Origin: an uncultured Ruminococcus sp.
GTDB lineage: Bacteria; Bacillota; Clostridia; Oscillospirales; Acutalibacteraceae
Reading direction: 5' to 3'
NCBI GenBank assembly: GCA_902777275.1
Contig: CACYTI010000003.1
Coordinates: 57,250-121,249 of the forward strand
Length of the DNA stretch: 64,000 bases
The notes beneath the pieces were generated by a model. It was not told where the DNA came from. It did no database searches and was given only the letters and a program-made list of their open reading frames with translations. Position numbers and translations under genes: made by a program. Shown in pieces: positions 1-64,000 of this stretch (within the stretch, counting starts at the first letter, position 1; the number at the start of each line of letters is the position of its first letter).

Positions 1-234
1 CGCAAACGCCCAAAAATCATCACATATTTGGGCGGCGTTCTGCCATATGCTATAATCGGAATGTTAGTTGTCTACTGCTTCAAGGGCGTTTCGGTGTTCA
101 GCTATCCCTACGGGCTGCCCGAGCTTATCGCCGGCGCGTTCGTGGTCGGCGTTCACGTTTGGCTGCGGAACACGCTAATAAGCGTATTCGGGGGAGTTGC
201 AGTTTATATGCTTCTTGTTCAGTTAGTTTTTTAG
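1..234 (+). CDS. azlD: AzlD-family branched-chain amino acid permease subunit, C-terminal part
   Basis: The frame is open from the first base of the window, so this is the 3' end of a gene that starts upstream; 77 residues are visible. It is almost entirely hydrophobic, with three membrane segments separated by short loops (a PYAIIGML stretch, then [10 protein letters not shown], then a C-terminal segment ending MLLVQLVF). This is the pattern of AzlD, the small partner of AzlC in branched-chain amino acid export; azlC would be expected just upstream, outside the window. A TTG at position 28 could be mistaken for a start, but the preceding in-frame residues continue the family pattern. The assignment rests on composition and remembered family motifs. 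Confidence 0.7.
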
Positions 235-247
235 GCAGGCGTTATTT

Positions 248-808
248 ATGGGTTTTATTGAGTTATTTATTCTTGCCGTCGGGCTGTCTATGGATGCCTT
301 CGCGGTCTCGATCTGCAAGGGCTTGTCGGTTCAAAGGCTCCGGCCGCGCCACGCACTCATATGCGGAGCGTATTTCGGAGGCTTTCAGGCGCTTATGCCG
401 CTCATCGGCTGGCTGCTCGGCAGGCAGTTCGAGGAGCTTATCAAGAGCATTGACCACTGGATAGCCTTCGGTCTGCTCGTGCTTATCGGCGCGAACATGA
501 TACGCGAATCCTTCGGAAAGGACGAAGAGGTTAACGATTCGTTCTCATTCAAAACAATGCTTCCCTTAGCCATAGCCACAAGCATTGACGCGCTCGCCGT
601 CGGAGTTACCTTCGCGTTTCTTGATGTTCAGATCGTCCCCGCCATATCGCTTATCGGAGTGACGACCTTCGCGATTTCCGCGGCGGGAGTAAAAATAGGC
701 AACGTTTTCGGCGCAAAGTACAAGTCAAAGGCAGAGCTTGCCGGAGGAATGATCCTTATCCTGCTCGGCATTAAAATACTGATAGAACACCTCTTTTTCG
801 GCGGCTAG
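248..808 (+). CDS. mntP: MntP-family manganese efflux pump
   Basis: A 186-residue inner-membrane protein with about six hydrophobic helices, the size and layout of MntP (DUF204), which exports Mn(II). The two-fold repeat typical of the family is visible: an SMDAFAVS motif near residue 15 and an SIDALAVG motif near residue 115, each carrying the conserved membrane aspartate. The start ATG lies 13 bases after the azlD stop, so the two may be co-transcribed. No yybP-ykoY manganese riboswitch can be seen, since the sequence just upstream is coding. A palindromic repeat follows directly after the stop. Confidence 0.9.
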
Positions 809-844
809 TCGGCTGAGCCGACAATCAGTCCGCGCTTCTAACGT
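809..844 (+). repeat. palindromic mosaic repeat, family B
   Basis: Starts at the mntP stop with the palindrome GTCGGCTGAGCCGAC followed by CAGTCCGCGCTTCT. The same block recurs near 21271, 40832 and, inverted, 55507. The stretch 809-1273 (465 bases) has no gene: it holds this repeat, a decayed hairpin, a 199-bp composite repeat and a terminator hairpin. Confidence 0.75.
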
Positions 845-849
845 AACAT

Positions 850-900
850 AAAAAACCTTCCTTCATCGCACGCGCTAAAACGCGGCATTTACGGAAGGGT
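850..900 (+). repeat. decayed copy of the CCTTCCTTCA hairpin repeat
   Basis: Shares AAAAAACCTTCCTTCATCGC and the central CGCG palindrome with the intact copy at 1176-1218, but the right arm has drifted to ACGGAAGGGT, leaving an imperfect stem. It may be a weak terminator for mntP; no long T run follows. Confidence 0.55.
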
Positions 901-949
901 ATCTTTAAACGCCGCTATCCAAAGCCGCCAAAAGCGCTCACCGACGCCC

Positions 950-1148
950 GTTGATTTGTTTATGGGTTTTGTGCCCGCGTTTTAAATAGATTGAATTGAA
1001 TGTTGAATAATATGTTCAATTCCTTGGGATTGTAGGGGCGAACCCTTGTGTTCGCCCTTGAACCGACGTTGTTTACACGTCCGATTATTGATAGAATACA
1101 AAGCGATTGATTCAGCGCCCACGGGCGCACACATGGGTGCGCCCCTAC
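950..1148 (+). repeat. 199-bp composite repeat containing a 117-bp element with inverted ends
   Basis: Bases 950-1148 match 21351-21549 over the same 199-base length. The right part (1032-1148, 117 bp) starts GTAGGGGCGAACCC and ends GGGTGCGCCCCTAC, which are near-perfect 26-base terminal inverted repeats (three mismatches). Each end is itself a hairpin (GGGCGAAC/GTTCGCCC and GGGCGCAC/GTGCGCCC). There is no open frame of note inside. It resembles a MITE or a large REP-type element; no target duplication was recognised. Confidence 0.75.
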
Positions 1149-1167
1149 GAAAACGAGGATAACAACA

Positions 1168-1218
1168 TAAAAAAACCTTCCTTCATCGCACGCGTCAAAC
1201 CGCGCCGTTGAAGGAAGG
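1168..1218 (-). terminator. intrinsic terminator of the serC-serA unit (CCTTCCTTCA hairpin family)
   Basis: On the minus strand the arms CCTTCCTTCA and TGAAGGAAGG (1176-1185 with 1209-1218) enclose a second CG-rich stem, and the hairpin is followed by seven T residues. It lies about 55 bases after the serA stop. The same hairpin, as a reversed copy, follows truB at 55446. Confidence 0.8.
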
Positions 1219-1273
1219 TTTATTTTTATATTATTTGTTTTTAATAGGCGCCATGGGTGCAGCTTCAAGCTGC

Positions 1274-2410
1274 TTAGCCGATAAATCTAACCTTGATAAC
1301 GCCGTCAACAGCCGCTAATTTATCAGCGTCCTCCTGAGTTGCGCCGTCGATTATCGTGTAGGCATACTCGCCGCGTGTCTTGGTGTTGAAGCCCGTCATA
1401 CCTGCAACGGTCACAGACTTAACATCGGCGTCAGCCTTGCTGATAACGGTAACTCTGCTGCCGTTTCTCGGAACCGAGAGAGCGGGCAGGTTGACGGAAT
1501 TTACAATATTTCCGTTCTCGATGTAATCCTTTATCTGGTTGCACGCCATAACAGCGCAGTTGTCCTCTGATTCGGGAGTGGAAGCGCCGAGGTGAGGAAT
1601 AACTATCACATTCTCCTCGCCGAGGATCTTGTCATTGCCGAAGTCGGTGACATACTTCGCGACCTTACCGCTCTTGAGCGCGTCAAGCAGGGCGTCGCTG
1701 TTTACAAGACCGTCGCGGCTGTAATTTAGGATCCTCACGCCGTCGCGCATTTTCGCGATCATTTCGGCGTCGACCATATCCTTTGTGTCGGGAAGAAGCG
1801 GAACGTGGATGGAGAGATAGTCGCAGTTCACCATTACCTCTTCGTTGCTGCCCATGATCTGAACGGCGGGGTCAAGCTTCGCCTTGTTAGCCTCGCTGAG
1901 GAAGGGGTCAAAGCCGATAACGTCCATGCCTACGGCAACGGCGACGTTGGCAACCAAAATGCCGATAGCTCCCAAACCGACAACGCCGAGGGTTTTTCCG
2001 GTGATTTCGGGGCCTACAAACTGACCCTTGCCTTTTTCAACAAGCTTGCCCATATCGTCGCCCGTGCCCTTGAGAGTCTTAGCCCACTCAATGCCCTCTA
2101 CGACCTTTCTTGAAGAGAGAAGCAGACCGGTGAGAACAAGCTCCTTAACAGCGTTAGCGTTCGCGCCGGGTGTGTTGAACACGCAAATGCCCTGAGCCGA
2201 GCACTTATCCTTGGGAATGTTGTTTGTTCCCGCGCCCGCTCTCGCGATAGCAAGAAGGTTGTCGGCAAATTCCATGTCGTGCATTGAAGCGGAGCGGACG
2301 AGAACCGCGTCGGGATTCTCGACTTCGCCGCAATTGTAGTTGTCGCCGAGACGCTTTGTGCCGACGGCGGCAATTTTATTTAATGTTAAAACATTATACA
2401 TGATTTTCAT
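1274..2410 (-). CDS. serA: D-3-phosphoglycerate dehydrogenase
   Basis: A 378-residue NAD-dependent D-2-hydroxyacid dehydrogenase of the shorter clostridial SerA form. It oxidises 3-phosphoglycerate to 3-phosphohydroxypyruvate, the first step of serine synthesis. Visible landmarks are the N-terminal VRSASMHDME and AGAGTNN segments of the substrate domain, the dinucleotide-binding VVGLGAIG near residue 140, the NYSRDGLVN segment and the catalytic PHLGAST near residue 275. A short ACT-like domain closes the C-terminus (from about residue 310). It lies downstream of serC, so the two successive pathway enzymes are probably co-transcribed across a 258-base gap filled with palindromic repeats. The start is the ATG after AAAAGG; a second ATG three codons later has better spacing and may be the real start. 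Confidence 0.93.
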   Translation of the reverse strand: MKIMYNVLTLNKIAAVGTKRLGDNYNCGEVENPDAVLVRSASMHDMEFADNLLAIARAGAGTNNIPKDKCSAQGICVFNTPGANANAVKELVLTGLLLSSRKVVEGIEWAKTLKGTGDDMGKLVEKGKGQFVGPEITGKTLGVVGLGAIGILVANVAVAVGMDVIGFDPFLSEANKAKLDPAVQIMGSNEEVMVNCDYLSIHVPLLPDTKDMVDAEMIAKMRDGVRILNYSRDGLVNSDALLDALKSGKVAKYVTDFGNDKILGEENVIVIPHLGASTPESEDNCAVMACNQIKDYIENGNIVNSVNLPALSVPRNGSRVTVISKADADVKSVTVAGMTGFNTKTRGEYAYTIIDGATQEDADKLAAVDGVIKVRFIG

Positions 2411-2471
2411 ATCCTTTTCTGTGATATTAAAAATGTGGTCGGATCAAATCATACACACTGACCTTAACTGC

Positions 2472-2545
2472 GTAGGGGCGCACCCATGTGTGCGCCCTTG
2501 GAAAGCAGTTACTTTGACCGGGCGCACACGCGGGTGCGCCCCTAC
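2472..2545 (+). repeat. 74-bp short form of the inverted-end element
   Basis: Begins GTAGGGGCGCACCCATGTG and ends CACGCGGGTGCGCCCCTAC, so both termini of the 117-bp element are present, but the interior is only about 20 bases. It lies between serC and serA. This looks like an internally deleted copy. Confidence 0.75.
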
Positions 2546-2578
2546 TATTATTTTAAACGAAATTATATGATAGGAAAC

Positions 2579-2603
2579 GCAGGCGTGCAATGCACGCCCC
2601 TAC
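2579..2603 (+). repeat. solo right-end hairpin of the repeat family
   Basis: The palindrome GGCGTGCAATGCACGCC runs into CCCTAC, the same terminal sequence as the right ends at 1148, 2545 and 21549, with a different pair of arms. It lies 65 bases beyond the serC stop. Confidence 0.6.
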
Positions 2604-2668
2604 AACAGCACGGTAATATTTTCCGGGCGTTGTATCTTTCATTGTTTTCCGAATCGAATCCGAAGCAA

Positions 2669-3754
2669 TTACAGATTCTCTTCCTCAAACTTCTTCATGA
2701 AGTCAACCAGAGCGACAACGCCCTCATAAGGCATGGCGTTGTAGATAGAAGCGCGCATACCGCCAACCGAACGGTGACCCTTGAGGTTCACAAGACCTGC
2801 CTCGGTGCTCTCCTTAACGAACTTAGCGTCGAGGTCGGCGTCGCCGGTTACGAACGGAACGTTCATCAAGGAACGGTCCTCGGGAACGACGGTGCCCTTG
2901 AACAGCTTTGAGCTGTCGAGGAAATCGTAGAGCAGCTTAGCCTTCTTCTCGTTGAGCTCCTTCATCTTATCAAGGCCGCCGATCTCGTTCTTGATCCACT
3001 CTAAAACAAGCTTGGCTACATAGATAGAATAGCAGGGCGGTGTGTTGTAAAGCGACTGAGCGTCGGCGTGGATCTTGTAGTTGAGCATTGTGGGCGTTAT
3101 GTCCATAGCGTTTCCGATAAGATCCTCGCGAACGATGGCGATCGTTACACCCGCGCCCGACATATTCTTCTGAGCGCCCGCGAACAGCGCGCCGAACTTT
3201 GTGATATCGAGTGGCTCGGAGCAGATGCAGGAAGAGATATCCGCGATGAGCGGAATGTCGCCTGTGTCGGGCAGCTCGTGATAAACGGTGCCGTAAATTG
3301 TGTTGTTCATGCAGATATATACGTAGTCGGCGTCCTCGCGGAACATCGACTTATCTGTTTTGGGGATATAGCTGAAGGTCTTGTCGGCGGAAGAAGCTAC
3401 CGCGACGGCGTCGCCGTAGCGCTGAGCCTCCTGCAAAGCCTTCTTAGCCCACTGACCTGTTACGATGTAGTCAGCCTTGTTGTTCTTGTTCATAAAGTTG
3501 AGGGCAACCATGGCGAACTGCGTTGAGCCGCCGCCCTGAAGGAACATTACCTTGTAGTTGTCGGGGATATTCATTACTTCTCTGAGAAGCGCCTCGGCGT
3601 CCTTGATGATTTTGTCGAACGCCTTGCTGCGGTGCGACATCTCCAGCACGCTCTGACCGGTGCCCTCGTAGTCGAGCATCTCAGCCGCAGCTTTTTTCAG
3701 GACCGCCTCGGGTAACATTGAGGGACCTGCGGAAAAATTGTAAACTCTTGCCAT
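2669..3754 (-). CDS. serC: phosphoserine aminotransferase
   Basis: A 361-residue class V aminotransferase that converts 3-phosphohydroxypyruvate and glutamate to phosphoserine. The N-terminus NFSAGPSMLP is the family signature; GGGSTQFAM near residue 75 and the AGAQKNMSGAG segment near residue 190, with the PLP-binding lysine, are present, as is HRSVGGMRASIYNAM near the C-terminus. The length is normal. AAGGGAG precedes the ATG. A strong sigma-A promoter lies about 90 bases upstream, and serA follows on the same strand. No T-box or other leader element is visible. Confidence 0.96.
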   Translation of the reverse strand: MARVYNFSAGPSMLPEAVLKKAAAEMLDYEGTGQSVLEMSHRSKAFDKIIKDAEALLREVMNIPDNYKVMFLQGGGSTQFAMVALNFMNKNNKADYIVTGQWAKKALQEAQRYGDAVAVASSADKTFSYIPKTDKSMFREDADYVYICMNNTIYGTVYHELPDTGDIPLIADISSCICSEPLDITKFGALFAGAQKNMSGAGVTIAIVREDLIGNAMDITPTMLNYKIHADAQSLYNTPPCYSIYVAKLVLEWIKNEIGGLDKMKELNEKKAKLLYDFLDSSKLFKGTVVPEDRSLMNVPFVTGDADLDAKFVKESTEAGLVNLKGHRSVGGMRASIYNAMPYEGVVALVDFMKKFEEENL

Positions 3755-3844
3755 GTCTAAAAACTCCCTTTTTACTTAGTGTAGGTGTTGTTGATTACTC
3801 TTCAAACTACCCCTATTATATTTTTATCTACCATAACATTTGCC

Positions 3845-3873
3845 ATTATACGCTTTTTAAATTGTGTTGTCAA
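3845..3873 (-). promoter_or_regulatory. sigma-A promoter of serC-serA
   Basis: Read on the minus strand, TTGACA (3868-3873) and TATAAT (3845-3850) are separated by exactly 17 bases, both consensus hexamers. The predicted leader is about 85 bases. Confidence 0.85.
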
Positions 3874-3918
3874 TAACATCAGGTATAATTAGTTAAATAT
3901 TTAACAATATCTTGATTA

Positions 3919-4851
3919 TCAAAACTTAATTTCACCGATAACCGACAAAATATCCTCTTTCATGCGCAGCGCCTCGGTTCTTGCGGCTGCGGCAAAGTCG
4001 TCCTCGGTGAGTCCCTGAGCCTTCCATGCGCACATGATCCCGCGGCTTGAATTGATTATCGCGCCCAGACCGTTTTTGTCAAAGGCATTTTTGGCGTCCT
4101 GAGCGCCGCCGCCCTGAGCGCCGTAGCCCGGAACAAGGAAGAAGGTGCGCGGAGCCTTTTCGCGCATTTCGGCAAGCTGACCGGGATAAGTCGCGCCCAC
4201 AACAGCGCCAACGCCCGAATAGCCGTATTTGCCCGGAAGCTGCTCTCCCCAGCTCTCGCACATTCTGCCCATCTGCTCGTAAACGGAAGCGCCGTTTTCA
4301 AGCTTTAGGTCCTGAAGCTCGCCGGAGCTCGGGTTAGAGGTTTTTACAAGCACAAAGATGCCCTTTTCCTTCGCCTTGCAAATATTTAAAAGCGGCTTAA
4401 TTCCGTCGGAGCCTAAATAGCCGTTGACCGTCAGCGCGTCCGCGCCGAAGGCGTCGAAGCTCTCGCCCGCCACGTCGGTCGAGCCGAGGTGAGCGGCGGC
4501 ATACGCCTCCATTGTAGTGCCGATGTCGTTGCGCTTGCCGTCGGTGATGACGAACATTCCCTTTTCCTTGGCGTAGGCGATCGTCTCGGCAAGAGCCTTA
4601 ACGCCCTGCCAGCCGTACATTTCATAATAAGCCGCCTGCGGCTTAACGGCGGGAACGACGTCATAAATGTCGTCGATGATAGCCTTGTTGAACTCCAGCA
4701 GAGCGGCGGCTGCGCCCTCAAGAGTTTTTCCGTATTTTTCAAAGCAGGCGTTCTTTATCGACGCGGGTACATAATCAAGCTTGGGGTCGAGCCCCGCGAC
4801 GGTGGGATTCTGCTTTTCAACGATTTTTTCAATAAGTCTGTCAAATGCCAT
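3919..4851 (-). CDS. pyrF: orotidine 5'-phosphate decarboxylase (type 2)
   Basis: A 310-residue OMP decarboxylase of the longer type 2 family; it makes UMP from OMP as the last step of de novo pyrimidine synthesis. AGLDPKLDYVP near residue 20 and the DGKRNDIGTT motif near residue 105 carry the catalytic Asp-Lys-Asp array, and PGYGAQGGGAQD near residue 243 is the phosphate-binding loop. GAGAGG stands seven bases before the ATG. It is the last gene of a run that includes pyrC, with the aldolase-like gene in between (46-base gap), which suggests a pyrimidine operon. Confidence 0.95.
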   Translation of the reverse strand: MAFDRLIEKIVEKQNPTVAGLDPKLDYVPASIKNACFEKYGKTLEGAAAALLEFNKAIIDDIYDVVPAVKPQAAYYEMYGWQGVKALAETIAYAKEKGMFVITDGKRNDIGTTMEAYAAAHLGSTDVAGESFDAFGADALTVNGYLGSDGIKPLLNICKAKEKGIFVLVKTSNPSSGELQDLKLENGASVYEQMGRMCESWGEQLPGKYGYSGVGAVVGATYPGQLAEMREKAPRTFFLVPGYGAQGGGAQDAKNAFDKNGLGAIINSSRGIMCAWKAQGLTEDDFAAAARTEALRMKEDILSVIGEIKF

Positions 4852-4897
4852 ACTAACCTCTCATTTCATAGCTGTGTTGTTTTTCATTTATTGATTA

Positions 4898-5878
4898 TTA
4901 CGAATTGATTATATCGTACAGATCGTTCGCAAATTTGTAATAATCCTTCCTGCCGTCCTGTATAAACTGGATAGCGGGACGCGGATGGGTGTTGTACTGA
5001 CCCGTGAGCATATAGGGAACGTCGTAGCCCCACTTTATGCCCTCATCCTGAAGCTTAGTCATGTGGTTCTGCATCATGCGGATGATCGGGTTTACCTTGT
5101 ATTTCGGGTTTTTCAGGAAGCCCAAAAGCAGCTCCAAAGCACAGTTGCCCGCGCCTCTGCCCATGCCGTCAACCGTCGCATCAAGGTAGCTCGCGCCGTA
5201 TGCCATGGCTTCAATTGTATTCGCGAATGCAAGCTGCTGGTTGTTGTGGGCGTGGATTCCCGTCAATTTGCCGTATTTATCCGCGATCTCTCCGTACATC
5301 TCGGCGTAGCGGCGCGCCTCCTCGGGGTAGAGAGAGCCGTAGCTGTCTACGATGTAGAAGCACGAAACAGGAGTCTGACCTAAAATATTCAACGCGGTGT
5401 CCAGATCCTCGGTACGCGCCTTTGAGATAGCCATAATATTGATTGTGGTTTCATAGCCCTGCTTGGCGCAGTACTCGATCATCTCAACCGCGGCGGGGAT
5501 CGTGTTTATATACGTTGCTATTCTTATCAGGTCTATCGGGCTTTCGCTTTTGGGAATGATATCCTCCTCAAAATCGGTTCTGCCGACGTCCGCCATGACA
5601 GCTATCTTCATTTTTTTGCTGCCCTCTCCGACTACCGCACGGATATCGTCGTCCTTGCAGAACTTCCACTTGCCGAAGTCGTCCTCGTCAAAAATCTCTC
5701 TCGAAGCCTTGTACCCGAACTCCATGTAGTCCACGCCGGCTTTTAAATTCGCCTTGTACAAATCGCGTACAAAATCGTCCGAAAAACGGAAGCTGTTGCA
5801 CAGACCGCCGTCGCGAAGCGTCGCGTCAACCACCCGTATGTCCTGTCTGACCGACAGAAGATTACCTTTTTGTGCCAT
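4898..5878 (-). CDS. DRE-TIM metallolyase-family aldolase-like protein, function unknown
   Basis: A 326-residue protein with the HMGL-like TIM-barrel pattern. VDATLRDGGLCNSF near residue 17 is the DRE-type metal and base motif (here LRDGG). HAHNNQQLAFAN near residue 215 gives the two metal-binding histidines, and DATVDGMGRGAGN near residue 240 matches the conserved strand of 4-hydroxy-2-oxovalerate aldolase and isopropylmalate synthase relatives. The substrate cannot be deduced. The gene lies between pyrC and pyrF, so a link with nucleotide or aspartate metabolism is possible but only inferred. The start is the ATG after GGAGTGATGATAA. Confidence 0.75.
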   Translation of the reverse strand: MAQKGNLLSVRQDIRVVDATLRDGGLCNSFRFSDDFVRDLYKANLKAGVDYMEFGYKASREIFDEDDFGKWKFCKDDDIRAVVGEGSKKMKIAVMADVGRTDFEEDIIPKSESPIDLIRIATYINTIPAAVEMIEYCAKQGYETTINIMAISKARTEDLDTALNILGQTPVSCFYIVDSYGSLYPEEARRYAEMYGEIADKYGKLTGIHAHNNQQLAFANTIEAMAYGASYLDATVDGMGRGAGNCALELLLGFLKNPKYKVNPIIRMMQNHMTKLQDEGIKWGYDVPYMLTGQYNTHPRPAIQFIQDGRKDYYKFANDLYDIINS

Positions 5879-5921
5879 TTATCATCACTCCATATCTTTA
5901 TCCGGAATATTTTTCTCATAA

Positions 5922-5944
5922 ACACGGGCGAGCAATGCCCGCCC
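5922..5944 (-). repeat. GGGCG palindrome downstream of pyrC
   Basis: CGGGCGAGCAATGCCCGCCCG forms a short hairpin between pyrC and the aldolase gene. Its arms and spacing resemble the hairpins at the ends of the 117-bp elements, but the GTAGGGG flank is absent. On the minus strand it precedes rather than follows a T-rich run, so it is not an obvious terminator. Confidence 0.4.
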
Positions 5945-5963
5945 GGAAAAATTTTATTTTTCT

Positions 5964-7232
5964 TTACTCGCCGTCAAATACTACTCTGCCGCCGAGAATC
6001 GTCTTTTTAACTCTGCCCGTCAGGGTCATGCCCTTGAACGGGGTGTTTTTGCTTTTGCCGTGGAGCTTTTCGGGATCGACCGTCCACTCCTCATTCAAAT
6101 CTATAAGCGCGATGTCGGCAGGCGCGCCCTTGTGCAGCGTTCCCGCGTCTATGCCTAAAATTTTTGCGGGATCGACCGACATTTTCCGCACAAGCTCCTC
6201 GAATGTGAGAAGCCCCGTCTTTACCAGAAAAGTCACGCCTGCGGCAAGCGAGGTCTCCATTCCGATCGAGCCGTTGGGAGCCTTTTCAAAGTCCGCCTTG
6301 TCCTGCGGAGTGTGGGGCGCGTGATCGGTCGCAATGCAGTCAAGCGTGCCGTCTTGCAGGCCCTCGATTATCGCGGCAACGTCCGCCTCGGTTCGGAGCG
6401 GAGGATTCATGCGGTAATCCGCGTCGCGCTTTAAAAGCTCATTCTCGGTGAGAGAGAAATAGTGCGGAGCAGTTTCCGCCGTTACCTTCACTCCCCTGCG
6501 CTTAGCGTCGCGCACCAAAGCCACGCTTGTGGCGGTGCTGACATGGCAGATGTGAACGGGAACGTTTTCGGCGGCTGCAAGGGCTATTTCCCTCGCGGTG
6601 CCGCAGTCCTCGGCGGCTGCGGGTATGCCCTTGACGCCGAGCTGTCTGCTGACCTCTCCCTCGTTTATTTTTCCGCCGTCAGCCAAAAACAAGTCCTCGC
6701 AGTGGGCGACTACCTTCATGCCCAACTCGGGGGCGCGCTTCATCGCGTCGCTCAAAAGCTTGGTGTTTTCAACGGGTCTGCCGTCGTCGCTCAGCCCGAT
6801 GGCTCCTGCCGCTTTAAGCGCGTCAAGGTCGGTTGGCTCCTCACTTTTCAATCCCTTTGTTATGCTCGCCGCGACATAAACCCGCGCGTCGGCGTCTTTT
6901 GCTTTATTGAGAATGTATTTAACTGTTTCGGGGTCATCGGTCACGGGCTTTGTGTTCGGCATACAGAGCAGGCTTGTAACTCCGCCCGCCGCCGCAGCGC
7001 GGCAGCCCGTTAGGATATCCTCTTTCTGAGTCTGTCCGGGGTCGCGGAGATGAACGTGCATATCGACCATGCCCGGAACGGCGTACAGCCCTGACGCGTC
7101 GATGACCTCTGCCTCAGCCGAAATATCTTTGCCCACGGAAGCGATTTTTCCATCGCTTATCAAAATATCGAGCTGACCGTCAAAGCCGTCCGCCGGAGAA
7201 ACAACATAAGCGTTTTTTACAAGTAGATCCAT
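5964..7232 (-). CDS. pyrC: dihydroorotase
   Basis: A 422-residue class I dihydroorotase, which cyclises carbamoyl-aspartate to dihydroorotate. The metal-binding HVHLRDPGQ lies at residues 59-67 and CHVSTATS near residue 228. ATDHAPHT near residue 303 supplies the catalytic aspartate, and the C-terminal NTPFKGMTLTGRV is typical of the family. The length is normal. The ATG has AAGGGATG upstream and begins 12 bases after the stop of the acidic low-complexity gene, so the two are probably co-transcribed. The aldolase-like gene and pyrF follow. Confidence 0.95.
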   Translation of the reverse strand: MDLLVKNAYVVSPADGFDGQLDILISDGKIASVGKDISAEAEVIDASGLYAVPGMVDMHVHLRDPGQTQKEDILTGCRAAAAGGVTSLLCMPNTKPVTDDPETVKYILNKAKDADARVYVAASITKGLKSEEPTDLDALKAAGAIGLSDDGRPVENTKLLSDAMKRAPELGMKVVAHCEDLFLADGGKINEGEVSRQLGVKGIPAAAEDCGTAREIALAAAENVPVHICHVSTATSVALVRDAKRRGVKVTAETAPHYFSLTENELLKRDADYRMNPPLRTEADVAAIIEGLQDGTLDCIATDHAPHTPQDKADFEKAPNGSIGMETSLAAGVTFLVKTGLLTFEELVRKMSVDPAKILGIDAGTLHKGAPADIALIDLNEEWTVDPEKLHGKSKNTPFKGMTLTGRVKKTILGGRVVFDGE

Positions 7233-7244
7233 TGTCGCATCCCT

Positions 7245-8618
7245 TTATTTGTTTTGAGCGGAGTCGTCATTTTCGGACGGCTTTCCGCTTTTGTTCGTTT
7301 TGCTTTTCAAAACGGATTTGATTTTCTCCGTAATAGCCTTTGCGGAAAACAGGCTCTTCCGGGGTTGGCGGCTTTTCCGGGTGCTCTTCGCGTCACTGCG
7401 GCTGTGAACCTTGATAAAGCTGCTGACAGCGCGGCGGCGTTCCTGAGCGGCGCGCGTCTTCTCTTGCTTTTCCTGTTCGCTGCGCTCAGCCTCGGATTTT
7501 TTCTGCTTTTTCTCGGCGACGGTGGTTTTTACGGTACGCTTGACATTTACGGCGAAGTAGCCCAAATGCTTGCTTACGCCCTTTACCGTGCCGCCGATTT
7601 TTTTGGCAGAGCCGGTAATTACTTTAATGGGATAGGACTGCATTTTTCCGCTGAGAGATGAAGTATTGCCATCGTCGGCATACTCGGCGTCCTTCAGGGT
7701 CATTGCGCCCGAGAACCTGCTCGGAGCCTCCTCAAAGAAGTCGTTGCTGTCGCGGAATTTTTCCTGCCGCGCTTCCTCGCGGGCAAGCACCTCGTCGTTA
7801 AAGTAATCGTCAAATTCCTCGTCGCCGCTGTCGCCGAAACCTAACATCGACATAAAGCCTCTTTTCAGCTTTGCTCCGCTGCCTTCCTCCGGATAATCCT
7901 CTTCCCCGTCATAATCTTCGTAATATTCTTCGTAATACTCTTCGTCGTCATACATATCAACGGGTTCGTCGTCATCGGAGAATTCCCCGTCGGTTTCATA
8001 ATAATAACCTTCGTCTAAATCCTCATTCAAATCCATGGCGTCTATGCCGTCATAAAAATCGCCGTCTAAATCCAAATTTTTATCGTCTGATTCGTCGTAA
8101 TACCTTAAATATGCGTCCTCGTCCGAACCATCAGTATCTTCATCCGTTTTTTCATCTGTATTTTCATGCTTTTCTTCATCTGTGTCTTCGTAATTATCCG
8201 TCTCATCAACTTCTCGGTAATGCTTTCCGGGCTTTTCCGGTTCTTCCTCGGCAGCTGCTTCAACCGGCACAGCCTCATCCGGACTTTCCGGCTCGGCGGA
8301 TGATACATCCTCCGACTGTTCCTCCGATTGCTCCTCAGACTGTTCCTCCGACTGTTCCTCCGACTGCTCCTCAGACTGCTCCTCAGACTGCTCCTCGGAA
8401 GAATACTTGGATATAAATATGTCGATCGAATGCAGATCGTCGAATTCATCATCGTATTTGTCGTTGTATACTTTATCCGCATACCTGATGATCGCGTCTA
8501 TTTCATCGTCGCTCAGGTCGTCCTCGTATATTTCTTCCGTGTCCGATGATACTCCTTTGAAAAAATCTTCATAGTCCGTATCTTCATTATACACTTTTAA
8601 TTCGTTGATATCTGCCAC
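7245..8618 (-). CDS. acidic low-complexity protein with SEEQ repeats and basic tail, unknown function
   Basis: 457 residues, no recognised domain. Residues 1-230 are extremely acidic and include about seven tandem SEEQ units (residues 76-103) and long runs of D, E and Y. A central stretch (260-300) is also charged. Residues 320-457 change to strongly basic, K/R-rich sequence with many QEK and KKQK patches. There is no signal peptide or clear membrane segment. The start given is a GTG with GAAGG seven bases upstream. However, the same acidic reading frame continues 64 codons further upstream, broken by an in-frame TAG at 8679-8681. The gene is 12 bases from pyrC. The function cannot be inferred. 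Confidence 0.65.
   Translation of the reverse strand: MADINELKVYNEDTDYEDFFKGVSSDTEEIYEDDLSDDEIDAIIRYADKVYNDKYDDEFDDLHSIDIFISKYSSEEQSEEQSEEQSEEQSEEQSEEQSEEQSEDVSSAEPESPDEAVPVEAAAEEEPEKPGKHYREVDETDNYEDTDEEKHENTDEKTDEDTDGSDEDAYLRYYDESDDKNLDLDGDFYDGIDAMDLNEDLDEGYYYETDGEFSDDDEPVDMYDDEEYYEEYYEDYDGEEDYPEEGSGAKLKRGFMSMLGFGDSGDEEFDDYFNDEVLAREEARQEKFRDSNDFFEEAPSRFSGAMTLKDAEYADDGNTSSLSGKMQSYPIKVITGSAKKIGGTVKGVSKHLGYFAVNVKRTVKTTVAEKKQKKSEAERSEQEKQEKTRAAQERRRAVSSFIKVHSRSDAKSTRKSRQPRKSLFSAKAITEKIKSVLKSKTNKSGKPSENDDSAQNK
8305..8400 (-). repeat. 12-bp tandem coding repeat (SEEQ units)
   Basis: About seven near-identical 12-base units with third-position differences (TCCGACTGT, TCCGATTGC, TCAGACTGC and so on), inside the acidic gene. 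Copy number is likely to vary between strains by slippage. Confidence 0.8.
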
Positions 8619-8830
8619 ATCCGAACCTTCTTCCGCGTCCGCCGCGCCGTCGGAATGATCCTCCGTGCCGCTTTCATACTATCTTGATTCGCATTCGTTC
8701 ATATCCGCTCCGTCCGAAGCACTATCGCCGTTGCCGGCGGCGCATACTTCCTTTGTGACGGAGCCGTCTTTGCTGTGTTCATTCGCACAAGTGTCATTAT
8801 TGTAAAGTCAGCCTATGTTACAGGCAGTGT
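8619..8830 (-). other. coding-like acidic frame upstream of the GTG start, interrupted by TAG
   Basis: Between the membrane-protein stop (8831) and the GTG at 8618, the frame of the acidic protein is open from a TGA at 8808-8810 except for one TAG (8679-8681). It encodes residues of the same D/E/S/G-rich style (for example ASDGADMNECESR, stop, YESGTEDHSDGAAD). An in-frame ATG is at 8700-8702. This looks like a former or alternative 5' end of the gene. Confidence 0.5.
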
Positions 8831-10021
8831 TTAATCAAAATTTTCGTCGTCCTCCAAATCGCCTAAGAGTCGGTCGATGTCCTCGTCGGAATATTTCCTC
8901 TTGGGTTCGTCCGCTCCGTAGAAGCCCGAGTAGTTTGTCTCGGGTTTTTTCGGCTTGGCAGGAGCGCCGGTTGATGAAGCAGCGGCGCTTATTCCCGCGC
9001 TTCCGCTGTAAATATCGCGTCCCGACTGCACGACAGGTTTGCGCTTTTCGGGCGCGGGCGTGCTTGCCGCAGGCGCGCTCGGCGCGGGCTGACTTGCCGC
9101 GGCGTTATTCTGCGCCGGTTCGCTCTTGACGCTTACGGGAGTTTCGCTTTGGTTATTCACTGCGGGAGAGGGCGCTCTTCCGCTTTGAGAAACGTCAACA
9201 ACCTCCTCGCCGTCGTCATACATGACCGTTGAGCCCTGACGTGTTTTATATTTTCCGGCAAGCTCTTCGAGGATCTTGTCGTTCTTTGTCTGCTTATTGC
9301 GGTGCTTGACGCTGTTCACGATTATTATAATTATAATGATCAGAAGTATCGCGACGACCGTTCCGCCGCAGAAAAGCCAGAACCAGCGGTTCATATAAAA
9401 AGGCTTGGCGGGGATCTGAACCGTGCGCGCAATTGATTCGAGCAGAGCGTAGTCGCTTTCGTTGACGTCTCCGCCGTTGCGGTAAAGGTTAAGGGTAATA
9501 TTTTTGCCGTTATGTACCGTTGTCGCCTGATACTGGTGCGAAACATTGCCGTCCGGATCCGTTACGGACATATCAAAAAAAATCCACGGCGTATCAATGC
9601 CCGCTTCATCGGCAGTGCTCGAATTGTACTGAACCTCGCTGTTTATGCTCGCGACAAAGCGGCGCGCCATCTCGTTCAGCTCATCTTCGGAAAGCGAGTC
9701 AAAATCCTTGGCGTCGGTTTCCAGGCAGGACATGGTCAAGGTAACGTCACTGTTATCGTCCATAGCCTGCATATAGATGTCGCCGTTCAAAAATGCTTCC
9801 TGAACATCAACATAGCTGAGATTATGGCTCGTGTAATATGAATCGTCTGCGTCGCTTGTTCGCGTCACCGCCGTCATATTGTCGGGCAGGGTAATCTGCA
9901 AGTTGTCGCATTCCTCTATCGTGACAGTCTGTCCCGCAGCAAACGCCGTAAAGCAAGAGGCTGCCGCCATCAGAACACACATTGCCAGCGATAAAAGTCT
10001 GCCGGTCAGTTTTTTATTCAT
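8831..10021 (-). CDS. exported single-pass membrane protein, unknown function
   Basis: About 396 residues. An N-terminal signal peptide (MNKKLTGRLLSLAMCVLM, cleavage near AFAAG) is followed by an extracytoplasmic domain of roughly 185 residues. A membrane helix rich in isoleucine follows (around residues 213-238, WLFCGGTVVAILLIII), and then a long cytoplasmic tail with Pro/Ala/Ser-rich low complexity (residues 275-345), ending in an acidic segment (GDLEDDENFD). The ATG at 10021 is preferred over the ATG six bases upstream because GGGGG then sits seven bases away. The ectodomain resembles no family I can name. It may head the transcript that continues into the acidic gene and pyrC. Confidence 0.75.
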   Translation of the reverse strand: MNKKLTGRLLSLAMCVLMAAASCFTAFAAGQTVTIEECDNLQITLPDNMTAVTRTSDADDSYYTSHNLSYVDVQEAFLNGDIYMQAMDDNSDVTLTMSCLETDAKDFDSLSEDELNEMARRFVASINSEVQYNSSTADEAGIDTPWIFFDMSVTDPDGNVSHQYQATTVHNGKNITLNLYRNGGDVNESDYALLESIARTVQIPAKPFYMNRWFWLFCGGTVVAILLIIIIIIIVNSVKHRNKQTKNDKILEELAGKYKTRQGSTVMYDDGEEVVDVSQSGRAPSPAVNNQSETPVSVKSEPAQNNAAASQPAPSAPAASTPAPEKRKPVVQSGRDIYSGSAGISAAASSTGAPAKPKKPETNYSGFYGADEPKRKYSDEDIDRLLGDLEDDENFD

Positions 10022-10072
10022 TATCATTCCCCCATGTCACAACGAATGTTTTAAGAGTTGCATACATTTTGT

Positions 10073-10101
10073 ATTATACATAATTTAGTCGAGAAATACA
10101 A
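10073..10101 (-). promoter_or_regulatory. candidate sigma-A promoter of the membrane-protein gene
   Basis: On the minus strand, TTGTAT (10096-10101) and TATAAT (10073-10078) are 17 bases apart, about 50 bases upstream of the ATG. The -10 is consensus and the -35 is weak. Confidence 0.5.
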
Positions 10102-10140
10102 GCATATTCGACAAAAAATTCCTTTTGAATTTTTTTATTT

Positions 10141-10180
10141 AAAAAACGCCCCGCCGTTTTATGCCGGCAGAGCGTTTTTT
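10141..10180 (-). terminator. terminator of the nagB-glmM operon
   Basis: On the minus strand the arms AAAAAACGC and GCGTTTTTT enclose an inner CTGCCG/CGGCGG stem, and the hairpin ends in a T run. It lies about 43 bases after the glmM stop. The T runs on both sides make it potentially bidirectional. Confidence 0.85.
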
Positions 10181-10222
10181 GTATATTTTATATCATATTT
10201 AACCGTGAAACGTGCTTTTCAC

Positions 10223-11569
10223 TTACTCAACGTGACCCTTGGAGCGAATAACGTCGATAACCTGATCGACATACTTCTCGCATTCCTCGTCGGTGTCCGC
10301 CTCAACCATTACGCGGATAACAGGCTCGGTGCCGGATTCTCTGAGCAGGATCCTTCCGTTTTCGCCCAAAGACTCGGCAACTGTCTCGACCTCCTTCTGA
10401 ACGTCGGGGTCGTTCTTCGCGGCGGGCTTTGACTTAACTCTGACGTTCTTGAGAACCTGGGGATACTTGACCATGGGAGCGGCAAGCTCGCTCAGGGGCT
10501 TCTCCTTGGCAAGCATGACCTCCATAACCTTGAGAGAGGTGAGGATGCCGTCGCCCGTGGTGGCGTACTTTGAGAAGATGATGTGACCCGAGTCCTCGCC
10601 GCCGAGACGGTTGCCGGTGTTCATCATGTTCTCGTAAACATACTTGTCGCCGACCTTCGTCTTGTCGTACTCGATGCCTACCTTGTCGAGAGCCTTGAAG
10701 AAGCCGAAGTTGCTCATTATGGTAACAACGACCTTGTTGTTGAGGAGCTTTCCTCTTTCCTTCATATAGCAGCCGTACATATAGATGATGTGGTCGCCCG
10801 AAACAAGGTTGCCCTTTTCGTCAACAGCGAGGCAGCGGTCGGCGTCGCCGTCGTAAGCGAAACCGATGTCGAGACCGTTCTCGACAACGAACTTCTGCAA
10901 GCCCTCGATATGAGTGGAGCCGCAGCCTGTGTTGATGTTGTAGCCGTCGGGGTTGTCGTTGATAACGTATGTCTTGGCGCCTAATGCGTCAAACACACCC
11001 TTCGCGATCTGCCACGCCGCGCCGTTTGCGACGTCAAGACCTACCTTGATGCCCTTGAAGCTGTATTTGCTCATTGAAATGAGGTATCCGATGTAGCGGT
11101 TGCGGCCCGAAACATAGTCTACGGTCCTGCCGATCTCTTCTCTTTCCGCTACGGGGATCTCAATTTTTCCGTCGATGTAATCCTCGACCTTTAGCAGGGT
11201 TTCCTCCTCCATCTTCTCGCCCTTGCTGTTGAGCAGCTTGATGCCGTTGTCATAGAAGGGGTTGTGAGAGGCGGAGATCATAATGCCGCAGTCAAAATCG
11301 TCGATACGTGTGATGTAAGCGACGGAGGGAGTTGTTGTAACGTGCATGATATACGCGTCGGCGCCGCTTGCCATAAGACCCGTGCAGAGCGCGTACTCAA
11401 ACATATAAGATGAACGGCGGGTGTCCTTGCCGATCACTACCTTTGCTTTTTTGCCCATGTTGGCGCCGTAATACCAGCCCAAAAAGCGTCCGATTTGCAT
11501 GGCGTGCTCAAAGGTGAGATCCTTGTTCGCCTCGCCTCTGAAGCCGTCGGTTCCGAAATATTTGCCCAT
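10223..11569 (-). CDS. glmM: phosphoglucosamine mutase
   Basis: A 448-residue alpha-D-phosphohexomutase that interconverts GlcN-6-P and GlcN-1-P. The N-terminus GKYFGTDGFRGEAN is the GlmM signature. ISASHNPFYDNGIK near residue 100 contains the phosphorylated serine, DGDADRC near residue 240 binds magnesium, and RESGTEPVIRVM near residue 407 is the phosphate-binding loop. The length matches the family. Its ATG overlaps the upstream stop by one base (TGATG), so it is translationally coupled to the acetyltransferase gene. It is the third gene of the ribozyme-led operon. Confidence 0.96.
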   Translation of the reverse strand: MGKYFGTDGFRGEANKDLTFEHAMQIGRFLGWYYGANMGKKAKVVIGKDTRRSSYMFEYALCTGLMASGADAYIMHVTTTPSVAYITRIDDFDCGIMISASHNPFYDNGIKLLNSKGEKMEEETLLKVEDYIDGKIEIPVAEREEIGRTVDYVSGRNRYIGYLISMSKYSFKGIKVGLDVANGAAWQIAKGVFDALGAKTYVINDNPDGYNINTGCGSTHIEGLQKFVVENGLDIGFAYDGDADRCLAVDEKGNLVSGDHIIYMYGCYMKERGKLLNNKVVVTIMSNFGFFKALDKVGIEYDKTKVGDKYVYENMMNTGNRLGGEDSGHIIFSKYATTGDGILTSLKVMEVMLAKEKPLSELAAPMVKYPQVLKNVRVKSKPAAKNDPDVQKEVETVAESLGENGRILLRESGTEPVIRVMVEADTDEECEKYVDQVIDVIRSKGHVE

Positions 11570-12231
11570 CAGTCAGCCTTCCTTTCGATAACAGCGCCGC
11601 TGTTCTTGAAAATGCAGTTTTCGGGAATGACCCCGCGCACGCATGAGGTGGGATATACGCTTGAGTGTCTGCCGATAACGGTTCCGGGGTTGCAAACCGC
11701 GTTGCAGCCGACCTCAACATAGTCGCCCAGCATAGCGCCGAATTTTTTGATGCCTGTTTCAATCTGCTCGGTTCCGTTGTGAACAACGACGAGCTTTTTG
11801 TCGGACTTTACGTTTGATGTGATCGAGCCGGCTCCCATGTGCGAGAAATAACCCAGAATGGAGTCGCCGACATAGTTATAGTGCGGGGTCTGAACGTGGT
11901 CAAAAAGAATGACGTTCTTGAGCTCGACCGAGTTGCCGACAACGCAGTTCGCGCCCACAAGCGCCGAACCTCTGATAAACGCGCCGTGTCTTACCTCGGT
12001 TTCGGGTCCGATGATACAGGGAGCGCCCAGATAAGCCGAGGGGAATACCTTGGCTGTCTTGTGTACCCAAACGCCCTTATCTCTCTCCTCGTAGTCGTCG
12101 CCGAGAGTGGGACCCAATTCAAGGATAAAGTCCTTTATGCCCTTGAGCGCCTCCCACGGATAGGTGAACTGCGAAAGATAATCCTTTGCGAGCGTATGAT
12201 CAAGATCGTACAGATCTTTTATTGTATACAT
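11569..12231 (-). CDS. left-handed beta-helix acyltransferase, probable glucosamine-1-phosphate N-acetyltransferase
   Basis: 220 residues. After an N-terminal helical part (1-55), the sequence shows hexapeptide repeats of the LbH fold from about residue 56 to 210 (VFPSAYLGAPCIIGPETEVRHG and onward). PHYNYVGDSILG followed by GAGSITSN near residues 125-145 closely parallels the acetyl-CoA and sugar-binding region of the GlmU C-terminal domain. No uridylyltransferase domain is present, so a separate enzyme must make UDP-GlcNAc. It is sandwiched between nagB and glmM, with one-base overlaps on both sides (TAATG and TGATG). This supports a role on GlcN-1-P, although another sugar acceptor is possible. 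Confidence 0.75.
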   Translation of the reverse strand: MYTIKDLYDLDHTLAKDYLSQFTYPWEALKGIKDFILELGPTLGDDYEERDKGVWVHKTAKVFPSAYLGAPCIIGPETEVRHGAFIRGSALVGANCVVGNSVELKNVILFDHVQTPHYNYVGDSILGYFSHMGAGSITSNVKSDKKLVVVHNGTEQIETGIKKFGAMLGDYVEVGCNAVCNPGTVIGRHSSVYPTSCVRGVIPENCIFKNSGAVIERKAD

Positions 12232-13022
12232 TAAAGTCTCTCCTTCTTCTCGATGTCGAGGAAGTATTTATAAGTGTCAACTGTCAGCTCGCCGCAGGCA
12301 GCTTCGTCGCAGGCGATGATAGCGCCGTTGTGCATTTGCAGCGCGGAGCAGGTCCACTTGTGGCTGACAGAGCCCTCTACGGTCTCAGCCAGCGCTCTTG
12401 CCTTGTTGTGGCCATTAATCAGGATCAAAACTTCCTTGGAATCGGTAACGGTGCCTACGCCTACGGAAAGCGCCTGAGCGGGAACCGCTTCGGGATCGTT
12501 GCCGAAGAAGCGTGAGTTTACGATTCTGGTGTCGGTGGTGAGGTTTCTCACGCCGGTGCGTGAAGCAAGGCTGGTGAACGGCTCGTTGAACGCGATGTGA
12601 CCGTCAACGCCGATGCCGCCCATAAAGAGGTCGATCCCGCCGTAAGAAGCGATCTTCTCCTCGTATCTTGCGCACTCGCCCTCGGGGTCATCGGTCATGC
12701 CGTTCAAAATGTTGATGTTCTCCTTCTTCATGTCAACAAGGTGATCGAAGAAGTTGTCGTGCATGAAGTACCAGTAGCTTTGGTCATGCTCGTGAGGAAG
12801 ACCGAGATATTCGTCCATGTTGAAGGTAACAACATTGGCGAAGGAAAGCTCGCCCGCCTGATTCATTTTGTAAAGCTCCTTGTAAACGCCGATGGGCGAA
12901 GAGCCTGTGGGAAGTCCCAGAACAAAGGGACGGTCTTCCTTGTGGTTTCTGATTTTATCGGCGATGTAATTAGCCGCCCACTTGCACATTTTATCGTAAT
13001 TATCCTGAATAATGACTCTCAT
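12231..13022 (-). CDS. nagB: glucosamine-6-phosphate deaminase/isomerase
   Basis: A 263-residue NagB, which interconverts GlcN-6-P with fructose-6-P and ammonia. [15 protein letters not shown] near residue 39, NMDEYLGL near residue 67 with the catalytic aspartate, and [13 protein letters not shown] near residue 135 are all intact. The length is typical. AAGGAG lies nine bases before the ATG. Normally NagB is catabolic and sits with nagA; here it opens an operon with an acetyltransferase and glmM, behind a glmS-type ribozyme. That context argues for use in the synthetic direction (amination of fructose-6-P with ammonia). No glmS or nagA is in the window. Confidence 0.95.
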
Positions 13023-13123
13023 ATGACAAATCTCCTTAGGCTTTCAGCCTTTTGAATTTTAAATTTTTTATTTGTTCCGGTGCCGGAAGAACCTTTGTTA
13101 CAGTGTTGATTCTGCTTTTTTCT

Positions 13124-13250
13124 TTCTTCCTTGCGACCCACCGAAAACGGACAGGCGCGTTTTACGCCCCGATCCGCGCTTAGCCGTGGCAGCATCCGCC
13201 GAATCTTTCGATAACTGCCAACCTCGTCAACCGTGTCGGTCCCGGCGCTA
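13124..13250 (-). ncRNA. glmS ribozyme: glmS-type self-cleaving ribozyme/riboswitch upstream of nagB
   Basis: Read on the minus strand from 13250, the leader runs TA|GCGCCGGG, then GGTTGACGAGG, GTTATCGAA, ATTCGGCGGATG and CGGCT, in the order and spacing of the conserved glmS ribozyme core. The expected cleavage is between A13249 and G13248. P1 can form as GACCG/CGGTT around ACA. The helix flanking the catalytic loop is GGCAG (13215-13219) with CTGCC (13188-13192), where the remembered Bacillus subtilis version has GGAGG/CCTCC, a compensatory change. A P3-like hairpin follows (GCGGA...TCCGT enclosing GGGCG/CGCCT); a P4-like stem is less clear. About 100 bases of leader separate it from nagB. 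The region 13023-13426 has no gene. Known role: GlcN-6-P-dependent mRNA cleavage. Confidence 0.85.
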
Positions 13251-13324
13251 ACAACTCTTTTTTTCTCCTTTCAGACAAAGCTGTTTTATATGTTCACGCG
13301 GGCTTGCCCGCACAAAACACAAAA

Positions 13325-13353
13325 ATTCTAACATACACCTCGGCAAAAGTCAA
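13325..13353 (-). promoter_or_regulatory. sigma-A promoter of the ribozyme-nagB operon, overlapped by an inverted repeat
   Basis: On the minus strand, TTGACT (13348-13353) and TAGAAT (13325-13330) are spaced 17 bases. A 9-bp inverted repeat, CCTCGGCAA (13338-13346) and TTGCCGAGG (13358-13366), brackets the -35 box and could be an operator or the remains of a terminator. Transcription would start about 65-75 bases before the ribozyme cleavage site. Confidence 0.8.
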
Positions 13354-13402
13354 GCAATTGCCGAGGTTTTTCCAAAATAGCGATTATTTTGTTTTTATTT
13401 TT

Positions 13403-13422
13403 GGGAATTTTTAGAGGTTCCC
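13403..13422 (+). repeat. short palindrome, family D (GGGAAT-TTAGAGG-TTCCC)
   Basis: GGGAATTTTTAGAGGTTCCC, starting five bases beyond the stop of the CapD-like gene. Similar copies follow the stops at 15761, 38103, 51376 and 62922. The U-tract expected of a terminator is missing on the minus strand. Confidence 0.65.
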
Positions 13423-13426
13423 TTTA

Positions 13427-15334
13427 TCAGGTTTCGGGAACCTGATGATGGAAGGTGGGAACCAAATCGCTGAGCAGCTCAACGGTTTTTTCGCTGTCGT
13501 TCGAGTCGGCACTAACTCGCAGCCCGTGCAGCTTTCTGAGCATTTCGGGCGCGTCTATTTTAATTTGGTTGCCTATAAAAATCTTTTTGTTTTCGGTGGA
13601 CTTCAAGCCCTCCTCGTCCATCAAAAGCTCCTCAAACAGCTTTTCGCCCGGGCGCAAGCCGGTAAACACTATGGGAACATCCTTGTAGGGCACCTTTCCG
13701 TACATTCTGATAAGGTTTTCGGCAAGAGTGGTGATTTTTACGGGCGCGCCCATATCGAGCACAAAAATCTCGCCGCCGTTTGCCATGGCTCCCGCCTCAA
13801 GCACCAGCGACACCGCCTCGGGGATCGTCATAAAGTAGCGGATGATGTCGGGGTGAGTGACCGTGACGGGCGAGCCGTTTTCTATCTGACGGCGGAACAA
13901 CGGGATAACCGAGCCGTTGGAGCCGAGCACGTTGCCGAAGCGCGTCGTGACGAACTCGGTGTGCTCCGCGGTCTGCGCCTTGTACTGAATGATCATCTCG
14001 CAGGCGCGCTTTGTGGCTCCCATTACGTTTGTGGGATTGACCGCCTTGTCGGTGGAAATCATAACAAATCTGTCAGCCTTGTAAAACTCCGCTAAAGTCG
14101 CCACGTTGAAGGTTCCGAAAATGTTGTTCTTTACCGCTTCCTCGGGCACCGTTTCCATAAGCGGAACGTGCTTGTGCGCCGCCGCGTGAAAAACTACCTG
14201 GGGACGGTATTTTTTGAAGAGGCTCTCCATTTTTCCGTAATCGCGCACCGAGGCGATTATCGTTTCAAGGTTCAGCGAATTGCCGTACTCAAGGAGCAGC
14301 TCCTGCTGGATATCGTAAGCGTTGTTTTCGTAAATATCGACGATAATTATTTGCTTCGGTTCATACTTGGCTATCTGGCGCACAAGCTCGCTGCCGATCG
14401 AACCGCCGCCGCCCGTGACCATACAGACCTTGCCGCAGATAAACCGGGCGATCTTGGCTTTGTTGAATTCGATCGGCTTTCTTCCGAGCAGATCCTCTAT
14501 CCTAATCTCCTTCGCCTGCGACAGCAGCTTGTTATCGGAGTCGTTCAAAAGCAGCTCACTCAGGTAAGGCACGACCTTGATCTTGCACTTGGTCGCGGAG
14601 CAATAGTCCAGTATTTTCCGCTTCTCCTCCTCCTCACACGACGGGATAGCCACTATGATATTATCTATATTTTGATCGATGCAGATTTTTGGTATTTCGG
14701 CGCAAACGCCCACGACCTCGACGCCCATAAACCTTTTATGCAGCTTGGTCGGGTCGTCGTCAACCATGCATACGGGCAAAAGACCGAACGAAGGGTTCTT
14801 TTGGTCGGTTTCAGCGTTGTGTATCTCGGTAAGGATCATTCTTCCCGCGTTGCCCGCGCCTACGATAAGCGTTCTCTCCCTGCGCTCGGCGCTGCCTATC
14901 GCGGTAAGCTTTATAAACATACTTTTAAACAAAAGCCTGAACAGCAGCACGCCGGCAGTAGCCGTAATAAAAAACAGCGCAAAGAAAATCTTCCTCGGAT
15001 TAGCCCTCATCAGCACAAGGATGCCGTAGCCCAAAGCAAAGCCGAGCGTCATTGCCGCCGCGCACATCAGATAATCCTTGATGTTAAAATACCGCCACAT
15101 CCGCGAATAAGAGCCGAAAAGCAGCATCATAAGCTCACAGGTGAGCACTACGATAAGACTGAAAACCAATAAGCCCTTAGGGTTCAGGGGAGAATAATAA
15201 AACAATTCATTGCTTGAATCGACCGAAATAGCGCTTACGATCGACAGAATGTAATTAAGCACGATCCCGCTGATTGTAATTATAAAAATATCCGCAAGCA
15301 ATAATATTAATTTGCGGTAATTTAATTTCATCAT
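13427..15334 (-). CDS. membrane-bound nucleotide-sugar 4,6-dehydratase/epimerase (CapD/WbpM/PglF family)
   Basis: A 635-residue polysaccharide biosynthesis protein. Residues 1-140 hold four or five membrane helices. A first Rossmann-like domain follows (LIVGAGNAGRMI near residue 150) and then the catalytic SDR domain (VTGGGGSIGSELVRQI near residue 305, HAAAHKHVPLME, STDKAVNP, VMGATKR near residue 438). The Met-x-x-x-Lys arrangement in place of Tyr-x-x-x-Lys is that of inverting UDP-GlcNAc 4,6-dehydratases. It probably acts on UDP-GlcNAc at the inner face of the membrane for capsule or glycan synthesis. It lies directly upstream of the GlcN operon with its own strong promoter, which fits a shared UDP-GlcNAc supply. 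Confidence 0.88.
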   Translation of the reverse strand: MMKLNYRKLILLLADIFIITISGIVLNYILSIVSAISVDSSNELFYYSPLNPKGLLVFSLIVVLTCELMMLLFGSYSRMWRYFNIKDYLMCAAAMTLGFALGYGILVLMRANPRKIFFALFFITATAGVLLFRLLFKSMFIKLTAIGSAERRERTLIVGAGNAGRMILTEIHNAETDQKNPSFGLLPVCMVDDDPTKLHKRFMGVEVVGVCAEIPKICIDQNIDNIIVAIPSCEEEEKRKILDYCSATKCKIKVVPYLSELLLNDSDNKLLSQAKEIRIEDLLGRKPIEFNKAKIARFICGKVCMVTGGGGSIGSELVRQIAKYEPKQIIIVDIYENNAYDIQQELLLEYGNSLNLETIIASVRDYGKMESLFKKYRPQVVFHAAAHKHVPLMETVPEEAVKNNIFGTFNVATLAEFYKADRFVMISTDKAVNPTNVMGATKRACEMIIQYKAQTAEHTEFVTTRFGNVLGSNGSVIPLFRRQIENGSPVTVTHPDIIRYFMTIPEAVSLVLEAGAMANGGEIFVLDMGAPVKITTLAENLIRMYGKVPYKDVPIVFTGLRPGEKLFEELLMDEEGLKSTENKKIFIGNQIKIDAPEMLRKLHGLRVSADSNDSEKTVELLSDLVPTFHHQVPET

Positions 15335-15411
15335 GTTATCAAGCTCCTTGTTTCAACTTAAACAGCTTGTCAGCCGACCCTATGTTTATATACACAAACA
15401 AATCCATGATA

Positions 15412-15440
15412 ATTATAACCCAAACTTCCGTAAAAGTCAA
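15412..15440 (-). promoter_or_regulatory. sigma-A promoter of the CapD-like gene
   Basis: On the minus strand, TTGACT (15435-15440) and TATAAT (15412-15417) have a 17-base spacer, about 80 bases before the ATG. Confidence 0.82.
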
Positions 15441-15563
15441 ACAAAATCCGCAAAATAGCGATAAAAGGGATAAAAAGTGCCTGCGGGCACTCTCTCCCAA
15501 ATTATGAAAAAACATCTTGAATACACTTCCATCAACGGCGGAACGGAGAAATTTTTCCTATAA

Positions 15564-15611
15564 ATCAAAAAGTCAGGCGCGCAACCGTCGTCATCCGCGG
15601 TAGCGCGCCTG
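15564..15611 (-). terminator. terminator after the yfhO gene
   Basis: The arms CAGGCGCGC (15574-15582) and GCGCGCCTG (15603-15611) are followed on the minus strand by ACTTTTTGATTT. It lies about 150 bases beyond the yfhO stop. The gene-free stretch 15335-15760 otherwise holds the promoter at 15412, a small GTGCC/GGGCAC hairpin near 15478 and two family D palindromes. Confidence 0.7.
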
Positions 15612-15697
15612 TTGATTTTTAGGTAATCTCTAATAATTCAATGTCATGCAGAAGTTCGGAAGATCATGCCGTGAAGCTTCCGCGCTTATGCGCGGCA

Positions 15698-15733
15698 GAG
15701 AATTGTTAGAGGCTCCCTTTAGAGGTTCCCTTT
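15698..15733 (+). repeat. tandem family D palindromes after yfhO
   Basis: GAATTGTTAGAGGCTCCCTTT is followed at once by AGAGGTTCCCTTTGATC, which appears to be one and a half copies of the motif seen at 13403, 38077, 51334 and 62900. Confidence 0.55.
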
Positions 15734-15760
15734 GATCAAACCGGTCTGTTTCCGAAGCGT

Positions 15761-18703
15761 TTACTCCGTTTCGCCGGTTTCGGGAATATCGCTTGTTTCG
15801 GAAAACTCAGGTGCCTCCGATAAATAATCTTCTGTATCCGTTTCTGAATAATCATCTGTTTCTGAATAATCATCCGTTTGAGCTTCCGCTTCCGTTTTAT
15901 ACGCCTTATCCTTTGCGTATTCGGGGATAAGCTTTCTTCCGAAAATATAAATCATTACGCAGAAGAAAACGAACGCCGCAAGGCAAATCAGCGAGAAAAG
16001 CAGACCGGGCACAAAGCCGTTCGGAATGTATTTAAGCGTGATCTCATGCTCGCCCTCTTTAAGCTCAAACGCGATGACCGAGCCGCCCACTGCGGTTATT
16101 TCGGTTTCCTCGCCGTCCACATACGCTGTCCAGCCCTTTTCATACGGGATAGAGGTGTATAACAGACCGTCGCGGTCGGCATTTATCGTTCCCTCCATTT
16201 TGCCGCCGTTTTTAAAGTAGGTGGTTTCCATGACGTTTCTCTTCATCATCTCATAGCCCTGCTCAAAAACCTGCTGATTGAGAAGGTAAAGCCCCAGTTT
16301 GGCGGTGCCGGCGGCGTTCTGCTCCAAATCCGACTGAACGGTTATCGTGTCGCCCTCGCTGAAATATCCCGCGCAGGCGATGTAGGGACGATCCATATTA
16401 ATCTTATCAATTGTCACAGAGCCGTTGCGGATGATTTTTATATCGTCGCCCTTGCTTATGCTTGAGCTTACAAGATACAGTCCGCTCTTCGGCGCGGTAA
16501 AGTTCCATCTGAGCCTCGGGGTGATTCCCGATTTAATACAGTTGAAGCTGTAGCTGCCGTCGATGTTCTTCTGAACGTTGAGCTCCGAAGAATCGGTGTG
16601 CTCTTCGTCCTTGACCTCTACTCGGGTGTATACGGGTGTTTTTATTCCGGTGGCAAGCTCGAAAAACTCATTTTGCTTGTCAAACTGATTGAAGCTGTTT
16701 TCTTCCCTGATCTCCTCCCAGTTGAGCAGCTCGGTGTTCACCATAAAGCCCATCGGCAGATAGTGGTTGTTTTCATAAAGCTTAACCGAGCCCTCATCGG
16801 CGACCTCGGAAAGGTCGTAGGTGTTTGCCGCGTTGCCGTCGCGGGAAATAAGGTATTTCAGGTTCATAAACAGGTTCGTCACGGGCGAGCCTTCCTTGTA
16901 GGTATAGCGGTTACCCGCCTGCCAGCCGCCCATGCCGAAGTTTTCATAGAACAGCGTCATGCTCTCGTTCGCCATGGAGTTGAACATCGAAAGACCGTGA
17001 TAATGATTCAGCGCGCCGTCGTTGAGCGTCTGTGTAGTTGTGGTTTCGGCGCGCCACAGCTCAGGCGTATCCTTTTCCCTGTCTTTCATATAATCCACTA
17101 TGGTTTCGGTGTCGGTTCCTCCGCGGGGATAGCCGTCCATGCCCGTAACGGTCGTCACGTTCACGCCGAAATAGGCGGTGTAGCCGCTTTGAGCTATCGC
17201 GACGATAAGCAGCGACACGACGACAGCCTGAATCGGAATGACGCGCTTTGAATACAAAATCAGCAAAACGGCTATCAGCGCGAACAATACCGCAACGGTT
17301 ATCAGCGTCGGATCGACCCAGCCCATGCGGTCGGGGCGCGAATGACCCTTTACCGCGAACATATCAAATACGCCCTGGTCATAGGGTCCCTCGCCGTCGG
17401 GGTTCTTCGTGCCGGTAAAATCGAACTCCATCAGCAGCACAAAGAAGCTGAGCAGTGAGGCGATTATAACGCTTACAAGCCCCGTCTTTTTCAGGTACAT
17501 AAATGCCCTGAAGCCCATGACGATTATCACGAAGCTTACAAGGTAGCTGAAGCGGTAATAGATCATGTTCGGGAAGTGGAAGCCGTGCCAGATATAATCG
17601 AACTGACGGATTATAAAGCTGAGGAACATGAACAGCACCAGACCGACGCTTACAAGCTTTTCTCTGAGCTTTATTTCGCGCGAGGTCAGGCTCAGGAACG
17701 CGAAGAACAGCGGTATCGCACCGCAGGCGATGTTCGGCATGGCGTCTATTTCCTTGTTGGCGGCGACCGTGAAGTTTACAAGGTTGCCCGAAATGCTTTT
17801 AAGACCCTTGAGAACGCCTAACAGGTCATTGGTTCCGCCTATATTTATCGCGAAATCTCTCGGGAAGCTGCTTCCGCTTGCGTGGGTGTTTTGCAGCGCC
17901 ATGAAAATAGGCAGAATGAAGAACGCCGCAAGACCGATACCTATAATTGTAAAAATCGCTATTTTTAGGAAATTAGCCGCGAAAACCTTAATGCTCTGCC
18001 AGCGCACGATGTTATAGCAAATAAAAATGAGCAGAATGAAAATGCAGGTGAAAAATCCGATGTAGTAGTTCGTCACGAGCGACAGAGCCAGCATGACCGT
18101 GTACAGGCGGAACCTGTTCTCGGTGAGCAGCTTTACCGCGCCCAGCGCCACAAGCGGCGTTATGCTTACGGTGTCAAGCCAGATGGTGTTCCAGTAATAG
18201 CCCATGAAAAAGGCGCAGAACGAAAAGCTTATTCCGAAAATGACGATAGAAATGTCGTTCCTCTTGTATACGCTTTTCAAAAAATACGCCATGAAAGAGC
18301 CCGCCAGCGAGATTTTCACCGCAACCGAGAACATCAGGAACTCTCTGAGATGATCGGGCGATACAAAAATCGACAGGAAATTTAACGGGCTTGCCAGATA
18401 ATAGGACATCAGCGCAAAATAGTTCACGCCGGAGCCGACAGACCACGTCCAGAACAGGCTTTCGCCGTGCTGCAGCTTGTCCTGAAAATCGACCAGGAAC
18501 GGATAATACTGGTGCCAAAGGTCGGTGACAAGTATCTGCTTGTTCGCCTGTCCCAGCGGCGACACGTCCATCAGCGCGAAAGCGATCAGCATAAGTGCCA
18601 GCGGCACAAAAAACGCCGTCCACACATACAGGTTCCTTTTGCCGAAGGCGTTGAGCCTTTCGCGAACGTTGCGCGGCTTTCTGAGGGTTTTGATAATAGG
18701 CAT
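15761..18703 (-). CDS. yfhO: YfhO-family multi-spanning membrane protein (probable polyprenyl-linked sugar transferase)
   Basis: 980 residues. The N-terminal half carries about twelve membrane helices. The early motif TDLWHQYYPFLVDFQ and WSVGSGVNYFALMSYY are typical of YfhO. A large extracytoplasmic region (roughly 530-890) follows, then a last helix (FVPGLLFSLICLAAF, about 897-920) and an acidic, E/T/D-rich cytoplasmic tail with YSETDD repeats. In B. subtilis and Listeria, YfhO acts with CsbB and GtcA to glycosylate teichoic acid outside the cell. Here the CsbB-like and GtrA-like partners are encoded divergently, 158 bases away. GGAGG lies nine bases before the ATG. Confidence 0.88.
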   Translation of the reverse strand: MPIIKTLRKPRNVRERLNAFGKRNLYVWTAFFVPLALMLIAFALMDVSPLGQANKQILVTDLWHQYYPFLVDFQDKLQHGESLFWTWSVGSGVNYFALMSYYLASPLNFLSIFVSPDHLREFLMFSVAVKISLAGSFMAYFLKSVYKRNDISIVIFGISFSFCAFFMGYYWNTIWLDTVSITPLVALGAVKLLTENRFRLYTVMLALSLVTNYYIGFFTCIFILLIFICYNIVRWQSIKVFAANFLKIAIFTIIGIGLAAFFILPIFMALQNTHASGSSFPRDFAINIGGTNDLLGVLKGLKSISGNLVNFTVAANKEIDAMPNIACGAIPLFFAFLSLTSREIKLREKLVSVGLVLFMFLSFIIRQFDYIWHGFHFPNMIYYRFSYLVSFVIIVMGFRAFMYLKKTGLVSVIIASLLSFFVLLMEFDFTGTKNPDGEGPYDQGVFDMFAVKGHSRPDRMGWVDPTLITVAVLFALIAVLLILYSKRVIPIQAVVVSLLIVAIAQSGYTAYFGVNVTTVTGMDGYPRGGTDTETIVDYMKDREKDTPELWRAETTTTQTLNDGALNHYHGLSMFNSMANESMTLFYENFGMGGWQAGNRYTYKEGSPVTNLFMNLKYLISRDGNAANTYDLSEVADEGSVKLYENNHYLPMGFMVNTELLNWEEIREENSFNQFDKQNEFFELATGIKTPVYTRVEVKDEEHTDSSELNVQKNIDGSYSFNCIKSGITPRLRWNFTAPKSGLYLVSSSISKGDDIKIIRNGSVTIDKINMDRPYIACAGYFSEGDTITVQSDLEQNAAGTAKLGLYLLNQQVFEQGYEMMKRNVMETTYFKNGGKMEGTINADRDGLLYTSIPYEKGWTAYVDGEETEITAVGGSVIAFELKEGEHEITLKYIPNGFVPGLLFSLICLAAFVFFCVMIYIFGRKLIPEYAKDKAYKTEAEAQTDDYSETDDYSETDTEDYLSEAPEFSETSDIPETGETE

Positions 18704-18813
18704 AAAAAGTTGACCTCCAAATTGTCTGCATAATAATACATTCTAATTGTACCACTTTTTTTCTCAGAGGTAAATAAAAACAGCGAAAAAATTTATAAAA
18801 TATTTAAAAAAGC

Positions 18814-18843
18814 TTGGACTTTTTACAATATCTTTGTTATAAT
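18814..18843 (+). promoter_or_regulatory. sigma-A promoter of the glycosyltransferase operon
   Basis: TTGGAC (18814-18819) and TATAAT (18838-18843) with an 18-base spacer; the ATG follows after about 18 bases, so the leader is very short. Confidence 0.7.
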
Positions 18844-18861
18844 AGATAACAAGGTGATAAA

Positions 18862-19833
18862 ATGATTCAAAAAAAGACCGTAGACCTGGTCGTTCCCTGC
18901 TATAACGAGGAAGAGGGACTTGAGGTTTTTGTAACCGAAACCAACAAGGTCATCGACACGCTGCCCGCTTACAGCTTCCGCTATATTTTGGTAAACGACG
19001 GCAGCCGCGATAAAACATACATAATAATGAAAAGGCTCGCGGAGCGTTTTTCCAATATAAAATACATTTCGTTTTCCCGCAATTTCGGAAAGGAAGCCGC
19101 CATGTACGCGGGCTTGCAGCACTCATCCGCCGACTATGTGGCGGTGATGGACGCCGACCTGCAGCACCCGCCCTCGGCTTTTCCCGAAATGCTTTCCGCC
19201 CTTGAGGAAGGTTACGACTGCTGTGCCGCGAAGCGCGGCGCGCGCAAGGGAGAAAGCGTTTTTCGCGGCGCGTTTTCCAAGCTGTTCTTCAAGCTTTCAA
19301 ACAAGCTGACCGACGCAAAAAATCCCTACGGCGCTATGGATTACCGCATTATGACGCGCCAGATGGCAGATTCCATTTTGGAGCTGAGCGAGGTACAGCG
19401 GTTCTCAAAGGGAATTTTCTCATGGGTCGGCTTCAACACAAAATGGATCTCCATTGACACCGTAGACCGTCAGCTCGGTCAGACAACATGGAAATTCTCC
19501 TCTCTTTTCAAATACGCCATTGACGGCATAACCTGCTTTTCGGTGGCACCGCTGCGCTTCACGGCTATAATGGGCGCGGTGATTTTCTTTGTTTCGCTTA
19601 TCTATATAATGATAACGCTGATTCAAACGCTGTTTTTCGGCATAACCACTCCCGGCTATGTCACAACTCTTTGCGCTGTGCTGTTTCTTGGCGGCATTAC
19701 GGAAATGTCCATAGGCATTTTGGGCGAGTACATCGGCAAAATATATATGGAAGCCAAGAACAGACCGATATATATTACCAAGTTTTCCAACTTTGAGGAG
19801 GAAAACAATAAAGAAAGCGAGGAAAAATCATGA
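18862..19833 (+). CDS. family 2 glycosyltransferase, polyprenyl-phosphate sugar synthase (CsbB/GtrB/DPM1-like)
   Basis: 323 residues. The GT-A domain begins DLVVPCYNEEEGLEVF, has ISFSRNFGKEAAM near residue 72, and contains the metal-binding AVMDADLQHP near residue 95, as in DPM1-type enzymes that load a sugar from a nucleotide donor onto undecaprenyl phosphate. QLGQTTWKFSSLFKYAIDGI near residue 205 is also characteristic. Two membrane helices follow (about 231-255 and 268-290) and then a charged tail. AAGGTG precedes the ATG. The last codons overlap the next gene by four bases (ATGA). With gtrA downstream and yfhO divergent, it fits a three-component system for glycosylating an exported substrate. 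Confidence 0.9.
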   Translation: MIQKKTVDLVVPCYNEEEGLEVFVTETNKVIDTLPAYSFRYILVNDGSRDKTYIIMKRLAERFSNIKYISFSRNFGKEAAMYAGLQHSSADYVAVMDADLQHPPSAFPEMLSALEEGYDCCAAKRGARKGESVFRGAFSKLFFKLSNKLTDAKNPYGAMDYRIMTRQMADSILELSEVQRFSKGIFSWVGFNTKWISIDTVDRQLGQTTWKFSSLFKYAIDGITCFSVAPLRFTAIMGAVIFFVSLIYIMITLIQTLFFGITTPGYVTTLCAVLFLGGITEMSIGILGEYIGKIYMEAKNRPIYITKFSNFEEENNKESEEKS

Positions 19834-20732
19834 GCAAAGAAAAAACAACAAAAAAAGTCGGTTCCGGTATAGCTGCGGCAATGCTTGCGCTGGTTATGAT
19901 CGGCACGATCTGTGCGGGTCTTATCGCCGTTAACACCTCCTCCGGCTCAGGCGGAGACAGCGCGATCGATAACGCCGCGAAAAAGACCGCCGACACGGTG
20001 ACAAAGTTTGAGGAAGATTCGGTCAGAAGAGAAGCTGTTTTCACCGATTCCATCCTTAAAAGAGTCTGCGCGGCGGCGCTTGCCTACAAGGGCGATGACG
20101 CGGCTTTAGAGTCGATCGCCTCTACGCTTTCGTTTGAAACGATCGCGGTATCGGACGGCAAGGGCATTATCACAGCCTCTTATCCCGAGGGACAAAAGGG
20201 CAAGTCGCTCAAGGACGATGAGGATTCCATAACTCTTTACTCGGTTTCAAAGGGTATTCTCGGCAAAAACATCGGCTTGATAAAACCGACGGAATCAGGC
20301 GACTATCTTGTTTACGCGGCTGCTCAGCGCACTGACGGCGACCAGAGCGGAGCAATCAACGTCACCATTATCAGCAGCGAATACGGCGCAGTCGTCGGAG
20401 AAAACCTTGCGGAGAGCTGCGGCGATAACGTTATCATCGAAAAGGACGGCAAGGTCATCAGCTCCACCTTCAGCGCGGCTGACGGAAAGAGCATAAGCGA
20501 CCTCGGCGTTAAGGAAGACGACAAAGCCGTGACCGTCAGCGTTGACGGCAAGAGCTACAACGCCAAGGCTGCCACCGTAGGAGACTATCACGTTCTCACA
20601 GCGGTTGAAGCTCAGTCCGGCGGAAGCGGAAGCGGCTGGACACAGTTCATCATCGTTTCGATCACCTGCGCCTGTCTTGCGATCATAGGCTGCATTGTCG
20701 TGTTCGTTGCGGGAAAATCAAAGGATAAATGA
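19830..20732 (+). CDS. bitopic membrane protein with extracytoplasmic Cache/PAS-like domain, unknown role
   Basis: 300 residues. The first helix (about 13-35, AAAMLALVMIGTICAGLIAV) and the last (about 272-294) enclose a roughly 230-residue outside domain. Its pattern of alternating strands, with DGKGIITASYPEGQKGKSL near residue 110 and VIIEKDGKVISSTF near residue 200, resembles the tandem PAS folds of double-Cache sensors. The cytoplasmic ends are very short, and no kinase, HAMP or methyl-accepting domain follows, so no signal output is visible. It overlaps both the glycosyltransferase and the gtrA gene by four bases, implying stoichiometric expression. It may be a structural or regulatory partner of the glycosylation complex. 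Confidence 0.7.
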   Translation: MSKEKTTKKVGSGIAAAMLALVMIGTICAGLIAVNTSSGSGGDSAIDNAAKKTADTVTKFEEDSVRREAVFTDSILKRVCAAALAYKGDDAALESIASTLSFETIAVSDGKGIITASYPEGQKGKSLKDDEDSITLYSVSKGILGKNIGLIKPTESGDYLVYAAAQRTDGDQSGAINVTIISSEYGAVVGENLAESCGDNVIIEKDGKVISSTFSAADGKSISDLGVKEDDKAVTVSVDGKSYNAKAATVGDYHVLTAVEAQSGGSGSGWTQFIIVSITCACLAIIGCIVVFVAGKSKDK

Positions 20733-21187
20733 GCAAATTAAAGCAGTTTTTTGACATAAAGTTTTTAAAATTCATTTTAGTCGGCATACTCAACACAGCC
20801 ATAGGCGAAGGCATCGTGCTGCTTTTTACACAGCCCATCGGCTGGAAAAACTACGACTGGGGTCCCGGGGCGGCGGCTTTCGTCGGCACGGTCGTCGGCA
20901 GCATAGTCAGCTATTTCCTCAACAAGTATTTCACGTTCAAAAACAAGGAAAAGGGTTGGAAGCCTGCGGTTCGCTTTACGCTTAACATCGCCGTTTGTCT
21001 GCTTATAAGAATGGGCGTGGCAACAGGCGTGAGCGCGTTGAGCAAGGCGATGTCGTGGACGCTTTTCGGAATGGACGTAAACACCTTTGCGGGATATCTG
21101 AGCTGGGCGGTAGGAGCCTGCGTCTTTGTGGCGTGCAATTACATCGGACAAAGATTTTTCGCGTTCAGGGAGAAGGCAGAGGAATAA
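20729..21187 (+). CDS. GtrA/GtcA-family lipid-linked sugar flippase
   Basis: 152 residues with four membrane helices. LKFILVGILNTAIG near residue 13, SYFLNKYFTFKN near residue 60 and the C-terminal NYIGQRFFAFR are all GtrA hallmarks. The family is thought to turn undecaprenyl-phosphate-linked sugars to the outer face. The ATG overlaps the sensor-like gene by four bases. It is the last gene of the operon; a strong terminator follows 32 bases later. Confidence 0.9.
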   Translation: MSKLKQFFDIKFLKFILVGILNTAIGEGIVLLFTQPIGWKNYDWGPGAAAFVGTVVGSIVSYFLNKYFTFKNKEKGWKPAVRFTLNIAVCLLIRMGVATGVSALSKAMSWTLFGMDVNTFAGYLSWAVGACVFVACNYIGQRFFAFREKAEE

Positions 21188-21219
21188 AACGGGCGAAACC
21201 TGTTTAACAAACAGAATAA

Positions 21220-21267
21220 CAGCCGTGAAAACACAAGGTTCTCGCTTCGGGTTTCACGGCTGTTTTT
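21220..21267 (+). terminator. terminator of the glycosyltransferase-gtrA operon
   Basis: Perfect arms CAGCCGTGAAA (21220-21230) and TTTCACGGCTG (21252-21262), followed by TTTTT. Confidence 0.9.
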
Positions 21268-21270
21268 GCA

Positions 21271-21350
21271 CCCGGTCGGCTGAGCCGCGAGCGTGACGCT
21301 CGACCCAGTCCGCGCAAGCGTGACGCTTGACCCGGTCCGCGCTTCTTGCC
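21271..21350 (+). repeat. family B palindromic mosaic repeat, longest copy
   Basis: A chain of small palindromes (GTCGGCTGAGCCGC, GAGCGTGACGCTC, CAAGCGTGACGCTTG) separated by GACCCAGTCCGCG or GACCCGGTCCGCGC spacers. It runs directly into the 199-bp composite at 21351. The gene-free stretch 21188-21719 is filled with the terminator and repeats. Confidence 0.75.
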
Positions 21351-21549
21351 GTTGATTTGTTTATGGGTTTTGCGCACGCGTTTGATGTTGATTAAATTCA
21401 ATGCTGAATAATATGTTCATTTCCTTCGGATTGTAGGGGCGAACCCATGTGTTCGCCCGGACACCGACGTTTGTTTTACGTTCGATTGTCAATAAAAATA
21501 CAAACGTTTTGTTCAGCGCTCACGGGCGCACACATCGGTGCGCCCCTAC
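21351..21549 (+). repeat. second copy of the 199-bp composite repeat
   Basis: Aligns end to end with 950-1148 without length change; the 117-bp inverted-end element is 21433-21549 (GTAGGGGCGAACCCATG to TCGGTGCGCCCCTAC). Interior shared words include ATAATATGTTCA, CCGACGTT and GTTCAGCGC. Confidence 0.8.
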
Positions 21550-21612
21550 GAATCCAAGGTAAACACTCCGTTTTCTAACTACACGCACAATATATCCATA
21601 TCAATTTTTCAC

Positions 21613-21676
21613 GTAGGGGAGCCCCTTGCGGGCTCCTTGGCACCGACGTTTGTTTTACATCCGATTGTTAATAAAA
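21613..21676 (+). repeat. left half of the 117-bp element with altered hairpin arms
   Basis: GTAGGGGAGCCCCTTGCGGGCTCCTTGG, then CACCGACGTTTGTTTTACATCCGATTGTTAATA, matches the first half of the 117-bp element. Its hairpin uses GGAGCCC/GGGCTCC arms instead of GGGCGAAC/GTTCGCCC. Confidence 0.7.
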
Positions 21677-21719
21677 AACCCACATCAAAAAATATCCGAA
21701 ATAAGGAGGCTTTCCAAAA

Positions 21720-24617
21720 ATGAAGCACAAACGATTCACAGCCCTGCTGCTCACCGCGGCGCTTTTGGCGGGCGTTGCCTCAGCCGCGCCCTTCACCGCT
21801 TCGGCGGCTCCGGCACAGAAGCAGACCGCCGCGAACAGCGGAACCACGGGCGACTGCACATGGACGCTCGACGGCACCGTGCTCACGATAAGCGGCAGCG
21901 GCGCGATGGGTAATTTTTCATCAACACTCGGAATCCATCTCAAATGGGGAACGAACATAACAAAGGTTATAATAGAGGACGGCGTGACCTATATCGGCAA
22001 ATACGCTTTTTCGGGCTGCTCAAAGCTTAAAACTGTAATTGTTCCCGACAGCGTGACCTCAATAGCCGCCAACGCGTTCAACAACTGCGATAAAGCTGTC
22101 ATTTACTCCAACCCGGACAGCTATGCCGCGACCTACGCCGCCGACAAAGGCATAAGCTTTCAGCCTGTGAGCGGAGTTACGGGCGACTGCACCTGGCAGC
22201 TTGACGACACAGTGCTGACGATCGGCAGCAGCGGAGCCATGGCTGACACCGCTTTGGGAGACAACGCGCCGTGGGGCAAAGAGATCACCTCGGTGACTGT
22301 CGGCGACGGCGTTACGCACATCGGAAACAGGTCGTTCGAGGACTGCGAAAGCCTGACGTCCGTAACCTTCGGCAGCGGAGTAAAATCCATTGGCGGTTAC
22401 GCGTTCCATTACTGCACAAGCCTTGAAAGCCTTGATTTCCCCATCGGGCTTGAAAGCATAGGCGAGCAGGCGTTTTTCCGCTGCGATACCTTAAAAAATG
22501 TTTATATTCCCGACAGCGTGACGACTATGGGGCGCACCGCCTTCGCCGGCAGCCTTTCGCTTGAAAGCATCCGCTTTCCCGAAAATCTCAGCACGGTTCC
22601 GAACGGAGTATGCGAAAGCTGCCGCGCGCTCACAAGCGTGACTCTGCCTGCAAATGCCACGATGATAGACAACAGCGCGTTTGAATACTGCACCGCGCTC
22701 ACCTCTGTCGTGATCCCGAACACGGTCACAAGAATAGACTTTCACGCCTTTGAGGGCTGCACCGCGCTTGAGAGGGCGGATATCCCCGAAAGCGTAATAA
22801 GCATAGGAAGCGGCGCGTTCAACGACTGCGCTTCGCTGACGATCTACTGCAAAAACGGCAGTTTTGCACACGCCTACGCGCTTATGAACAACATCAACTG
22901 CGTCACCGAGGGCGACGCTGAGCACACCTACACGGGCGGCAAAACAGGCAGTCTGCTGTGGTTCATGGACGAAAACGGCGTTCTGACGATAACCGGCAAC
23001 GGCAAAATGGGCGATTATTACAACAGCGCTCCGCCGTGGGACAAGACCCTCGTGACAAAGGTCATCATCGAATGCGGAGCCACATCGATCGGCAACCGAG
23101 CGTTCCTTGAATGTCCCCGACTCTCGGAGGTTCAAATTCCCGGAACAGTCACCACTATCGGGATCGACGCGTTCTGCAAATGCCCGGGTATTAAAAGCCT
23201 TATCATTCCCGAAGGTGTTGAGAGGCTGGACGGCTGCGCGTTTTCTCAATGCACCGGAATAAAGACCCTTTCGCTTCCCGACAGCCTTGTGAATGTCAGC
23301 TACAGCGTATTCGAGGGCTGCATCTCCCTTGAAACAGTTACGATCCCGCCGAACGTCAATTACACCGGCAGTATGTTTTCGGGCTGCACCTCTCTGAAAA
23401 AAGCCGTAATTTCAAACGGCGTTGATGAAATCGACAACTGTATGTTCAGAGGCTGCACAGCTCTGACAAAGGTAACTGTTCCCTCGTCGGTTTGGAGGAT
23501 CGGGGAATACGCTTTTTCAAAGTGTAAAGCCCTGACCTCGCTTACCATCCCTGAAAGCGTCACAACAATAGAAAGAGAAGCGTTCGGCGAATGTACAAGC
23601 CTGAAAAAAATCACCCTGCCGCAGAGCCTTGATATGACAAACCTGAAAAATTATATGTTCTACGGCTGCACGGCGCTCGAAAGCGTCAATGTCCCCGACG
23701 GCATAACCGAATTTGAGGACAACTGCTTTGCCGCCTGCGAAAGCCTTAAAAGCATCACGCTGCCCGGCAGCCTTAAAACGCTCGGTTACGGCTCCTTCCG
23801 CGGCTGTACTTCCTTAGAGACAATCACACTGCCGCAGGGTCTTACGTTTTTGCGCAATCAGGTTTTCCGCGATTGTACAAATCTGAAATCCCTGACTCTG
23901 CCGGACAGCCTCGCAAAAATAGGAAGCTCCTGCTTTGACGGCTGCACCTCGCTCGATCATCTGACGATCCCCAAAAACGTCATTGAGATCGCAACCGATA
24001 TGTACGCTGAGGGCATTTCCGCGCCGCGCCTGATCGACGTTGCCCCCGAAAACGGGTACTACGACAGCCGCGACAACTGCGGAGCGATAATACATACCGC
24101 ATACAACGTTATGATAGCCGGCTGCCGCACAAGCACGGTTCCCTACGGAGTGACCAAAATAGACGCGGGAGTATTCAAAAACTGCCGCGGACTGCGTTAT
24201 CTGAGTATTCCCGAAACCGTAACCGAAATCGGATACGGAGCGCTGAACAGATGTACCGATCTGACCACGCTTATCATACCCGCAAGCGTCACCGAGTTCG
24301 GGGTATACAGCCTGGAAGCCTGTTCCGCCGATAAGCTTACGGTTTACACTCCTGCCGGCAGCGCCGCCGAATCATACGCGCTTGCGCACGGCATTACGGT
24401 AAAGGATATCTCGCTTGCGCCCGAAAGAGAGCGCGGCGACGTGAATTTTGACGGCGTGACGGATATTCGCGACGTTACCGCAGCTCAGAGGTTCTTAGCT
24501 GAGTATGAAAATCTTACTCAGGCTCAGCAGGAGGCAGCGGACTTCAACCATACAAGCACCCTGACGGTTGAGGACGCCACCGCCTTACAAAGGTATTTGG
24601 CGGAGTTTGAAAACTAA
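21720..24617 (+). CDS. secreted BspA-type leucine-rich-repeat protein with C-terminal dockerin
   Basis: 965 residues. The signal peptide (MKHKRFTALLLTAALLAGV, cleavage near ASA) is followed by more than 25 LRR_5 units of about 23 residues (ITSVTVGDGVTHIGNRSFEDC-type), in three blocks. Each block opens with a TGDCTWTLDGTVLTISG-like cap (near residues 42, 152 and 410). Residues 906-965 form a type I dockerin: two EF-hand-like segments (GDVNFDGVTDIRDVTAAQRF, then DFNHTSTLTVEDATALQRYL). The protein is thus probably exported and held on a cohesin-bearing scaffold at the cell surface, where the LRRs would bind host or fibre ligands. AAGGAGG lies about 11 bases before the ATG. Confidence 0.9.
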   Translation: MKHKRFTALLLTAALLAGVASAAPFTASAAPAQKQTAANSGTTGDCTWTLDGTVLTISGSGAMGNFSSTLGIHLKWGTNITKVIIEDGVTYIGKYAFSGCSKLKTVIVPDSVTSIAANAFNNCDKAVIYSNPDSYAATYAADKGISFQPVSGVTGDCTWQLDDTVLTIGSSGAMADTALGDNAPWGKEITSVTVGDGVTHIGNRSFEDCESLTSVTFGSGVKSIGGYAFHYCTSLESLDFPIGLESIGEQAFFRCDTLKNVYIPDSVTTMGRTAFAGSLSLESIRFPENLSTVPNGVCESCRALTSVTLPANATMIDNSAFEYCTALTSVVIPNTVTRIDFHAFEGCTALERADIPESVISIGSGAFNDCASLTIYCKNGSFAHAYALMNNINCVTEGDAEHTYTGGKTGSLLWFMDENGVLTITGNGKMGDYYNSAPPWDKTLVTKVIIECGATSIGNRAFLECPRLSEVQIPGTVTTIGIDAFCKCPGIKSLIIPEGVERLDGCAFSQCTGIKTLSLPDSLVNVSYSVFEGCISLETVTIPPNVNYTGSMFSGCTSLKKAVISNGVDEIDNCMFRGCTALTKVTVPSSVWRIGEYAFSKCKALTSLTIPESVTTIEREAFGECTSLKKITLPQSLDMTNLKNYMFYGCTALESVNVPDGITEFEDNCFAACESLKSITLPGSLKTLGYGSFRGCTSLETITLPQGLTFLRNQVFRDCTNLKSLTLPDSLAKIGSSCFDGCTSLDHLTIPKNVIEIATDMYAEGISAPRLIDVAPENGYYDSRDNCGAIIHTAYNVMIAGCRTSTVPYGVTKIDAGVFKNCRGLRYLSIPETVTEIGYGALNRCTDLTTLIIPASVTEFGVYSLEACSADKLTVYTPAGSAAESYALAHGITVKDISLAPERERGDVNFDGVTDIRDVTAAQRFLAEYENLTQAQQEAADFNHTSTLTVEDATALQRYLAEFEN

Positions 24618-24625
24618 AACGGGGT

Positions 24626-25654
24626 ATGATGATGCAAAATATTTATCCTTCCTTTTACAAAAATTTCAAATGCATAGCAAATCTCTGCGAGGATAGCTGC
24701 TGCAAGGACTGGGATATCGACATTGACAGCTGTACAGAGAATTTTTACAATACCGTTCAGGGCAGCTTGGGCGACAAGCTCCATCAAAAGCTCGTGACCG
24801 ACGATGACGGCGAGAGGGTGTTCAAGGTTGAGAACGGAAGATGTCCGTTTTGGAACCGCGATATGCTCTGCGACATCTTTATCGGGATAGGCGAGGAACA
24901 CCTGAGCGAAACCTGCGCAAAATTTCCGCGCGTAAAGGTCGATTACAGCGGCTTCCGCGAAAATCTGCTCTCGTTTGCCTGCCCTGAGGCGGCGCGGTTG
25001 ATGCTTGCTTCCGACGACAGCGCATACGCGGATTTCGGCAGCGTTGAAAAAAACGGCGCAGACGGAGAAGATTACATGAGCTTTTTGCTGAAAGCCCGCA
25101 GCCGCACCGCCGCCATGCTGCTCGACAGAGAGGTTCCGTTTGAGTACCGCCTCGCCGATTGTCTTGAATTCAACGCGCAGGTTCAGGCGATCCTCAACGG
25201 TGAAGAGCCTGCACCGCTCAAAGCGGGAGTTCAAAATTCCTGCCGCTTTATTTTGGATATGCATACGGAATTTGAAATTATGAGCGAGCGCTGGCGCGAG
25301 GCTTTGAAATGTATCCTGAATAACGCCGACGCGCTTGAAGTACGCCCGGATTTCGCGCGGGATTTTGAAAAGTTCGCGCTGTACTACATCTACCGCTATT
25401 ATCTTGAGGCGGTAAATTCAGGCGACGTGCTCTACTCGATGAAGCGCATTGTCTGCGCCTACATCGTGACGGGCTGGCTCGACGCGGATTTTGCCCGGAA
25501 GGGCTATCCCCTGCCCCGTATGCGGATCTTGCAGCGTTACTCAAAAGAGGTCGAGCATTCCTACGAAAACACCGAAGCGCTCAACGCCCGTTTTGATTCC
25601 GACCCGCGTTTCAGCATTGAAAATCTCATCGCAATGTTAGAGGACATGGTTTGA
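24626..25654 (+). CDS. FliB-family lysine N-methylase-like protein
   Basis: 342 residues. The Cys-rich N-terminus (CIANLCEDSCCKDWDI near residue 15, then NGRCPFWNRDMLCDIF near residue 72 and SETCAKFPRV near residue 95) is the hallmark of the FliB family, named for a flagellin lysine N-methyltransferase that needs metal-coordinating cysteines. The remainder is helical with no membrane segments. It begins eight bases after the dockerin gene stop, behind GGGG, so the two are likely co-transcribed. No flagellar genes are in the window, so the substrate may be a surface protein such as its neighbour; that is inference. Three consecutive ATG codons make the exact start uncertain. Confidence 0.8.
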   Translation: MMMQNIYPSFYKNFKCIANLCEDSCCKDWDIDIDSCTENFYNTVQGSLGDKLHQKLVTDDDGERVFKVENGRCPFWNRDMLCDIFIGIGEEHLSETCAKFPRVKVDYSGFRENLLSFACPEAARLMLASDDSAYADFGSVEKNGADGEDYMSFLLKARSRTAAMLLDREVPFEYRLADCLEFNAQVQAILNGEEPAPLKAGVQNSCRFILDMHTEFEIMSERWREALKCILNNADALEVRPDFARDFEKFALYYIYRYYLEAVNSGDVLYSMKRIVCAYIVTGWLDADFARKGYPLPRMRILQRYSKEVEHSYENTEALNARFDSDPRFSIENLIAMLEDMV

Positions 25655-25666
25655 TTCCAAAAATTT

Positions 25667-25704
25667 AAAACGGCTCTTTCTCATTGTGAGTTAAGAGCCG
25701 TTTT
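25667..25704. terminator. bidirectional terminator between convergent genes
   Basis: Arms AAAACGGCTCTT (25667-25678) and AAGAGCCGTTTT (25693-25704), with T runs on both strands, placed between the FliB-like gene and the convergent zinc-ribbon gene. Confidence 0.88.
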
Positions 25705-25731
25705 ATTATTTTGCCAAAGTATTACGCAAGC

Positions 25732-27033
25732 TTATTCGGGTTCGGTATAAGGTTCGGGTTCGGTATAGGGCTCGGGATCTGTCGGTTCGGGCTCGGAAGA
25801 CGGCTGGGGAACTGTCGGTTCGGGAGCCGGGGCCGTCGTAACCACGGGAGGCGATGTCGGCGGAGCTGTGACCGGGGGTGCCGTTGTCTGCGGAGCCGTA
25901 GTTCTCGGAACCGTAGTAACCACGGGAATCGTGGTGGTAGGAGCGGTTGTAGCCGCTGTTGTAGCCGCAGTGGTGGTTTCGGTCGCTTTTACGGTATATT
26001 TTACGGGGTTGCCCTTGAGGGTCACACCCTTGTCTTCAAGCTGCTGCCTTTGAGTCGAATCGTAGTCGAGCGTTACGACCTGATTGTTTTTAAGATTGAT
26101 TTTCCGGTCAAACTTAAGCTCTACGCTGCCCAAGCTGTCGTCTCCGCTGCTGACAGTGACGTTGAACGAATCCTTTTTCAGGCTGTACTTTATTCCGTCA
26201 GAGACCGTGTCAAAGGGTTTTATGCCGACCTTCAACTGTCCGCTGCGATTGCCCGACGTAAAAATCAAATTGTTCTCTTTGATGTAGCTTAGCAAATCAA
26301 ACTCGACGGACTGCTTGACGGTCACGCCCTTTTCTCTCAGCAGGTCTCCCATTTTGTATTCGCAGGTTTTGTCAACGTGCTCGAACGATACGCCGTATTC
26401 CTTTTCGATACGTCTGATCGAGTCCATTCCGCTGCGCTGCAAGTTGTTGTCGCTGCTGCTTTCATCGGGCCATTTGTACGTGACTACGGCAACGTCTTCC
26501 GCGCTCACGTTTGTGAATTTGACCGTATTTGAGGTTTTGCCGAGAACGCTGTAATCAATGGTCACAAACCTTTGGATCCGTGTAAACAAGCTTGCGGCGC
26601 GCGCCGGCTGCAAGCCCTTGTCCCTTGCAAGCCGCTCGGAGTCAAAGGTAAACGAGCCGCTGATTTTACCGTCATACACCGTTTGACTATTGCCGTCGTC
26701 GCCTATCTCGTTGACTTTTACCGTGAGGTATCGCGTCATGTCAACAAGCGAAGAGTCCCCGCCTGATTTGTTCACGGCAGGAATGATCACCGCAAAAATC
26801 ACCACTAATAAAATCGCGATCACCGCAACGCATATCGCCGAAATCAAAATGATTTTCTTCTTTTTGGTTAATTTCGGCTTTTTTTGTGCGTCAGCCTTCT
26901 TCGCCATTTGCCGTTTGGGGTCATACGGCTTTTCAGACGCAAATTGACGCTCTGCCTGTCTCAAAGGCGCTCCGCATTTTTCGCAGTAGTTAACGCTGTC
27001 TATATTCCGATAACCGCATTTTCCGCAAAACAT
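25732..27033 (-). CDS. zinc-ribbon membrane protein with Thr/Pro-rich tail
   Basis: 433 residues. Residues 1-25 are a zinc ribbon (CGKCGYRN and CEKCGAPL). A basic region KKPKLTKKKK precedes a membrane helix at about 66-93 (IILISAICVAVIAILLVV), so the ribbon is cytoplasmic. The outside part (95-350) has mixed strand pattern and no named domain. Residues 350-433 are low complexity: TTTAATTAATTAP, then repeated TEPEPYTEPE, like a cell-wall spacer, although no LPXTG signal follows. The architecture is common in clostridial proteins of unknown function. GAGGAG precedes the ATG. Confidence 0.75.
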   Translation of the reverse strand: MFCGKCGYRNIDSVNYCEKCGAPLRQAERQFASEKPYDPKRQMAKKADAQKKPKLTKKKKIILISAICVAVIAILLVVIFAVIIPAVNKSGGDSSLVDMTRYLTVKVNEIGDDGNSQTVYDGKISGSFTFDSERLARDKGLQPARAASLFTRIQRFVTIDYSVLGKTSNTVKFTNVSAEDVAVVTYKWPDESSSDNNLQRSGMDSIRRIEKEYGVSFEHVDKTCEYKMGDLLREKGVTVKQSVEFDLLSYIKENNLIFTSGNRSGQLKVGIKPFDTVSDGIKYSLKKDSFNVTVSSGDDSLGSVELKFDRKINLKNNQVVTLDYDSTQRQQLEDKGVTLKGNPVKYTVKATETTTAATTAATTAPTTTIPVVTTVPRTTAPQTTAPPVTAPPTSPPVVTTAPAPEPTVPQPSSEPEPTDPEPYTEPEPYTEPE

Positions 27034-27058
27034 ATCATCATCTCCTCAATTTATATTA

Positions 27059-27100
27059 AGGAACTGTTTATCAATTTATTGTGATTTCTGTACAGTTCCT
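27059..27100 (-). promoter_or_regulatory. inverted repeat upstream of the zinc-ribbon gene
   Basis: AGGAACTGT (27059-27067) and ACAGTTCCT (27092-27100) are perfect 9-bp arms around 24 bases, lying 26-67 bases before the ATG, where a regulator could bind or a leader hairpin form. Confidence 0.4.
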
Positions 27101-27235
27101 AACGGGGAAGCTCGCGGTACGCGTGGATCTCCGTATCACTATTTTAACGGATAACAACGCAAAAAGTCAACCTTTTATTTTCAAAACCCGCGTTAAAACG
27201 AATAATAAAGCCAAAAAATCTTCCGAAAAATATGT

Positions 27236-27262
27236 ACGGGCGCACAAAATGCGCGCCCGCGT
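27236..27262 (-). repeat. GC-rich hairpin after the spore coat gene
   Basis: CGGGCGCACAAAATGCGCGCCCGC forms a hairpin starting just after the coat-protein stop at 27265. It resembles the end hairpins of the 117-bp family but lacks GTAGGGG. There is no minus-strand T run, so termination is uncertain. Confidence 0.4.
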
Positions 27263-27264
27263 TG

Positions 27265-27507
27265 TCAGCAGCAGAATTTCTGCCTGACCTGTTCGATTTT
27301 CTGTCTGTCTGCCTGCTGCATGGGATACCAGCCCTTTTCCTGCATTTTTTCGTAGATCTGCTCCTGCATTTGAAGCGAGGAGTTGAGCGAGCAGGAGAAG
27401 GCGTGGTGCACGTCGGGGCTTGCGCTTTCGATAGTGCCGTGCATCAGCAGGTCGCACGCGCCCTTTTCAAGAATCAGCATATTTTCCATGAGTTGTCTGT
27501 CGTCCAT
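27265..27507 (-). CDS. small spore coat protein, CotF-like
   Basis: 80 residues. DRQLMENMLILEKGACDLLMHGTIESASPDVHHAF is typical of CotF-family coat proteins (short helical domains that pair on the spore surface), and the C-terminus is Gln/Lys-rich ending in CC. It is preceded by GGAGGG seven bases before the ATG and lies 12 bases after a smaller helical ORF, suggesting a two-gene coat operon. It indicates a spore-former. No sigma-E or sigma-K promoter was confidently identified. Confidence 0.75.
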   Translation of the reverse strand: MDDRQLMENMLILEKGACDLLMHGTIESASPDVHHAFSCSLNSSLQMQEQIYEKMQEKGWYPMQQADRQKIEQVRQKFCC

Positions 27508-27519
27508 GTCGCGCCCTCC

Positions 27520-27693
27520 TTACAGCAAGTCGTAAAAGCTCTGAAAGATTTGACGATGCTTTTGCTGCTGCTCATGCGTAAACCGTTTCAGATCCTCGTC
27601 CTGCAAACGCTGTGTTGTGTTCTGCCACTCCGATTGAAAATGCTGCTCGTGACCGAGCGCGTCTTCAACATAAAGCAGTTCTTTTTCTGTCAT
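27520..27693 (-). CDS. 57-residue helical protein upstream of the coat protein gene
   Basis: A short ORF with a strong GGGAGG eight bases before its ATG, encoding MTEKELLYVEDALGHEQHFQ and onward to a Gln/His-rich C-terminus (FTHEQQQKHRQIFQSFYDLL). It is wholly charged and helical, with no signal peptide. The layout (tiny acidic-to-basic helical protein 12 bases before a CotF-like gene) resembles paired small coat genes of clostridia, so a spore coat or coat-assembly role is plausible but inferred. Confidence 0.7.
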   Translation of the reverse strand: MTEKELLYVEDALGHEQHFQSEWQNTTQRLQDEDLKRFTHEQQQKHRQIFQSFYDLL

Positions 27694-27828
27694 ATTAAAA
27701 CCTCCCTTTCGGTACTTTTATTATGCGCCGCGGGAGGTTTTTTATACGGGTTTGGAATTTGTAATTATTTGATTTTTTGAAGTTTTTATAAATATTCAAA
27801 AATCAGAACAACTATTCAATCAGGAAAG

Positions 27829-28221
27829 CTAAAAGCTTTGAATGTATTCCGATAATGAGTCCGCAATCTTAACAGGCTCGGAGTTGGGAGTTGTTTGATA
27901 GATTTTACCCTCGGAAGACTGCCAAATCACAATTCCGTCAATATTCAACTGTTCTATTACATACCAGTTTTCAGGTATATTTTTATTATAGTGCTTTTGT
28001 GCAGACGTAACTGATACAACGCAGTAATTTTCCTGTTGGCTTATTCCTGTAAATTCACGACTTCCTATTGACATACATCCAAATTGCATAACGTAACTAC
28101 GATAATCATCGGCAAATTTCAAACCAAGTTCTTCTTCTGCTCGAATAATCTCTTTTGTGTCAGTTGCTTTTCCGTGTATAACATCATCTAAAGAGTTTAT
28201 GACTTTAATAATGCCTGTCAT
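27829..28221 (-). CDS. SMI1/KNR4-family protein, probable immunity protein
   Basis: 130 residues. IIRAEEELGLKFADDYRSYVMQFGCMSI near residue 25 is the SMI1/KNR4 (SUKH) signature, and DGIVIWQSSEGKIYQT near residue 95 also fits. SUKH proteins are frequent immunity partners of nuclease toxins. The gene starts three bases after the stop of the LHH-nuclease lipoprotein, and its ribosome binding site (AGAAAGGA) lies inside that gene's last codons, so expression is coupled. The region is noticeably AT-richer than its surroundings. Confidence 0.82.
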   Translation of the reverse strand: MTGIIKVINSLDDVIHGKATDTKEIIRAEEELGLKFADDYRSYVMQFGCMSIGSREFTGISQQENYCVVSVTSAQKHYNKNIPENWYVIEQLNIDGIVIWQSSEGKIYQTTPNSEPVKIADSLSEYIQSF

Positions 28222-28224
28222 TGG

Positions 28225-29523
28225 TTATAATATTCCTTTCTGGAGCGATCTACCTACATCTTTCCAAAAATCTTCTCTTATTTTGTTAAATGCGTTTCTG
28301 TCAATCTCCGATTCTTTTCCAATTGTGTTTAGTATTTTTGAATTCCCTTGATGTTGGGCTTCATTCAAGACCGCTAAGGTTCCGTCTGCTTTCTGCCCGA
28401 CATGATGTAATTGATATGCTTTACTTGTTGCAGGATCAATCGGTGCTTTTCCTTTAAGCATTTTTTGCAGGTTTGTAATTTCTGTACCATCAGCTTCCTG
28501 ACTTTTAAAATTCATGAATTCTTTTGAATTCAAAGTGTCTTTAGGCAATAAAGCTGTTTTCCCATTTACCATACCGGTAGTTAGCTTCGCCTCGTTATAA
28601 TATACATTGAATTCTTCCATTGATTTAAACTGCTTAATAACGTCAAGCGGATATTTGGACTCCCTTTGAATCTGTGCAACCTCGTTCATCGTCAAACCGC
28701 TTGTTGTTGCTCCGTGAAGCGCAGCTGCTTCACCTGCTCCTCCTGTAATAGCGCCTGTTATCGCACCCCATTTGTAGCCTTCGCTTCCTGCAAGAGCTGC
28801 CGCTTTCAGTGATTCATCAAAATCCTGCGTTTCAATTCCGGTCATTACGCCTGCTGCTGTTCCGCCTATTACCGCCGAGGATAGTGCTGCAATAGCGCCT
28901 GATTTTGCGGAAGCAGCAAAAATCGCAGCGGCTGCGGGAGCGCCCGCTCCTTCGGTTGCAACCGTTAAAACAACGCAAACCAAAATAACGCCCGTACCGA
29001 TAGCAACATTTAACAGAATTTTATCGTATGTATCATCATAAGGTGAAAACTCTTTGACGGTTGTTTTTCCGTCGTCGCCCAACGTAAAAATGTATTTTTT
29101 CCCTTGAAACTGCTGATCTAATTCGTCTAAAGTGTATCCGAAAAACACGTTTGATTTTGAGTTGTACGCGGATTCTTCCAAATACTCTTTAGAAACATAT
29201 ACCGCTTCTACATTCTCAACTACATATTTTGTGCTGTCAATATGATCTAACACTTCCGCGTAAACTGCGCTTTCCATATAGCCTAACAAGCGCGGGTCAC
29301 TCAGCTTGTCAAAGCTTTTCACCGTTTCATCGGAACGCAATGACAAAGTATCGGAAGCCTCGGTTTTTTCATCTATAGTTGCAGCATCCGTTGTTGCCGC
29401 TGTTTCTGAGGATTGCTCCACAGATTCCGTTTCATTGTTTTTTGGGGTACATCCCTGTAAAACAGAAATAAGTATAAGCAAAGCAAGCAATATGGAAACA
29501 GATTTTTTAATCATCCTTTTCAT
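28225..29523 (-). CDS. lipoprotein with C-terminal LHH (HNH/Endo VII) nuclease domain, probable polymorphic toxin
   Basis: 432 residues. The signal peptide ends in a lipobox (SVLQGC, cysteine near residue 26), then a Ser/Thr/Glu-rich linker and a globular part (60-145). A long hydrophobic Ala/Gly-rich stretch (about 155-215, GTGVILVCVVLTVATEG and onward) could insert in or cross a membrane. The last 70 residues carry AYQLHHVGQKADGTLAVL (LHH at about 372-374) and the downstream HQGNSKIL, the active-site pattern of LHH nucleases used as toxin tips. GGAGGAGG precedes the ATG, which overlaps the upstream gene by 17 bases. A SUKH immunity-like gene follows. Toxin function is inferred from domain and context. 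Confidence 0.78.
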   Translation of the reverse strand: MKRMIKKSVSILLALLILISVLQGCTPKNNETESVEQSSETAATTDAATIDEKTEASDTLSLRSDETVKSFDKLSDPRLLGYMESAVYAEVLDHIDSTKYVVENVEAVYVSKEYLEESAYNSKSNVFFGYTLDELDQQFQGKKYIFTLGDDGKTTVKEFSPYDDTYDKILLNVAIGTGVILVCVVLTVATEGAGAPAAAAIFAASAKSGAIAALSSAVIGGTAAGVMTGIETQDFDESLKAAALAGSEGYKWGAITGAITGGAGEAAALHGATTSGLTMNEVAQIQRESKYPLDVIKQFKSMEEFNVYYNEAKLTTGMVNGKTALLPKDTLNSKEFMNFKSQEADGTEITNLQKMLKGKAPIDPATSKAYQLHHVGQKADGTLAVLNEAQHQGNSKILNTIGKESEIDRNAFNKIREDFWKDVGRSLQKGIL

Positions 29524-30838
29524 GCTGCACCTCCTCCGGTTCTTCGTCTGAGGTTTTGTTTTCTTTTGTTAGATTCTTTTTCTTTTTTCGTTTTTTTGCA
29601 GCAACAATAATAACAATCAGCAAAACAACCACAAACGCCGCACAGCCGATTATTACCCATTTGAGATTATCGGTTATAAATGACATTATGGCAGAATCCT
29701 GTGTCGATTTCTTTGCTTGTTTATCAGTCGATTGCGCTGACGAAAGTCCGGTCGCCGGTTCAGTTAACGGTTCAATGGTTTTGTTGCTCGCCAAGGTTAT
29801 AGAACCGTCCTTTCCAATCGTTGCTCCCTCTTCTATATACTTTTTAATATCCGATACGGTCAGCCCTGTAGCAACCACAGCCTTCAAAACATCATCAGTT
29901 CCAACATATATTTTCTTTGTTGTTAGTTGCCCTGTATATTTATTACTCGCCGTGATAGTATAAATACCTTCATCTGTATATTGCTCTCCGTCTTTTGCCG
30001 GACGGTTAAAGCGCACATCCTCCGCCAAACCGGTTGCGCCCTCGTTCATTACTTCCTTTTTAACATTGATATCCAGATAACGTGAATTGGCAAAATCGAG
30101 ATAAAAACCATTTTCGGTAATAGAGGTATTTGTAAGTTCCCCTTTTGTTTTTACATCAAAGGGATATACCATACAATTGCCGTTGCGCACCGAAAACTTA
30201 AAGAAAATTCGATAGTTACTAAATTCGGGAATGACCTCTAAATCAAATATCTTTCGCGGAGTGCTCTTTATTTCATAGTCCAGCGCAACTTCATAGTCAC
30301 CTTCTTCACAGAGCTCCACCTTTGTATCTGCATCTTTAGACAGCTTTGCAGCAAGATAATCCGTATAAACCAACGGTTTCTCTTTTGCGTTATTATATCC
30401 GGTTTTTTGGATTATTAATGCACCACGTTTAAAATCCGTCTTGGGAATGCTGAAATATTCATCAGCTCCGTTACTGTCTTCTGAAACAGTTAGATTTTCA
30501 TCGTTGTTAAGCTTATTAATATCCTGCTGCAAATTAAACCACAGTTGTACCTTGTCGCCGACATTTTTAAGAAAAACAGGAACATCATCGTCTCCGTTTT
30601 GAACAGAAGAGTACCCGTCAACAAAGAATTCACCCATCTTCCAGTTGAAATGTACGTCACCTTCTTTGATTTTTTCTTCGCCGGAATATCCGTTATCCCA
30701 TCCTGTTTTTACCGCTTCACCTAAATAGTATCTGTTTTTTGCCGTATCTTCTTTCGCTGATGCTACCAAGCAGGAACAAAACACGAGAAATACTGTCAAT
30801 AATACTGACATTAACCGATGAACAACATTTGTTTTCAT
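29507..30838 (-). CDS. exported membrane-anchored protein, first gene of the toxin-like operon
   Basis: About 443 residues. A signal peptide (MKTNVVHRLMSVLLTVFLVF, cleavage near ASA) is followed by a large beta-rich outside domain (to about residue 385), a Gln/Ser linker, a membrane helix (WVIIGCAAFVVVLLIVIIVAA, about 393-413) and a very basic stop-transfer tail (KKRKKKKN). The ectodomain contains Ig-like or carbohydrate-binding-like spacing (YTITASNKYTGQLTTKKIYV) but no family I recognise. The ATG at 30838 is chosen because GGGG then lies seven bases upstream. Its 3' end overlaps the LHH lipoprotein gene by 17 bases, so the two products probably act together, perhaps in anchoring or delivery. 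Confidence 0.7.
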   Translation of the reverse strand: MKTNVVHRLMSVLLTVFLVFCSCLVASAKEDTAKNRYYLGEAVKTGWDNGYSGEEKIKEGDVHFNWKMGEFFVDGYSSVQNGDDDVPVFLKNVGDKVQLWFNLQQDINKLNNDENLTVSEDSNGADEYFSIPKTDFKRGALIIQKTGYNNAKEKPLVYTDYLAAKLSKDADTKVELCEEGDYEVALDYEIKSTPRKIFDLEVIPEFSNYRIFFKFSVRNGNCMVYPFDVKTKGELTNTSITENGFYLDFANSRYLDINVKKEVMNEGATGLAEDVRFNRPAKDGEQYTDEGIYTITASNKYTGQLTTKKIYVGTDDVLKAVVATGLTVSDIKKYIEEGATIGKDGSITLASNKTIEPLTEPATGLSSAQSTDKQAKKSTQDSAIMSFITDNLKWVIIGCAAFVVVLLIVIIVAAKKRKKKKNLTKENKTSDEEPEEVQHEKDD

Positions 30839-30938
30839 ATTCATACCCCAATCCATAAAAATAATACTTATTATACCATTATTTTTATCAAACATCAATA
30901 CTGAAACGCTGATTTTTTACGCACCTGCGTTTATTTGT

Positions 30939-30982
30939 TAAAAAACCGCGCTGCCGCAGGTTTTTGACCTGTGACAGCGCGT
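30939..30982 (-). terminator. terminator of the PFOR gene
   Basis: On the minus strand CGCGCTG (30975-30981) pairs with CAGCGCG (30947-30953) around an inner AGGT/ACCT stem, followed by a six-T run, about 33 bases after the stop. Confidence 0.85.
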
Positions 30983-31014
30983 AATTTTTTTATATTATTT
31001 ATTGCAAGCCGTGC

Positions 31015-34000
31015 TTATTCGGCGGGCTCCAAAGCAGAGAGCTGCTTGAGGTGAGCGTACTTCTGCTCGGCGTTCTTTTCAGCCTCGGCAAAGAGCTTCT
31101 CGGCTCTTTCGGGGAACGAACGTGTGAGAGCGTTGTAACGAACCTCGCCCATGATGAAGTCACGGTAGGAAGCTGTGGGAGCCTTGCTGTCAAGCTGGAA
31201 GGGATTCTTGCCCTGCTCAGCCAAACGCGGATCATAGCGGAAGTTGTTCCAGTAGCCCGCTTCAACAGCCTTCTTCTCTTCGAGCTGAGCAATGCCCATA
31301 CCGCCCTTGATGCCGTGGTTGATGCAGGGAGCGTAGCAGATAATCAGCGAAGGACCGTTGTAGCTTTCAGCCTCGACCAACGCCTTGAGGACCTGGTTGT
31401 TGTCAGCGCCCATAGCTACCTGAGCGGTGTAAACATAGCCGTAGCTCATGGCGATAGCGGCAAGGTCTTTCTTCTTAACGCTCTTACCGGCAGCCGCGAA
31501 CTGAGCAACGGAGCCGATAGGAGTAGCCTTGGAGGACTGTCCGCCGGTGTTGGAGTAAACCTCGGTGTCGAATACAAGGATGTTTACGTTCTCACCGGAA
31601 GCGATAACATGGTCAAGACCGCCGAAGCCGATATCATAAGCCCAGCCGTCGCCGCCGAAGATCCACATGGATTTCTTGGCAAGCTCGTCCTTGTCAACGA
31701 GGGTCTTTTTGGCAAGCTCGCCTACCTTCTCGTCGTCAACGACCTTTTCGAGCTCTGCGATAAGAGCGTCGGTCGCGGGACGTGAGGAGGTGGAGTCGGT
31801 GATTGTGTCAAGATAGTTTTGGCAAGCAGCCTTCAGCTCTTCGCTGTCGGCAGCTTCCTTGATGTCGGCAACGTAGCCCGCGAGTCTTGCGCGGATAGCG
31901 TTCTGACCGAGAGCCATACCGAGACCGAACTCGGCGTTGTCCTCGAACAGTGAGTTCTGCCATGCGGGTCCGAAGCCCTTCTTGTTGGTGGTGTAAGGTG
32001 TGGCAGGTGCGGATGCGCCCCAGATAGAGGAGCAGCCTGTCGCGTTTGCGATGAACATTCTGTCGCCGAACAGCTGGGTAACGAGCTTCGCGTAAGGAGT
32101 TTCGCCGCAGCCTGCGCAAGCGCCGGAGAATTCGAGCAGGGGCTGCTTGAACTGGCTGCCCTTAACGGTCGTGAACTTGAACTTCTCGGCAACAGCGGGC
32201 TTCTCGTCGATTGTGAGACCGTAATCAAACACAGCCTGCTTTGCTCTCTGAGAGTCGATGGGCTTCATAACGAGAGCCTTTTCGCCCTTCTTGCCCGGGC
32301 AAACCTGAGCGCAGGCGCCGCAGCCGGTGCAGTCGAGGGTGGAAACGGTCATTGCGAACTTGAGTTCCTTGAGTCCGATCATTGGGATAGCTGCGGTTCC
32401 CTCGGGAGCTGCGGCAACCTCTTCGTCGGTCATGGGAACGGGACGGATAACAGCGTGCGGACATACGATAGCGCAGCGGCAGCACTGGATACAATTCTGA
32501 GACTGCCACTCGGGAACGTCAACAGCGATGCCTCTCTTCTCGAATGCGGCTGAACCGTTGGGGCAGGTGCCGTCAACGTGATCGGAGAACGCGGAAACGG
32601 GAAGCTTGTTGCCCTTGTAAGCGTTAACGGGCTTGAGAATGCCGTTTACATACTCAACCAAAGCGCCTTCGCCGTCGATCTTGTCGGCTACTGCGTCGTC
32701 AACAGCGTTTGCCCACTCTGCGGGGATCTCAACTTTCTTAACATCCTCCATGCCTCTGTCGATGGCGGCATAGTTCATGTCAACGATAGCCTGACCCTTC
32801 TTCATGTAGGACTTCTTGGCAGCTTCCTTCATGTACTGCTTTGCTTCCTCGGCGGGAATGATGTCGGCGATCTTGAAGAACGCGGACTGCAAAACGGTGT
32901 TTACGCGGCCGCCCAGACCGATTTCCTTACCGATCTTAATTGCGTCGATCGTGTAGAAGTTGATCTTTCTCTCTGCGAGGATCTTCTTCATCTTGCCGGG
33001 CAGACGCTTGCCGAGCTCTTCAACGTCCCAAGCGCAGTTGAGCAGGAAGGAAGCGCCTTCCTTGAGATCCTCAACGATCTCATACTTGTCAACATAGGAG
33101 GGGTTGTGGCAGGCAACGAAGTCAGCCTTTGAGATGTAGTATGTGGATTTGATCGGAGTTTTACCGAAACGCAGGTGGGAAACGGTGAGGCCGCCCGACT
33201 TCTTGGAGTCGTAAGCGAAGTAGCCCTGCGCGTACATATCGGTGTGGTCGCCGATGATCTTGATGGAGTTTTTGTTAGCTCCGACGGTACCGTCAGCGCC
33301 GAGACCCCAGAACTTACAGCTGTGGGTGCCTGCGGGTGTTGTGTCGGGATTCTCAACAACGGGAAGCGACAGGTTGGTAACGTCGTCAACTATGCCGATA
33401 GTGAACTTTTTCTTGGGAGTTTCAGCCTCGGCGTTTCTGTAAACAGCGATGATATCGCCGGGTGTGGTGTCCTTGGAGCCGAGACCGTATCTGCCGGCGT
33501 AAACCTTAACGCCCGCAAACTTGGAGTCGTTGATAGCAGCAAGAACATCAAGATAGAGGGGCTCTCCGATTGAGCCGGGTTCTTTTGTTCTGTCAAGAAC
33601 CGAAAGGGTCTTAACGGTGTCGGGCAGCTCGTCGATCATAAGCTCGCCGACAAACGGACGGTAAAGTCTTACCTTGAGCAGACCGACCTTTTCGCCGGCG
33701 GCGTTCAGGTAGTCAACAACCTCTTCCGCGCAGTCGCAAACGGAACCCATAGCAACGATAACGTGCTCCGCGTCGGCGGCGCCGTAGTAGTTGAAGGGCT
33801 TGTAGTTGGTGCCGATCTTCTCGTTGACCTTGTTCATGTATTCGATCACAACGCCGGGAACAGCGTCATAGTAAGAGTTACAGGCTTCTCTTGCCTGGAA
33901 GAAGATATCGTCGTTCTGAGCGGTACCGCGGGTAACGGGGTGCTCGGGGTTAAGTGAACGGCGGCGGAATTCTTCAACCGCGTCCCAATCGAGCATATCT

Positions 34001-34575
34001 GCTAAATCGGCGTAATCCCACTCTTCGATCTTCTGAACCTCGTGAGAGGTGCGGAATCCGTCAAAGAAATGCAGGAAGGGAACTCTGCCCTTGATCGCGG
34101 TGAGGTGAGCAACAGCGGCGAGGTCCATACATTCCTGGGGATTGTTGGAGCACAGCATAGCGTAACCTGTCTGACGGCAGGCGTATACGTCGGAGTGGTC
34201 GCCGAAGATCGAAAGTGCGTGGCTGGTAAGAGCGCGGGCGGAAACGTGGATCACGCTCGGCAGCAGCTCGCCGGCCATTTTGTACATATTGGGGATCATC
34301 AGCAAAAGACCCTGAGAAGCGGTGTAGGTGGTGGTGAGCGCACCTGCCGCGAGCGAGCCGTGAACCGCGCCGGAAGCGCCGCCCTCGGACTGCATCTCAG
34401 TGACCTGAACTTCTCTTCCAAACAGGTTCTTAAGACCCTTTGCCGAATACTGGTCGGTCAGGTCAGCCATAACGGAAGAAGGTGTGATGGGGTAGATAGC
34501 AGCAACGTCTGTAAACGCATAGGAAACATGAGCAACAGCGCTGTTACCGTCCATGGTTTTCATTTTTCTTGCCAT
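31015..34575 (-). CDS. nifJ: pyruvate:ferredoxin (flavodoxin) oxidoreductase
   Basis: About 1186 residues, the single-chain homodimeric PFOR. It oxidises pyruvate to acetyl-CoA and CO2 with reduction of ferredoxin, the core step of anaerobic fermentation. The N-terminal TPP pyrimidine domain (DGNSAVAHVSYAFTDVAAIYPITPSS) is followed by the CoA-binding domains and two [4Fe-4S] motifs near residues 685-760 (CIQCCRCAIVCP and CTGCGACAQVCP). A proximal cluster motif (GACAGCGETPY, near residue 820) and the C-terminal TPP site (GGDGWAYDIGFGGLDH) complete it. The start is the ATG after AAAGGAGG; an ATG 45 bases upstream lacks a site. It stands alone between a promoter and a terminator. Confidence 0.97.
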   Translation of the reverse strand: MARKMKTMDGNSAVAHVSYAFTDVAAIYPITPSSVMADLTDQYSAKGLKNLFGREVQVTEMQSEGGASGAVHGSLAAGALTTTYTASQGLLLMIPNMYKMAGELLPSVIHVSARALTSHALSIFGDHSDVYACRQTGYAMLCSNNPQECMDLAAVAHLTAIKGRVPFLHFFDGFRTSHEVQKIEEWDYADLADMLDWDAVEEFRRRSLNPEHPVTRGTAQNDDIFFQAREACNSYYDAVPGVVIEYMNKVNEKIGTNYKPFNYYGAADAEHVIVAMGSVCDCAEEVVDYLNAAGEKVGLLKVRLYRPFVGELMIDELPDTVKTLSVLDRTKEPGSIGEPLYLDVLAAINDSKFAGVKVYAGRYGLGSKDTTPGDIIAVYRNAEAETPKKKFTIGIVDDVTNLSLPVVENPDTTPAGTHSCKFWGLGADGTVGANKNSIKIIGDHTDMYAQGYFAYDSKKSGGLTVSHLRFGKTPIKSTYYISKADFVACHNPSYVDKYEIVEDLKEGASFLLNCAWDVEELGKRLPGKMKKILAERKINFYTIDAIKIGKEIGLGGRVNTVLQSAFFKIADIIPAEEAKQYMKEAAKKSYMKKGQAIVDMNYAAIDRGMEDVKKVEIPAEWANAVDDAVADKIDGEGALVEYVNGILKPVNAYKGNKLPVSAFSDHVDGTCPNGSAAFEKRGIAVDVPEWQSQNCIQCCRCAIVCPHAVIRPVPMTDEEVAAAPEGTAAIPMIGLKELKFAMTVSTLDCTGCGACAQVCPGKKGEKALVMKPIDSQRAKQAVFDYGLTIDEKPAVAEKFKFTTVKGSQFKQPLLEFSGACAGCGETPYAKLVTQLFGDRMFIANATGCSSIWGASAPATPYTTNKKGFGPAWQNSLFEDNAEFGLGMALGQNAIRARLAGYVADIKEAADSEELKAACQNYLDTITDSTSSRPATDALIAELEKVVDDEKVGELAKKTLVDKDELAKKSMWIFGGDGWAYDIGFGGLDHVIASGENVNILVFDTEVYSNTGGQSSKATPIGSVAQFAAAGKSVKKKDLAAIAMSYGYVYTAQVAMGADNNQVLKALVEAESYNGPSLIICYAPCINHGIKGGMGIAQLEEKKAVEAGYWNNFRYDPRLAEQGKNPFQLDSKAPTASYRDFIMGEVRYNALTRSFPERAEKLFAEAEKNAEQKYAHLKQLSALEPAE

Positions 34576-34658
34576 TGGGAATCGTCCTCCTTTTAATATA
34601 AACGGCGCAGAATAAAGCATTGCCGTTTGATAATCTGATACATATTATATCACATTAG

Positions 34659-34687
34659 ATTGTACCACTTTCGGCGCTGTTTGTAAA
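34659..34687 (-). promoter_or_regulatory. candidate sigma-A promoter of the PFOR gene
   Basis: On the minus strand TTTACA (34682-34687) and TACAAT (34659-34664) are 17 bases apart. A second TATAAT lies just downstream (around 34645), without a good -35, and may be a tandem start. Confidence 0.5.
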
Positions 34688-34729
34688 GTAGTTTTGTGTA
34701 TTTTATCAAAAGAAAGCTTAATAACGCGA

Positions 34730-35464
34730 TTATTCCGCGAACAGCCATGCCGTGATTTTGTGAACGTCGCCGTCCATGACAGTGAAGGTGCTCCTGAGCT
34801 CGCCGTCTATATCGGGCGAAATGCTCTGATGAATGTACACGCTGTCTATCCCGAAATCAGCCGCTCCGCCGATGTCTGAGAGATAATCGTTGCCGACCAT
34901 GACCGACTCCTCCTTTTTCAGCCCGAAGCGGTCAAAGAGGATTTGGAAATAATGCGTATCGGGCTTTGAGCACTCCTCGTCCGAGCTGATGCATATACCG
35001 TCAAAATACGGCGTAAGCTTCAGCATATTCAGCTCGTTTTCGGTGAAGGTTCTCTGCGCGTTTGAAAGCAGGAAAATTTTTCCGCCGTTTGCTTTTATCG
35101 TGTCGAGCAGCTCCGTCACGCCGTCGTAAAGCTTTATGTATTTTGTTGAGAAGCAGCGGAACACTTCGCAGATTTCGAGTACAGTGGATTTTTTCGGCTT
35201 TACTCCCTTTTGGACAAAAAGAGCGCGGAACACCTTTTCGATTTTAATGTCGATAACGGTGTATTCGGGATGTCTGCGCCTGACCGCCGCCTTTTCCCTG
35301 TCAACCAAACGCCCGTACTCCCTGCCGAGCTCCTTGTAGGTGTAAGCCGCGCCGTAGTAGCCGTAGAGGATCGACATTTTTTTCCAAAGCTGCGCGCTCC
35401 ACTCGTCGGTGTTGATGTCAACAAGGGTGCCGTAAAGGTCGAAAATGTAGTTTTGATATTTCAT
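34730..35464 (-). CDS. HAD-superfamily hydrolase (subfamily IA, YjjG-like)
   Basis: 244 residues. HAD motif I (FDLYGTLVD) lies near residue 9, motif II (LLSNAQRT) near residue 132, and motifs III and IV (SKPDTHYF, then MVGNDYLSDIGGA) near residues 167 and 190. A helical cap occupies residues 20-90. The family are mostly phosphatases acting on nucleotides or sugar phosphates; the substrate cannot be told. GCGGTG precedes the ATG. It is convergent with nothing and divergent from nth, 107 bases apart. Confidence 0.85.
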   Translation of the reverse strand: MKYQNYIFDLYGTLVDINTDEWSAQLWKKMSILYGYYGAAYTYKELGREYGRLVDREKAAVRRRHPEYTVIDIKIEKVFRALFVQKGVKPKKSTVLEICEVFRCFSTKYIKLYDGVTELLDTIKANGGKIFLLSNAQRTFTENELNMLKLTPYFDGICISSDEECSKPDTHYFQILFDRFGLKKEESVMVGNDYLSDIGGAADFGIDSVYIHQSISPDIDGELRSTFTVMDGDVHKITAWLFAE

Positions 35465-35571
35465 AAAATCACCGCTTTCGGGAAAAATTTTTTACGCATT
35501 TATTTTATCATTTCTTTTTGATAATTGCAATATATCTAAAAATATGCTACACTGATTTTGAGGTGATTTTT

Positions 35572-36222
35572 ATGCAGAATAACACCAAAAAGCGTCGCGC
35601 TCTCGCGGCGGTCGAGGCGCTTAAAGCCGAATATCCCGACGCGAAATGCTCGCTTACATACGAAACTCCGCTCCAACTTCTGATAGCCACGCGGCTTTCC
35701 GCCCAGTGCACCGACGCGCGGGTAAATATTGTAACGCCGAAGCTTTTCGAGAGGTTCCCGACGGCGGACGATTTCGCCGCTGCGGAATATAAGGAGGTCG
35801 CGGAGTACATCAAAAGCTGCGGGCTGTTCAAAACGAAATCGCGGGATATCGTGGAGATGTGCAAAAAAATCCGCGACGATTTCGGCGGAAAGGTTCCCGA
35901 CACTATTGAGGCTCTGACGACTCTCCCCGGCGTGGGACGAAAAACCGCCAATCTGATATGCGGCGACGTTTACGGCAAGCCCGCAGTCGTAGTAGACACG
36001 CACTGCATACGGATAACAAAAAAGCTCGGTCTGCACGATCTGACCGACCCTAAAAAAATCGAAACGGAGCTGAAAAAGCTCCTGCCTCCCGACGAGAGCA
36101 ACGACTTCTGTCACCGTCTGGTGCTGCACGGCAGAGCCGTGTGCACGGCGCGCTCCCCGAAATGCGCCGAATGCTGCATGAACACCTTTTGCAAAACAGG
36201 CTTGAAGGAGCTGAAAAAATGA
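35572..36222 (+). CDS. nth: endonuclease III
   Basis: 216 residues. A bifunctional DNA glycosylase/AP lyase for oxidised pyrimidines. The helix-hairpin-helix LPGVGRKTAN carries the catalytic lysine (near residue 122). VDTHCIRI supplies the catalytic aspartate, and the C-terminal C-X6-C-X2-C-X5-C array (CTARSPKCAECCMNTFC) binds the [4Fe-4S] cluster. The ATG at 35572 has GAGGTG nine bases upstream and gives the normal family length; a longer frame opens further up without a site. It overlaps the next gene by four bases. Confidence 0.95.
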   Translation: MQNNTKKRRALAAVEALKAEYPDAKCSLTYETPLQLLIATRLSAQCTDARVNIVTPKLFERFPTADDFAAAEYKEVAEYIKSCGLFKTKSRDIVEMCKKIRDDFGGKVPDTIEALTTLPGVGRKTANLICGDVYGKPAVVVDTHCIRITKKLGLHDLTDPKKIETELKKLLPPDESNDFCHRLVLHGRAVCTARSPKCAECCMNTFCKTGLKELKK

Positions 36223-37043
36223 GTATAAAGCTTATAGCCCTTGACCTTGACGGCACGGCGCTGCGCTCCGACAACACGCTGTCGCACACGGTTGCCTCCG
36301 CAATAGAGTCCGCCGCCTCGCGCGGGATAGAGATTGTAGCCGCAAGCGGCAGACCCTTTCATTCAATGCCGAAAAGCTTTTTGGAATTAAAGGGCGTTAA
36401 TTACATAATATCCTCTAACGGCGCGGCTATCCTCGACAGAAGCGGCAAAAGAATAAACCGGACACTTATGGCAGAGCAGGAGGTCATCAAGCTGCTGCGC
36501 CTTACCGAAGACTGCGACCTTATCTGGGAAGCGTTTCTTGAGGGCGCGACCTTCACCGATATCCGCTATCTGCGCGACCCGATGAAATACGGCTGCACGC
36601 CCGCCTATGTCAGCTATGTTCAGGGCTCGCGCGGCGGGCTTAACGATATGCGCGGCTATATATATGAAAACCGCCGCAGGCTCGACAGCGTTGAATATGT
36701 CTGCACCGACAAAAGCCTCAGAGAGAAAGTCCGCGCAAGGCTTGAAGCGAACCTGACCGAAAGCTATATCACCTCGTCGTCGGCAAATTTTGTCGAGCTT
36801 ATGCACAGGGACGCCACAAAAAGCAACGCCGTAAAATGGCTGTGCAAAATGCTCGGGATATCCCAAGGCGAAACCGCCGCCTGCGGCAACGCCGACAACG
36901 ACGCGGACATGATAGCCTGCGCAGGGCTTAAAGCCGCTGTCGCAAACGCGAGCGAAAACTGCAAAAACGCCGCCGATATCATTCTTCCCTCGAACGACAG
37001 CGACGGCGTGGCAGAATTATTAAAAACAGCGCTTGCGGTTTAA
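36219..37043 (+). CDS. HAD-superfamily Cof-type phosphatase
   Basis: 274 residues. Motif I is ALDLDGTALRSDN (residue 7 onward), motif II AASGRPF, and motif IV CGNADNDADMI (near residue 225) with the acidic cluster. A type II cap domain (about 85-185) lies between, as in Cof/YidA phosphatases of sugar phosphates. The ATG at 36219 has GAAGGAG eight bases upstream and begins inside the nth stop (ATGA), so the two are coupled. The true substrate is unknown. Confidence 0.88.
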   Translation: MSIKLIALDLDGTALRSDNTLSHTVASAIESAASRGIEIVAASGRPFHSMPKSFLELKGVNYIISSNGAAILDRSGKRINRTLMAEQEVIKLLRLTEDCDLIWEAFLEGATFTDIRYLRDPMKYGCTPAYVSYVQGSRGGLNDMRGYIYENRRRLDSVEYVCTDKSLREKVRARLEANLTESYITSSSANFVELMHRDATKSNAVKWLCKMLGISQGETAACGNADNDADMIACAGLKAAVANASENCKNAADIILPSNDSDGVAELLKTALAV

Positions 37044-37045
37044 TT

Positions 37046-37070
37046 CACGGCTGCTTTCGGCCGCTTTTTT
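37046..37070 (+). terminator. weak terminator after the Cof-type phosphatase gene
   Basis: CGGC and GCCG form a short stem followed by CTTTTTT, directly after the stop. The stem is only four or five base pairs. Confidence 0.4.
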
Positions 37071-37103
37071 CGCCAGACGTTATATCGCGATTAAACCTCT
37101 GTT

Positions 37104-37943
37104 TTAAAGGAGCGGCTTGCGGCGCGAAAAATCAATAAAGAAGTCGCGAACCTCATCCTCCTTTTTCGCTATTTCATCGGCAAAGCAAAGCAACGGGAGC
37201 ACCGAGCTTTCCTGACGGAACAAATAAGTGTTTATCTCGCCGCCGGCGGTGTCGATAGGCGTCCGCGTGGCGAGTCTGTTCTTGCAGAGCGTTTCCATGC
37301 AGCGGTCAACCTCTTTGCATTCTATCCCCGTGTTCTTGCTGATAAGCGAGGTATCGAGCGGTGTGTTGTTGCGCGAATACATATAAAAAATGATACGCAG
37401 CATTCTTTTGTCCGCAAAAACCGAAAAGACGCTGCGAAGCGTTTCCGGGTCGGCTATCTGCGATCTTATACCGCTTTCCGGCTCTTCCATAATGAAAAAA
37501 TAGTGCATATCACGCGAGAGCCGCATCGTTGTCATGCCGCTGTCAAGCATTATCTTGCTGAAGTAGTCGTATTCGTCATCGGCGATTTCGCTGTAATCCA
37601 AAAATTTACTTAAAACCTTGTCTAAAAAATCCGCGTCGTGTATAAGACCGATTTCAATCGCCCAGCACAGCTCATAGGCGTAGCGAAACGCCTTCTCGCT
37701 CGGCATTCGGCACAGCTGCCGCGCCAGCGACATCGTGACGCTCTGTTCCTCGCGCCCGAAAAGCGCGTCGATGCTAACGCCCAAAGCCTCCGAAAGGCAT
37801 GGAAGCATCTCAGCGTCGGGCGTACCGCCGCGCTCCCACTTTGATACAGCCTGCGTGGTGACGTTCAAAAGCTGTCCGAGCTGCTCCTGAGTCAACTGCT
37901 TTTCCATGCGGTACTTTTTTATTTGTTTTCCGATCTCACTCAT
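37104..37943 (-). CDS. XRE-family transcriptional regulator with C-terminal sensing/winged-helix region
   Basis: 279 residues. Residues 1-65 are a lambda-repressor-like HTH (QLTQEQLGQLLNVTTQAVSKWERG), typical of DNA-binding Cro/CI proteins. The rest is helical, and residues 190-245 (RIIFYMYSRNN through ISKNTGIECKEVDRCMETLCKNRL) look like a second winged-helix domain. No membrane segment is present. GGAGGG precedes the ATG by eight bases. The target is unknown; it lies alone, convergent with the nth/Cof-phosphatase pair. Confidence 0.82.
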   Translation of the reverse strand: MSEIGKQIKKYRMEKQLTQEQLGQLLNVTTQAVSKWERGGTPDAEMLPCLSEALGVSIDALFGREEQSVTMSLARQLCRMPSEKAFRYAYELCWAIEIGLIHDADFLDKVLSKFLDYSEIADDEYDYFSKIMLDSGMTTMRLSRDMHYFFIMEEPESGIRSQIADPETLRSVFSVFADKRMLRIIFYMYSRNNTPLDTSLISKNTGIECKEVDRCMETLCKNRLATRTPIDTAGGEINTYLFRQESSVLPLLCFADEIAKKEDEVRDFFIDFSRRKPLL

Positions 37944-38029
37944 ACATCAACCCTCCGTTGATTTTTTAATTATATTTTAGCAGTATCCAAGCGTGGTTTC
38001 AAGAGGAAATATTAAAATATACAGCAATT

Positions 38030-38068
38030 AAAAAGCCGGCACAGCCCCAAAAGGCGCGTCGGCTTTTT
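38030..38068. terminator. terminator after the acidic-tailed membrane protein gene
   Basis: Arms AAAAAGCCG (38030-38038) and CGGCTTTTT (38060-38068) with T runs on both sides; on the minus strand it follows the stop at 38103 by about 35 bases. Confidence 0.8.
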
Positions 38069-38076
38069 GTCTGTTA

Positions 38077-38098
38077 AGGGAATTGTCAGAGGTTCCCT
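38077..38098 (+). repeat. family D palindrome
   Basis: AGGGAATTGTCAGAGGTTCCCT, five bases beyond the stop of the minus-strand membrane protein gene; compare 13403, 51334 and 62900. Confidence 0.65.
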
Positions 38099-38102
38099 TA
38101 AA

Positions 38103-38687
38103 TCATATTTCGGATTCGGAATCTTCATCAAGCATTTTGTCTATGTCAGCCATATACTTGTCATAGTCAAAATCATCGTCGTTCATCGTGCTTGAAGGCT
38201 CTTCGTCATAGTCAACGTCGTAGCGCTCGGCAATATGCTCTTCGCCCTCCGCTTCGCTCTCCATGCGCTTTCTTTCGCGTTCGTCGCGGCGCTTTGCGCG
38301 CAGCATAAGCTTCTCCTGCTCCGCCTGATCCTGCTTCTCCTTTTTGCGTCTGTCGTCACCGAAAGCAAGGTCTCCCAAAAACTGTCCGAAGATTCCCGCC
38401 ACAAGATACACAAACAGCAGGATAAGGTTTGTGGCGCGGAAGCCTCCGCTGTATATCATGGTAAACAAAAACGCTATCGGAGCCATTAGAGTAAACAGGA
38501 AGTCGATTCCGTGTTTTGCGCAGTAAGCAGCCGAGGTGACAACCGCCGTTGTAAGCAAAATAAAATAAAACGCCACGGGAGAGTATTTTGCCAGCGGTGT
38601 TCCGGGCAGGAACAACAACGGAACCAGCAAAAATACAGCAAAAATAATAATGGCGTAGGGAAGATATCTTTTAATAATTCCGTTCAT
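38103..38687 (-). CDS. four-helix membrane protein with acidic cytoplasmic tail, unknown function
   Basis: 194 residues. Four hydrophobic helices lie in residues 8-105 (YAIIIFAVFLLVPLLFL; YFILLTTAVVTSAAYC; LFTLMAPIAFLFTMIY; NLILLFVYLVAGIFG). A strongly charged tail follows, first basic (RRKKEKQDQAEQEKLMLRAKRRDERERKR), then acidic and Asp/Tyr-rich. No family was recognised. GGAGG precedes the ATG. Monocistronic, followed by a terminator and a family D repeat. Confidence 0.75.
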   Translation of the reverse strand: MNGIIKRYLPYAIIIFAVFLLVPLLFLPGTPLAKYSPVAFYFILLTTAVVTSAAYCAKHGIDFLFTLMAPIAFLFTMIYSGGFRATNLILLFVYLVAGIFGQFLGDLAFGDDRRKKEKQDQAEQEKLMLRAKRRDERERKRMESEAEGEEHIAERYDVDYDEEPSSTMNDDDFDYDKYMADIDKMLDEDSESEI

Positions 38688-38956
38688 ATATACCTCCGTG
38701 ATCCATAGATTTCCATTCTTTGCTTATTATACTATTTTCGGCGGGAAAAATCAAGACTTTTTAGCAACGTAACAACAGTAAACCGATTCTGGAATCAAAA
38801 TGTAACAATAATTAAAAAATGTAACCTTATACAGGTATGCGGTTTTTTCAGCAAAAGCAGCGGCGGCAAACGCAGAAATCACCCTGCTTGAAGCTGCGGG
38901 CAAAAACATTTTGTAAATAATTTTTTATTTTATTTGGAATAATATTCAAAAATCCT

Positions 38957-38985
38957 TTGCGTTTTATGAAAATATGTGTTATAAT
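38957..38985 (+). promoter_or_regulatory. sigma-A promoter of rfbD-rfbC
   Basis: TTGCGT (38957-38962) and TATAAT (38980-38985) with a 17-base spacer; the leader is about 90 bases. In the gene-free stretch 38688-39082 nothing else is clear apart from AT-rich sequence. Confidence 0.7.
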
Positions 38986-39082
38986 CGTTTTACTTATGTA
39001 TACGTTTTCGGGAAGCGCGGCTCTGAGCCGTTCCCGTGAACCTCACCTCTTCAAAATCCAATCAGGCAAAGGATAGTTTTTT

Positions 39083-39976
39083 ATGAGAGTATTTGTGACA
39101 GGCGTAGGCGGTCAGCTCGGACATGACGTTGTCAACGAGCTTGAAAAGCGGGGACACGAGTGCTTCGGCTCGGACATTACCGACAGACAGGACGACAACT
39201 ACATCAGGCTGGACATCACCGATAAAGCCGCTGTTGACGCCGCTTTAAATGAAATCAGACCCGACGCCGTTATCCACTGCGCCGCATGGACTGCGGTCGA
39301 CGCCGCCGAGGACGAAGAAAACACCGAAAAGGTTTTCGCGGTCAACGCCGGGGGAACAAAAAACATAGCCGAGAGCTGCAAAGCGCTCGACTGCAAAATG
39401 ATTTATTTAAGCACCGACTACGTGTTCGGCGGAGACGGCACAGAGCCATGGAAGGCTGACTGCCGCGACTTTGCCCCGCTCAATGTTTACGGACAAAGCA
39501 AGCTTGACGGCGAGACAGCCGTGTCGGGTACGCTTGAAAAGTATTTCATTGTAAGAATAGCGTGGGTTTTCGGCATAAACGGTAAGAATTTTATCAAGAC
39601 CATGATAAACGTCGGGAAAAAGTACGGCACCGTAAGAGTGGTCAACGACCAAATAGGCACCCCAACCTATACTTATGATTTGGCGCGGTTGTTGGTCGAC
39701 ATGGCGGAATCGGATAAATACGGCTATTATCACGCCACGAACGAGGGCGGCTTCATAAGCTGGTATGACTTTTGCGTTGAAATATACGATCAATACGGCT
39801 TGGCGACCAAGGTAGTCCCCGTTACAACCGCCGAATACGGCTTGAGCAAGGCTAAAAGACCGTTCAACAGCCGTTTGGACAAGAGCAAATTGACAAAATC
39901 AGGCTTCGCGCCGCTTCCCGACTGGAAGGACGCCTTAAAGCGTTATTTAAAGGAGTTAGAAAATGAGCAATTTTAA
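39083..39976 (+). CDS. rfbD: dTDP-4-dehydrorhamnose reductase
   Basis: 297 residues, an extended SDR that makes dTDP-L-rhamnose in the final step. VTGVGGQLGHDV at the N-terminus is the NAD(P)H-binding loop; HCAAWTAVDAAEDE near residue 70, STDYVFGG near residue 112 and the catalytic YGQSKLDGE (Y-x-x-x-K) near residue 137 follow. The length is normal. Its end overlaps rfbC by 14 bases. rfbA and rfbB, needed for the earlier steps, are not in the window. Confidence 0.95.
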   Translation: MRVFVTGVGGQLGHDVVNELEKRGHECFGSDITDRQDDNYIRLDITDKAAVDAALNEIRPDAVIHCAAWTAVDAAEDEENTEKVFAVNAGGTKNIAESCKALDCKMIYLSTDYVFGGDGTEPWKADCRDFAPLNVYGQSKLDGETAVSGTLEKYFIVRIAWVFGINGKNFIKTMINVGKKYGTVRVVNDQIGTPTYTYDLARLLVDMAESDKYGYYHATNEGGFISWYDFCVEIYDQYGLATKVVPVTTAEYGLSKAKRPFNSRLDKSKLTKSGFAPLPDWKDALKRYLKELENEQF

Positions 39977-40514
39977 GTTTACCAAAACAAAAATAGACGG
40001 CGTTATCATCTTGGAGCAAAAGGTATTCGGCGACAGCCGCGGTTACTTCATGGAAACATACGAAAAGCGCAAGTTTGCCGAGGGCGGAATAACCGCCGAG
40101 TTTGTTCAGGACAATCAGTCCATGTCAACAAAGGTCGTGCTCAGGGGTCTGCATTTTCAAAAGACTCACCCGCAGGCAAAGCTTGTCCGCGTTATAAAGG
40201 GCGCGGTTTACGACGTTGCGGTCGACTTGAGAAAGGACAGCCCGACCTACGGCGAATATGTGGGAGCTGTGCTCTCCGATGAAAACAAAAAGCAGTTTTA
40301 TATTCCCAAGGGCTTTGCTCACGGTTTTCTGGTTCTTTCCGATGTTGCCGAATTTGTTTACAAGTGCGACGATTTTTACTATCCCTCGGACGAGGGCGGC
40401 ATGATGTGGAACGACCCCGAAATAGGCATTGAGTGGCCGCTCGACGGAATTGAAGAAATAAAGCTTTCGGAAAAGGATAAGAAAAATCCCGGGCTGCACA
40501 GCCTTTCGTTTTGA
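39963..40514 (+). CDS. rfbC: dTDP-4-dehydrorhamnose 3,5-epimerase
   Basis: 183 residues, a cupin-fold RmlC. DSRGYFMETY near residue 24, the catalytic-His strand LRGLHFQKTHPQAKLVRV near residue 60, VDLRKDSPTYG near residue 88 and YIPKGFAHGFLVLS near residue 115 are all family landmarks. AAGGAG lies eight bases before the ATG, inside rfbD. It is the second gene of the rhamnose pair. Confidence 0.95.
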   Translation: MSNFKFTKTKIDGVIILEQKVFGDSRGYFMETYEKRKFAEGGITAEFVQDNQSMSTKVVLRGLHFQKTHPQAKLVRVIKGAVYDVAVDLRKDSPTYGEYVGAVLSDENKKQFYIPKGFAHGFLVLSDVAEFVYKCDDFYYPSDEGGMMWNDPEIGIEWPLDGIEEIKLSEKDKKNPGLHSLSF

Positions 40515-40654
40515 TCGGGCGATAATCATCAGTCAAGCTTTTTAAGCATCTCTTGTTTAGACAATAATATAATTAAAGCCCCGAAAGCATAGACGCAAAA
40601 AGCGCGTCAGCTTTTGGTGCTTTAGGAATATTATCCAATATGAACCTTTTGGTG

Positions 40655-40742
40655 AACCGACGTTTATTTCCCGTCCCTATTGTCGATAGAAACACAAACG
40701 TTTTGTTCAACGCCCAAGGACAGCCGCAAGGGCTGTCCCTAC
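40655..40742 (+). repeat. right part of the 117-bp element with different end hairpin
   Basis: AACCGACGTTTATTTCCCGTCC, then GTTTTGTTCAACGCCC and the end hairpin GGACAGCCGCAAGGGCTGTCC before CTAC. The left-end hairpin is missing. The gene-free stretch 40515-41156 holds this, the next two repeats and a promoter. Confidence 0.65.
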
Positions 40743-40783
40743 GCGCACAAGGTAAAATTCATAGTAAACATCACCTTGACATC

Positions 40784-40818
40784 GTATGGGCGACCACATT
40801 GCGTCGCCCTTGCACCGT
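40784..40818 (+). repeat. left-end hairpin of the repeat family, degenerate
   Basis: GTATGGGCGACCACATTGCGTCGCCCTTGCACCG has the arms GGGCGAC/GTCGCCC and the CTTGCACCG exit shared with the left ends at 1032 and 21613. Confidence 0.55.
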
Positions 40819-40831
40819 CGTATATTTACCG

Positions 40832-40912
40832 TCCGGTCGGCTGAGGCAGCTTGAAGCTGCACCCGGTCTGCGCTCCTTAACGTCGATTTATTCATAGGTT
40901 TTGCGCACCATT
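40832..40912 (+). repeat. family B mosaic repeat with GCAGCTTGAAGCTGC palindrome
   Basis: GGTCGGCTGAGGCAGCTTGAAGCTGCACCCGGTC, then GCGCTCCTTAACGTCGATTT and ATAGGTTTTGCGCAC. The last part matches the start of the 199-bp composites. The palindrome GCAGCTTGAAGCTGC also occurs (inverted) at 1258. Confidence 0.6.
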
Positions 40913-40991
40913 CCGGTGCTTTTCTATTTCATCTTCTTAATCGTTTATTACAATTTTTCTTGCGTTTGTCGTGAATTTTTATAATATTCTA

Positions 40992-41021
40992 TTGACTGTT
41001 TAGAGCCGAATATGATATAAT
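40992..41021 (+). promoter_or_regulatory. sigma-A promoter of the Gly-rich small protein / LRR / dockerin unit
   Basis: TTGACT (40992-40997) and TATAAT (41016-41021) with an 18-base spacer. If the ATT start at 41157 is used, the leader is about 130 bases. Confidence 0.75.
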
Positions 41022-41156
41022 TATCAAAAAGCATGGTGCAACATTCCGTTGGCATTGATTACACAATCTGATGTAATTGCGTATGAGAGCACTGTGCGTT
41101 TTTTTATTATCAGCAGGAAGGGTAAATATTCAAACTGCTTACAGGAGGTATCCTAC

Positions 41157-41330
41157 ATTATAAAAAGTTATGCCCGCATCGAATTGATCATAACAGAGTT
41201 TGACTCGGAAGATGTTATCACCACCTCCGGTCCCGGCGGCGGCTCCGGCGGTTCGGACAGTTCGGGCAGCTCCGGCGGTTCGGGATTCAATTTGTCATAT
41301 GAAGAATATGAGGGCGGATTGATCGGCTGA
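41157..41330 (+). CDS. small Gly/Ser-rich protein with TEFDSEDVITTS motif, apparent ATT start
   Basis: 57 residues if it begins at ATT 41157, eight bases after a strong AGGAGG (41143-41148); no ATG, GTG or TTG is suitably placed in this frame. A TTG at 41049 is possible (93 residues) but has no Shine-Dalgarno, and its first 36 residues are not family-like. The sequence KSYARIELIITEFDSEDVITTS followed by a run of Gly, Ser and Asp is a pattern I associate with short ORFs found beside surface-protein genes in gut clostridia; their role is unknown. No signal peptide. A secreted LRR-like gene follows 37 bases later. Confidence 0.55.
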   Translation: MIKSYARIELIITEFDSEDVITTSGPGGGSGGSDSSGSSGGSGFNLSYEEYEGGLIG

Positions 41331-41367
41331 TTTCCGAACCGAATCACGTTTGAACGGAGGCATTTTT

Positions 41368-44007
41368 ATGAAAACAAAACTTACAAGGTTCATAGGAGTT
41401 TTTCTTGCCGCGCTATTGCTCGCGGGCGTATTTACGGCGGCGCCTCTCAGCGCTTCCGCCGAGGAAGCGGACCCTTATATTGTAATGGGAGCCTGCGGAG
41501 ACGACGCGGAGTGGTTCCTGTTTGAGGACGGCTCCATAGCGATTTTCGGCACCGGATCGATCAACTCCTATCTGCCCGGAGAAAACGGCGCGCCCGCCTC
41601 TCCGTGGTACTCGGGCTCATATCAGGACGCGGCGCTGTTTTTGGGAAGCAAAATAGCCGTTGAGGGCGGCATTACCGAAGTCGGCGACTACGCCTTTTAT
41701 CTGTCGGATTTGGATATGTCAAAATACAAAAATCAGGTAAAGAACATCGACCTCACCTACTCGCTGACCTCAATAGGAAGGTATGCTTTTTATAACCAGA
41801 TGGGCATTCAGGAAATCACGATCCCCGCAGGCGTTACACATATCGGCGCGAACGCCTTCGGCGGCTGCTCTAACCTCAGAACCATCCGTTATTACGGCGA
41901 ACCCGCCAAGCTTGTTTGGGACAGCGACGGTCAGGACGAGTTCCCGAGGGGTATCACGGTCAAGATACTCACCGAATACGCAAGTCATATCAGCGAATAC
42001 AGTGAGCTTGCCGCGCACAAAAACATCACCTTTGTCGCGGATCTTGAATTTGTCGGCGACACGCCCGACGACAACATCGAGCGCAACATAAAGGGCTACA
42101 TCGGCTCGGCAAACACAAACGTTTTGGGCGGAGCGGCTCCGTTTGTGGTCGTCGGCACCTTCGACGGCAAAAAGAAATCCGTCACCTACGGCAGCAACGG
42201 CTTTGCCTGCTGCGTGAAGATCGGCTCTGATTACTATCTGCTCACAAACAACGAAACGGGCAACCTTTACAAGGCGACCGTTAACAGCCTCACGGGGCAG
42301 GTGCGCAGCGTCAGCACAACGCCGCACAGCAGCCTAAAGCTTAAAATCAGCTACGAATATGTCGGCGTAAATACCGTTAAGGTGATTTACACCCTGACGA
42401 ACAACGGCGCGCCCGTGTCGAACGTGCAGCTCGGCGGATCGGGCGACATCAAGATCGGCGCAGACGACAAGGCTGCCATTCATCCTATTGAGGAAGGCAG
42501 CAGACAGGTCGGCTTCTATATGCGTTCGGGCAAGGACTACGACAAGGCGGGCGACAGCTACGCCACACTCGGCTTCAAAGCGGTCGGCGTCACCAAATCG
42601 GGCGGGACCGAAACCTATCCCGACGCCCATTTCTTCTACGGAGCGGTAGCCGCAAACAAAACCTCTGCCGATTCCGGCACTTACAGGCACATTTTGATTC
42701 CCGAACGCATTTTCTCAATGAACACCGGCTCGGTCGAATCGGGTCCGTTCGGCGACGGCACAGAGCAGGATTCGGGTATGTCCTTCTACTGGGACGCGCA
42801 GGACTTCGCTAACGGTGACTCTCAGCAATACGCCGTTCTGTTCAGCGTTTACGGCACCGAGGACAACGATACAGGCGAAGCAATGAACGAGGAAATGATC
42901 GCCGCGTACCACTTGGTAACCTGGACAAACTACGACGATTCCGTGCTTTTGCAGCAGTATGTTAAAGAAACAGACGTTCCTCAATACACGGGTCTTACTC
43001 CCGTAAGACCGCTCGACTCCGACTACAGCTACACCTTCAGCGGCTGGAGCCCCGAACCCTCACCCCCGACGCAGGACACCGTATACAAGGCGCAGTTCAA
43101 CGCCGAGGAGCGGCTCTTCAAGGGACACACCCTGACGCTCAACGGAAGCATAGGAGTCAACTACTACCTCAACCCCAACCTCATCGGCGTCGGCGACACC
43201 GTTAAATTCGACTGGTTCACCAAGCATTCGGAAGCCAAGATAAAATCAACCGACCTTGTGACGATAAGCGTCGGCGGAGCGGCCAAGACCTTCTACAAAA
43301 TAACCTGCAACGTCGCGGCGGCAGAAATGGCTTACAACATTCACGCGACAGCGTACATAAACAACACGGAGTACACAAAAGAAACCGATGATTACAGCGT
43401 GCGGCAGTACGGCGAGGTTATTTTGGACGAGAACTCCGATTTCAGCGTCAGCTACAGAGCCGCCGACGCAAACAAATACGCGCGGCTTGTAACACTGGCA
43501 AAGGAAATGCTCAACTACGGCGCAAAGGCTCAGGTGAGGTTTGACAGGATCCCCGACAACCCCGCCAACATCAACGTGACGGGCTACGTAATGGAAACCG
43601 TGACAGGCGATAACATCACCGCTCAAAAGAGCGATATGCGCAGCGGCGTTAGCGCCTTTGGCTTGGATTACAAGGGAACAACCGTAACATTCCTTACGGA
43701 TACAACGATGAGGCACTTTTATCAGGTGCTTGACAGCACAAATCTCAGCACGGTAAAAGCTGCAGCTGAGGCGTCCGGTTTTGTGTACGGCGAAAGGGAT
43801 GGGCTGATTTTCTTTGAAAAGAGCAATATTCCCGCAGCCGACCTCGACAAGGTATACAGCCTAAGCCTCGGCAGCGGAAGCTCATATGACTTTACGGTTC
43901 TCGACTACTCAAAACTCGTACTTGAAAGCAACTGGTCACAGGCAGACAAGGATCTCGCGGCGGCAACTTATTTATACAACAGAGCCGCAAACGCGTTCTT
44001 CGTATAA
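41368..44007 (+). CDS. large secreted protein with BspA-like LRRs and bacterial repeat domain
   Basis: About 879 residues. The signal peptide (MKTKLTRFIGVFLAALLLAG, cleavage near SASA) is followed by a short LRR_5 region (about 75-195, including ITEVGDYAFYL and VTHIGANAFGGC). A long beta-rich part follows (200-530). Then comes a Listeria-Bacteroides-type repeat (HLVTWTNYDDSVLLQQY to YTFSGWSPEP, about 520-570), and a C-terminal region (580-879) with GHTLTLNGSIGVNYYL, a clostridial surface-protein motif. There is no dockerin or LPXTG of its own. The ATG is placed nine bases after GGAGG. The next gene, 23 bases on, encodes a stand-alone dockerin. Confidence 0.82.
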   Translation: MKTKLTRFIGVFLAALLLAGVFTAAPLSASAEEADPYIVMGACGDDAEWFLFEDGSIAIFGTGSINSYLPGENGAPASPWYSGSYQDAALFLGSKIAVEGGITEVGDYAFYLSDLDMSKYKNQVKNIDLTYSLTSIGRYAFYNQMGIQEITIPAGVTHIGANAFGGCSNLRTIRYYGEPAKLVWDSDGQDEFPRGITVKILTEYASHISEYSELAAHKNITFVADLEFVGDTPDDNIERNIKGYIGSANTNVLGGAAPFVVVGTFDGKKKSVTYGSNGFACCVKIGSDYYLLTNNETGNLYKATVNSLTGQVRSVSTTPHSSLKLKISYEYVGVNTVKVIYTLTNNGAPVSNVQLGGSGDIKIGADDKAAIHPIEEGSRQVGFYMRSGKDYDKAGDSYATLGFKAVGVTKSGGTETYPDAHFFYGAVAANKTSADSGTYRHILIPERIFSMNTGSVESGPFGDGTEQDSGMSFYWDAQDFANGDSQQYAVLFSVYGTEDNDTGEAMNEEMIAAYHLVTWTNYDDSVLLQQYVKETDVPQYTGLTPVRPLDSDYSYTFSGWSPEPSPPTQDTVYKAQFNAEERLFKGHTLTLNGSIGVNYYLNPNLIGVGDTVKFDWFTKHSEAKIKSTDLVTISVGGAAKTFYKITCNVAAAEMAYNIHATAYINNTEYTKETDDYSVRQYGEVILDENSDFSVSYRAADANKYARLVTLAKEMLNYGAKAQVRFDRIPDNPANINVTGYVMETVTGDNITAQKSDMRSGVSAFGLDYKGTTVTFLTDTTMRHFYQVLDSTNLSTVKAAAEASGFVYGERDGLIFFEKSNIPAADLDKVYSLSLGSGSSYDFTVLDYSKLVLESNWSQADKDLAAATYLYNRAANAFFV

Positions 44008-44030
44008 TTTTAACAGGAGGAGTTGTTATT

Positions 44031-44396
44031 ATGAAAAAATTATTGATTGTAGTTTCATGCTTGATCACAGCGACATTGTTCGTGCTTCCCTCGGGTGCCG
44101 CAGCGAGCAACAGCAAATACCTTAAGGGTGACTCCGACGGCAACGGCATAGTTGACATTAAGGACGTTACGCTCATTCAGCGCGTTATCTCCGAATACAT
44201 TTTCGATACAGACGGCTCGATAACGATGCGCGGCGACGTAACCGGCAACGGACTCACCGTGGACGACGCGACCGAAATCCAAAGATACCTCTCCGAATTT
44301 GAAAACATCTACAACGTAGGTGCGGAGATCGAAATTCCTCAGCCTTCAATTGATTTCACTCTGGACGAATACGAGCTGCCGTTTATCCCCAACTAA
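44031..44396 (+). CDS. secreted stand-alone type I dockerin protein
   Basis: 121 residues. It has its own signal peptide (MKKLLIVVSCLITATLFVL, cleavage near AAAS). The rest is essentially one dockerin: GDSDGNGIVDIKDVTLIQRVI and GDVTGNGLTVDDATEIQRYL give the two calcium-binding loops (residues 33-90). A short acidic tail (IDFTLDEYELPFIPN) ends the protein. It carries no catalytic or binding module, so it may pair non-covalently with the upstream secreted protein or cap scaffold cohesins. AGGAGG precedes the ATG by eight bases. Confidence 0.88.
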   Translation: MKKLLIVVSCLITATLFVLPSGAAASNSKYLKGDSDGNGIVDIKDVTLIQRVISEYIFDTDGSITMRGDVTGNGLTVDDATEIQRYLSEFENIYNVGAEIEIPQPSIDFTLDEYELPFIPN

Positions 44397-44415
44397 ACAA
44401 CACCTATTGAAACAC

Positions 44416-44455
44416 AGCCCGAGCCTGTTTTTACGAACCGGCTCGGGCTTGTTAT
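44416..44455 (+). terminator. terminator after the dockerin gene
   Basis: Arms AGCCCGAGCC (44416-44425) and GGCTCGGGCT (44440-44449), followed by TGTTAT. The stem is strong but the T run short. Confidence 0.7.
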
Positions 44456-44618
44456 ATAGCGTTTATGCGGATTTTCCGACTCTGCGGCTCGGGTCAGAGA
44501 CCGCAGCATAGAGTTGTTTTGCGCCTTATTCGGAATAAAACGGGTGATTTGAGGCGACTTTTTGATTATTTTTTATCAATCAGTTACAAATATTTAAATA
44601 ATTTTTGTGTAAAAACAC

Positions 44619-44647
44619 TTGAAAAATCTTTTTGATTGTGCTATATT
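44619..44647 (+). promoter_or_regulatory. sigma-A promoter of the aquaporin gene
   Basis: TTGAAA (44619-44624) and TATATT (44642-44647) with a 17-base spacer, about 40 bases before the ATG. Confidence 0.7.
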
Positions 44648-44687
44648 TGTCGTGTGGAATTATTATTTTTTTAAAGGAGGATCATCT

Positions 44688-45443
44688 ATGAATCAAAGTT
44701 CCATAAAAAAATATGTAGCTGAATTCATCGGAACACTCGTTCTGGTATTATTCGGCTGCGGCACGGCAATGCTGCTCGGTCCCGGACGCTCCACGGGCGC
44801 ATATTTAATGACTGCTCTCGCGTTCGGTTTGTCGATCGTCGCAATGGCGTACAGCGTCGGCAACATCTCCGGCTGTCACGTTAACCCCGCTGTTTCGCTG
44901 GGCGTATTTCTCTCAGGCGGCATGAACCTTGCTGATTTCATCGGCTATGTTATCGCTCAGTTCGCAGGCGCTCTTGCAGGCTCCGCTCTGTTGGCGGCTA
45001 TCTTCGGTATGGGCGGTCTGACTGACTTCACAGGCACAGTTGAAGAAACAGGCAAAATCAGCCTTAACGGTTTCGGCGCAAACGGCATGGCAGGCGTAGG
45101 CGGCAACCACTTCGCGGGATTCGTTGTTGAGATCATTCTCACCTGCGTGTTCGTATTCGTCATTCTCGGCGTAACCTCCAAGAAGGCTAAGCACGGCTCC
45201 TTCGGCGGTCTTGTTATCGGTCTGAGCCTCACCCTTATCCACATCTTCGGAATCGGTCTCACCGGCACCTCCGTAAACCCCGCCCGCAGCTTCGGTCCCG
45301 CTTTCTGCGCTATGCTCGGCGGCAACTTCGATCCCATGCTGTGCCTGTGGGCGTTCATTCTCGGTCCCGCAGTCGGCGCGGCTATTGCGGCTATCGGATA
45401 TAAGTTCCTCGAAAACGACAACAACGCTCCCAAAACCGTATAA
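44688..45443 (+). CDS. MIP-family aquaporin / solute channel
   Basis: 251 residues with six membrane helices and both half-helix motifs: HVNPAVSLGV near residue 66 and TSVNPARSFGPA near residue 195. The start of the first helix (KKYVAEFIGTLVLVLFGCG) is also typical. The ar/R arginine (NPAR) is kept. It is closer in feel to AqpZ-like water channels than to glycerol facilitators, whose second loop is usually longer; this is a judgement by eye. AAAGGAGG lies nine bases before the ATG, and the frame upstream of it has no site. Confidence 0.92.
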   Translation: MNQSSIKKYVAEFIGTLVLVLFGCGTAMLLGPGRSTGAYLMTALAFGLSIVAMAYSVGNISGCHVNPAVSLGVFLSGGMNLADFIGYVIAQFAGALAGSALLAAIFGMGGLTDFTGTVEETGKISLNGFGANGMAGVGGNHFAGFVVEIILTCVFVFVILGVTSKKAKHGSFGGLVIGLSLTLIHIFGIGLTGTSVNPARSFGPAFCAMLGGNFDPMLCLWAFILGPAVGAAIAAIGYKFLENDNNAPKTV

Positions 45444-45461
45444 GCTTTGAATCAAACAAGC

Positions 45462-45507
45462 TCAGCGCTTTTGACGTCATCACGGCGTCAAAAGCGCTGA
45501 TTTAATT
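45462..45507 (+). terminator. terminator after the aquaporin gene
   Basis: Perfect 15-base arms TCAGCGCTTTTGACG (45462-45476) and CGTCAAAAGCGCTGA (45486-45500), followed by TTTAATTT. Confidence 0.88.
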
Positions 45508-45589
45508 TGCATGGCGTCAGTTAAATGCCGTCCTGCAAGGGAGCCCGCGAGGGACTCCCCTGCGGAATATCCGAGCCTGCGGCAGCATC

Positions 45590-46507
45590 TCACAGCTTCT
45601 CTTTGATAAGCTTTGTGAGATACTTGATAAAGTTGTCGCCCGCTATGCCGTTTTGGTCGTAGCCGCCTTTTTTGAGCACCTGATTAACGGCTATCAGCGT
45701 GCCGTCTCCGAAGGTGCCGTTTTCATCCATGCCCTGGTTTGTAATACCGAGCCTGCGCGCAAGCAGCAATAATTCCTTGAGCGCTAACACTCCCGTTCCC
45801 TTGTCCTTATAGCCGTAGCCCGTGCTGTCTAAAACCTTGTCAGATTTCTTCCAGCCGTTGTAGCCGCCGTTCTTGATTATGGTCGGGTAGTCCTTGTAGC
45901 ACTTATCCTGATCCACCACGCCCACTCCGGGGATCGTCGGGCTGTCGAGATAATTTGTTTCTCCGCCGTACTGCCACATTCCCATGTTGCTTCCGTCATA
46001 CTGCGGGACCTTCCACCACTGCGCGAACCAGAGGTCGCAGCTGTTGAGCACCTCGGAGGAAATATAGTTGTTGATCTCCTCCAAGCCGGTGTAGATCATC
46101 GGGTAATAACCCGCCGCGCGGACTTCGTTAACGAAAATCTTGCAGACGTTGTTGACGTTATCAAAGTTCCACGCTCCGCGTTGCGCCTTATAACCGTCGT
46201 CCTCCATGTCTATCGCTACGGGAAGGGTAGGACGCTTTCCTTTGAGAAGACGCAGAACGTGCCGAACCTCGCTTTTGGCGTCCTCGGTGCAGAGCGCGTA
46301 GGAATAAAGGTATGCTCCCCAGGGAACGCCCGCCGCCTCGCATTTTCTCACGTTGTTCTCAAACTGTGTGTCGTCCTGATTCTGATAATCGCTGCCGTAG
46401 CCGCAGCGAAGCATCGCGAAGTCGTAACCCGCGTTTTTGATTTTTTCTATATCGACATTTCCGTTAAGCGATGAAAGGTCTACGCCTTTTTTGCCTGTTA
46501 AGCTCAT
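45590..46507 (-). CDS. glycoside hydrolase family 25 lysozyme-like protein
   Basis: 305 residues. The GH25 domain occupies 1-215: KKGVDLSSLNGNVD with the first catalytic aspartate, FAMLRCGYGSD, and PVAIDMEDDG near residue 95 with the Asp-x-Glu pair. It cleaves peptidoglycan between N-acetylmuramic acid and GlcNAc. Residues 230-305 (VLALKELLLLARRLGI to AGDNFIKYLTKLIKEKL) look like a small peptidoglycan-binding repeat. There is no signal peptide, as in phage endolysins and some cytoplasmic lysozymes, but no phage genes surround it. GGGAGAGG precedes the ATG. Confidence 0.88.
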   Translation of the reverse strand: MSLTGKKGVDLSSLNGNVDIEKIKNAGYDFAMLRCGYGSDYQNQDDTQFENNVRKCEAAGVPWGAYLYSYALCTEDAKSEVRHVLRLLKGKRPTLPVAIDMEDDGYKAQRGAWNFDNVNNVCKIFVNEVRAAGYYPMIYTGLEEINNYISSEVLNSCDLWFAQWWKVPQYDGSNMGMWQYGGETNYLDSPTIPGVGVVDQDKCYKDYPTIIKNGGYNGWKKSDKVLDSTGYGYKDKGTGVLALKELLLLARRLGITNQGMDENGTFGDGTLIAVNQVLKKGGYDQNGIAGDNFIKYLTKLIKEKL

Positions 46508-46613
46508 TTTTCCTCTCCCTTGTTTTCCGTATTGTTTTAACTTCCTGTACTACATTCTATGAAGGTGCCGATATTCGGTGAATAAAACCCTTCACTTTAC
46601 CCTAAAAAACAGA

Positions 46614-46641
46614 AAAAGTTGCATACAACCGTGCAACTTTT
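46614..46641. promoter_or_regulatory. 10-bp inverted repeat between the GH25 and UPF0340 genes
   Basis: AAAAGTTGCA and TGCAACTTTT around TACAACCG, about 60 bases before the UPF0340 ATG and 107 bases upstream of the GH25 start. It lies between divergent genes, so an operator is more likely than a terminator. Confidence 0.4.
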
Positions 46642-46699
46642 GAAAAAATTCTTTTAATTTTTCTTTTTTACTGCTATAATAAGGGCAGGAGATGATTTT

Positions 46700-47233
46700 A
46701 TGAACACAAATCTTTACGAACAGGCAAAGCAAGCCGCCGGGGAACTGATTGAAGCGGCGGGCTTGAAAAAGGGAGATATCATGGTTGTGGGCTGCTCGTC
46801 GAGCGAGGTCGCGGGCGGCGTGATAGGTCACAACTCGAGCCTTGAAACCGCCGAACAGGTTTTCGGAGGGATTTATGAGGCGGCTCAGGCAAAGGGAGTG
46901 TATATAGCCGCGCAGTGCTGCGAGCACCTTAACCGCGCGATCTGCGTTGAGCGCAAGGCTGTTCCGAACGCCGAGACGGTTTGGGTAGTGCCTCAGCCTA
47001 AGGCGGGCGGTTCCTTTGCGACAACCGCTTACCGCACCTTCAAAGACCCCGTTATGCTGGAGGAGATTAAAGCCGACGCGGGGCTTGACATCGGCGGAAC
47101 TCTTATCGGAATGCACCTTAAAAGAGTAGCCGTGCCCGTAAGACTCGGCATTGACCACATCGGCAGCGCCATACTTTTAGCGGCTAAAACCCGTCCGAAA
47201 TACATCGGCGGCGAGAGAGCAAAGTACGAATAA
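46700..47233 (+). CDS. UPF0340 (YwlG/TIGR01440-type) protein
   Basis: 177 residues. GDIMVVGCSSSEVAGGVIGHNSS near residue 27, AQCCEHLNRAICVER near residue 76 and the C-terminal GMHLKRVAVPVRLGIDHIGSA near residue 138 match the conserved blocks of this widespread Firmicutes family. Its function is unknown. There is no signal peptide or membrane helix. AGGAGATG lies before the ATG. It is monocistronic. Confidence 0.88.
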   Translation: MNTNLYEQAKQAAGELIEAAGLKKGDIMVVGCSSSEVAGGVIGHNSSLETAEQVFGGIYEAAQAKGVYIAAQCCEHLNRAICVERKAVPNAETVWVVPQPKAGGSFATTAYRTFKDPVMLEEIKADAGLDIGGTLIGMHLKRVAVPVRLGIDHIGSAILLAAKTRPKYIGGERAKYE

Positions 47234-47361
47234 CGAATAAGCCATTCAACCCCCGCGTCCGTCCGGCATATCGTTGTGTCCGGCAAACGCGGGGGTATTG
47301 TTTATTTCAGGAGCCGGCAAGCGATTTACGCCTGACAACGCGAGTTATATTTCAAAATCAA

Positions 47362-47889
47362 TCAGCGTTCCCTGTTTGGGGCATCCGGCGCTTTGTCATC
47401 TGCAAGAATTACCCGCCACGCTTCCGCTAATTTTTCGAGCGTCCACGCCGCGTTCGCGGGGCTTGTTGACGGGAGCTTTACCGCTTTTATCCCGTATTTT
47501 GGATAGAAGTATTTTTGATACAGCCTGTGCGAGGTCGCCCCGTTGCAGAAAATTCTGTTCACGCGGCTGTTGTTCAGTATAATCCCAAGGTCATTCGGGA
47601 CGACGTCGCGTATCGAGCTGTCGGACGAGCCTGTAACCGTGCAGGCTCCTATCGTGTCCCACAGCGCAAGGTCGTGGGACAGCACCAGCTTCTTTTTATC
47701 CCCGATCGTCACGGGCGTTTCCTCGCCGAAAAGCCGCGCCAAAAGCCGCCAGAAGCGGTTCTGCGGATGTCCGTAAAAAAACATTGCCTCGCGTGATTTG
47801 ACTGAGGGAAAGCTGCCTAAAATCAGCACGGTCGAGTTCTCATTAAAAAGCGGTGGGATAGGGTGTTCAAGTCTTAGAGTTTCAGCCAC
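47362..47889 (-). CDS. DNA-deoxyinosine glycosylase (uracil-DNA glycosylase superfamily)
   Basis: 175 residues. LILGSFPSVKSREAMFFYGHPQNRFW near residue 23 is the water-activating loop of the hypoxanthine/uracil glycosylase family, and PSTSPANAAW near residue 140 is the second motif. It removes deaminated purines (and possibly uracil) from DNA. The GTG at 47889 is chosen because GGGAG lies about seven bases upstream and the preceding residues are not conserved. It overlaps the DUF5662 gene by eight bases, so the two are coupled. Confidence 0.82.
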   Translation of the reverse strand: MAETLRLEHPIPPLFNENSTVLILGSFPSVKSREAMFFYGHPQNRFWRLLARLFGEETPVTIGDKKKLVLSHDLALWDTIGACTVTGSSDSSIRDVVPNDLGIILNNSRVNRIFCNGATSHRLYQKYFYPKYGIKAVKLPSTSPANAAWTLEKLAEAWRVILADDKAPDAPNRER

Positions 47890-48421
47890 GGCTGTTCTCC
47901 CTGACAAGTGCGCGTATGTGCGCGAAGGTACGCTCCTCGCCCTCGTCGCGCAGCATTTCAAGCAGGCTGTTCAGCAGCTCCTCGGTTTTTTCGTGCATTC
48001 GGTGCTTTCCCTTTATGCGCAGAAAATAGGTGTAGGGATCTGTGTCGGAATAGCTGTCGCCGTTGTAGGTTTTGCTGGCAGCTACCCTGTCGCAGAACAT
48101 CTCTACCACATAGCGCAGCGGCATTTCAACCGGCTCGGGACGCCTTGTTTTTGGGTTGTAGTCGTTCCAGTATTCGTAGTGATGACGGTTCCTGCCCTTG
48201 TGGTGCAGCCACGCGCGCGAGCATCCGTAGACCTCGCGTTCCTTTTCGTTGGGACTTCGGGTGCCCTGATAAAACTTAGCGCCCGGAATAAACTCGGTCG
48301 GGCTGTATTTTGACAAGTCGTGGCGGAGCCCCTGCCACAGGATACCCGCTCTTGCACAGTGCGCTATCACCTTATGCCTGTGCCGTGTTATTGTTCGGAA
48401 ATGTTTGATCGGATGAGCCAT
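47882..48421 (-). CDS. DUF5662-family protein with HD-like histidines
   Basis: 179 residues. HFRTITRHRHKVIAHCARAGI, then LRHDLSKYSPTEF and HHKGRNRHHYEYW, give many His and Asp residues in the order of HD-type metal-binding domains; GDSYSDTDPYTYFL follows near residue 122. The family is uncharacterised; a metal-dependent hydrolase is plausible but unproven. AGGTGG lies before the ATG. It overlaps the downstream glycosylase gene. Confidence 0.75.
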   Translation of the reverse strand: MAHPIKHFRTITRHRHKVIAHCARAGILWQGLRHDLSKYSPTEFIPGAKFYQGTRSPNEKEREVYGCSRAWLHHKGRNRHHYEYWNDYNPKTRRPEPVEMPLRYVVEMFCDRVAASKTYNGDSYSDTDPYTYFLRIKGKHRMHEKTEELLNSLLEMLRDEGEERTFAHIRALVRENSRG

Positions 48422-48581
48422 ATTTTACCACCTTTTTACAGTATAACACAGCTTTTTTTATTATTCAAGTTTTTCACGTAAAGCGCAAAATCAGCTTAAA
48501 AATCAGCAAAATTTCTCTTGTGGAATTTACATAAAAGCACATTGCATAATTTGGAAAATTCTCCGATTTTGAAACTTCCTC

Positions 48582-48610
48582 TTGAACTTTTACTTCAAAA
48601 AGATTAATAT
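48582..48610 (+). promoter_or_regulatory. candidate promoter of the GGDEF-EAL gene
   Basis: TTGAAC (48582-48587) and TAATAT (48605-48610) with a 17-base spacer, about 80 bases before the ATG. No c-di-GMP riboswitch fold was seen in this leader. Confidence 0.4.
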
Positions 48611-48695
48611 GAAATTATGATTTCTGCGGTATTTTTACCGCACTCCTGCGCGAACCGCATTTTCCGAATGTTCAAATATGAAAGAAGGTTGATCA

Positions 48696-51251
48696 ATGAG
48701 CACAGAATTATTCAAGCTGTTTATGGCTGCCGGGGACGCGGAAGCCGTTTCGGCTTATCTGCGCGGTTCCTCCTTTGACGAGCTCATTGAACTCGACAGA
48801 AACAGGCGGATGTTCAAAAGCATTGTCCACACACCGAAAAAATACTCCCTTCCGCTTTCGGAGATCACCTACAGCGAGCTGCTCGGCAGCGTGTCGGAGA
48901 TCCTGCTGCACCCCGAGGACAGAAAAGCTTTCGTTGATTTTCTATCACCCGATACGCTCGCATGGCGTTTGGACGAATCGGAATTTCCCGGGCTGATTTG
49001 CGGACAGTTCAGATTCAGTCTGCTGACGGGCGGTTGGTGTTGGACAGAGCTTGCGGTGACGGCAGGCAAACAATTCGGACTGAGCGAGGGCTTGTGCCGC
49101 ATTTACATATTTGACATCAACAACCAAAAAGCGCGCGAGCTGGGGCAACGCCCCGTACACTCCGCAGCGGCGGACAGCCACAATGAGATAACGGGACTGC
49201 TGCGCCGCAGGGCGTTCACCCGCATGGCAGAAAGTATTCTCCGTGAAAGCACGGAAAAGCTGTGCGTTATCTCGGTCGATATCGAAAACTTCAAGCTGTT
49301 CAACGAGTGGTACGGTCACGACTCGGGCGATCTGCTTATGGTGCAGATAGGCGCCAAGCTCCGCGAGGCGTGCGAGGCCTCGGGAGGAATAGCGGGTTAT
49401 TTCGGACAGGATGACTTCTGCCTGCTTATGCCCTATGACCCCACGCAGATAAAACGGCTCTATGACGTTATATCGGAGCTGATATTATCATACGGCAGCG
49501 CCACGGGCTTCATGCCTGCTTTCGGAGTGTGCATAACAGATGACAGCATTATGATCCGCGATGCGCTCGACAAGGCATTCATCGCAGTCAGATACGCCAA
49601 GAAAAGCTATCACAGCCGGATCAAGCTGTTTGACGAGGGTATGTACAGCCGTACCCAAGAGGAATATCATGTGCTTTCGGACTTTTTTTATGCTATGAAA
49701 AGGAACGAGGTCGTGTTCTATTTACAGCCCCAGTGCCGCGCCTCCACGGGCAGAATAGTGGGCGCCGAGGCTTTGGCGCGCTGGATAAAGCCCGACGGTA
49801 CCGTTGTGCCGCCCGACGTGTTTATTCCCGTTCTGGAAAAGCACGGGCTTATAACCGACCTTGATCTGTATATTTGGGAAGAGGTTTGCAAGTGGCAGAG
49901 GCGCTGGATAGACAGCGGCAACACTCCTCTGCCCGTTTCGGTAAACGTTTCGGCAATTGATATAATAAATACCGATTTGACAAAGGTATTCAGCGACCTC
50001 ATAACGCGCTACCGGCTTCCTCAGCGGCTCCTTAAAATAGAGATAACCGAGTCGGCGTACACCTCGAACGCTTCATTGGTGAAGGATGCCGTCCACGGTC
50101 TGAGAGCTCAGGGCTTTACGGTGCTCATGGATGACTTCGGCAGCGGCTACTCTTCACTCAATATGCTGAAAAGCATAAGCGTTGACGTTATAAAGCTTGA
50201 CGCGCAGTTTTTGCATATGGACGAGTCAAACGAGGAAAAGAGTATTCAAATTTTGGAATCCATAACGACCATGACCCAAACGATCGGCATACCCGTTATT
50301 GTCGAGGGTGTGGAAAGCGAGTCGCAGACCAAATTTTTGCAGGATATAGGCTGCCGCTACATTCAGGGCTATTACTTCTACCGCCCCATGCCGACCGAAA
50401 GCTACGAACAGCTTATCGTTCAGAGCGACAAAATCGACACCTCGGGCATTTCGTTTAAAGCCAACCGCCAGTTCCGGCTAAGAGAGCTTCTTGACAACAG
50501 CGTGTACAGCGACAATATGCTGAACAATATTCTGGGACCGTGCGCGTTCTACACCTGGTACGGCGAGAATGTCGATATCGTGCGGTTCAACGAACAGTTT
50601 TACGAGGCGGTCGGCGTTCCCGATTTTCACGACAGACTTGTTAAGATCCAACGCTTCATGCCGCCCGCCGACCACACACGGCTGCTGAGGCTGCTAAACA
50701 TTGCGGAAAAAGACCGTCTTAACGGGGCGAGCGATGTGCTGCATTTTTATAAAACCGGCTGCACGCTGACCGATTTCTTCATGCGGTTCTTCTATCTGCG
50801 CACCGAGAACGGCAAAAAGCTTTTCTACGGCGCTGTGCAGGATATAACCAAGCTGAACACGCTTGAAAGGCAAATGCGTCTGCTGTCGCGCATTTCCTCC
50901 GACACGGTGATTTTTATGCGCCGCAAGCCCGACGACAATCTGGAGTTTTCGGTTCTGTTCAACGGGCTGGAAAGGCTGACCGGAATGAGCCGGGAAGCCC
51001 TTGAATACAATCTGAACAGCGGAAGATTTTTCACACCCGAAAGCGCTGATAATACCACTGAAACCAACAGGCGGATCTTACACTGTATCTGGGAATCAAA
51101 ATCCTTTACCGCTGATGTGGAGCTGAAAACAAAGCGCGGCGAACCGCTCTCGGTGACGCTGTACGCCGATTATGTCCGCGACCGCACCGGTACGCTCGAC
51201 TATATACTGACGCTGCGCAACCCGGGGAATACTGCGCTTTTTAATGATTGA
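48696..51251 (+). CDS. GGDEF-EAL protein with PAS domains; probable c-di-GMP phosphodiesterase
   Basis: 851 residues, no membrane helix. An N-terminal PAS-like part (30-150) is followed by a GGDEF domain (165-315) with a degenerate signature (GYFGQDDF, so GQDDF). The EAL domain (325-570) is complete: GAEALARW, VNVSAIDI, LKIEITESA, DDFGSGYSSLNML, VIKLDAQF, VEGVESES and IQGYYFYRPM are all present with the metal and catalytic residues. Two further PAS-like regions occupy about 590-720 and 725-851. It is therefore expected to hydrolyse c-di-GMP, with the altered GGDEF perhaps binding GTP as a regulator. AGAAGG precedes the ATG. Confidence 0.92.
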   Translation: MSTELFKLFMAAGDAEAVSAYLRGSSFDELIELDRNRRMFKSIVHTPKKYSLPLSEITYSELLGSVSEILLHPEDRKAFVDFLSPDTLAWRLDESEFPGLICGQFRFSLLTGGWCWTELAVTAGKQFGLSEGLCRIYIFDINNQKARELGQRPVHSAAADSHNEITGLLRRRAFTRMAESILRESTEKLCVISVDIENFKLFNEWYGHDSGDLLMVQIGAKLREACEASGGIAGYFGQDDFCLLMPYDPTQIKRLYDVISELILSYGSATGFMPAFGVCITDDSIMIRDALDKAFIAVRYAKKSYHSRIKLFDEGMYSRTQEEYHVLSDFFYAMKRNEVVFYLQPQCRASTGRIVGAEALARWIKPDGTVVPPDVFIPVLEKHGLITDLDLYIWEEVCKWQRRWIDSGNTPLPVSVNVSAIDIINTDLTKVFSDLITRYRLPQRLLKIEITESAYTSNASLVKDAVHGLRAQGFTVLMDDFGSGYSSLNMLKSISVDVIKLDAQFLHMDESNEEKSIQILESITTMTQTIGIPVIVEGVESESQTKFLQDIGCRYIQGYYFYRPMPTESYEQLIVQSDKIDTSGISFKANRQFRLRELLDNSVYSDNMLNNILGPCAFYTWYGENVDIVRFNEQFYEAVGVPDFHDRLVKIQRFMPPADHTRLLRLLNIAEKDRLNGASDVLHFYKTGCTLTDFFMRFFYLRTENGKKLFYGAVQDITKLNTLERQMRLLSRISSDTVIFMRRKPDDNLEFSVLFNGLERLTGMSREALEYNLNSGRFFTPESADNTTETNRRILHCIWESKSFTADVELKTKRGEPLSVTLYADYVRDRTGTLDYILTLRNPGNTALFND

Positions 51252-51294
51252 CCGTTGCCAAATCAGTCCATATATAAATTACAGGTAAATTTCA

Positions 51295-51333
51295 AGCTCT
51301 GCGTTTTGTGAGTTTCGCAGAGCTTATTTTTTT
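51295..51333 (+). terminator. terminator of the GGDEF-EAL gene
   Basis: Arms AGCTCTGCG (51295-51303) and CGCAGAGCT (51316-51324), followed by TATTTTTTT. Confidence 0.88.
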
Positions 51334-51355
51334 AGGGAATCGTTAGAGGTTCCCT
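51334..51355 (+). repeat. family D palindrome
   Basis: AGGGAATCGTTAGAGGTTCCCT, 20 bases beyond the pncB stop on the minus strand. Confidence 0.65.
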
Positions 51356-51375
51356 TTTCTTTGTTGTATTCCCTG

Positions 51376-52569
51376 TTATTTTTCTCTGTGGATCCTGAAC
51401 TCCACTGAGCGGCGGAGGTAATCAAGGTACGCTTCGTCGCGGCACATCGCTTTGCCGGGAGCGTCTGAAAGCTTCGCTACGGGTCTGCCGTTGACGTACT
51501 GCAGCTTGATAACGATGTTGAGCGCCTTTTCGCAGGTGTCGTTTGAGCAGAAGGTGCCTATGCCGAAGCTGACCTTTGTTCTGTCCTTGAAATAATCGTA
51601 AAGCGCCTGCGCGCGGTCAAAGTCGAGGCTGTCGGAAAACAGCAGCAGCTTTGTTTTCGGGTCTACCCCATAGCTCTCGTAGTGCTTTATCATCTTTTCG
51701 CCCCACTCGTAAGGGTCGGCGCTGTCGTGGCGCACTCCGCTGTAGTTGTTTACCATGGCGCGGTTGAAATCCATTAAAAACAAGTCGGTGGTTATGGTGT
51801 CGGTCAGGGCTGTTCCGTTGTCGCCCTGATACTCGTCATACCAGTCGCGCATGGCGTAGTAGTTTGTGTAGGCAAGCGGTATCTCGTCGATCCCCTGATA
51901 CATCTGCACATACTCGTGAGCGTAGGTGCCTATCGGCGTCAGATCGTATTTCTTCGCGAGGTACACGTTCGAGGTGCCGACGCACTTGTCGGTTTCAAAG
52001 GCGAGCCTGCGGACAACAACGTCCTCCCATTCGCGGGAAAGCCTTCTGCGGCAGCCGAACTCGGCAAATTTAAATGTATAGGTCCCGTCATTGAGAGCCT
52101 TTATTTTTTGGTCCAACTTTTCTTCGGCTGATTTGCGGAGGGTTTCGTAGTCGTAGCTCATGCGGAAATAAACCTCGTTGACGATCTCAAGCAGGAAAAT
52201 CTCAAACTGCATGGCGGAGAACAGAGGCCCGTCCACCACTATGCTCAGCTCGCCCTTATCGCTGCGGCTCACGGTAACGTAGTCGCGCACGGGTCTCCAC
52301 AGGCGCAAAAACTCAACATAATCGTTTTTAATAAATCTGATCGAGCGCAGATAGTTCAGCTCGTCCTTTGTAAAGCGCAGAGTGCAGAGGTGGTCTATCT
52401 GGGCGTTGATTTCTTCTGCCATTTCTTCGGTGAATACGACGTTGCTGCTGCGGCACTTGAAATAATACTGTCCGCAGAGATCGGTGTGCTTGTGAAAAAT
52501 AACCTGATCCATATTGAATTTGTACAGATCGGTGTCAAGCAGAGAAACAACTATCGGCTGCAATTTCAT
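51376..52569 (-). CDS. pncB: nicotinate phosphoribosyltransferase
   Basis: 397 residues. It attaches phosphoribosyl to nicotinate to give NaMN, the committed step of Preiss-Handler salvage. SLLDTDLYKFNMDQVIFH at the N-terminus, FAEFGCRRRLS near residue 168 and GTSNVYLAKKYDLTPIGTYAHEY near residue 200 are family blocks. SGVRHDSADPYEWG (near residue 277) and LFSDSLDFDRA follow. The length is that of the shorter bacterial form. It is the last gene of the NrtR operon, 12 bases after the adenylyltransferase gene. Confidence 0.95.
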   Translation of the reverse strand: MKLQPIVVSLLDTDLYKFNMDQVIFHKHTDLCGQYYFKCRSSNVVFTEEMAEEINAQIDHLCTLRFTKDELNYLRSIRFIKNDYVEFLRLWRPVRDYVTVSRSDKGELSIVVDGPLFSAMQFEIFLLEIVNEVYFRMSYDYETLRKSAEEKLDQKIKALNDGTYTFKFAEFGCRRRLSREWEDVVVRRLAFETDKCVGTSNVYLAKKYDLTPIGTYAHEYVQMYQGIDEIPLAYTNYYAMRDWYDEYQGDNGTALTDTITTDLFLMDFNRAMVNNYSGVRHDSADPYEWGEKMIKHYESYGVDPKTKLLLFSDSLDFDRAQALYDYFKDRTKVSFGIGTFCSNDTCEKALNIVIKLQYVNGRPVAKLSDAPGKAMCRDEAYLDYLRRSVEFRIHREK

Positions 52570-52581
52570 GGTATCACTTCC

Positions 52582-53136
52582 TTAAATACTGTCGGTGTAT
52601 AGATTGTCCTTGGCGGCGAGCACCGCTGCTCTCATTTTGTCGTAGTCCTCCCAAAGCGCCTTGGGGGTGTATTTCTGCCACGCCTCGCGGTTGTCCTCAA
52701 GGAAATAACCGCGCATTTGGGTGGCGGAAATATCTATCGTTTTGGGAATGTAAAGCTCCGCGACCGAAATGCCCGAGGCTCCGTCGAACCAGCTTACGCG
52801 CCGCTCTTCCTTTCCCGATATTAATAAGTCGGGATTTTTCCCCGTGCTGCGGCGCACGTTTTCAAGCACATACTCTCCCCATTTTGAGTTGTTGCCTACG
52901 CCGATGTCCGGCAGGGGGAATATCTTCACTCTTTCGCCCGCCGCCTTTTTAAGAAACAATTTGCGCATTTCGTAGGTGAACGGGTTTTTCAGGGTGCCCG
53001 ACTCCTGCGACGAACCGACGAATACCGCGACGCGCTCGCACACTGCGCACGCTTTGTTTATCATGTCAAGGTGTCCCGTGTGGAAGGTCTGGAACCGCCC
53101 GACTATTATACCCAATTTAAACGCTTTATCCTTCAT
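52582..53136 (-). CDS. NadM/NadR-type nicotinamide(nicotinate)-nucleotide adenylyltransferase
   Basis: 184 residues. GIIVGRFQTFHTGHLDMIN near residue 9 is the nucleotidyltransferase HxGH motif, and DISATQMRGYF near residue 146 is the ISxTxxR motif. The domain alone is present, without the NadR kinase extension. It converts NaMN (or NMN) to the dinucleotide with ATP. In the operon it fills the step between pncB and nadE. AAGGTG lies before the ATG. Confidence 0.88.
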   Translation of the reverse strand: MKDKAFKLGIIVGRFQTFHTGHLDMINKACAVCERVAVFVGSSQESGTLKNPFTYEMRKLFLKKAAGERVKIFPLPDIGVGNNSKWGEYVLENVRRSTGKNPDLLISGKEERRVSWFDGASGISVAELYIPKTIDISATQMRGYFLEDNREAWQKYTPKALWEDYDKMRAAVLAAKDNLYTDSI

Positions 53137-53144
53137 GGCTCACC

Positions 53145-53870
53145 TTACAGCTTGGGGTCAAAGGCGGGCATGAGCTGCAGCTTGAACAGATTCATTTTGT
53201 GCATACGGTCGATTCTCGCCTTTTTGTCCTGATCTTCGATTTCTCCCGTGCGGATATATCTGTCAAGCTCGGCGTAAGTGAAGCCGAGGTTGTCCTCGTC
53301 GGTCTTTCCGCATAAGCCGTCTATGGGAACCTTGTCAACCAACACGTCGGGAAGTCCTATGAGTCTGCCGATCTGCTTCATCTCGTCAACGGTGAGATTG
53401 GAGCACGGGCTGAAATCGCCCGCCGCATCGCCGTAACGGGTCGAATAACCCACCCAATCTTCCGAAAGGTTGCAGGTGTTGGCTACTCTGCCGTTGTTAG
53501 ACTGCGAAACCGCGTAAAGAGTTGACATTCTGATTCGCGGCGGCAGATTGGTGCGGCTCTGCTCGCTGAGCTCAAACGGAATGTTCTTCGACAAGCCGTC
53601 AACCGCGTCTTTGATATTAATGATGTAATGCCTGATCCCGAGAGTGTCCACAAGAAGCTTTGCCATGTCGATGTCGTGCTGCTCACCACAGGGCATGAGC
53701 ACGCCTATCACACGGTCTTTGCCGAGAGCCTCAACACAGAGCGCCGCTACGATCGAGCTGTCCTTGCCGCCCGAAATACCCACGACGGCGTTGCAGCCCT
53801 TTCCGTTGTTTTCAAAGAAGTCGCGTATCCACTGTACGCATTCGTTTTTTACTTTTTCAGCGTTAAACAT
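53145..53870 (-). CDS. nadE: NAD+ synthetase (ammonia-dependent type)
   Basis: 241 residues. It amidates NaAD to NAD. VVGISGGKDSSIVAAL near residue 30 is the ATP-binding P-loop of N-type ATP pyrophosphatases. NTCNLSEDWVGYSTRYGDAAGDFSP near residue 150 is the conserved nucleotide-binding block. No glutaminase domain is present, so ammonia is the nitrogen source. GGAGG lies seven bases before the chosen ATG; a longer frame upstream has no site. It is nine bases upstream of the adenylyltransferase stretch and 26 bases after pncA. Confidence 0.95.
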   Translation of the reverse strand: MFNAEKVKNECVQWIRDFFENNGKGCNAVVGISGGKDSSIVAALCVEALGKDRVIGVLMPCGEQHDIDMAKLLVDTLGIRHYIINIKDAVDGLSKNIPFELSEQSRTNLPPRIRMSTLYAVSQSNNGRVANTCNLSEDWVGYSTRYGDAAGDFSPCSNLTVDEMKQIGRLIGLPDVLVDKVPIDGLCGKTDEDNLGFTYAELDRYIRTGEIEDQDKKARIDRMHKMNLFKLQLMPAFDPKL

Positions 53871-53896
53871 ATTCTGTCCTCCGTAATTATATAATA

Positions 53897-54421
53897 TCAA
53901 TTAACATCTATCTGGCAGCTTTTCATTGCTGTTATCGCGGCGTCGTGAGCCTGTGGTGTCACACCCGCGCAGCACGCTTCGTCCACCGCTATCGGAACCT
54001 CGGGGAAGTTAGCCTTTAACAGCAGCGCGTTGCTGATAACGCATATATCGGTGCAAAGCCCTATGAGCGTTATGTCGAAGTCGGCGCCGTCCGCTGCAGT
54101 TTTTATCTTTTCCGGCAAGTCAACGGAACCAAAGGTCTTTTTCTCGACTGCGGTATAGCCCTTTTCATCGAGCGCTTTTGCGATCTCCGCATTCAGCTGC
54201 CAACCGACGGTGCCCTTTATGCAGTGCGGAACGGGGAGCTTTTTGCCCTCGGCGGTCTGCATATAGTTTTCAAAATGGGTATCGAAGGTGGCGAAAACCT
54301 CGCCGTCAAAGTCTTTGATTTTTTGTACGGCGTTCGGGACGATCGCCACGGCTTCCGCTGTGCCGAGAGCGCCGTCAACAAAGTCGTTCTGCATATCTAC
54401 AACGATCAAAAAGTGTTTCAT
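53897..54421 (-). CDS. pncA: nicotinamidase
   Basis: 174 residues, an isochorismatase-fold cysteine hydrolase that converts nicotinamide to nicotinate. VVDMQNDFVDGALG near residue 7 has the catalytic and metal aspartates, FDTH near residue 48 supplies a metal ligand, PHCIKGTVGWQL near residue 64 carries the PncA-type lysine region, and LCTDICVISNA near residue 133 holds the catalytic cysteine. It lies between nrtR and nadE, so it is the first enzyme of the salvage operon. Confidence 0.9.
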   Translation of the reverse strand: MKHFLIVVDMQNDFVDGALGTAEAVAIVPNAVQKIKDFDGEVFATFDTHFENYMQTAEGKKLPVPHCIKGTVGWQLNAEIAKALDEKGYTAVEKKTFGSVDLPEKIKTAADGADFDITLIGLCTDICVISNALLLKANFPEVPIAVDEACCAGVTPQAHDAAITAMKSCQIDVN

Positions 54422-54427
54422 TTTGTT

Positions 54428-55252
54428 TCATCCTTTCCTGTTTTTTCTGCGGTAAAGCTTGGCGGGTCTGTGCCCCGCTCCGCGCGTGAATTCGTCTGTT
54501 TCCTCGACCAAAGCCGACACCTTGCGGCGGAAGTTTGCAGGCAACACCGAGATGTTCATTATCGTTTCCTGAACGTTTTGGAGCTGAGTCATCGTGAAGG
54601 TTTCGGGCAGAAAGTCAAAGATGTACTCAAAATCCTTGGCTCCGCTGCGAAGCGCGGTCAACGCGGTGGCGATGATCCGGGCGTGGTCAAAGGCAAGCCC
54701 GCCGCTGTTGATTATCCTGAACGAGGTTTTGCCGAAGCTTGTGCTCTCCTCGGCGAGAACCGCCCGCAGCACGGTTTCGCGGTAGCTGAGAGTGAGGATA
54801 AAATCTCCGCTGTCGTCCCGGTCAAAATCTATGTCGAACCACTGTGCGTCCGAAGCGTCGTCGCCCGACTGCTGTTTGACCTTTTCCTCGCTTATCACCG
54901 ACACAAACGCGTTGGAGATTATCCAGCCGCGCGGGTCGCGGTCAGGCTCGCTGAACAGCCCCACCGACATAAGCGAAACGGGCTTTACTGCGGTTTCCTC
55001 ACAGATTTCGCGCAGCGCGCACTGCTCGATAGTTTCGTCGGGGTTCAAAAAACCTCCCGGCAGCGCCCAGCAGTCCTTGAACGGATGACCGCCGCGACGG
55101 ATCAAAAGCAGCGTGAGCCTGGTGCCTGAGTTTAGGCGGTAGTTGTCGTTTTCCTGGGCGCGTATCATAAAAGCGACAATGTCCGCCGTGACCGAAGGAC
55201 GCGGATAATCGTCCTGACGGTATTGCTTTAAGAATTCTTTTTCATCGGGCAT
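54428..55252 (-). CDS. nrtR: NrtR-type Nudix-domain transcriptional regulator of NAD synthesis
   Basis: 274 residues. The N-terminal Nudix domain (20-160) has WALPGGFLNPDETIEQCALR then EICEETAV, the complete Nudix box (GX5EX7REUXEE). The C-terminal half (185-274) is a winged-helix DNA-binding region ending in the basic KLYRRKNRKG. The domain pair and its place at the head of pncA-nadE-NMNAT-pncB fit NrtR, which binds ADP-ribose or NAD-type metabolites and represses NAD genes. A palindromic site overlaps its own promoter. Since the Nudix box is intact, catalytic activity on ADP-ribose may also remain. Confidence 0.88.
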   Translation of the reverse strand: MPDEKEFLKQYRQDDYPRPSVTADIVAFMIRAQENDNYRLNSGTRLTLLLIRRGGHPFKDCWALPGGFLNPDETIEQCALREICEETAVKPVSLMSVGLFSEPDRDPRGWIISNAFVSVISEEKVKQQSGDDASDAQWFDIDFDRDDSGDFILTLSYRETVLRAVLAEESTSFGKTSFRIINSGGLAFDHARIIATALTALRSGAKDFEYIFDFLPETFTMTQLQNVQETIMNISVLPANFRRKVSALVEETDEFTRGAGHRPAKLYRRKNRKG

Positions 55253-55269
55253 TTGTTCATCTCCTTTTG

Positions 55270-55304
55270 TTATTATCAGGTTAATAATAACATACTAATA
55301 ATAA
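55270..55304 (-). promoter_or_regulatory. candidate NrtR operator overlapping the NAD operon promoter
   Basis: The perfect palindrome TTATTATCAGGTTAATAA (55270-55287) overlaps two direct copies of TAATAATAA (55282-55290 and 55296-55304), spaced five bases. They cover the -10 and spacer of the promoter, so binding would block transcription. Confidence 0.6.
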
Positions 55305-55312
55305 GATGTCAA
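55284..55312 (-). promoter_or_regulatory. sigma-A promoter of the NAD salvage operon
   Basis: On the minus strand TTGACA (55307-55312) and TATTAT (55284-55289) have a 17-base spacer; the ATG of nrtR follows after about 30 bases. Confidence 0.75.
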
Positions 55313-55372
55313 TAGGTTTTCGGAAAAAATATTGACAAGTTATTCCTACGGCAGTATAAGCTCATATTGACC

Positions 55373-55408
55373 CGACAGTCGTTGCCGCGACAGTCGTTGC
55401 CGCGACAG
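55373..55408 (+). repeat. 15-bp tandem repeat
   Basis: CGACAGTCGTTGCCG occurs twice in tandem (55373-55387, 55388-55402), followed by a partial third unit CGACAG. It lies between nrtR and truB; no frame runs through it. Confidence 0.7.
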
Positions 55409-55445
55409 GGCAGTGCGCCTATTAATTTGATAAATAAAAAATAAG

Positions 55446-55488
55446 CCTTCCTTCAACGGCGCGTTTTAACGCGTGTGATGAAGGAAGG
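55446..55488 (-). terminator. terminator of the nusA-truB operon (CCTTCCTTCA hairpin family, reversed copy)
   Basis: Arms CCTTCCTTCA (55446-55455) and TGAAGGAAGG (55479-55488) around an inner GGCGCG/CGCGT stem, followed on the minus strand by a T-rich run. It is the reverse-oriented equivalent of the hairpin at 1176-1218. Confidence 0.75.
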
Positions 55489-55506
55489 ACTTTTTATGAT
55501 GTTCAG

Positions 55507-55563
55507 CAGCGCGGATTGGGTCAAGCGTCACGCTTGCGCGGAGCGATTGTCGGCTCAGCCGAC
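55507..55563 (-). repeat. family B mosaic repeat overlapping the truB 3' end
   Basis: On the minus strand: GGTCGGCTGAGCCGAC, then CAATCGCTCCGCG, CAAGCGTGACGCTTGACCC and CCGCGC, as in 21271-21350. The truB stop (55521) lies inside the repeat, so the last codons of truB (APTIAPRKRDA) are repeat-derived. Confidence 0.65.
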
Positions 55564-56468
55564 CTTGCAAATAATTTATATATTTTTATCTCCCCGTTTG
55601 AAACGGTCCCCAAGCCGAGGAAGCCGTTCGACGGGTCTTTTACTCTTATAACCGTGCCGTCGGGCAGACTGCGGTTCCTGAGCGCGGTGCGTGAGATATC
55701 GAGCGGCGCTCCGTTTTTGAAGCGTTTAGCCTGCGCCTCCGACACCCTTACAAATCCGAGCCCGTAAAACAGGCTCTCGGTCGGGCGCAGGATTTTTTCC
55801 GCCTCTCCGCTTTCGCAAAGCTCTTTCAGCTTTTCAAGCGTTACGCAGTCGCTTAGATCATATCCGCAGGCTGAGATCCTGCGCAGGGCGGTCATTACCG
55901 CGCCGCAGCCCAAGGCCGCTCCCAAGTCGTCTATGACAGTGCGCACATAGGTGCCCTTTGAGCATTTTATCTCAAGCGTTCCGCACTGCTCAGCCTCGTC
56001 AAAATCCGTGAGGCTCAAGCTGTACACCGTGACCCTGCGCGGCTCGCGCTCGACCTCTATCCCCTTGCGGGCGAGGTCGTAGAGCCGCTGTCCGTTCTTA
56101 TGAACAGCCGAGAACATCGGCGGCACCTGCTCAATCTCTCCCGTGAAGCGCGGCAGAAGCGTTTCAATGCTCTCCCGTGAAACGCTGCTCTCCTTTTGGC
56201 TTTTTACCTGCCCCCAGATATCGAGCGTATCTGTCGTCAGTCCGAGCCTGAACCGGGCGGTATACGCCTTGTCGCTGTTCAAAATCAAATCCTGAGCCTT
56301 TGTCGCCGTTCCGAGCAGAACAGGCAGAACGCCCGTGGCGTTGGGGTCAAGGGTGCCCGTGTGCCCCGTTTTGCGCTGACCCGTAAGCCGCCGCACAACC
56401 GCTGTAACATCGAACGAGGTGAAGCCCGCAGGCTTGTCGATCACGATTACGCCGTTCATATTATTCAT
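55521..56468 (-). CDS. truB: tRNA pseudouridine-55 synthase
   Basis: 315 residues. It converts U55 to pseudouridine in the T-loop of tRNAs. GVIVIDKPAGFTSFDVTAVVRR at the start and GHTGTLDPNATGVLPVLLG near residue 36, with the catalytic aspartate, are hallmarks; KCSKGTYVRTVIDDLG near residue 163 is the RNA-binding block. A PUA-like tail (about 240-300) follows. The ATG overlaps the nrnA stop. The last residues are encoded by a family B repeat, so the C-terminus may have been altered by repeat insertion. Confidence 0.95.
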   Translation of the reverse strand: MNNMNGVIVIDKPAGFTSFDVTAVVRRLTGQRKTGHTGTLDPNATGVLPVLLGTATKAQDLILNSDKAYTARFRLGLTTDTLDIWGQVKSQKESSVSRESIETLLPRFTGEIEQVPPMFSAVHKNGQRLYDLARKGIEVEREPRRVTVYSLSLTDFDEAEQCGTLEIKCSKGTYVRTVIDDLGAALGCGAVMTALRRISACGYDLSDCVTLEKLKELCESGEAEKILRPTESLFYGLGFVRVSEAQAKRFKNGAPLDISRTALRNRSLPDGTVIRVKDPSNGFLGLGTVSNGEIKIYKLFARSAEPTIAPRKRDA

Positions 56469-57406
56469 ACATACTCCGCGACAGCTTCCTTCAACACCTG
56501 CTTAGCCTCGCTAAGACTGCCCTTTACGGTGCAGCCCGCTGCCGCCGTGTGACCGCCGCCGCCGAGCTTGGCGCAGATTTGAGCCGCGTTAACTCCGCCG
56601 TTGGTGCGGATAGAAACCTTGAATTCGCCCTCGGCTTTTTCGCGCATGGTTATTCCTATCTCGACGCCCTCTATCTGACGGGGGATCGAAGCCAGCCCCT
56701 CAAGCTCGCCGTCGGTCGCGCCGACTCTTTTCTGAGTGTCGAGCGTAACGGCTATTATCGCGCAGCGGTTGTTGAAGCAGTATTCAATGGTGTCGTATAT
56801 CTCGCGTTCAAGCGCGATCCTCTTGCGCGACTTTGTTTCAAACATTATTTTGTTGATGTAGGCTGAGTCGCAGCCGATTTCGATTATATCGGCGCCAATA
56901 CGCAGAGTTTCAGCGGTGGTGTTTGTGTAGCGGAAGCAGCCCGTGTCGGTCGAAACTCCCGCATAGAGATTGTTGGCTATTTCGCGCGTAAGCTTTATGT
57001 CCATATAGCGGAAGAGCTTATACAAAATCTCGCAGTTTGCCGCCGCATGACCGTCAACTAACTTAAGCGGCGCATTTATTTTGTTTGTCATGTGGTGATC
57101 TATGCAAAGATCAATTTTGCCCTCGTATTTTTCGCGGTTGCAGCCGAGCAGCTTTTCGTCGGCTACGTCTACGCTGACAACCGTTTGAGCCTCGAACCTC
57201 TGAAACGCGACCCCCGCCTGCAAAAAGAGGAAGTCCTTGGGCACCGAGGTCGTTATGACTCTCGCGTTTTTGCCCATTTGCTGCAAAGCCATGCAGAGGG
57301 CGTAGCCGCTGCCCAGCGTGTCGCCGTCGGGATAGTCGTGGGTTAGGATCTCGTAATTATCATGCGAGCGCAGAAAGCGGGCAGCTTCTTCAAATTTTTC
57401 TTTCAT
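56465..57406 (-). CDS. nrnA: DHH/DHHA1 phosphoesterase, NrnA-like oligoribonuclease/pAp phosphatase
   Basis: 313 residues. THDYPDGDTLGSGYAL near residue 23, SVDVADEK near residue 79 and the DHH motif CIDHHMTN near residue 102 supply the metal ligands; the C-terminal GGGGHTAAAGCTVKG is the DHHA1 substrate-binding loop. In Firmicutes NrnA degrades nanoRNAs and pAp. It overlaps rbfA and truB by four bases each (ATGA), matching the conserved rbfA-nrnA-truB order. Confidence 0.93.
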   Translation of the reverse strand: MKEKFEEAARFLRSHDNYEILTHDYPDGDTLGSGYALCMALQQMGKNARVITTSVPKDFLFLQAGVAFQRFEAQTVVSVDVADEKLLGCNREKYEGKIDLCIDHHMTNKINAPLKLVDGHAAANCEILYKLFRYMDIKLTREIANNLYAGVSTDTGCFRYTNTTAETLRIGADIIEIGCDSAYINKIMFETKSRKRIALEREIYDTIEYCFNNRCAIIAVTLDTQKRVGATDGELEGLASIPRQIEGVEIGITMREKAEGEFKVSIRTNGGVNAAQICAKLGGGGHTAAAGCTVKGSLSEAKQVLKEAVAEYV

Positions 57407-57783
57407 TCGCTTTCCCCCTCGTCCTCGGGAGAATCTGCTGAAATGTCAAGGGAGTTGAGAATACGGCTTATGTTCGCGCTGTACTCAATGCTGTCCGTAG
57501 CCTCAAAAATAAGCTCGGGCACATGGCGCAGTCTGAGCCTGTGACCCAACTCGCGGCGAATGAACCCCGAGGCGGATCTAAGTCCCTTTACCGCCTCGGC
57601 TGCGCGATCCTTGCCCTCCATGGCGCTGACCTTTACGGTGCAGTATGACAGGTCGTTTGTGACCTCTACCCTCACCACGGACAGGAACGCCCCCGTGACG
57701 CGCGGGTCCTTTAGCTCGCGGAAAATCGCCGTGAGCTCGCGTCTTATATCCTCTGTTGTCCGTTCAATTCTGTGACTTGCCAT
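57403..57783 (-). CDS. rbfA: ribosome-binding factor A
   Basis: 126 residues. A KH-fold protein that matures the 30S subunit and 16S rRNA 5' end. HRIERTTEDIRRELTAIFRELKDPRV and FLSVVRVEVTNDLSYCTVKVS are conserved, and LRLRHVPELIFEATDSIEYS ends the KH domain. The ATG at 57783 is preferred because GGAG lies six bases upstream; four extra codons from a TTG lack a site. It is separated from infB by a lipoprotein gene, which is unusual. Confidence 0.94.
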   Translation of the reverse strand: MASHRIERTTEDIRRELTAIFRELKDPRVTGAFLSVVRVEVTNDLSYCTVKVSAMEGKDRAAEAVKGLRSASGFIRRELGHRLRLRHVPELIFEATDSIEYSANISRILNSLDISADSPEDEGESE

Positions 57784-57863
57784 ATTATTCTCCAATATTT
57801 TTTATCTTTGCGGGAAACCTACGTTCCCCTTCGCTGATGTGTGCGTTAAAGATGAACCCTGCC

Positions 57864-58556
57864 TTACTGCTGTTCAAAGGTCGATATTTCGCTGTTCATA
57901 AGCTGTTCAAGCGCCGCGTCGTCCTTATTCTCTAACTCGCCTTCCGCACAAATTTTAACCGTTACCATCGCGACAGGCTTAACATCAGACGTAATGATCA
58001 CGTCGTACCAGCCTGCGGCGTTCAACTCGGGCTGCGCGTAGAAGGAGCCCCATGCGCCGTTTTCCTCCTCGGGCTTTGTCAGCTTGGTTTTCGGCACATC
58101 GTCGGACAGCGCGGCTATGAACGAATCGACGTATGAAGCGGTATCGTCGGAATGCGGAACGAGATAAGCCGCAATGCTTCCCGTCAGTTCGGTCTGCGGA
58201 TAAAGCTCGATCCACTCGTTCTGCTCAAACACACAGCGGATCTTATCGGCGGAAGCTTCCCAACCGTTCACTCCCTCTTCGGAGCCTGCGCGGTTGCCGC
58301 AAAGCTTCAACGCGGTTATAACGGGCGCTTCGCCCTCCTTCTGATTCAGCGCGTACAATTTGCCGGGGATGTGCTTTTCCGCTGCCTGTTCGGTTGCCGA
58401 AGCTTCGTCAGCGGTTGACGCGGCAGAGGTCTGCGACTGTGTTTCAGTCTGTGAGCTTTCAGCCTTTGAAGAGCTGCTCTCTGTTTTTCCGCAGCCTGCA
58501 AACGCCATGACCGCGACCGCAGCCAAAGCCGCGCTCAATAATCTTTTCAGAAACAT
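57864..58556 (-). CDS. putative lipoprotein inserted between infB and rbfA
   Basis: 230 residues. The signal peptide ends in a lipobox (AVMAFAGC, cysteine at 22), followed by a Ser/Thr/Glu/Ala-rich linker (23-60). The globular part (61-230) contains AWGSFYAQPELNAAGWYDVIITSDVKPVAMVTV and many acidic residues; I recognise no family. Its ATG is 13 bases after the infB stop with GAGG nine bases upstream, and it runs in the same direction. It is therefore likely transcribed with the translation genes, although rbfA is 80 bases further on. Confidence 0.75.
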   Translation of the reverse strand: MFLKRLLSAALAAVAVMAFAGCGKTESSSSKAESSQTETQSQTSAASTADEASATEQAAEKHIPGKLYALNQKEGEAPVITALKLCGNRAGSEEGVNGWEASADKIRCVFEQNEWIELYPQTELTGSIAAYLVPHSDDTASYVDSFIAALSDDVPKTKLTKPEEENGAWGSFYAQPELNAAGWYDVIITSDVKPVAMVTVKICAEGELENKDDAALEQLMNSEISTFEQQ

Positions 58557-58569
58557 AAATAAAACCTCA

Positions 58570-60957
58570 TCAATCTCTGTATTCTTCTATTGTGTAAACC
58601 TCGAACATATCGCCCTCTTTAAGGTCGTTGAACTTTTCGAGTCCTATTCCGCACTCGTAGCCCTCCTTGACCTCCTTGACAGCGTCCTTGAAGCGCTGGA
58701 GCGAGCCAATGCTGTCCTCGGCTATAACAATGCCGTCGCGGATAACACGCACTCCGCCGCCGCGTCTGATAACGCCGCTCTTGACGTATGAGCCCGCGAT
58801 CGTTCCTACGGATTTGATCTTGATGACGCTGCGGCACTCAGCCATACCCAAAACCACCTCGCGGGTCTTGGGAGCGAGCATACCCTTCATAGCCGCCTCA
58901 ATTTCATTTATGCAGTCGTAGATAACGCTGTAAAGGCGCATATCTACACCTGCTGTTTCGGCGTGGGCTGCCGCAACGGCGTCGGGGCGGACATTGAAGC
59001 CGACTATAATTGCGGAAGAAGCCTCGGCGAGCATTATATCGCTCTCGTTTATCGCGCCTACAGCGCCGTGAATAACATTTACGCGGACTTCCTCATTGCT
59101 GAGCTTTTCAAGCGACTGACGAACAGCCTCAACCGAGCCCTGAACGTCGGCTTTGACGATGATTTGAAGCTCCTTGACCTCGCCAAGCTTAAGCTGGTCG
59201 AAGAGGTTGTCGAGCGTTACCTTTGTGCGGGCGTTGAATATCTCCTCTTTCTTGGCTGTCTTGCGCTGCTCGACCAGAGTTCTCGCAAGGCGCTCGTCGG
59301 TTACGGCGTCGAATACATCGCCGCCTACGGGGACCTCGTCAAGGCCCGTGATCTCAACAGGAACCGAGGGACCCGCCGTCTGAACGCGCTCGCCCTTGTC
59401 GTTTGTCATAACGCGGACCCTGCCTACGGTGGTGCCCGCTATAATAATATCTCCCTTATGCAGCGTGCCGTTCTGAACAAGAACCGTCGCTATGGGACCT
59501 CTGCCCTTATCAAGACGGGCTTCGATGACCGTACCCTTTGCGGCGCGGTCGGGGTTGGCTTTAAGCTCCTTCATCTCGGCAACGAGAGCGATCATCTCAA
59601 GCAGATCCTCAAGACCCTCTTTTGTCTTTGCCGATACGGGGATACAGGGTGTGTCGCCGCCCCATTCCTCGGGAACAAGCTCGTACTCGGTAAGTTGCTG
59701 CTTGACCTGCTCGGGGTTCGCGCCGACCTTATCCATTTTGTTTATGGCTACTATTACCGAAACTCCCGCGGCTTTGGCGTGGTTGATAGCCTCGACCGTC
59801 TGGGGCATTATTCCGTCGTCGGCAGCTACAACGAGAACCGCGATATCGGTTACCTGCGCACCTCTGGCTCTCATTGTGGTGAACGCCTCGTGACCGGGCG
59901 TATCAAGGAAGGTGATCGGCTTGCCGTTGACCTTTACGCGGTAAGCGCCTATGTGCTGAGTAATGCCGCCCGCTTCGCCCGCTGTTACATTGGCGTGGCG
60001 GATAGCGTCGAGAATAGAGGTTTTGCCGTGGTCAACGTGACCCATAACGACTACAACAGGCGCTCTGCCAACGAGGTTAGCTTCGTCGTCCTCGCTGTCG
60101 TCGATGATCTTTTCCTCGATCGTGACAACGACCTCTTTTTCGACCTTGGCGTGGAACTCCATAGCGATTAGGGAGGCGGTGTCAAAGTCGATGGTGTCGG
60201 TGGCGGTGACCATTGTTCCCATGAGGAACGCCTTTTTAACGACCTCGGCAACCGTCGCTTTCAAACGGAGAGCAAGCTCGTTTACGGTAATCTCGTCGGG
60301 TATCTGTACCGTGATGGGCTTTTGCTTGCGCTCAAGCGCTATTCTCTTGAGTCGCTCCTGCTCGGTTTCGCGCTTGCCCTGTCTTCTGCCGCGCTGCTTC
60401 TGGGTGCGGTTAGAGAACTTCTGCTTTTTGGTGGTGTGGTCACGGTCGGTGCTGCGCGACTTTGAGGTGCCGCTCGCCAAATCGTCGTATTTGGAATTGT
60501 AGCGCTCAACATCAACGTTTGTGGCACGGGTGTCTATTACCTTGCGCTTGCGCTGATGTGCGGGAGCCTCGCCCTTTGTATCCTTAGCTTCCTTATTGTC
60601 CTTGGCGTCCTTTTGCTCCTTGGGCTGAGCGGGCTTTGCGCCCTGCTTTTCGGCAGGCTTTTTATCGGCGGGCTTTTTGTCGCCCTTATCCCCGTTTACG
60701 GGAGCCGACTCTTCCTTTGCAGGCTCCTGCTCAGCCTCCGCAGGTTCAAGCCTTGCGTTTCTGACAGCAAAGTAAGCGTCAAAGCTTTTTACCGCGTTTT
60801 CCTTTGTGAGAACGTCGAAAATAACGTCCAGCTCACTCTCCGTAAGAGTTGTCATGGTTTTCTTTGTAACACCGCAATGTTTACTGAGAATCTCGGTAAT
60901 CTTTTTGTTCGGCACGCCCAAATCGGAAGCCGCGTCTTTAACCTTATATTTAATCAT
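58570..60957 (-). CDS. infB: translation initiation factor IF-2
   Basis: 795 residues. The GTPase that brings fMet-tRNA to the 30S subunit. The N-terminal IF2_N helix is followed by a K/E/A/P-rich linker (residues 65-150). A second IF2_N-like segment ([22 protein letters not shown]) follows. The G domain (near 305-470) has [27 protein letters not shown] and NKMDK; beta-barrel and C-terminal domains follow. The ATG at 60957 has GAGGAG six bases upstream; the longer frame does not. It overlaps the end of ylxQ. Confidence 0.97.
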
Positions 60958-61279
60958 CAAATTCTCCTCTCTGTAATTCACTCTCAAGCATCAGGCGAAG
61001 CTTATCGGCAAAGCCCTTATCCTCCACCGAAAGCACAGCGCACAGTCTGCCCAGCGCCGCGCTCAGCTCGTTTTTGCTCCGGCACGCGCACATGACCGGC
61101 ACGCCCTTTTCGGCAGCCGCCGCGCGCACGCGCTTCAGGCTGTTGGGGGAGGCGTCGGAGGCGTGCAGCACAAGCAGGGATCTCCCCGACCTGACCGACT
61201 CCTCGGTGATTTCAGCCCCGATAACAAGCTTTTTCGCCCTTCTGCATAACCCTAAAAATGACAATAATCTGTCGCTCAT
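60950..61279 (-). CDS. ylxQ: YlxQ, L7Ae-family RNA-binding protein
   Basis: 109 residues. [20 protein letters not shown] at the N-terminus and the middle block [21 protein letters not shown] are typical of the L7Ae/L30e family that binds kink-turn RNA. It lies between ylxR and infB as in most Firmicutes. Its ATG overlaps the ylxR stop, and its stop overlaps infB. GAGG lies before the ATG. Confidence 0.88.
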
Positions 61280-61581
61280 ATAACCTCTTTTTCACACGCT
61301 CTGAGCTTTTCGCTCATCTCGTCATACACGCCCTCGGGAATCTTACAGCCGAGTGAGCGTTCAAAGCGGCGCGCCTTACGCGCCTTTTCAAAGCATTCGG
61401 CGCTTTTGCACACATACGCTCCCCTGCCGGGTTTTTTGCCCGTGAGGTCAAGCGAAACCTCTCCGCCCGACACAACGCCGTTTTCGTCCGTTTTTTCGGG
61501 CGCCCTGACAACGCGTATCAATTCGTTTTTGGGCTTCATTTCCGTGCAGCCCGTGCATTTTCTAAGCGGTACTCTTTTCAT
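61276..61581 (-). CDS. ylxR: YlxR (DUF448, RNase P modulator RnpM)
   Basis: 101 residues. RKCTGCTEMKPKNELIRVVR at the start and GRGAYVCKSAECFEKARKARRFERSL in the middle are the conserved DUF448 blocks. It is an RNA-binding protein encoded between nusA and ylxQ, and was described in B. subtilis as a modulator of RNase P. It overlaps ylxQ by four bases and follows nusA by two. GGAAG lies before the ATG. Confidence 0.9.
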   Translation of the reverse strand: MKRVPLRKCTGCTEMKPKNELIRVVRAPEKTDENGVVSGGEVSLDLTGKKPGRGAYVCKSAECFEKARKARRFERSLGCKIPEGVYDEMSEKLRACEKEVI

Positions 61582-61583
61582 AC

Positions 61584-62822
61584 TTATTCTTCCGCCTGCT
61601 CTTCAAGCTCCTGTTCCTCAGGCTCCTGTTCCTCAGGCTCCTGTTCGTCAAAATCCTGCTCCTCAAGCTCCTGATCTTCAGGCTCCTGTTCCCCGGCGGT
61701 TATCTCTTCGGCGGTCTGTTCCTCGGGAGTCTGCTCTTCGGCAGCGGGAACCTCGTCCTCCTCGTCCTCGCCGTAGAAGCCGCTTTCGGGACGGATATCT
61801 ATTCTCCAGCCGGTCAGCCTCGCGGCAAGACGCGCGTTCTGACCCTTGTTGCCTATGGCGAGAGAAAGCTGGTCGTCGGGAACCGTAGCCTTGCAGTTCC
61901 TTGCCTCCTCGTCGATGATATCGACCTTGAGGACGGTTGCGGGTGAAAGCGCGGCTGAGATATACTTTTTGGGGTCTTCGTTATATTCGATGATGTCGAT
62001 TTTCTCTCCGCCTAACTCGCTTACGATAGCGTTTACTCTTGCGCCCTTGGGACCGATGCAGGAGCCGATCGCGTCAATGTCGGGGTTGTTGCTCAAAACG
62101 GCCATCTTTGTGCGGGAGCCGGCTTCGCGGGTGACGGATTTTATCTCGACAATGCCGTCGAAAATCTCGGGAACCTCTTTTTCAAACAATCTTCTTACAA
62201 AGCCCGGATGAGAACGGGAGATAATGGCGTGGGGACCTCTTTCGCTGTCCTTGACGTCGGCAATGTAAACCTTTACCATGTCGCCCTCGTGCAGTTCGTC
62301 GATACCGACCTGTTCGGTTTTGGGGAGAATGGCTGTGCTTTTGCCGATTCTGATCGTCGCGGCTCCGTTTTTCGCGTCGATACGCTCAATGGTGGCGGTG
62401 ACGATCTCTCCGAGCTTGCTCTGGAACTCGATCAGGCTTTGTCCCTTTTCGCCCGCGCGTATTCCCTGACGGATAACGTTGCGCGCCGACGAAACCGCTA
62501 TTCTGCCCAGCCGCTTGGGGTCGAGGGGAACCTCGATCTCATCGCCGACCATATATTTTTTTCGCTTATTGATTTGCTCCGCTTCTTCGACCGTGACCTC
62601 AAAGTTGGGGTCGTAAACCTCTTCAACAACTGTTTTTACAAGCTTTACGTCAAACGAATTCTTTTCGGGCTCAGCCTTGAAAACAACGTTGTCGTTGCCT
62701 CCGTAATAGCTTTTGCAGGCGATCTCTATAGCTTTTTGTATCTGTTGAAGCATAAAATCCATTGGGATGTCCTTTTCTTTTTCAAACATCCGGAGCGCTT
62801 CAAACAAGTCCTTGTTAGTCAT
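61584..62822 (-). CDS. nusA: transcription termination/antitermination factor NusA with unusual acidic tail
   Basis: 412 residues. The N-terminal RNAP-binding domain (1-130) begins MTNKDLFEALRMFEKEKDIP, and an S1 domain (about 135-200) includes EIVTATIERIDAKNGAATIRIG. Two KH domains (205-345) have PEIFDGIVEIKSVTREAG, CIGPKGARVNAIVSELGGE and SLAIGNKGQNARLAARLTGWRID. Instead of ending there, it has a roughly 65-residue tail of EEQ, EPEEQ and ELEEQ units encoded by short tandem DNA repeats. The ATG at 62822 aligns with the family start; another ATG four codons upstream is possible. Confidence 0.95.
   Translation of the reverse strand: MTNKDLFEALRMFEKEKDIPMDFMLQQIQKAIEIACKSYYGGNDNVVFKAEPEKNSFDVKLVKTVVEEVYDPNFEVTVEEAEQINKRKKYMVGDEIEVPLDPKRLGRIAVSSARNVIRQGIRAGEKGQSLIEFQSKLGEIVTATIERIDAKNGAATIRIGKSTAILPKTEQVGIDELHEGDMVKVYIADVKDSERGPHAIISRSHPGFVRRLFEKEVPEIFDGIVEIKSVTREAGSRTKMAVLSNNPDIDAIGSCIGPKGARVNAIVSELGGEKIDIIEYNEDPKKYISAALSPATVLKVDIIDEEARNCKATVPDDQLSLAIGNKGQNARLAARLTGWRIDIRPESGFYGEDEEDEVPAAEEQTPEEQTAEEITAGEQEPEDQELEEQDFDEQEPEEQEPEEQELEEQAEE
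61590..61720 (-). repeat. tandem coding repeats of the NusA acidic tail
   Basis: CTCAGGCTCCTGTTCCT units repeat with small changes and encode EPEEQ and ELEEQ steps. This is low complexity and probably variable in length. Confidence 0.75.
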
Positions 62823-62899
62823 TTTTCCTACCATTCCTTTCCGCGTCGCGTTTTATCGCGTTTTCATTTAATAATATATAATACAGCGGTAATCTGTTC

Positions 62900-62921
62900 A
62901 GGGAATTTTTAAAGGTTCCCT
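62900..62921 (+). repeat. family D palindrome
   Basis: AGGGAATTTTTAAAGGTTCCCT, directly next to the rimP stop (62922) within the operon. Since nusA continues downstream, it cannot be a full terminator here. Confidence 0.65.
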
Positions 62922-63401
62922 TTAATCAAAATCATCAAGCTTGATCCAAGCCGCCTCTTTTTTGTTGAAGCTCAGCTCATTTTCGCCGCCGTGGTCCTCT
63001 ATCGTGACCGTGCCGCTGTCATAGGCTTTGAGCACGCCGTCAAATTCTCTGCCGACGCCCTCGATAGGACGGAGCATTTTAACCATTACGTCGGCTCCGA
63101 TAAACTGCTCAAAATGGGCGTCGCGAACAAGCTCGCGCTCGATCCCGGGAGAGCAGACCTCCAGACAATAAGCGTTCTCAATCGGGTCAAGCTCGTCGAG
63201 TGGGTCGTTTATCGCACGTGAAACCGCCTCGCAGTCGTTGATATCGACGCCGCCGGGCTTGTCGATAAACACCCGCAGAAACCAGCCCGCGCCCTCCTTT
63301 ACATAGCGAACATCCCAAAGCGAAAGCCCCAAGTCCTCAACGATAGGCTCGCAAAGCTCCCAAACCTTTGAAACGGTGACGCCGCCCTTGCTTTTTGCCA
63401 T
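62922..63401 (-). CDS. rimP: ribosome maturation factor RimP
   Basis: 159 residues. VWELCEPIVEDLGLSLWDVRYVKEG near residue 12, LRVFIDKPGGVDINDCEAVSRAI near residue 40 and YCLEVCSPGIER near residue 75 are the conserved 30S-maturation blocks. GGAGG lies eight bases before the ATG at 63401. It is the first gene of the nusA-infB operon, with a promoter and hairpin in its leader. Confidence 0.95.
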   Translation of the reverse strand: MAKSKGGVTVSKVWELCEPIVEDLGLSLWDVRYVKEGAGWFLRVFIDKPGGVDINDCEAVSRAINDPLDELDPIENAYCLEVCSPGIERELVRDAHFEQFIGADVMVKMLRPIEGVGREFDGVLKAYDSGTVTIEDHGGENELSFNKKEAAWIKLDDFD

Positions 63402-63424
63402 TATATCCCTCCAAACTAAACAAC

Positions 63425-63451
63425 AAGGAGCGGACCCTTTGCCCACTCCTT
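63425..63451 (-). promoter_or_regulatory. hairpin in the rimP leader
   Basis: On the minus strand AAGGAGTGGGC and GTCCGCTCCTT form a hairpin between the promoter and the rimP start. Firmicutes often have an AGTGGG/CCCACT hairpin here. There is no T run, so it is not a simple terminator. Confidence 0.55.
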
Positions 63452-63475
63452 TAGTTTCAAGTATTTTACAATGAT

Positions 63476-63504
63476 ATTATATCACCTATAAGCCGAAAAA
63501 TCAA
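63476..63504 (-). promoter_or_regulatory. sigma-A promoter of the rimP-nusA-infB-truB operon
   Basis: On the minus strand TTGATT (63499-63504) and TATAAT (63476-63481) are 17 bases apart; the rimP ATG lies about 70 bases further on. Confidence 0.8.
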
Positions 63505-63645
63505 TAGTTTTTCATATTTTGCCCAAAATGCACATCAAAATCATTAACAAGGGGGTGCAGATTGTGAATGCTGTCTGGAAAAACACGTTAAAATCAAGGA
63601 ATTTTTAAAAAATATAAAAAAATTTAAAAAAATTTCAAAAAACAT

Positions 63646-63674
63646 TTGAAATTTCAAATAATATGTGTTATAAT
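63646..63674 (+). promoter_or_regulatory. sigma-A promoter of tRNA-Thr
   Basis: TTGAAA (63646-63651) and TATAAT (63669-63674) with a 17-base spacer. The tRNA begins about 90 bases downstream. The gene-free stretch 63402-63769 also holds the rimP promoter and a very A-rich run (63600-63660). Confidence 0.75.
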
Positions 63675-63769
63675 ACTGTTTGTGTTAAAAACCGCGTCCT
63701 CAACTTTGTTCTTACAGGTGAAATTCTCATTGACCCGGAAACAAGAGGCTCGGATAAAATTAAATATTC

Positions 63770-63845
<76 letters not shown>

Positions 63846-63846
63846 T

Positions 63847-63885
63847 AAATAATGGGTGCCCATCAGGGTACCCATTATTTATTTT
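63847..63885 (+). terminator. terminator of tRNA-Thr
   Basis: Perfect arms AAATAATGGGT (63847-63857) and ACCCATTATTT (63870-63880), followed by ATTTT. Confidence 0.9.
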
Positions 63886-63896
63886 ACCCGTGCGGT

Positions 63897-63910
63897 TAAC
63901 CGGATTTGAA
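63897..63910 (-). repeat. 14-bp inverted copy of the tRNA-Thr T-arm
   Basis: TAACCGGATTTGAA is the exact reverse complement of tRNA positions 63823-63836. It may mark a remnant of integration or of another tRNA. Confidence 0.5.
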
Positions 63911-63936
63911 GGCGACTGTGCCGAGCGCAGCGAGGT

Positions 63937-63961
63937 AAAAACAGTCCGGTGGACTGTTTTT
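63937..63961 (+). repeat. 25-bp perfect palindrome after tRNA-Thr
   Basis: AAAAACAGTCC and GGACTGTTTTT, around GGT, form a perfect 11-bp stem. It is terminator-like in both directions, and lies 14 bases before a possible start codon. Confidence 0.6.
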
Positions 63962-63974
63962 AAGGAGAGAGCAG

Positions 63975-64000
63975 ATGAAGCCCATAGCTCAGCACACACC
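63975..64000 (+). CDS. possible start of a gene running off the window
   Basis: An ATG with AAGGAG seven bases upstream begins the frame MKPIAQHT, cut by the window end. Only eight codons are visible, so this is a bare possibility. Confidence 0.25.

Follow-up and report, generated by a model that had tools for sequence, protein, structure and literature searches.

A glmS-family ribozyme precedes nagB in a putative biosynthetic hexosamine operon of an uncultured Ruminococcus sp.

The glmS ribozyme is established as a feedback element through which a synthetic enzyme, GlmS, is controlled by its product, and the class is defined by structure, whatever the genomic place of the RNA. Both the ribozyme class and the NagB enzyme family are known. 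Among the literature matches listed (titles and abstract starts), none reports a glmS ribozyme before nagB, and on this basis the nagB target, the operon, its spread and the circuit described here appear to be new. An earlier mention is possible, for instance in the 2011 'expanded collection' survey of glmS ribozymes.

NagB usually forms glucosamine-6-phosphate (GlcN6P) only when its substrates are abundant (PMC4281351). According to the same source, the NagB of Giardia lamblia, an organism without GlcN6P synthase, supplies GlcN6P from fructose-6-phosphate (Fru6P) and ammonia (PMC4281351), and gene context suggests the same anabolic reaction for the NagB studied here. Giardia differs in being a eukaryote for which that text names no ribozyme, and the cell studied here also has glmS. 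The archaeal GlcN6P deaminase/synthase of the GlmD type is described there as having GlcN6P synthase activity without being a whole GlmS, and as resembling the isomerase domain of GlmS rather than NagB (PMC4281351). Akkermansia muciniphila is a gut bacterium without GlmS which needs GlcNAc and whose NagB is not activated by GlcNAc6P (PMC5902328). The available part of that paper gives Km values of 41 mM for NH4 and 5.5 mM for Fru6P and states that 41 mM NH4 does occur in the gut. In contrast to what is proposed here, the Akkermansia NagB is reported as unable to make GlcN6P by amination at physiological levels, and that part of the paper mentions no ribozyme (PMC5902328).

In the window, which is the whole stretch of 64,000 nucleotides analysed, a glmS-family ribozyme (RF00234) was located on the minus strand at 13075-13260 by cmscan of the whole window. 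The match covers the full model (positions 1-167) with 60.3 bits against a gathering threshold of 37 and an E value of 2.1e-11, and it is the only RF00234 match in the genome (2,587,433 bases in 57 contigs, rated 100% complete). The first gene below it, at a distance of 52 bases, is nagB, which takes the usual position of glmS. A preliminary description had recognized both the ribozyme and its unusual neighbor from the letters, and the covariance model and the NagB family model (below) agreed with it. The full-length covariance match, the cleavage motif and the core are like those of a glmS ribozyme before glmS, whereas nagB comes first here and the cell's own glmS is without a ribozyme. Cleavage is predicted between A13249 and G13248, and the order of the sequence elements is A13249-G13248 with CGCC, TTGACGAGG, TTATCGA and TTCGGCGGATG. 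A promoter-like sequence, TTGACT-17-TAGAAT, in which TG precedes the second hexamer, was found at 13325-13353 on the minus strand (pattern match 10/12). It is weak by itself, since shuffled sequences give a nearly equal frequency of such sites (five found against 4.0 in shuffles).

Three genes on the minus strand follow the ribozyme. The nagB gene (12231-13022) encodes a glucosamine-6-phosphate deaminase/isomerase of 263 aa, which scored 379.3 bits with the equivalog model TIGR00502 (cut-off 236.9) and has PDB matches. The glmM gene (10223-11569) encodes a phosphoglucosamine mutase of 448 aa, with 545.6 bits for the equivalog model TIGR01455 (cut-off 447.55). Between them, a gene at 11569-12231 encodes a left-handed beta-helix (LbH) protein of 220 aa which resembles the acetyltransferase half of GlmU. 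In this half it is similar to archaeal GlmU and to PDB 5z09 (E 7.1e-22). Unlike archaeal GlmU, it has no nucleotidyltransferase half: it matched TIGR03992 only at profile positions 212-393 of 393, with 136.4 bits, below the cut-off of 292.1, and is not a two-domain GlmU or archaeal GlmU. The PHYNYVGD motif of the LbH protein is kept in 34 of the 34 homologues looked at. H308, Y311, N331 and K337 of 5z09, which we take to be catalytic, are kept in it, and K340 is not. We propose this protein as a GlcN-1-P N-acetyltransferase. Since nagB overlaps the LbH gene by one base and the LbH gene overlaps glmM likewise, the three genes are likely in one transcript. The operon holds candidate enzymes for every step from Fru6P to GlcNAc-1-P. 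Elsewhere in the window, a gene at 7245-8618 on the minus strand encodes an acidic protein of 457 aa with a run of SEEQ repeats, for which no Pfam or NCBIfam match was found at E 0.001.

Two residues of NagB that are presumably catalytic, D72 and H143, are both kept in the window protein. In an alignment with E. coli K-12 NagB, six positions of the GlcNAc6P site, Tyr121 excluded, were compared, using the list of E. coli allosteric residues in the available text of PMC4281351. The window protein agrees with E. coli at D141, E148 and Y254 and differs at the other three, with T for S151, G for R158 and R for K160. With three of the six positions kept, the window NagB is not of the E. coli allosteric kind. 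Changed residues at these positions are also found in NagBs without a ribozyme, including that of locus L120, where nagB has a GntR/UTRA regulator gene on one side and a PTS EIIC gene on the other, a setting typical of catabolic loci. Loss of the allosteric residues was therefore rejected as a mark of a synthetic NagB.

We propose that the ribozyme, nagB, the acetyltransferase gene and glmM form a biosynthetic operon in which NagB works in the synthetic direction and GlcN6P feeds back through the leader ribozyme, and we put the probability of this reading at roughly three in four. NagB would form GlcN6P from Fru6P and ammonia, GlmM would convert GlcN6P into GlcN-1-P, and the beta-helix protein would acetylate GlcN-1-P to GlcNAc-1-P. 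At high GlcN6P, the ribozyme in the leader would cut the mRNA at A13249-G13248, the downstream piece would be degraded and the pathway would be turned off, a negative feedback as on glmS. The target of this feedback would be the ammonia-using NagB, and the glutamine-using GlmS would be kept as a second, ribozyme-free entry in this cell. NagB is read as synthetic because glmM and the acetyltransferase gene are in the operon, no nagA was found in the genus and glmS is present in two of the sets; in addition, feedback by its own substrate on a catabolic enzyme would be perverse. The enzymology speaks against this reading, given that NagB usually needs high substrate levels to form GlcN6P and that the Akkermansia enzyme, from a glmS-less bacterium, is reported as unable to form it at physiological ones.

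Beyond the window, an intact glmS (608 aa, 766.9 bits) was found on a separate contig of the same genome, at C30:3944-5764, directly behind a glutamine synthetase gene. GlmS-independence of this cell, which the preliminary description had suggested, is ruled out by this gene. The other part of that suggestion, a synthetic NagB under feedback by its product, is favored by the operon context, the lack of a detectable nagA and the recurrence in relatives, all of which are genomic evidence. A second ribozyme before an ordinary glmS had also been considered; none was detected before the own-genome glmS at E values up to 0.5 (locus L002). The genome has a single nagB match, and nagA was found neither by HMM nor by protein query. 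With glmS and nagB present and nagA not found, two entries to GlcN6P are possible in this cell, with no GlcNAc6P deacetylase detected. A glutamine synthetase gene beside glmS was seen in three genomes, i.e., the own genome (L002, 3352-4782), L060 (3371-4792) and Solobacterium RGIG8821 (L215, 4120-6204; type III by Pfam). The pairing of glnA with glmS was dropped as a general sign of a 'glutamine route', since it was present at only 1 of the 30 fetched glmS loci of the genus.

Sixty genomes of the genus, drawn from a larger group, were examined. The ribozyme was present in 26 of them and a nagB of the cassette type in 26, and a recount confirmed that these are the same 26 genomes. There are 28 ribozyme places in this sample; nagB is the next gene at 27, and the remaining one is at a contig end. 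No nagA was detected in any of the 60 genomes by HMM at E 1e-20. Because the HMM gave no match in the B. subtilis control, a test by protein query was added, which detected no nagA in the 22 of the 60 genomes that it covered. Among the matches listed, glmS was over the cut-off in 51 of the 60 genomes. Considering the genomes of at least 90% completeness, glmS was present, among the matches listed, in all 15 without nagB and, over the cut-off, in 14 of the 15 with the cassette. In the fifteenth, G033, which is rated 100% complete, glmS (L210, 1102-2816) is interrupted by a stretch of Ns and by a gap that breaks the frame; as these are maybe an assembly fault, the broken gene was dropped as proof of dispensability.

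Nine genus genomes, G033 among them, were below the glmS cut-off among the matches listed. G004 and G014 (81% and 84% complete) are also without nagB, while the ribozyme is present in G006 (89% complete, with a short glmS piece listed) and in G058 (80% complete). G016, G025, G041 and G056 carry a second, ribozyme-free nagB. In the glmS-less G016, G025 and G056, this second nagB is 39-40% identical to the window nagB over 198 residues and is located directly behind a GlmM-like protein of 540 aa (in G016, locus L211, at 3732-4457 and 2040-3659, respectively; L212 and L213 are alike). In the G016 copy, Pfam places an HTH_3 domain fused to the front of a complete GlmM, and the copies of G025 and G056 begin alike; the fusion is perhaps a self-regulating mutase. 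Neither glmS nor nagA was found in G016, which is 99% complete.

The position of the cassette was compared with that of glmS by means of a dehydratase gene, found in the window at 13427-15334. Its homologue is directly upstream of glmS at 16 of 16 loci from nagB-less genus genomes and at 0 of 14 loci from nagB-bearing ones, where one of the 14 (L063) covered 250 bases upstream only. The dehydratase gene is upstream of the ribozyme in the window and at 8 others of the 28 ribozyme places; at the other 19, the upstream sequence covered, at most 1.5 kb, did not show it. Since the same gene precedes either glmS or the ribozyme and nagB, the cassette, as judged by this neighbor, sits at the glmS place of sister species in at least part of the genus.

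A scan for NagB relatives yielded 80 named loci, and 50 of these genomes were searched for the ribozyme; the named set overlaps the genus sample by at least 3 of the 50 (G062, G065 and G068) and maybe by others of the genus. The ribozyme was present in 36 of the 50 genomes, in 35 of them over the cut-off, at 37 places. At 30 of 30 fetched places it is followed by nagB, the acetyltransferase gene or glmM, six further places are just before nagB by coordinates, and the 37th, in G100, precedes glmS. In Solobacterium RGIG8821, both nagB and glmS are preceded by a ribozyme, and glmS is followed by the type III glutamine synthetase gene. The submitters' labels of the ribozyme-bearing records include Ruminococcus, Oscillospiraceae, Lachnospiraceae, Erysipelotrichaceae, Solobacterium and Parasporobacterium, and many of the named relatives are rumen or gut metagenome genomes by record title, a habitat that may suit the ammonia-rich gut suggested in the preliminary description. 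Chance or an assembly artefact might in principle have put the ribozyme beside nagB, since many relatives are metagenome-assembled by title. However, the recurrence in 26 of the 60 genomes of the genus and in 36 of the 50 named ones, on contigs of up to 390 kb and including the record Ruminococcaceae bacterium P7, makes such an origin so unlikely as to be negligible. The same numbers answer the earlier question of whether the arrangement returns in nagB leaders of related genomes.

The order of genes at the 36 named ribozyme loci was nagB-LbH-glmM at 19 and, with glmS behind, at 1 more; the others were nagB alone (7), LbH-nagB-glmM (3), LbH-glmM-nagB (2), nagB-glmM (2), nagB-LbH (1) and glmM-nagB-glmS (1). 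These orders bear on a second explanation, in which NagB is catabolic and serves imported glucosamine, the ribozyme is aimed at glmM and the acetyltransferase, and nagB is a passenger. NagB is indeed catabolic in most organisms according to the available text of PMC4281351, glmM is in the set at 28 of the 36 loci, and the ribozyme-less L120 has the regulator and PTS neighbors noted above. On the other hand, nagB stands alone behind the ribozyme in 7 of the 36 loci (same strand, within the stretch examined, which for L079 ends 0.7 kb past nagB), GlcN6P would switch off its own breakdown, and the searches for nagA in the genus gave no match (0 of 60 by HMM, 0 of 22 by protein query). Furthermore, glmS follows the set on the same strand in two loci, 75 bases after nagB in L122 and 1.2 kb after glmM in L094, which is odd for a NagB running backwards. 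We consider a catabolic NagB as passenger unlikely, and prefer the synthetic NagB under feedback by its product.

The ribozyme was absent from 14 of the 50 named genomes, and none was detected at a lax threshold in 19 ribozyme-less nagB loci, 13 of which are from those 14 genomes. The nagB loci with the labels Mogibacterium and Spirochaetales are ribozyme-free. Matches to raiA RNA were observed 2-6 kb upstream of ribozyme-less sets of glmM, acetyltransferase and nagB in L111 (1576-1740), L101 (1-143) and L105 (1-120); only the L111 match passes the family threshold, and those of L101 and L105 are truncated where the stretch ends.

At E 1e-40, glmS was without a match in 13 of 50 and in 15 of 29 named genomes, for which completeness is not stated. 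Since nagA is present in 11 of the 13, salvage could feed those cells; seven of the 13 have the ribozyme, and nagA is present in six of these seven. A GlmS-independent hexosamine route may exist in some of the glmS-less relatives, many of which are incomplete or of unstated completeness. In five genomes (G074, G080, G088, G103 and G109), nagB is 77-91% identical to that of the window genome but glmS only 48-52%, and in four of them glmM is 80-85% identical; G103 is without the ribozyme. The much higher identity of nagB and glmM than of glmS suggests that the cassette spread horizontally, with the reservation of possible binning errors.

To compare the RNAs themselves, 54 cassette ribozymes and 13 glmS-linked ribozymes were aligned. 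The sequences came from the 28 genus places minus L034 (contig end), from the 37 named places minus the duplicates L153, L155 and L166 and six without loci, and, for the glmS comparison, from 12 of the 30 loci of the order and from one locus of G100. The cleavage motif AGCGCC and the core TCGGCGG are present in the window and in 54 of 54 cassette ribozymes, and the core GACGAGG in the window and in 53 of 54. The helix GGCAG/CTGCC, formed by 13219-13215 with 13192-13188 in the window, is fully paired, with five standard pairs, in 54 of 54; two of these pairs are invariant, and the other three vary, each with both sides changed. In the glmS-linked ribozymes, 57 of 65 cells of this helix pair, and the last pair forms in only 7 of 13, suggesting that the alignment is poorer there. 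In the tree (midpoint root, no support values) the cassette ribozymes are together, and the glmS-linked one of G100 is nearest to them. A third explanation, that the fold was kept while another ligand is sensed or cleavage was lost, so that there is no feedback by GlcN6P, would fit this separate group and the cassette scores of only 36-73 bits, although those of the order survey, 34 to 112 bits, overlap with them. It does not fit well with the nearly invariant motifs and the both-side changes in the helix, and we regard it as quite improbable.

In wider samples, the ribozyme was found in 99 of 394 genomes of the order and 265 of 398 of the phylum. Ninety-eight of the 100 order places were classified by the genes that the fetched stretch contained, so that the deciding gene is sometimes not the first one, leaving out those of G000 and G033, both nagB-linked: glmS was in the stretch at 86, nagB types at 3 and something else at 9. 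In the phylum, 30 of 30 places were with glmS, these being the best 30 of the matches listed, whereas nagB types would fall among the low scorers. As both counts are mostly glmS, the use of the glmS ribozyme by nagB is a minority branch. Some order places have other neighbors. In L262 and L265 (G184 and G224), the ribozyme is followed by an alike protein of 581 aa that is neither GlmS nor NagB, identified in L265 as a PhoU-domain Na+/phosphate cotransporter. L263, L266, L277, L281, L294, L308 and L244 have neither glmS nor nagB in the fetched stretch and no clear gene directly behind the RNA. Separately, frames of 366-369 aa at G511:C4:118608-119672 and G521:C9:205386-206441 match only the isomerase half of GlmS (~250-604), below the cut-off; no full glmS was found in these two genomes, and the frames are possibly GlmD-like.

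Beyond the proposed feedback operon itself, the odds seem to us evenly balanced on a wider reading, in which a mobile, ribozyme-controlled and ammonia-dependent hexosamine operon is spreading among distant rumen and gut bacteria. Such an operon would have replaced glmS at its chromosomal position in some members of the genus, would spare glutamine (compare GDH with GS/GOGAT), and would be the sole source of GlcN6P in some lineages.

If the synthetic reading of NagB is true, the GlcN6P ribozyme follows the metabolite and not the gene, with the same switch placed on whichever enzyme makes GlcN6P. Bacteria would then have a natural way into cell-wall sugars that is driven by ammonia, and the annotation of nagB in gut genomes, as deaminase or synthase, would change. 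The direction of NagB would become testable starting from the leader RNA. The finding would also bear on drugs against GlmS or the glmS ribozyme, because GlcN6P could be reached by a second path in cells of this kind.
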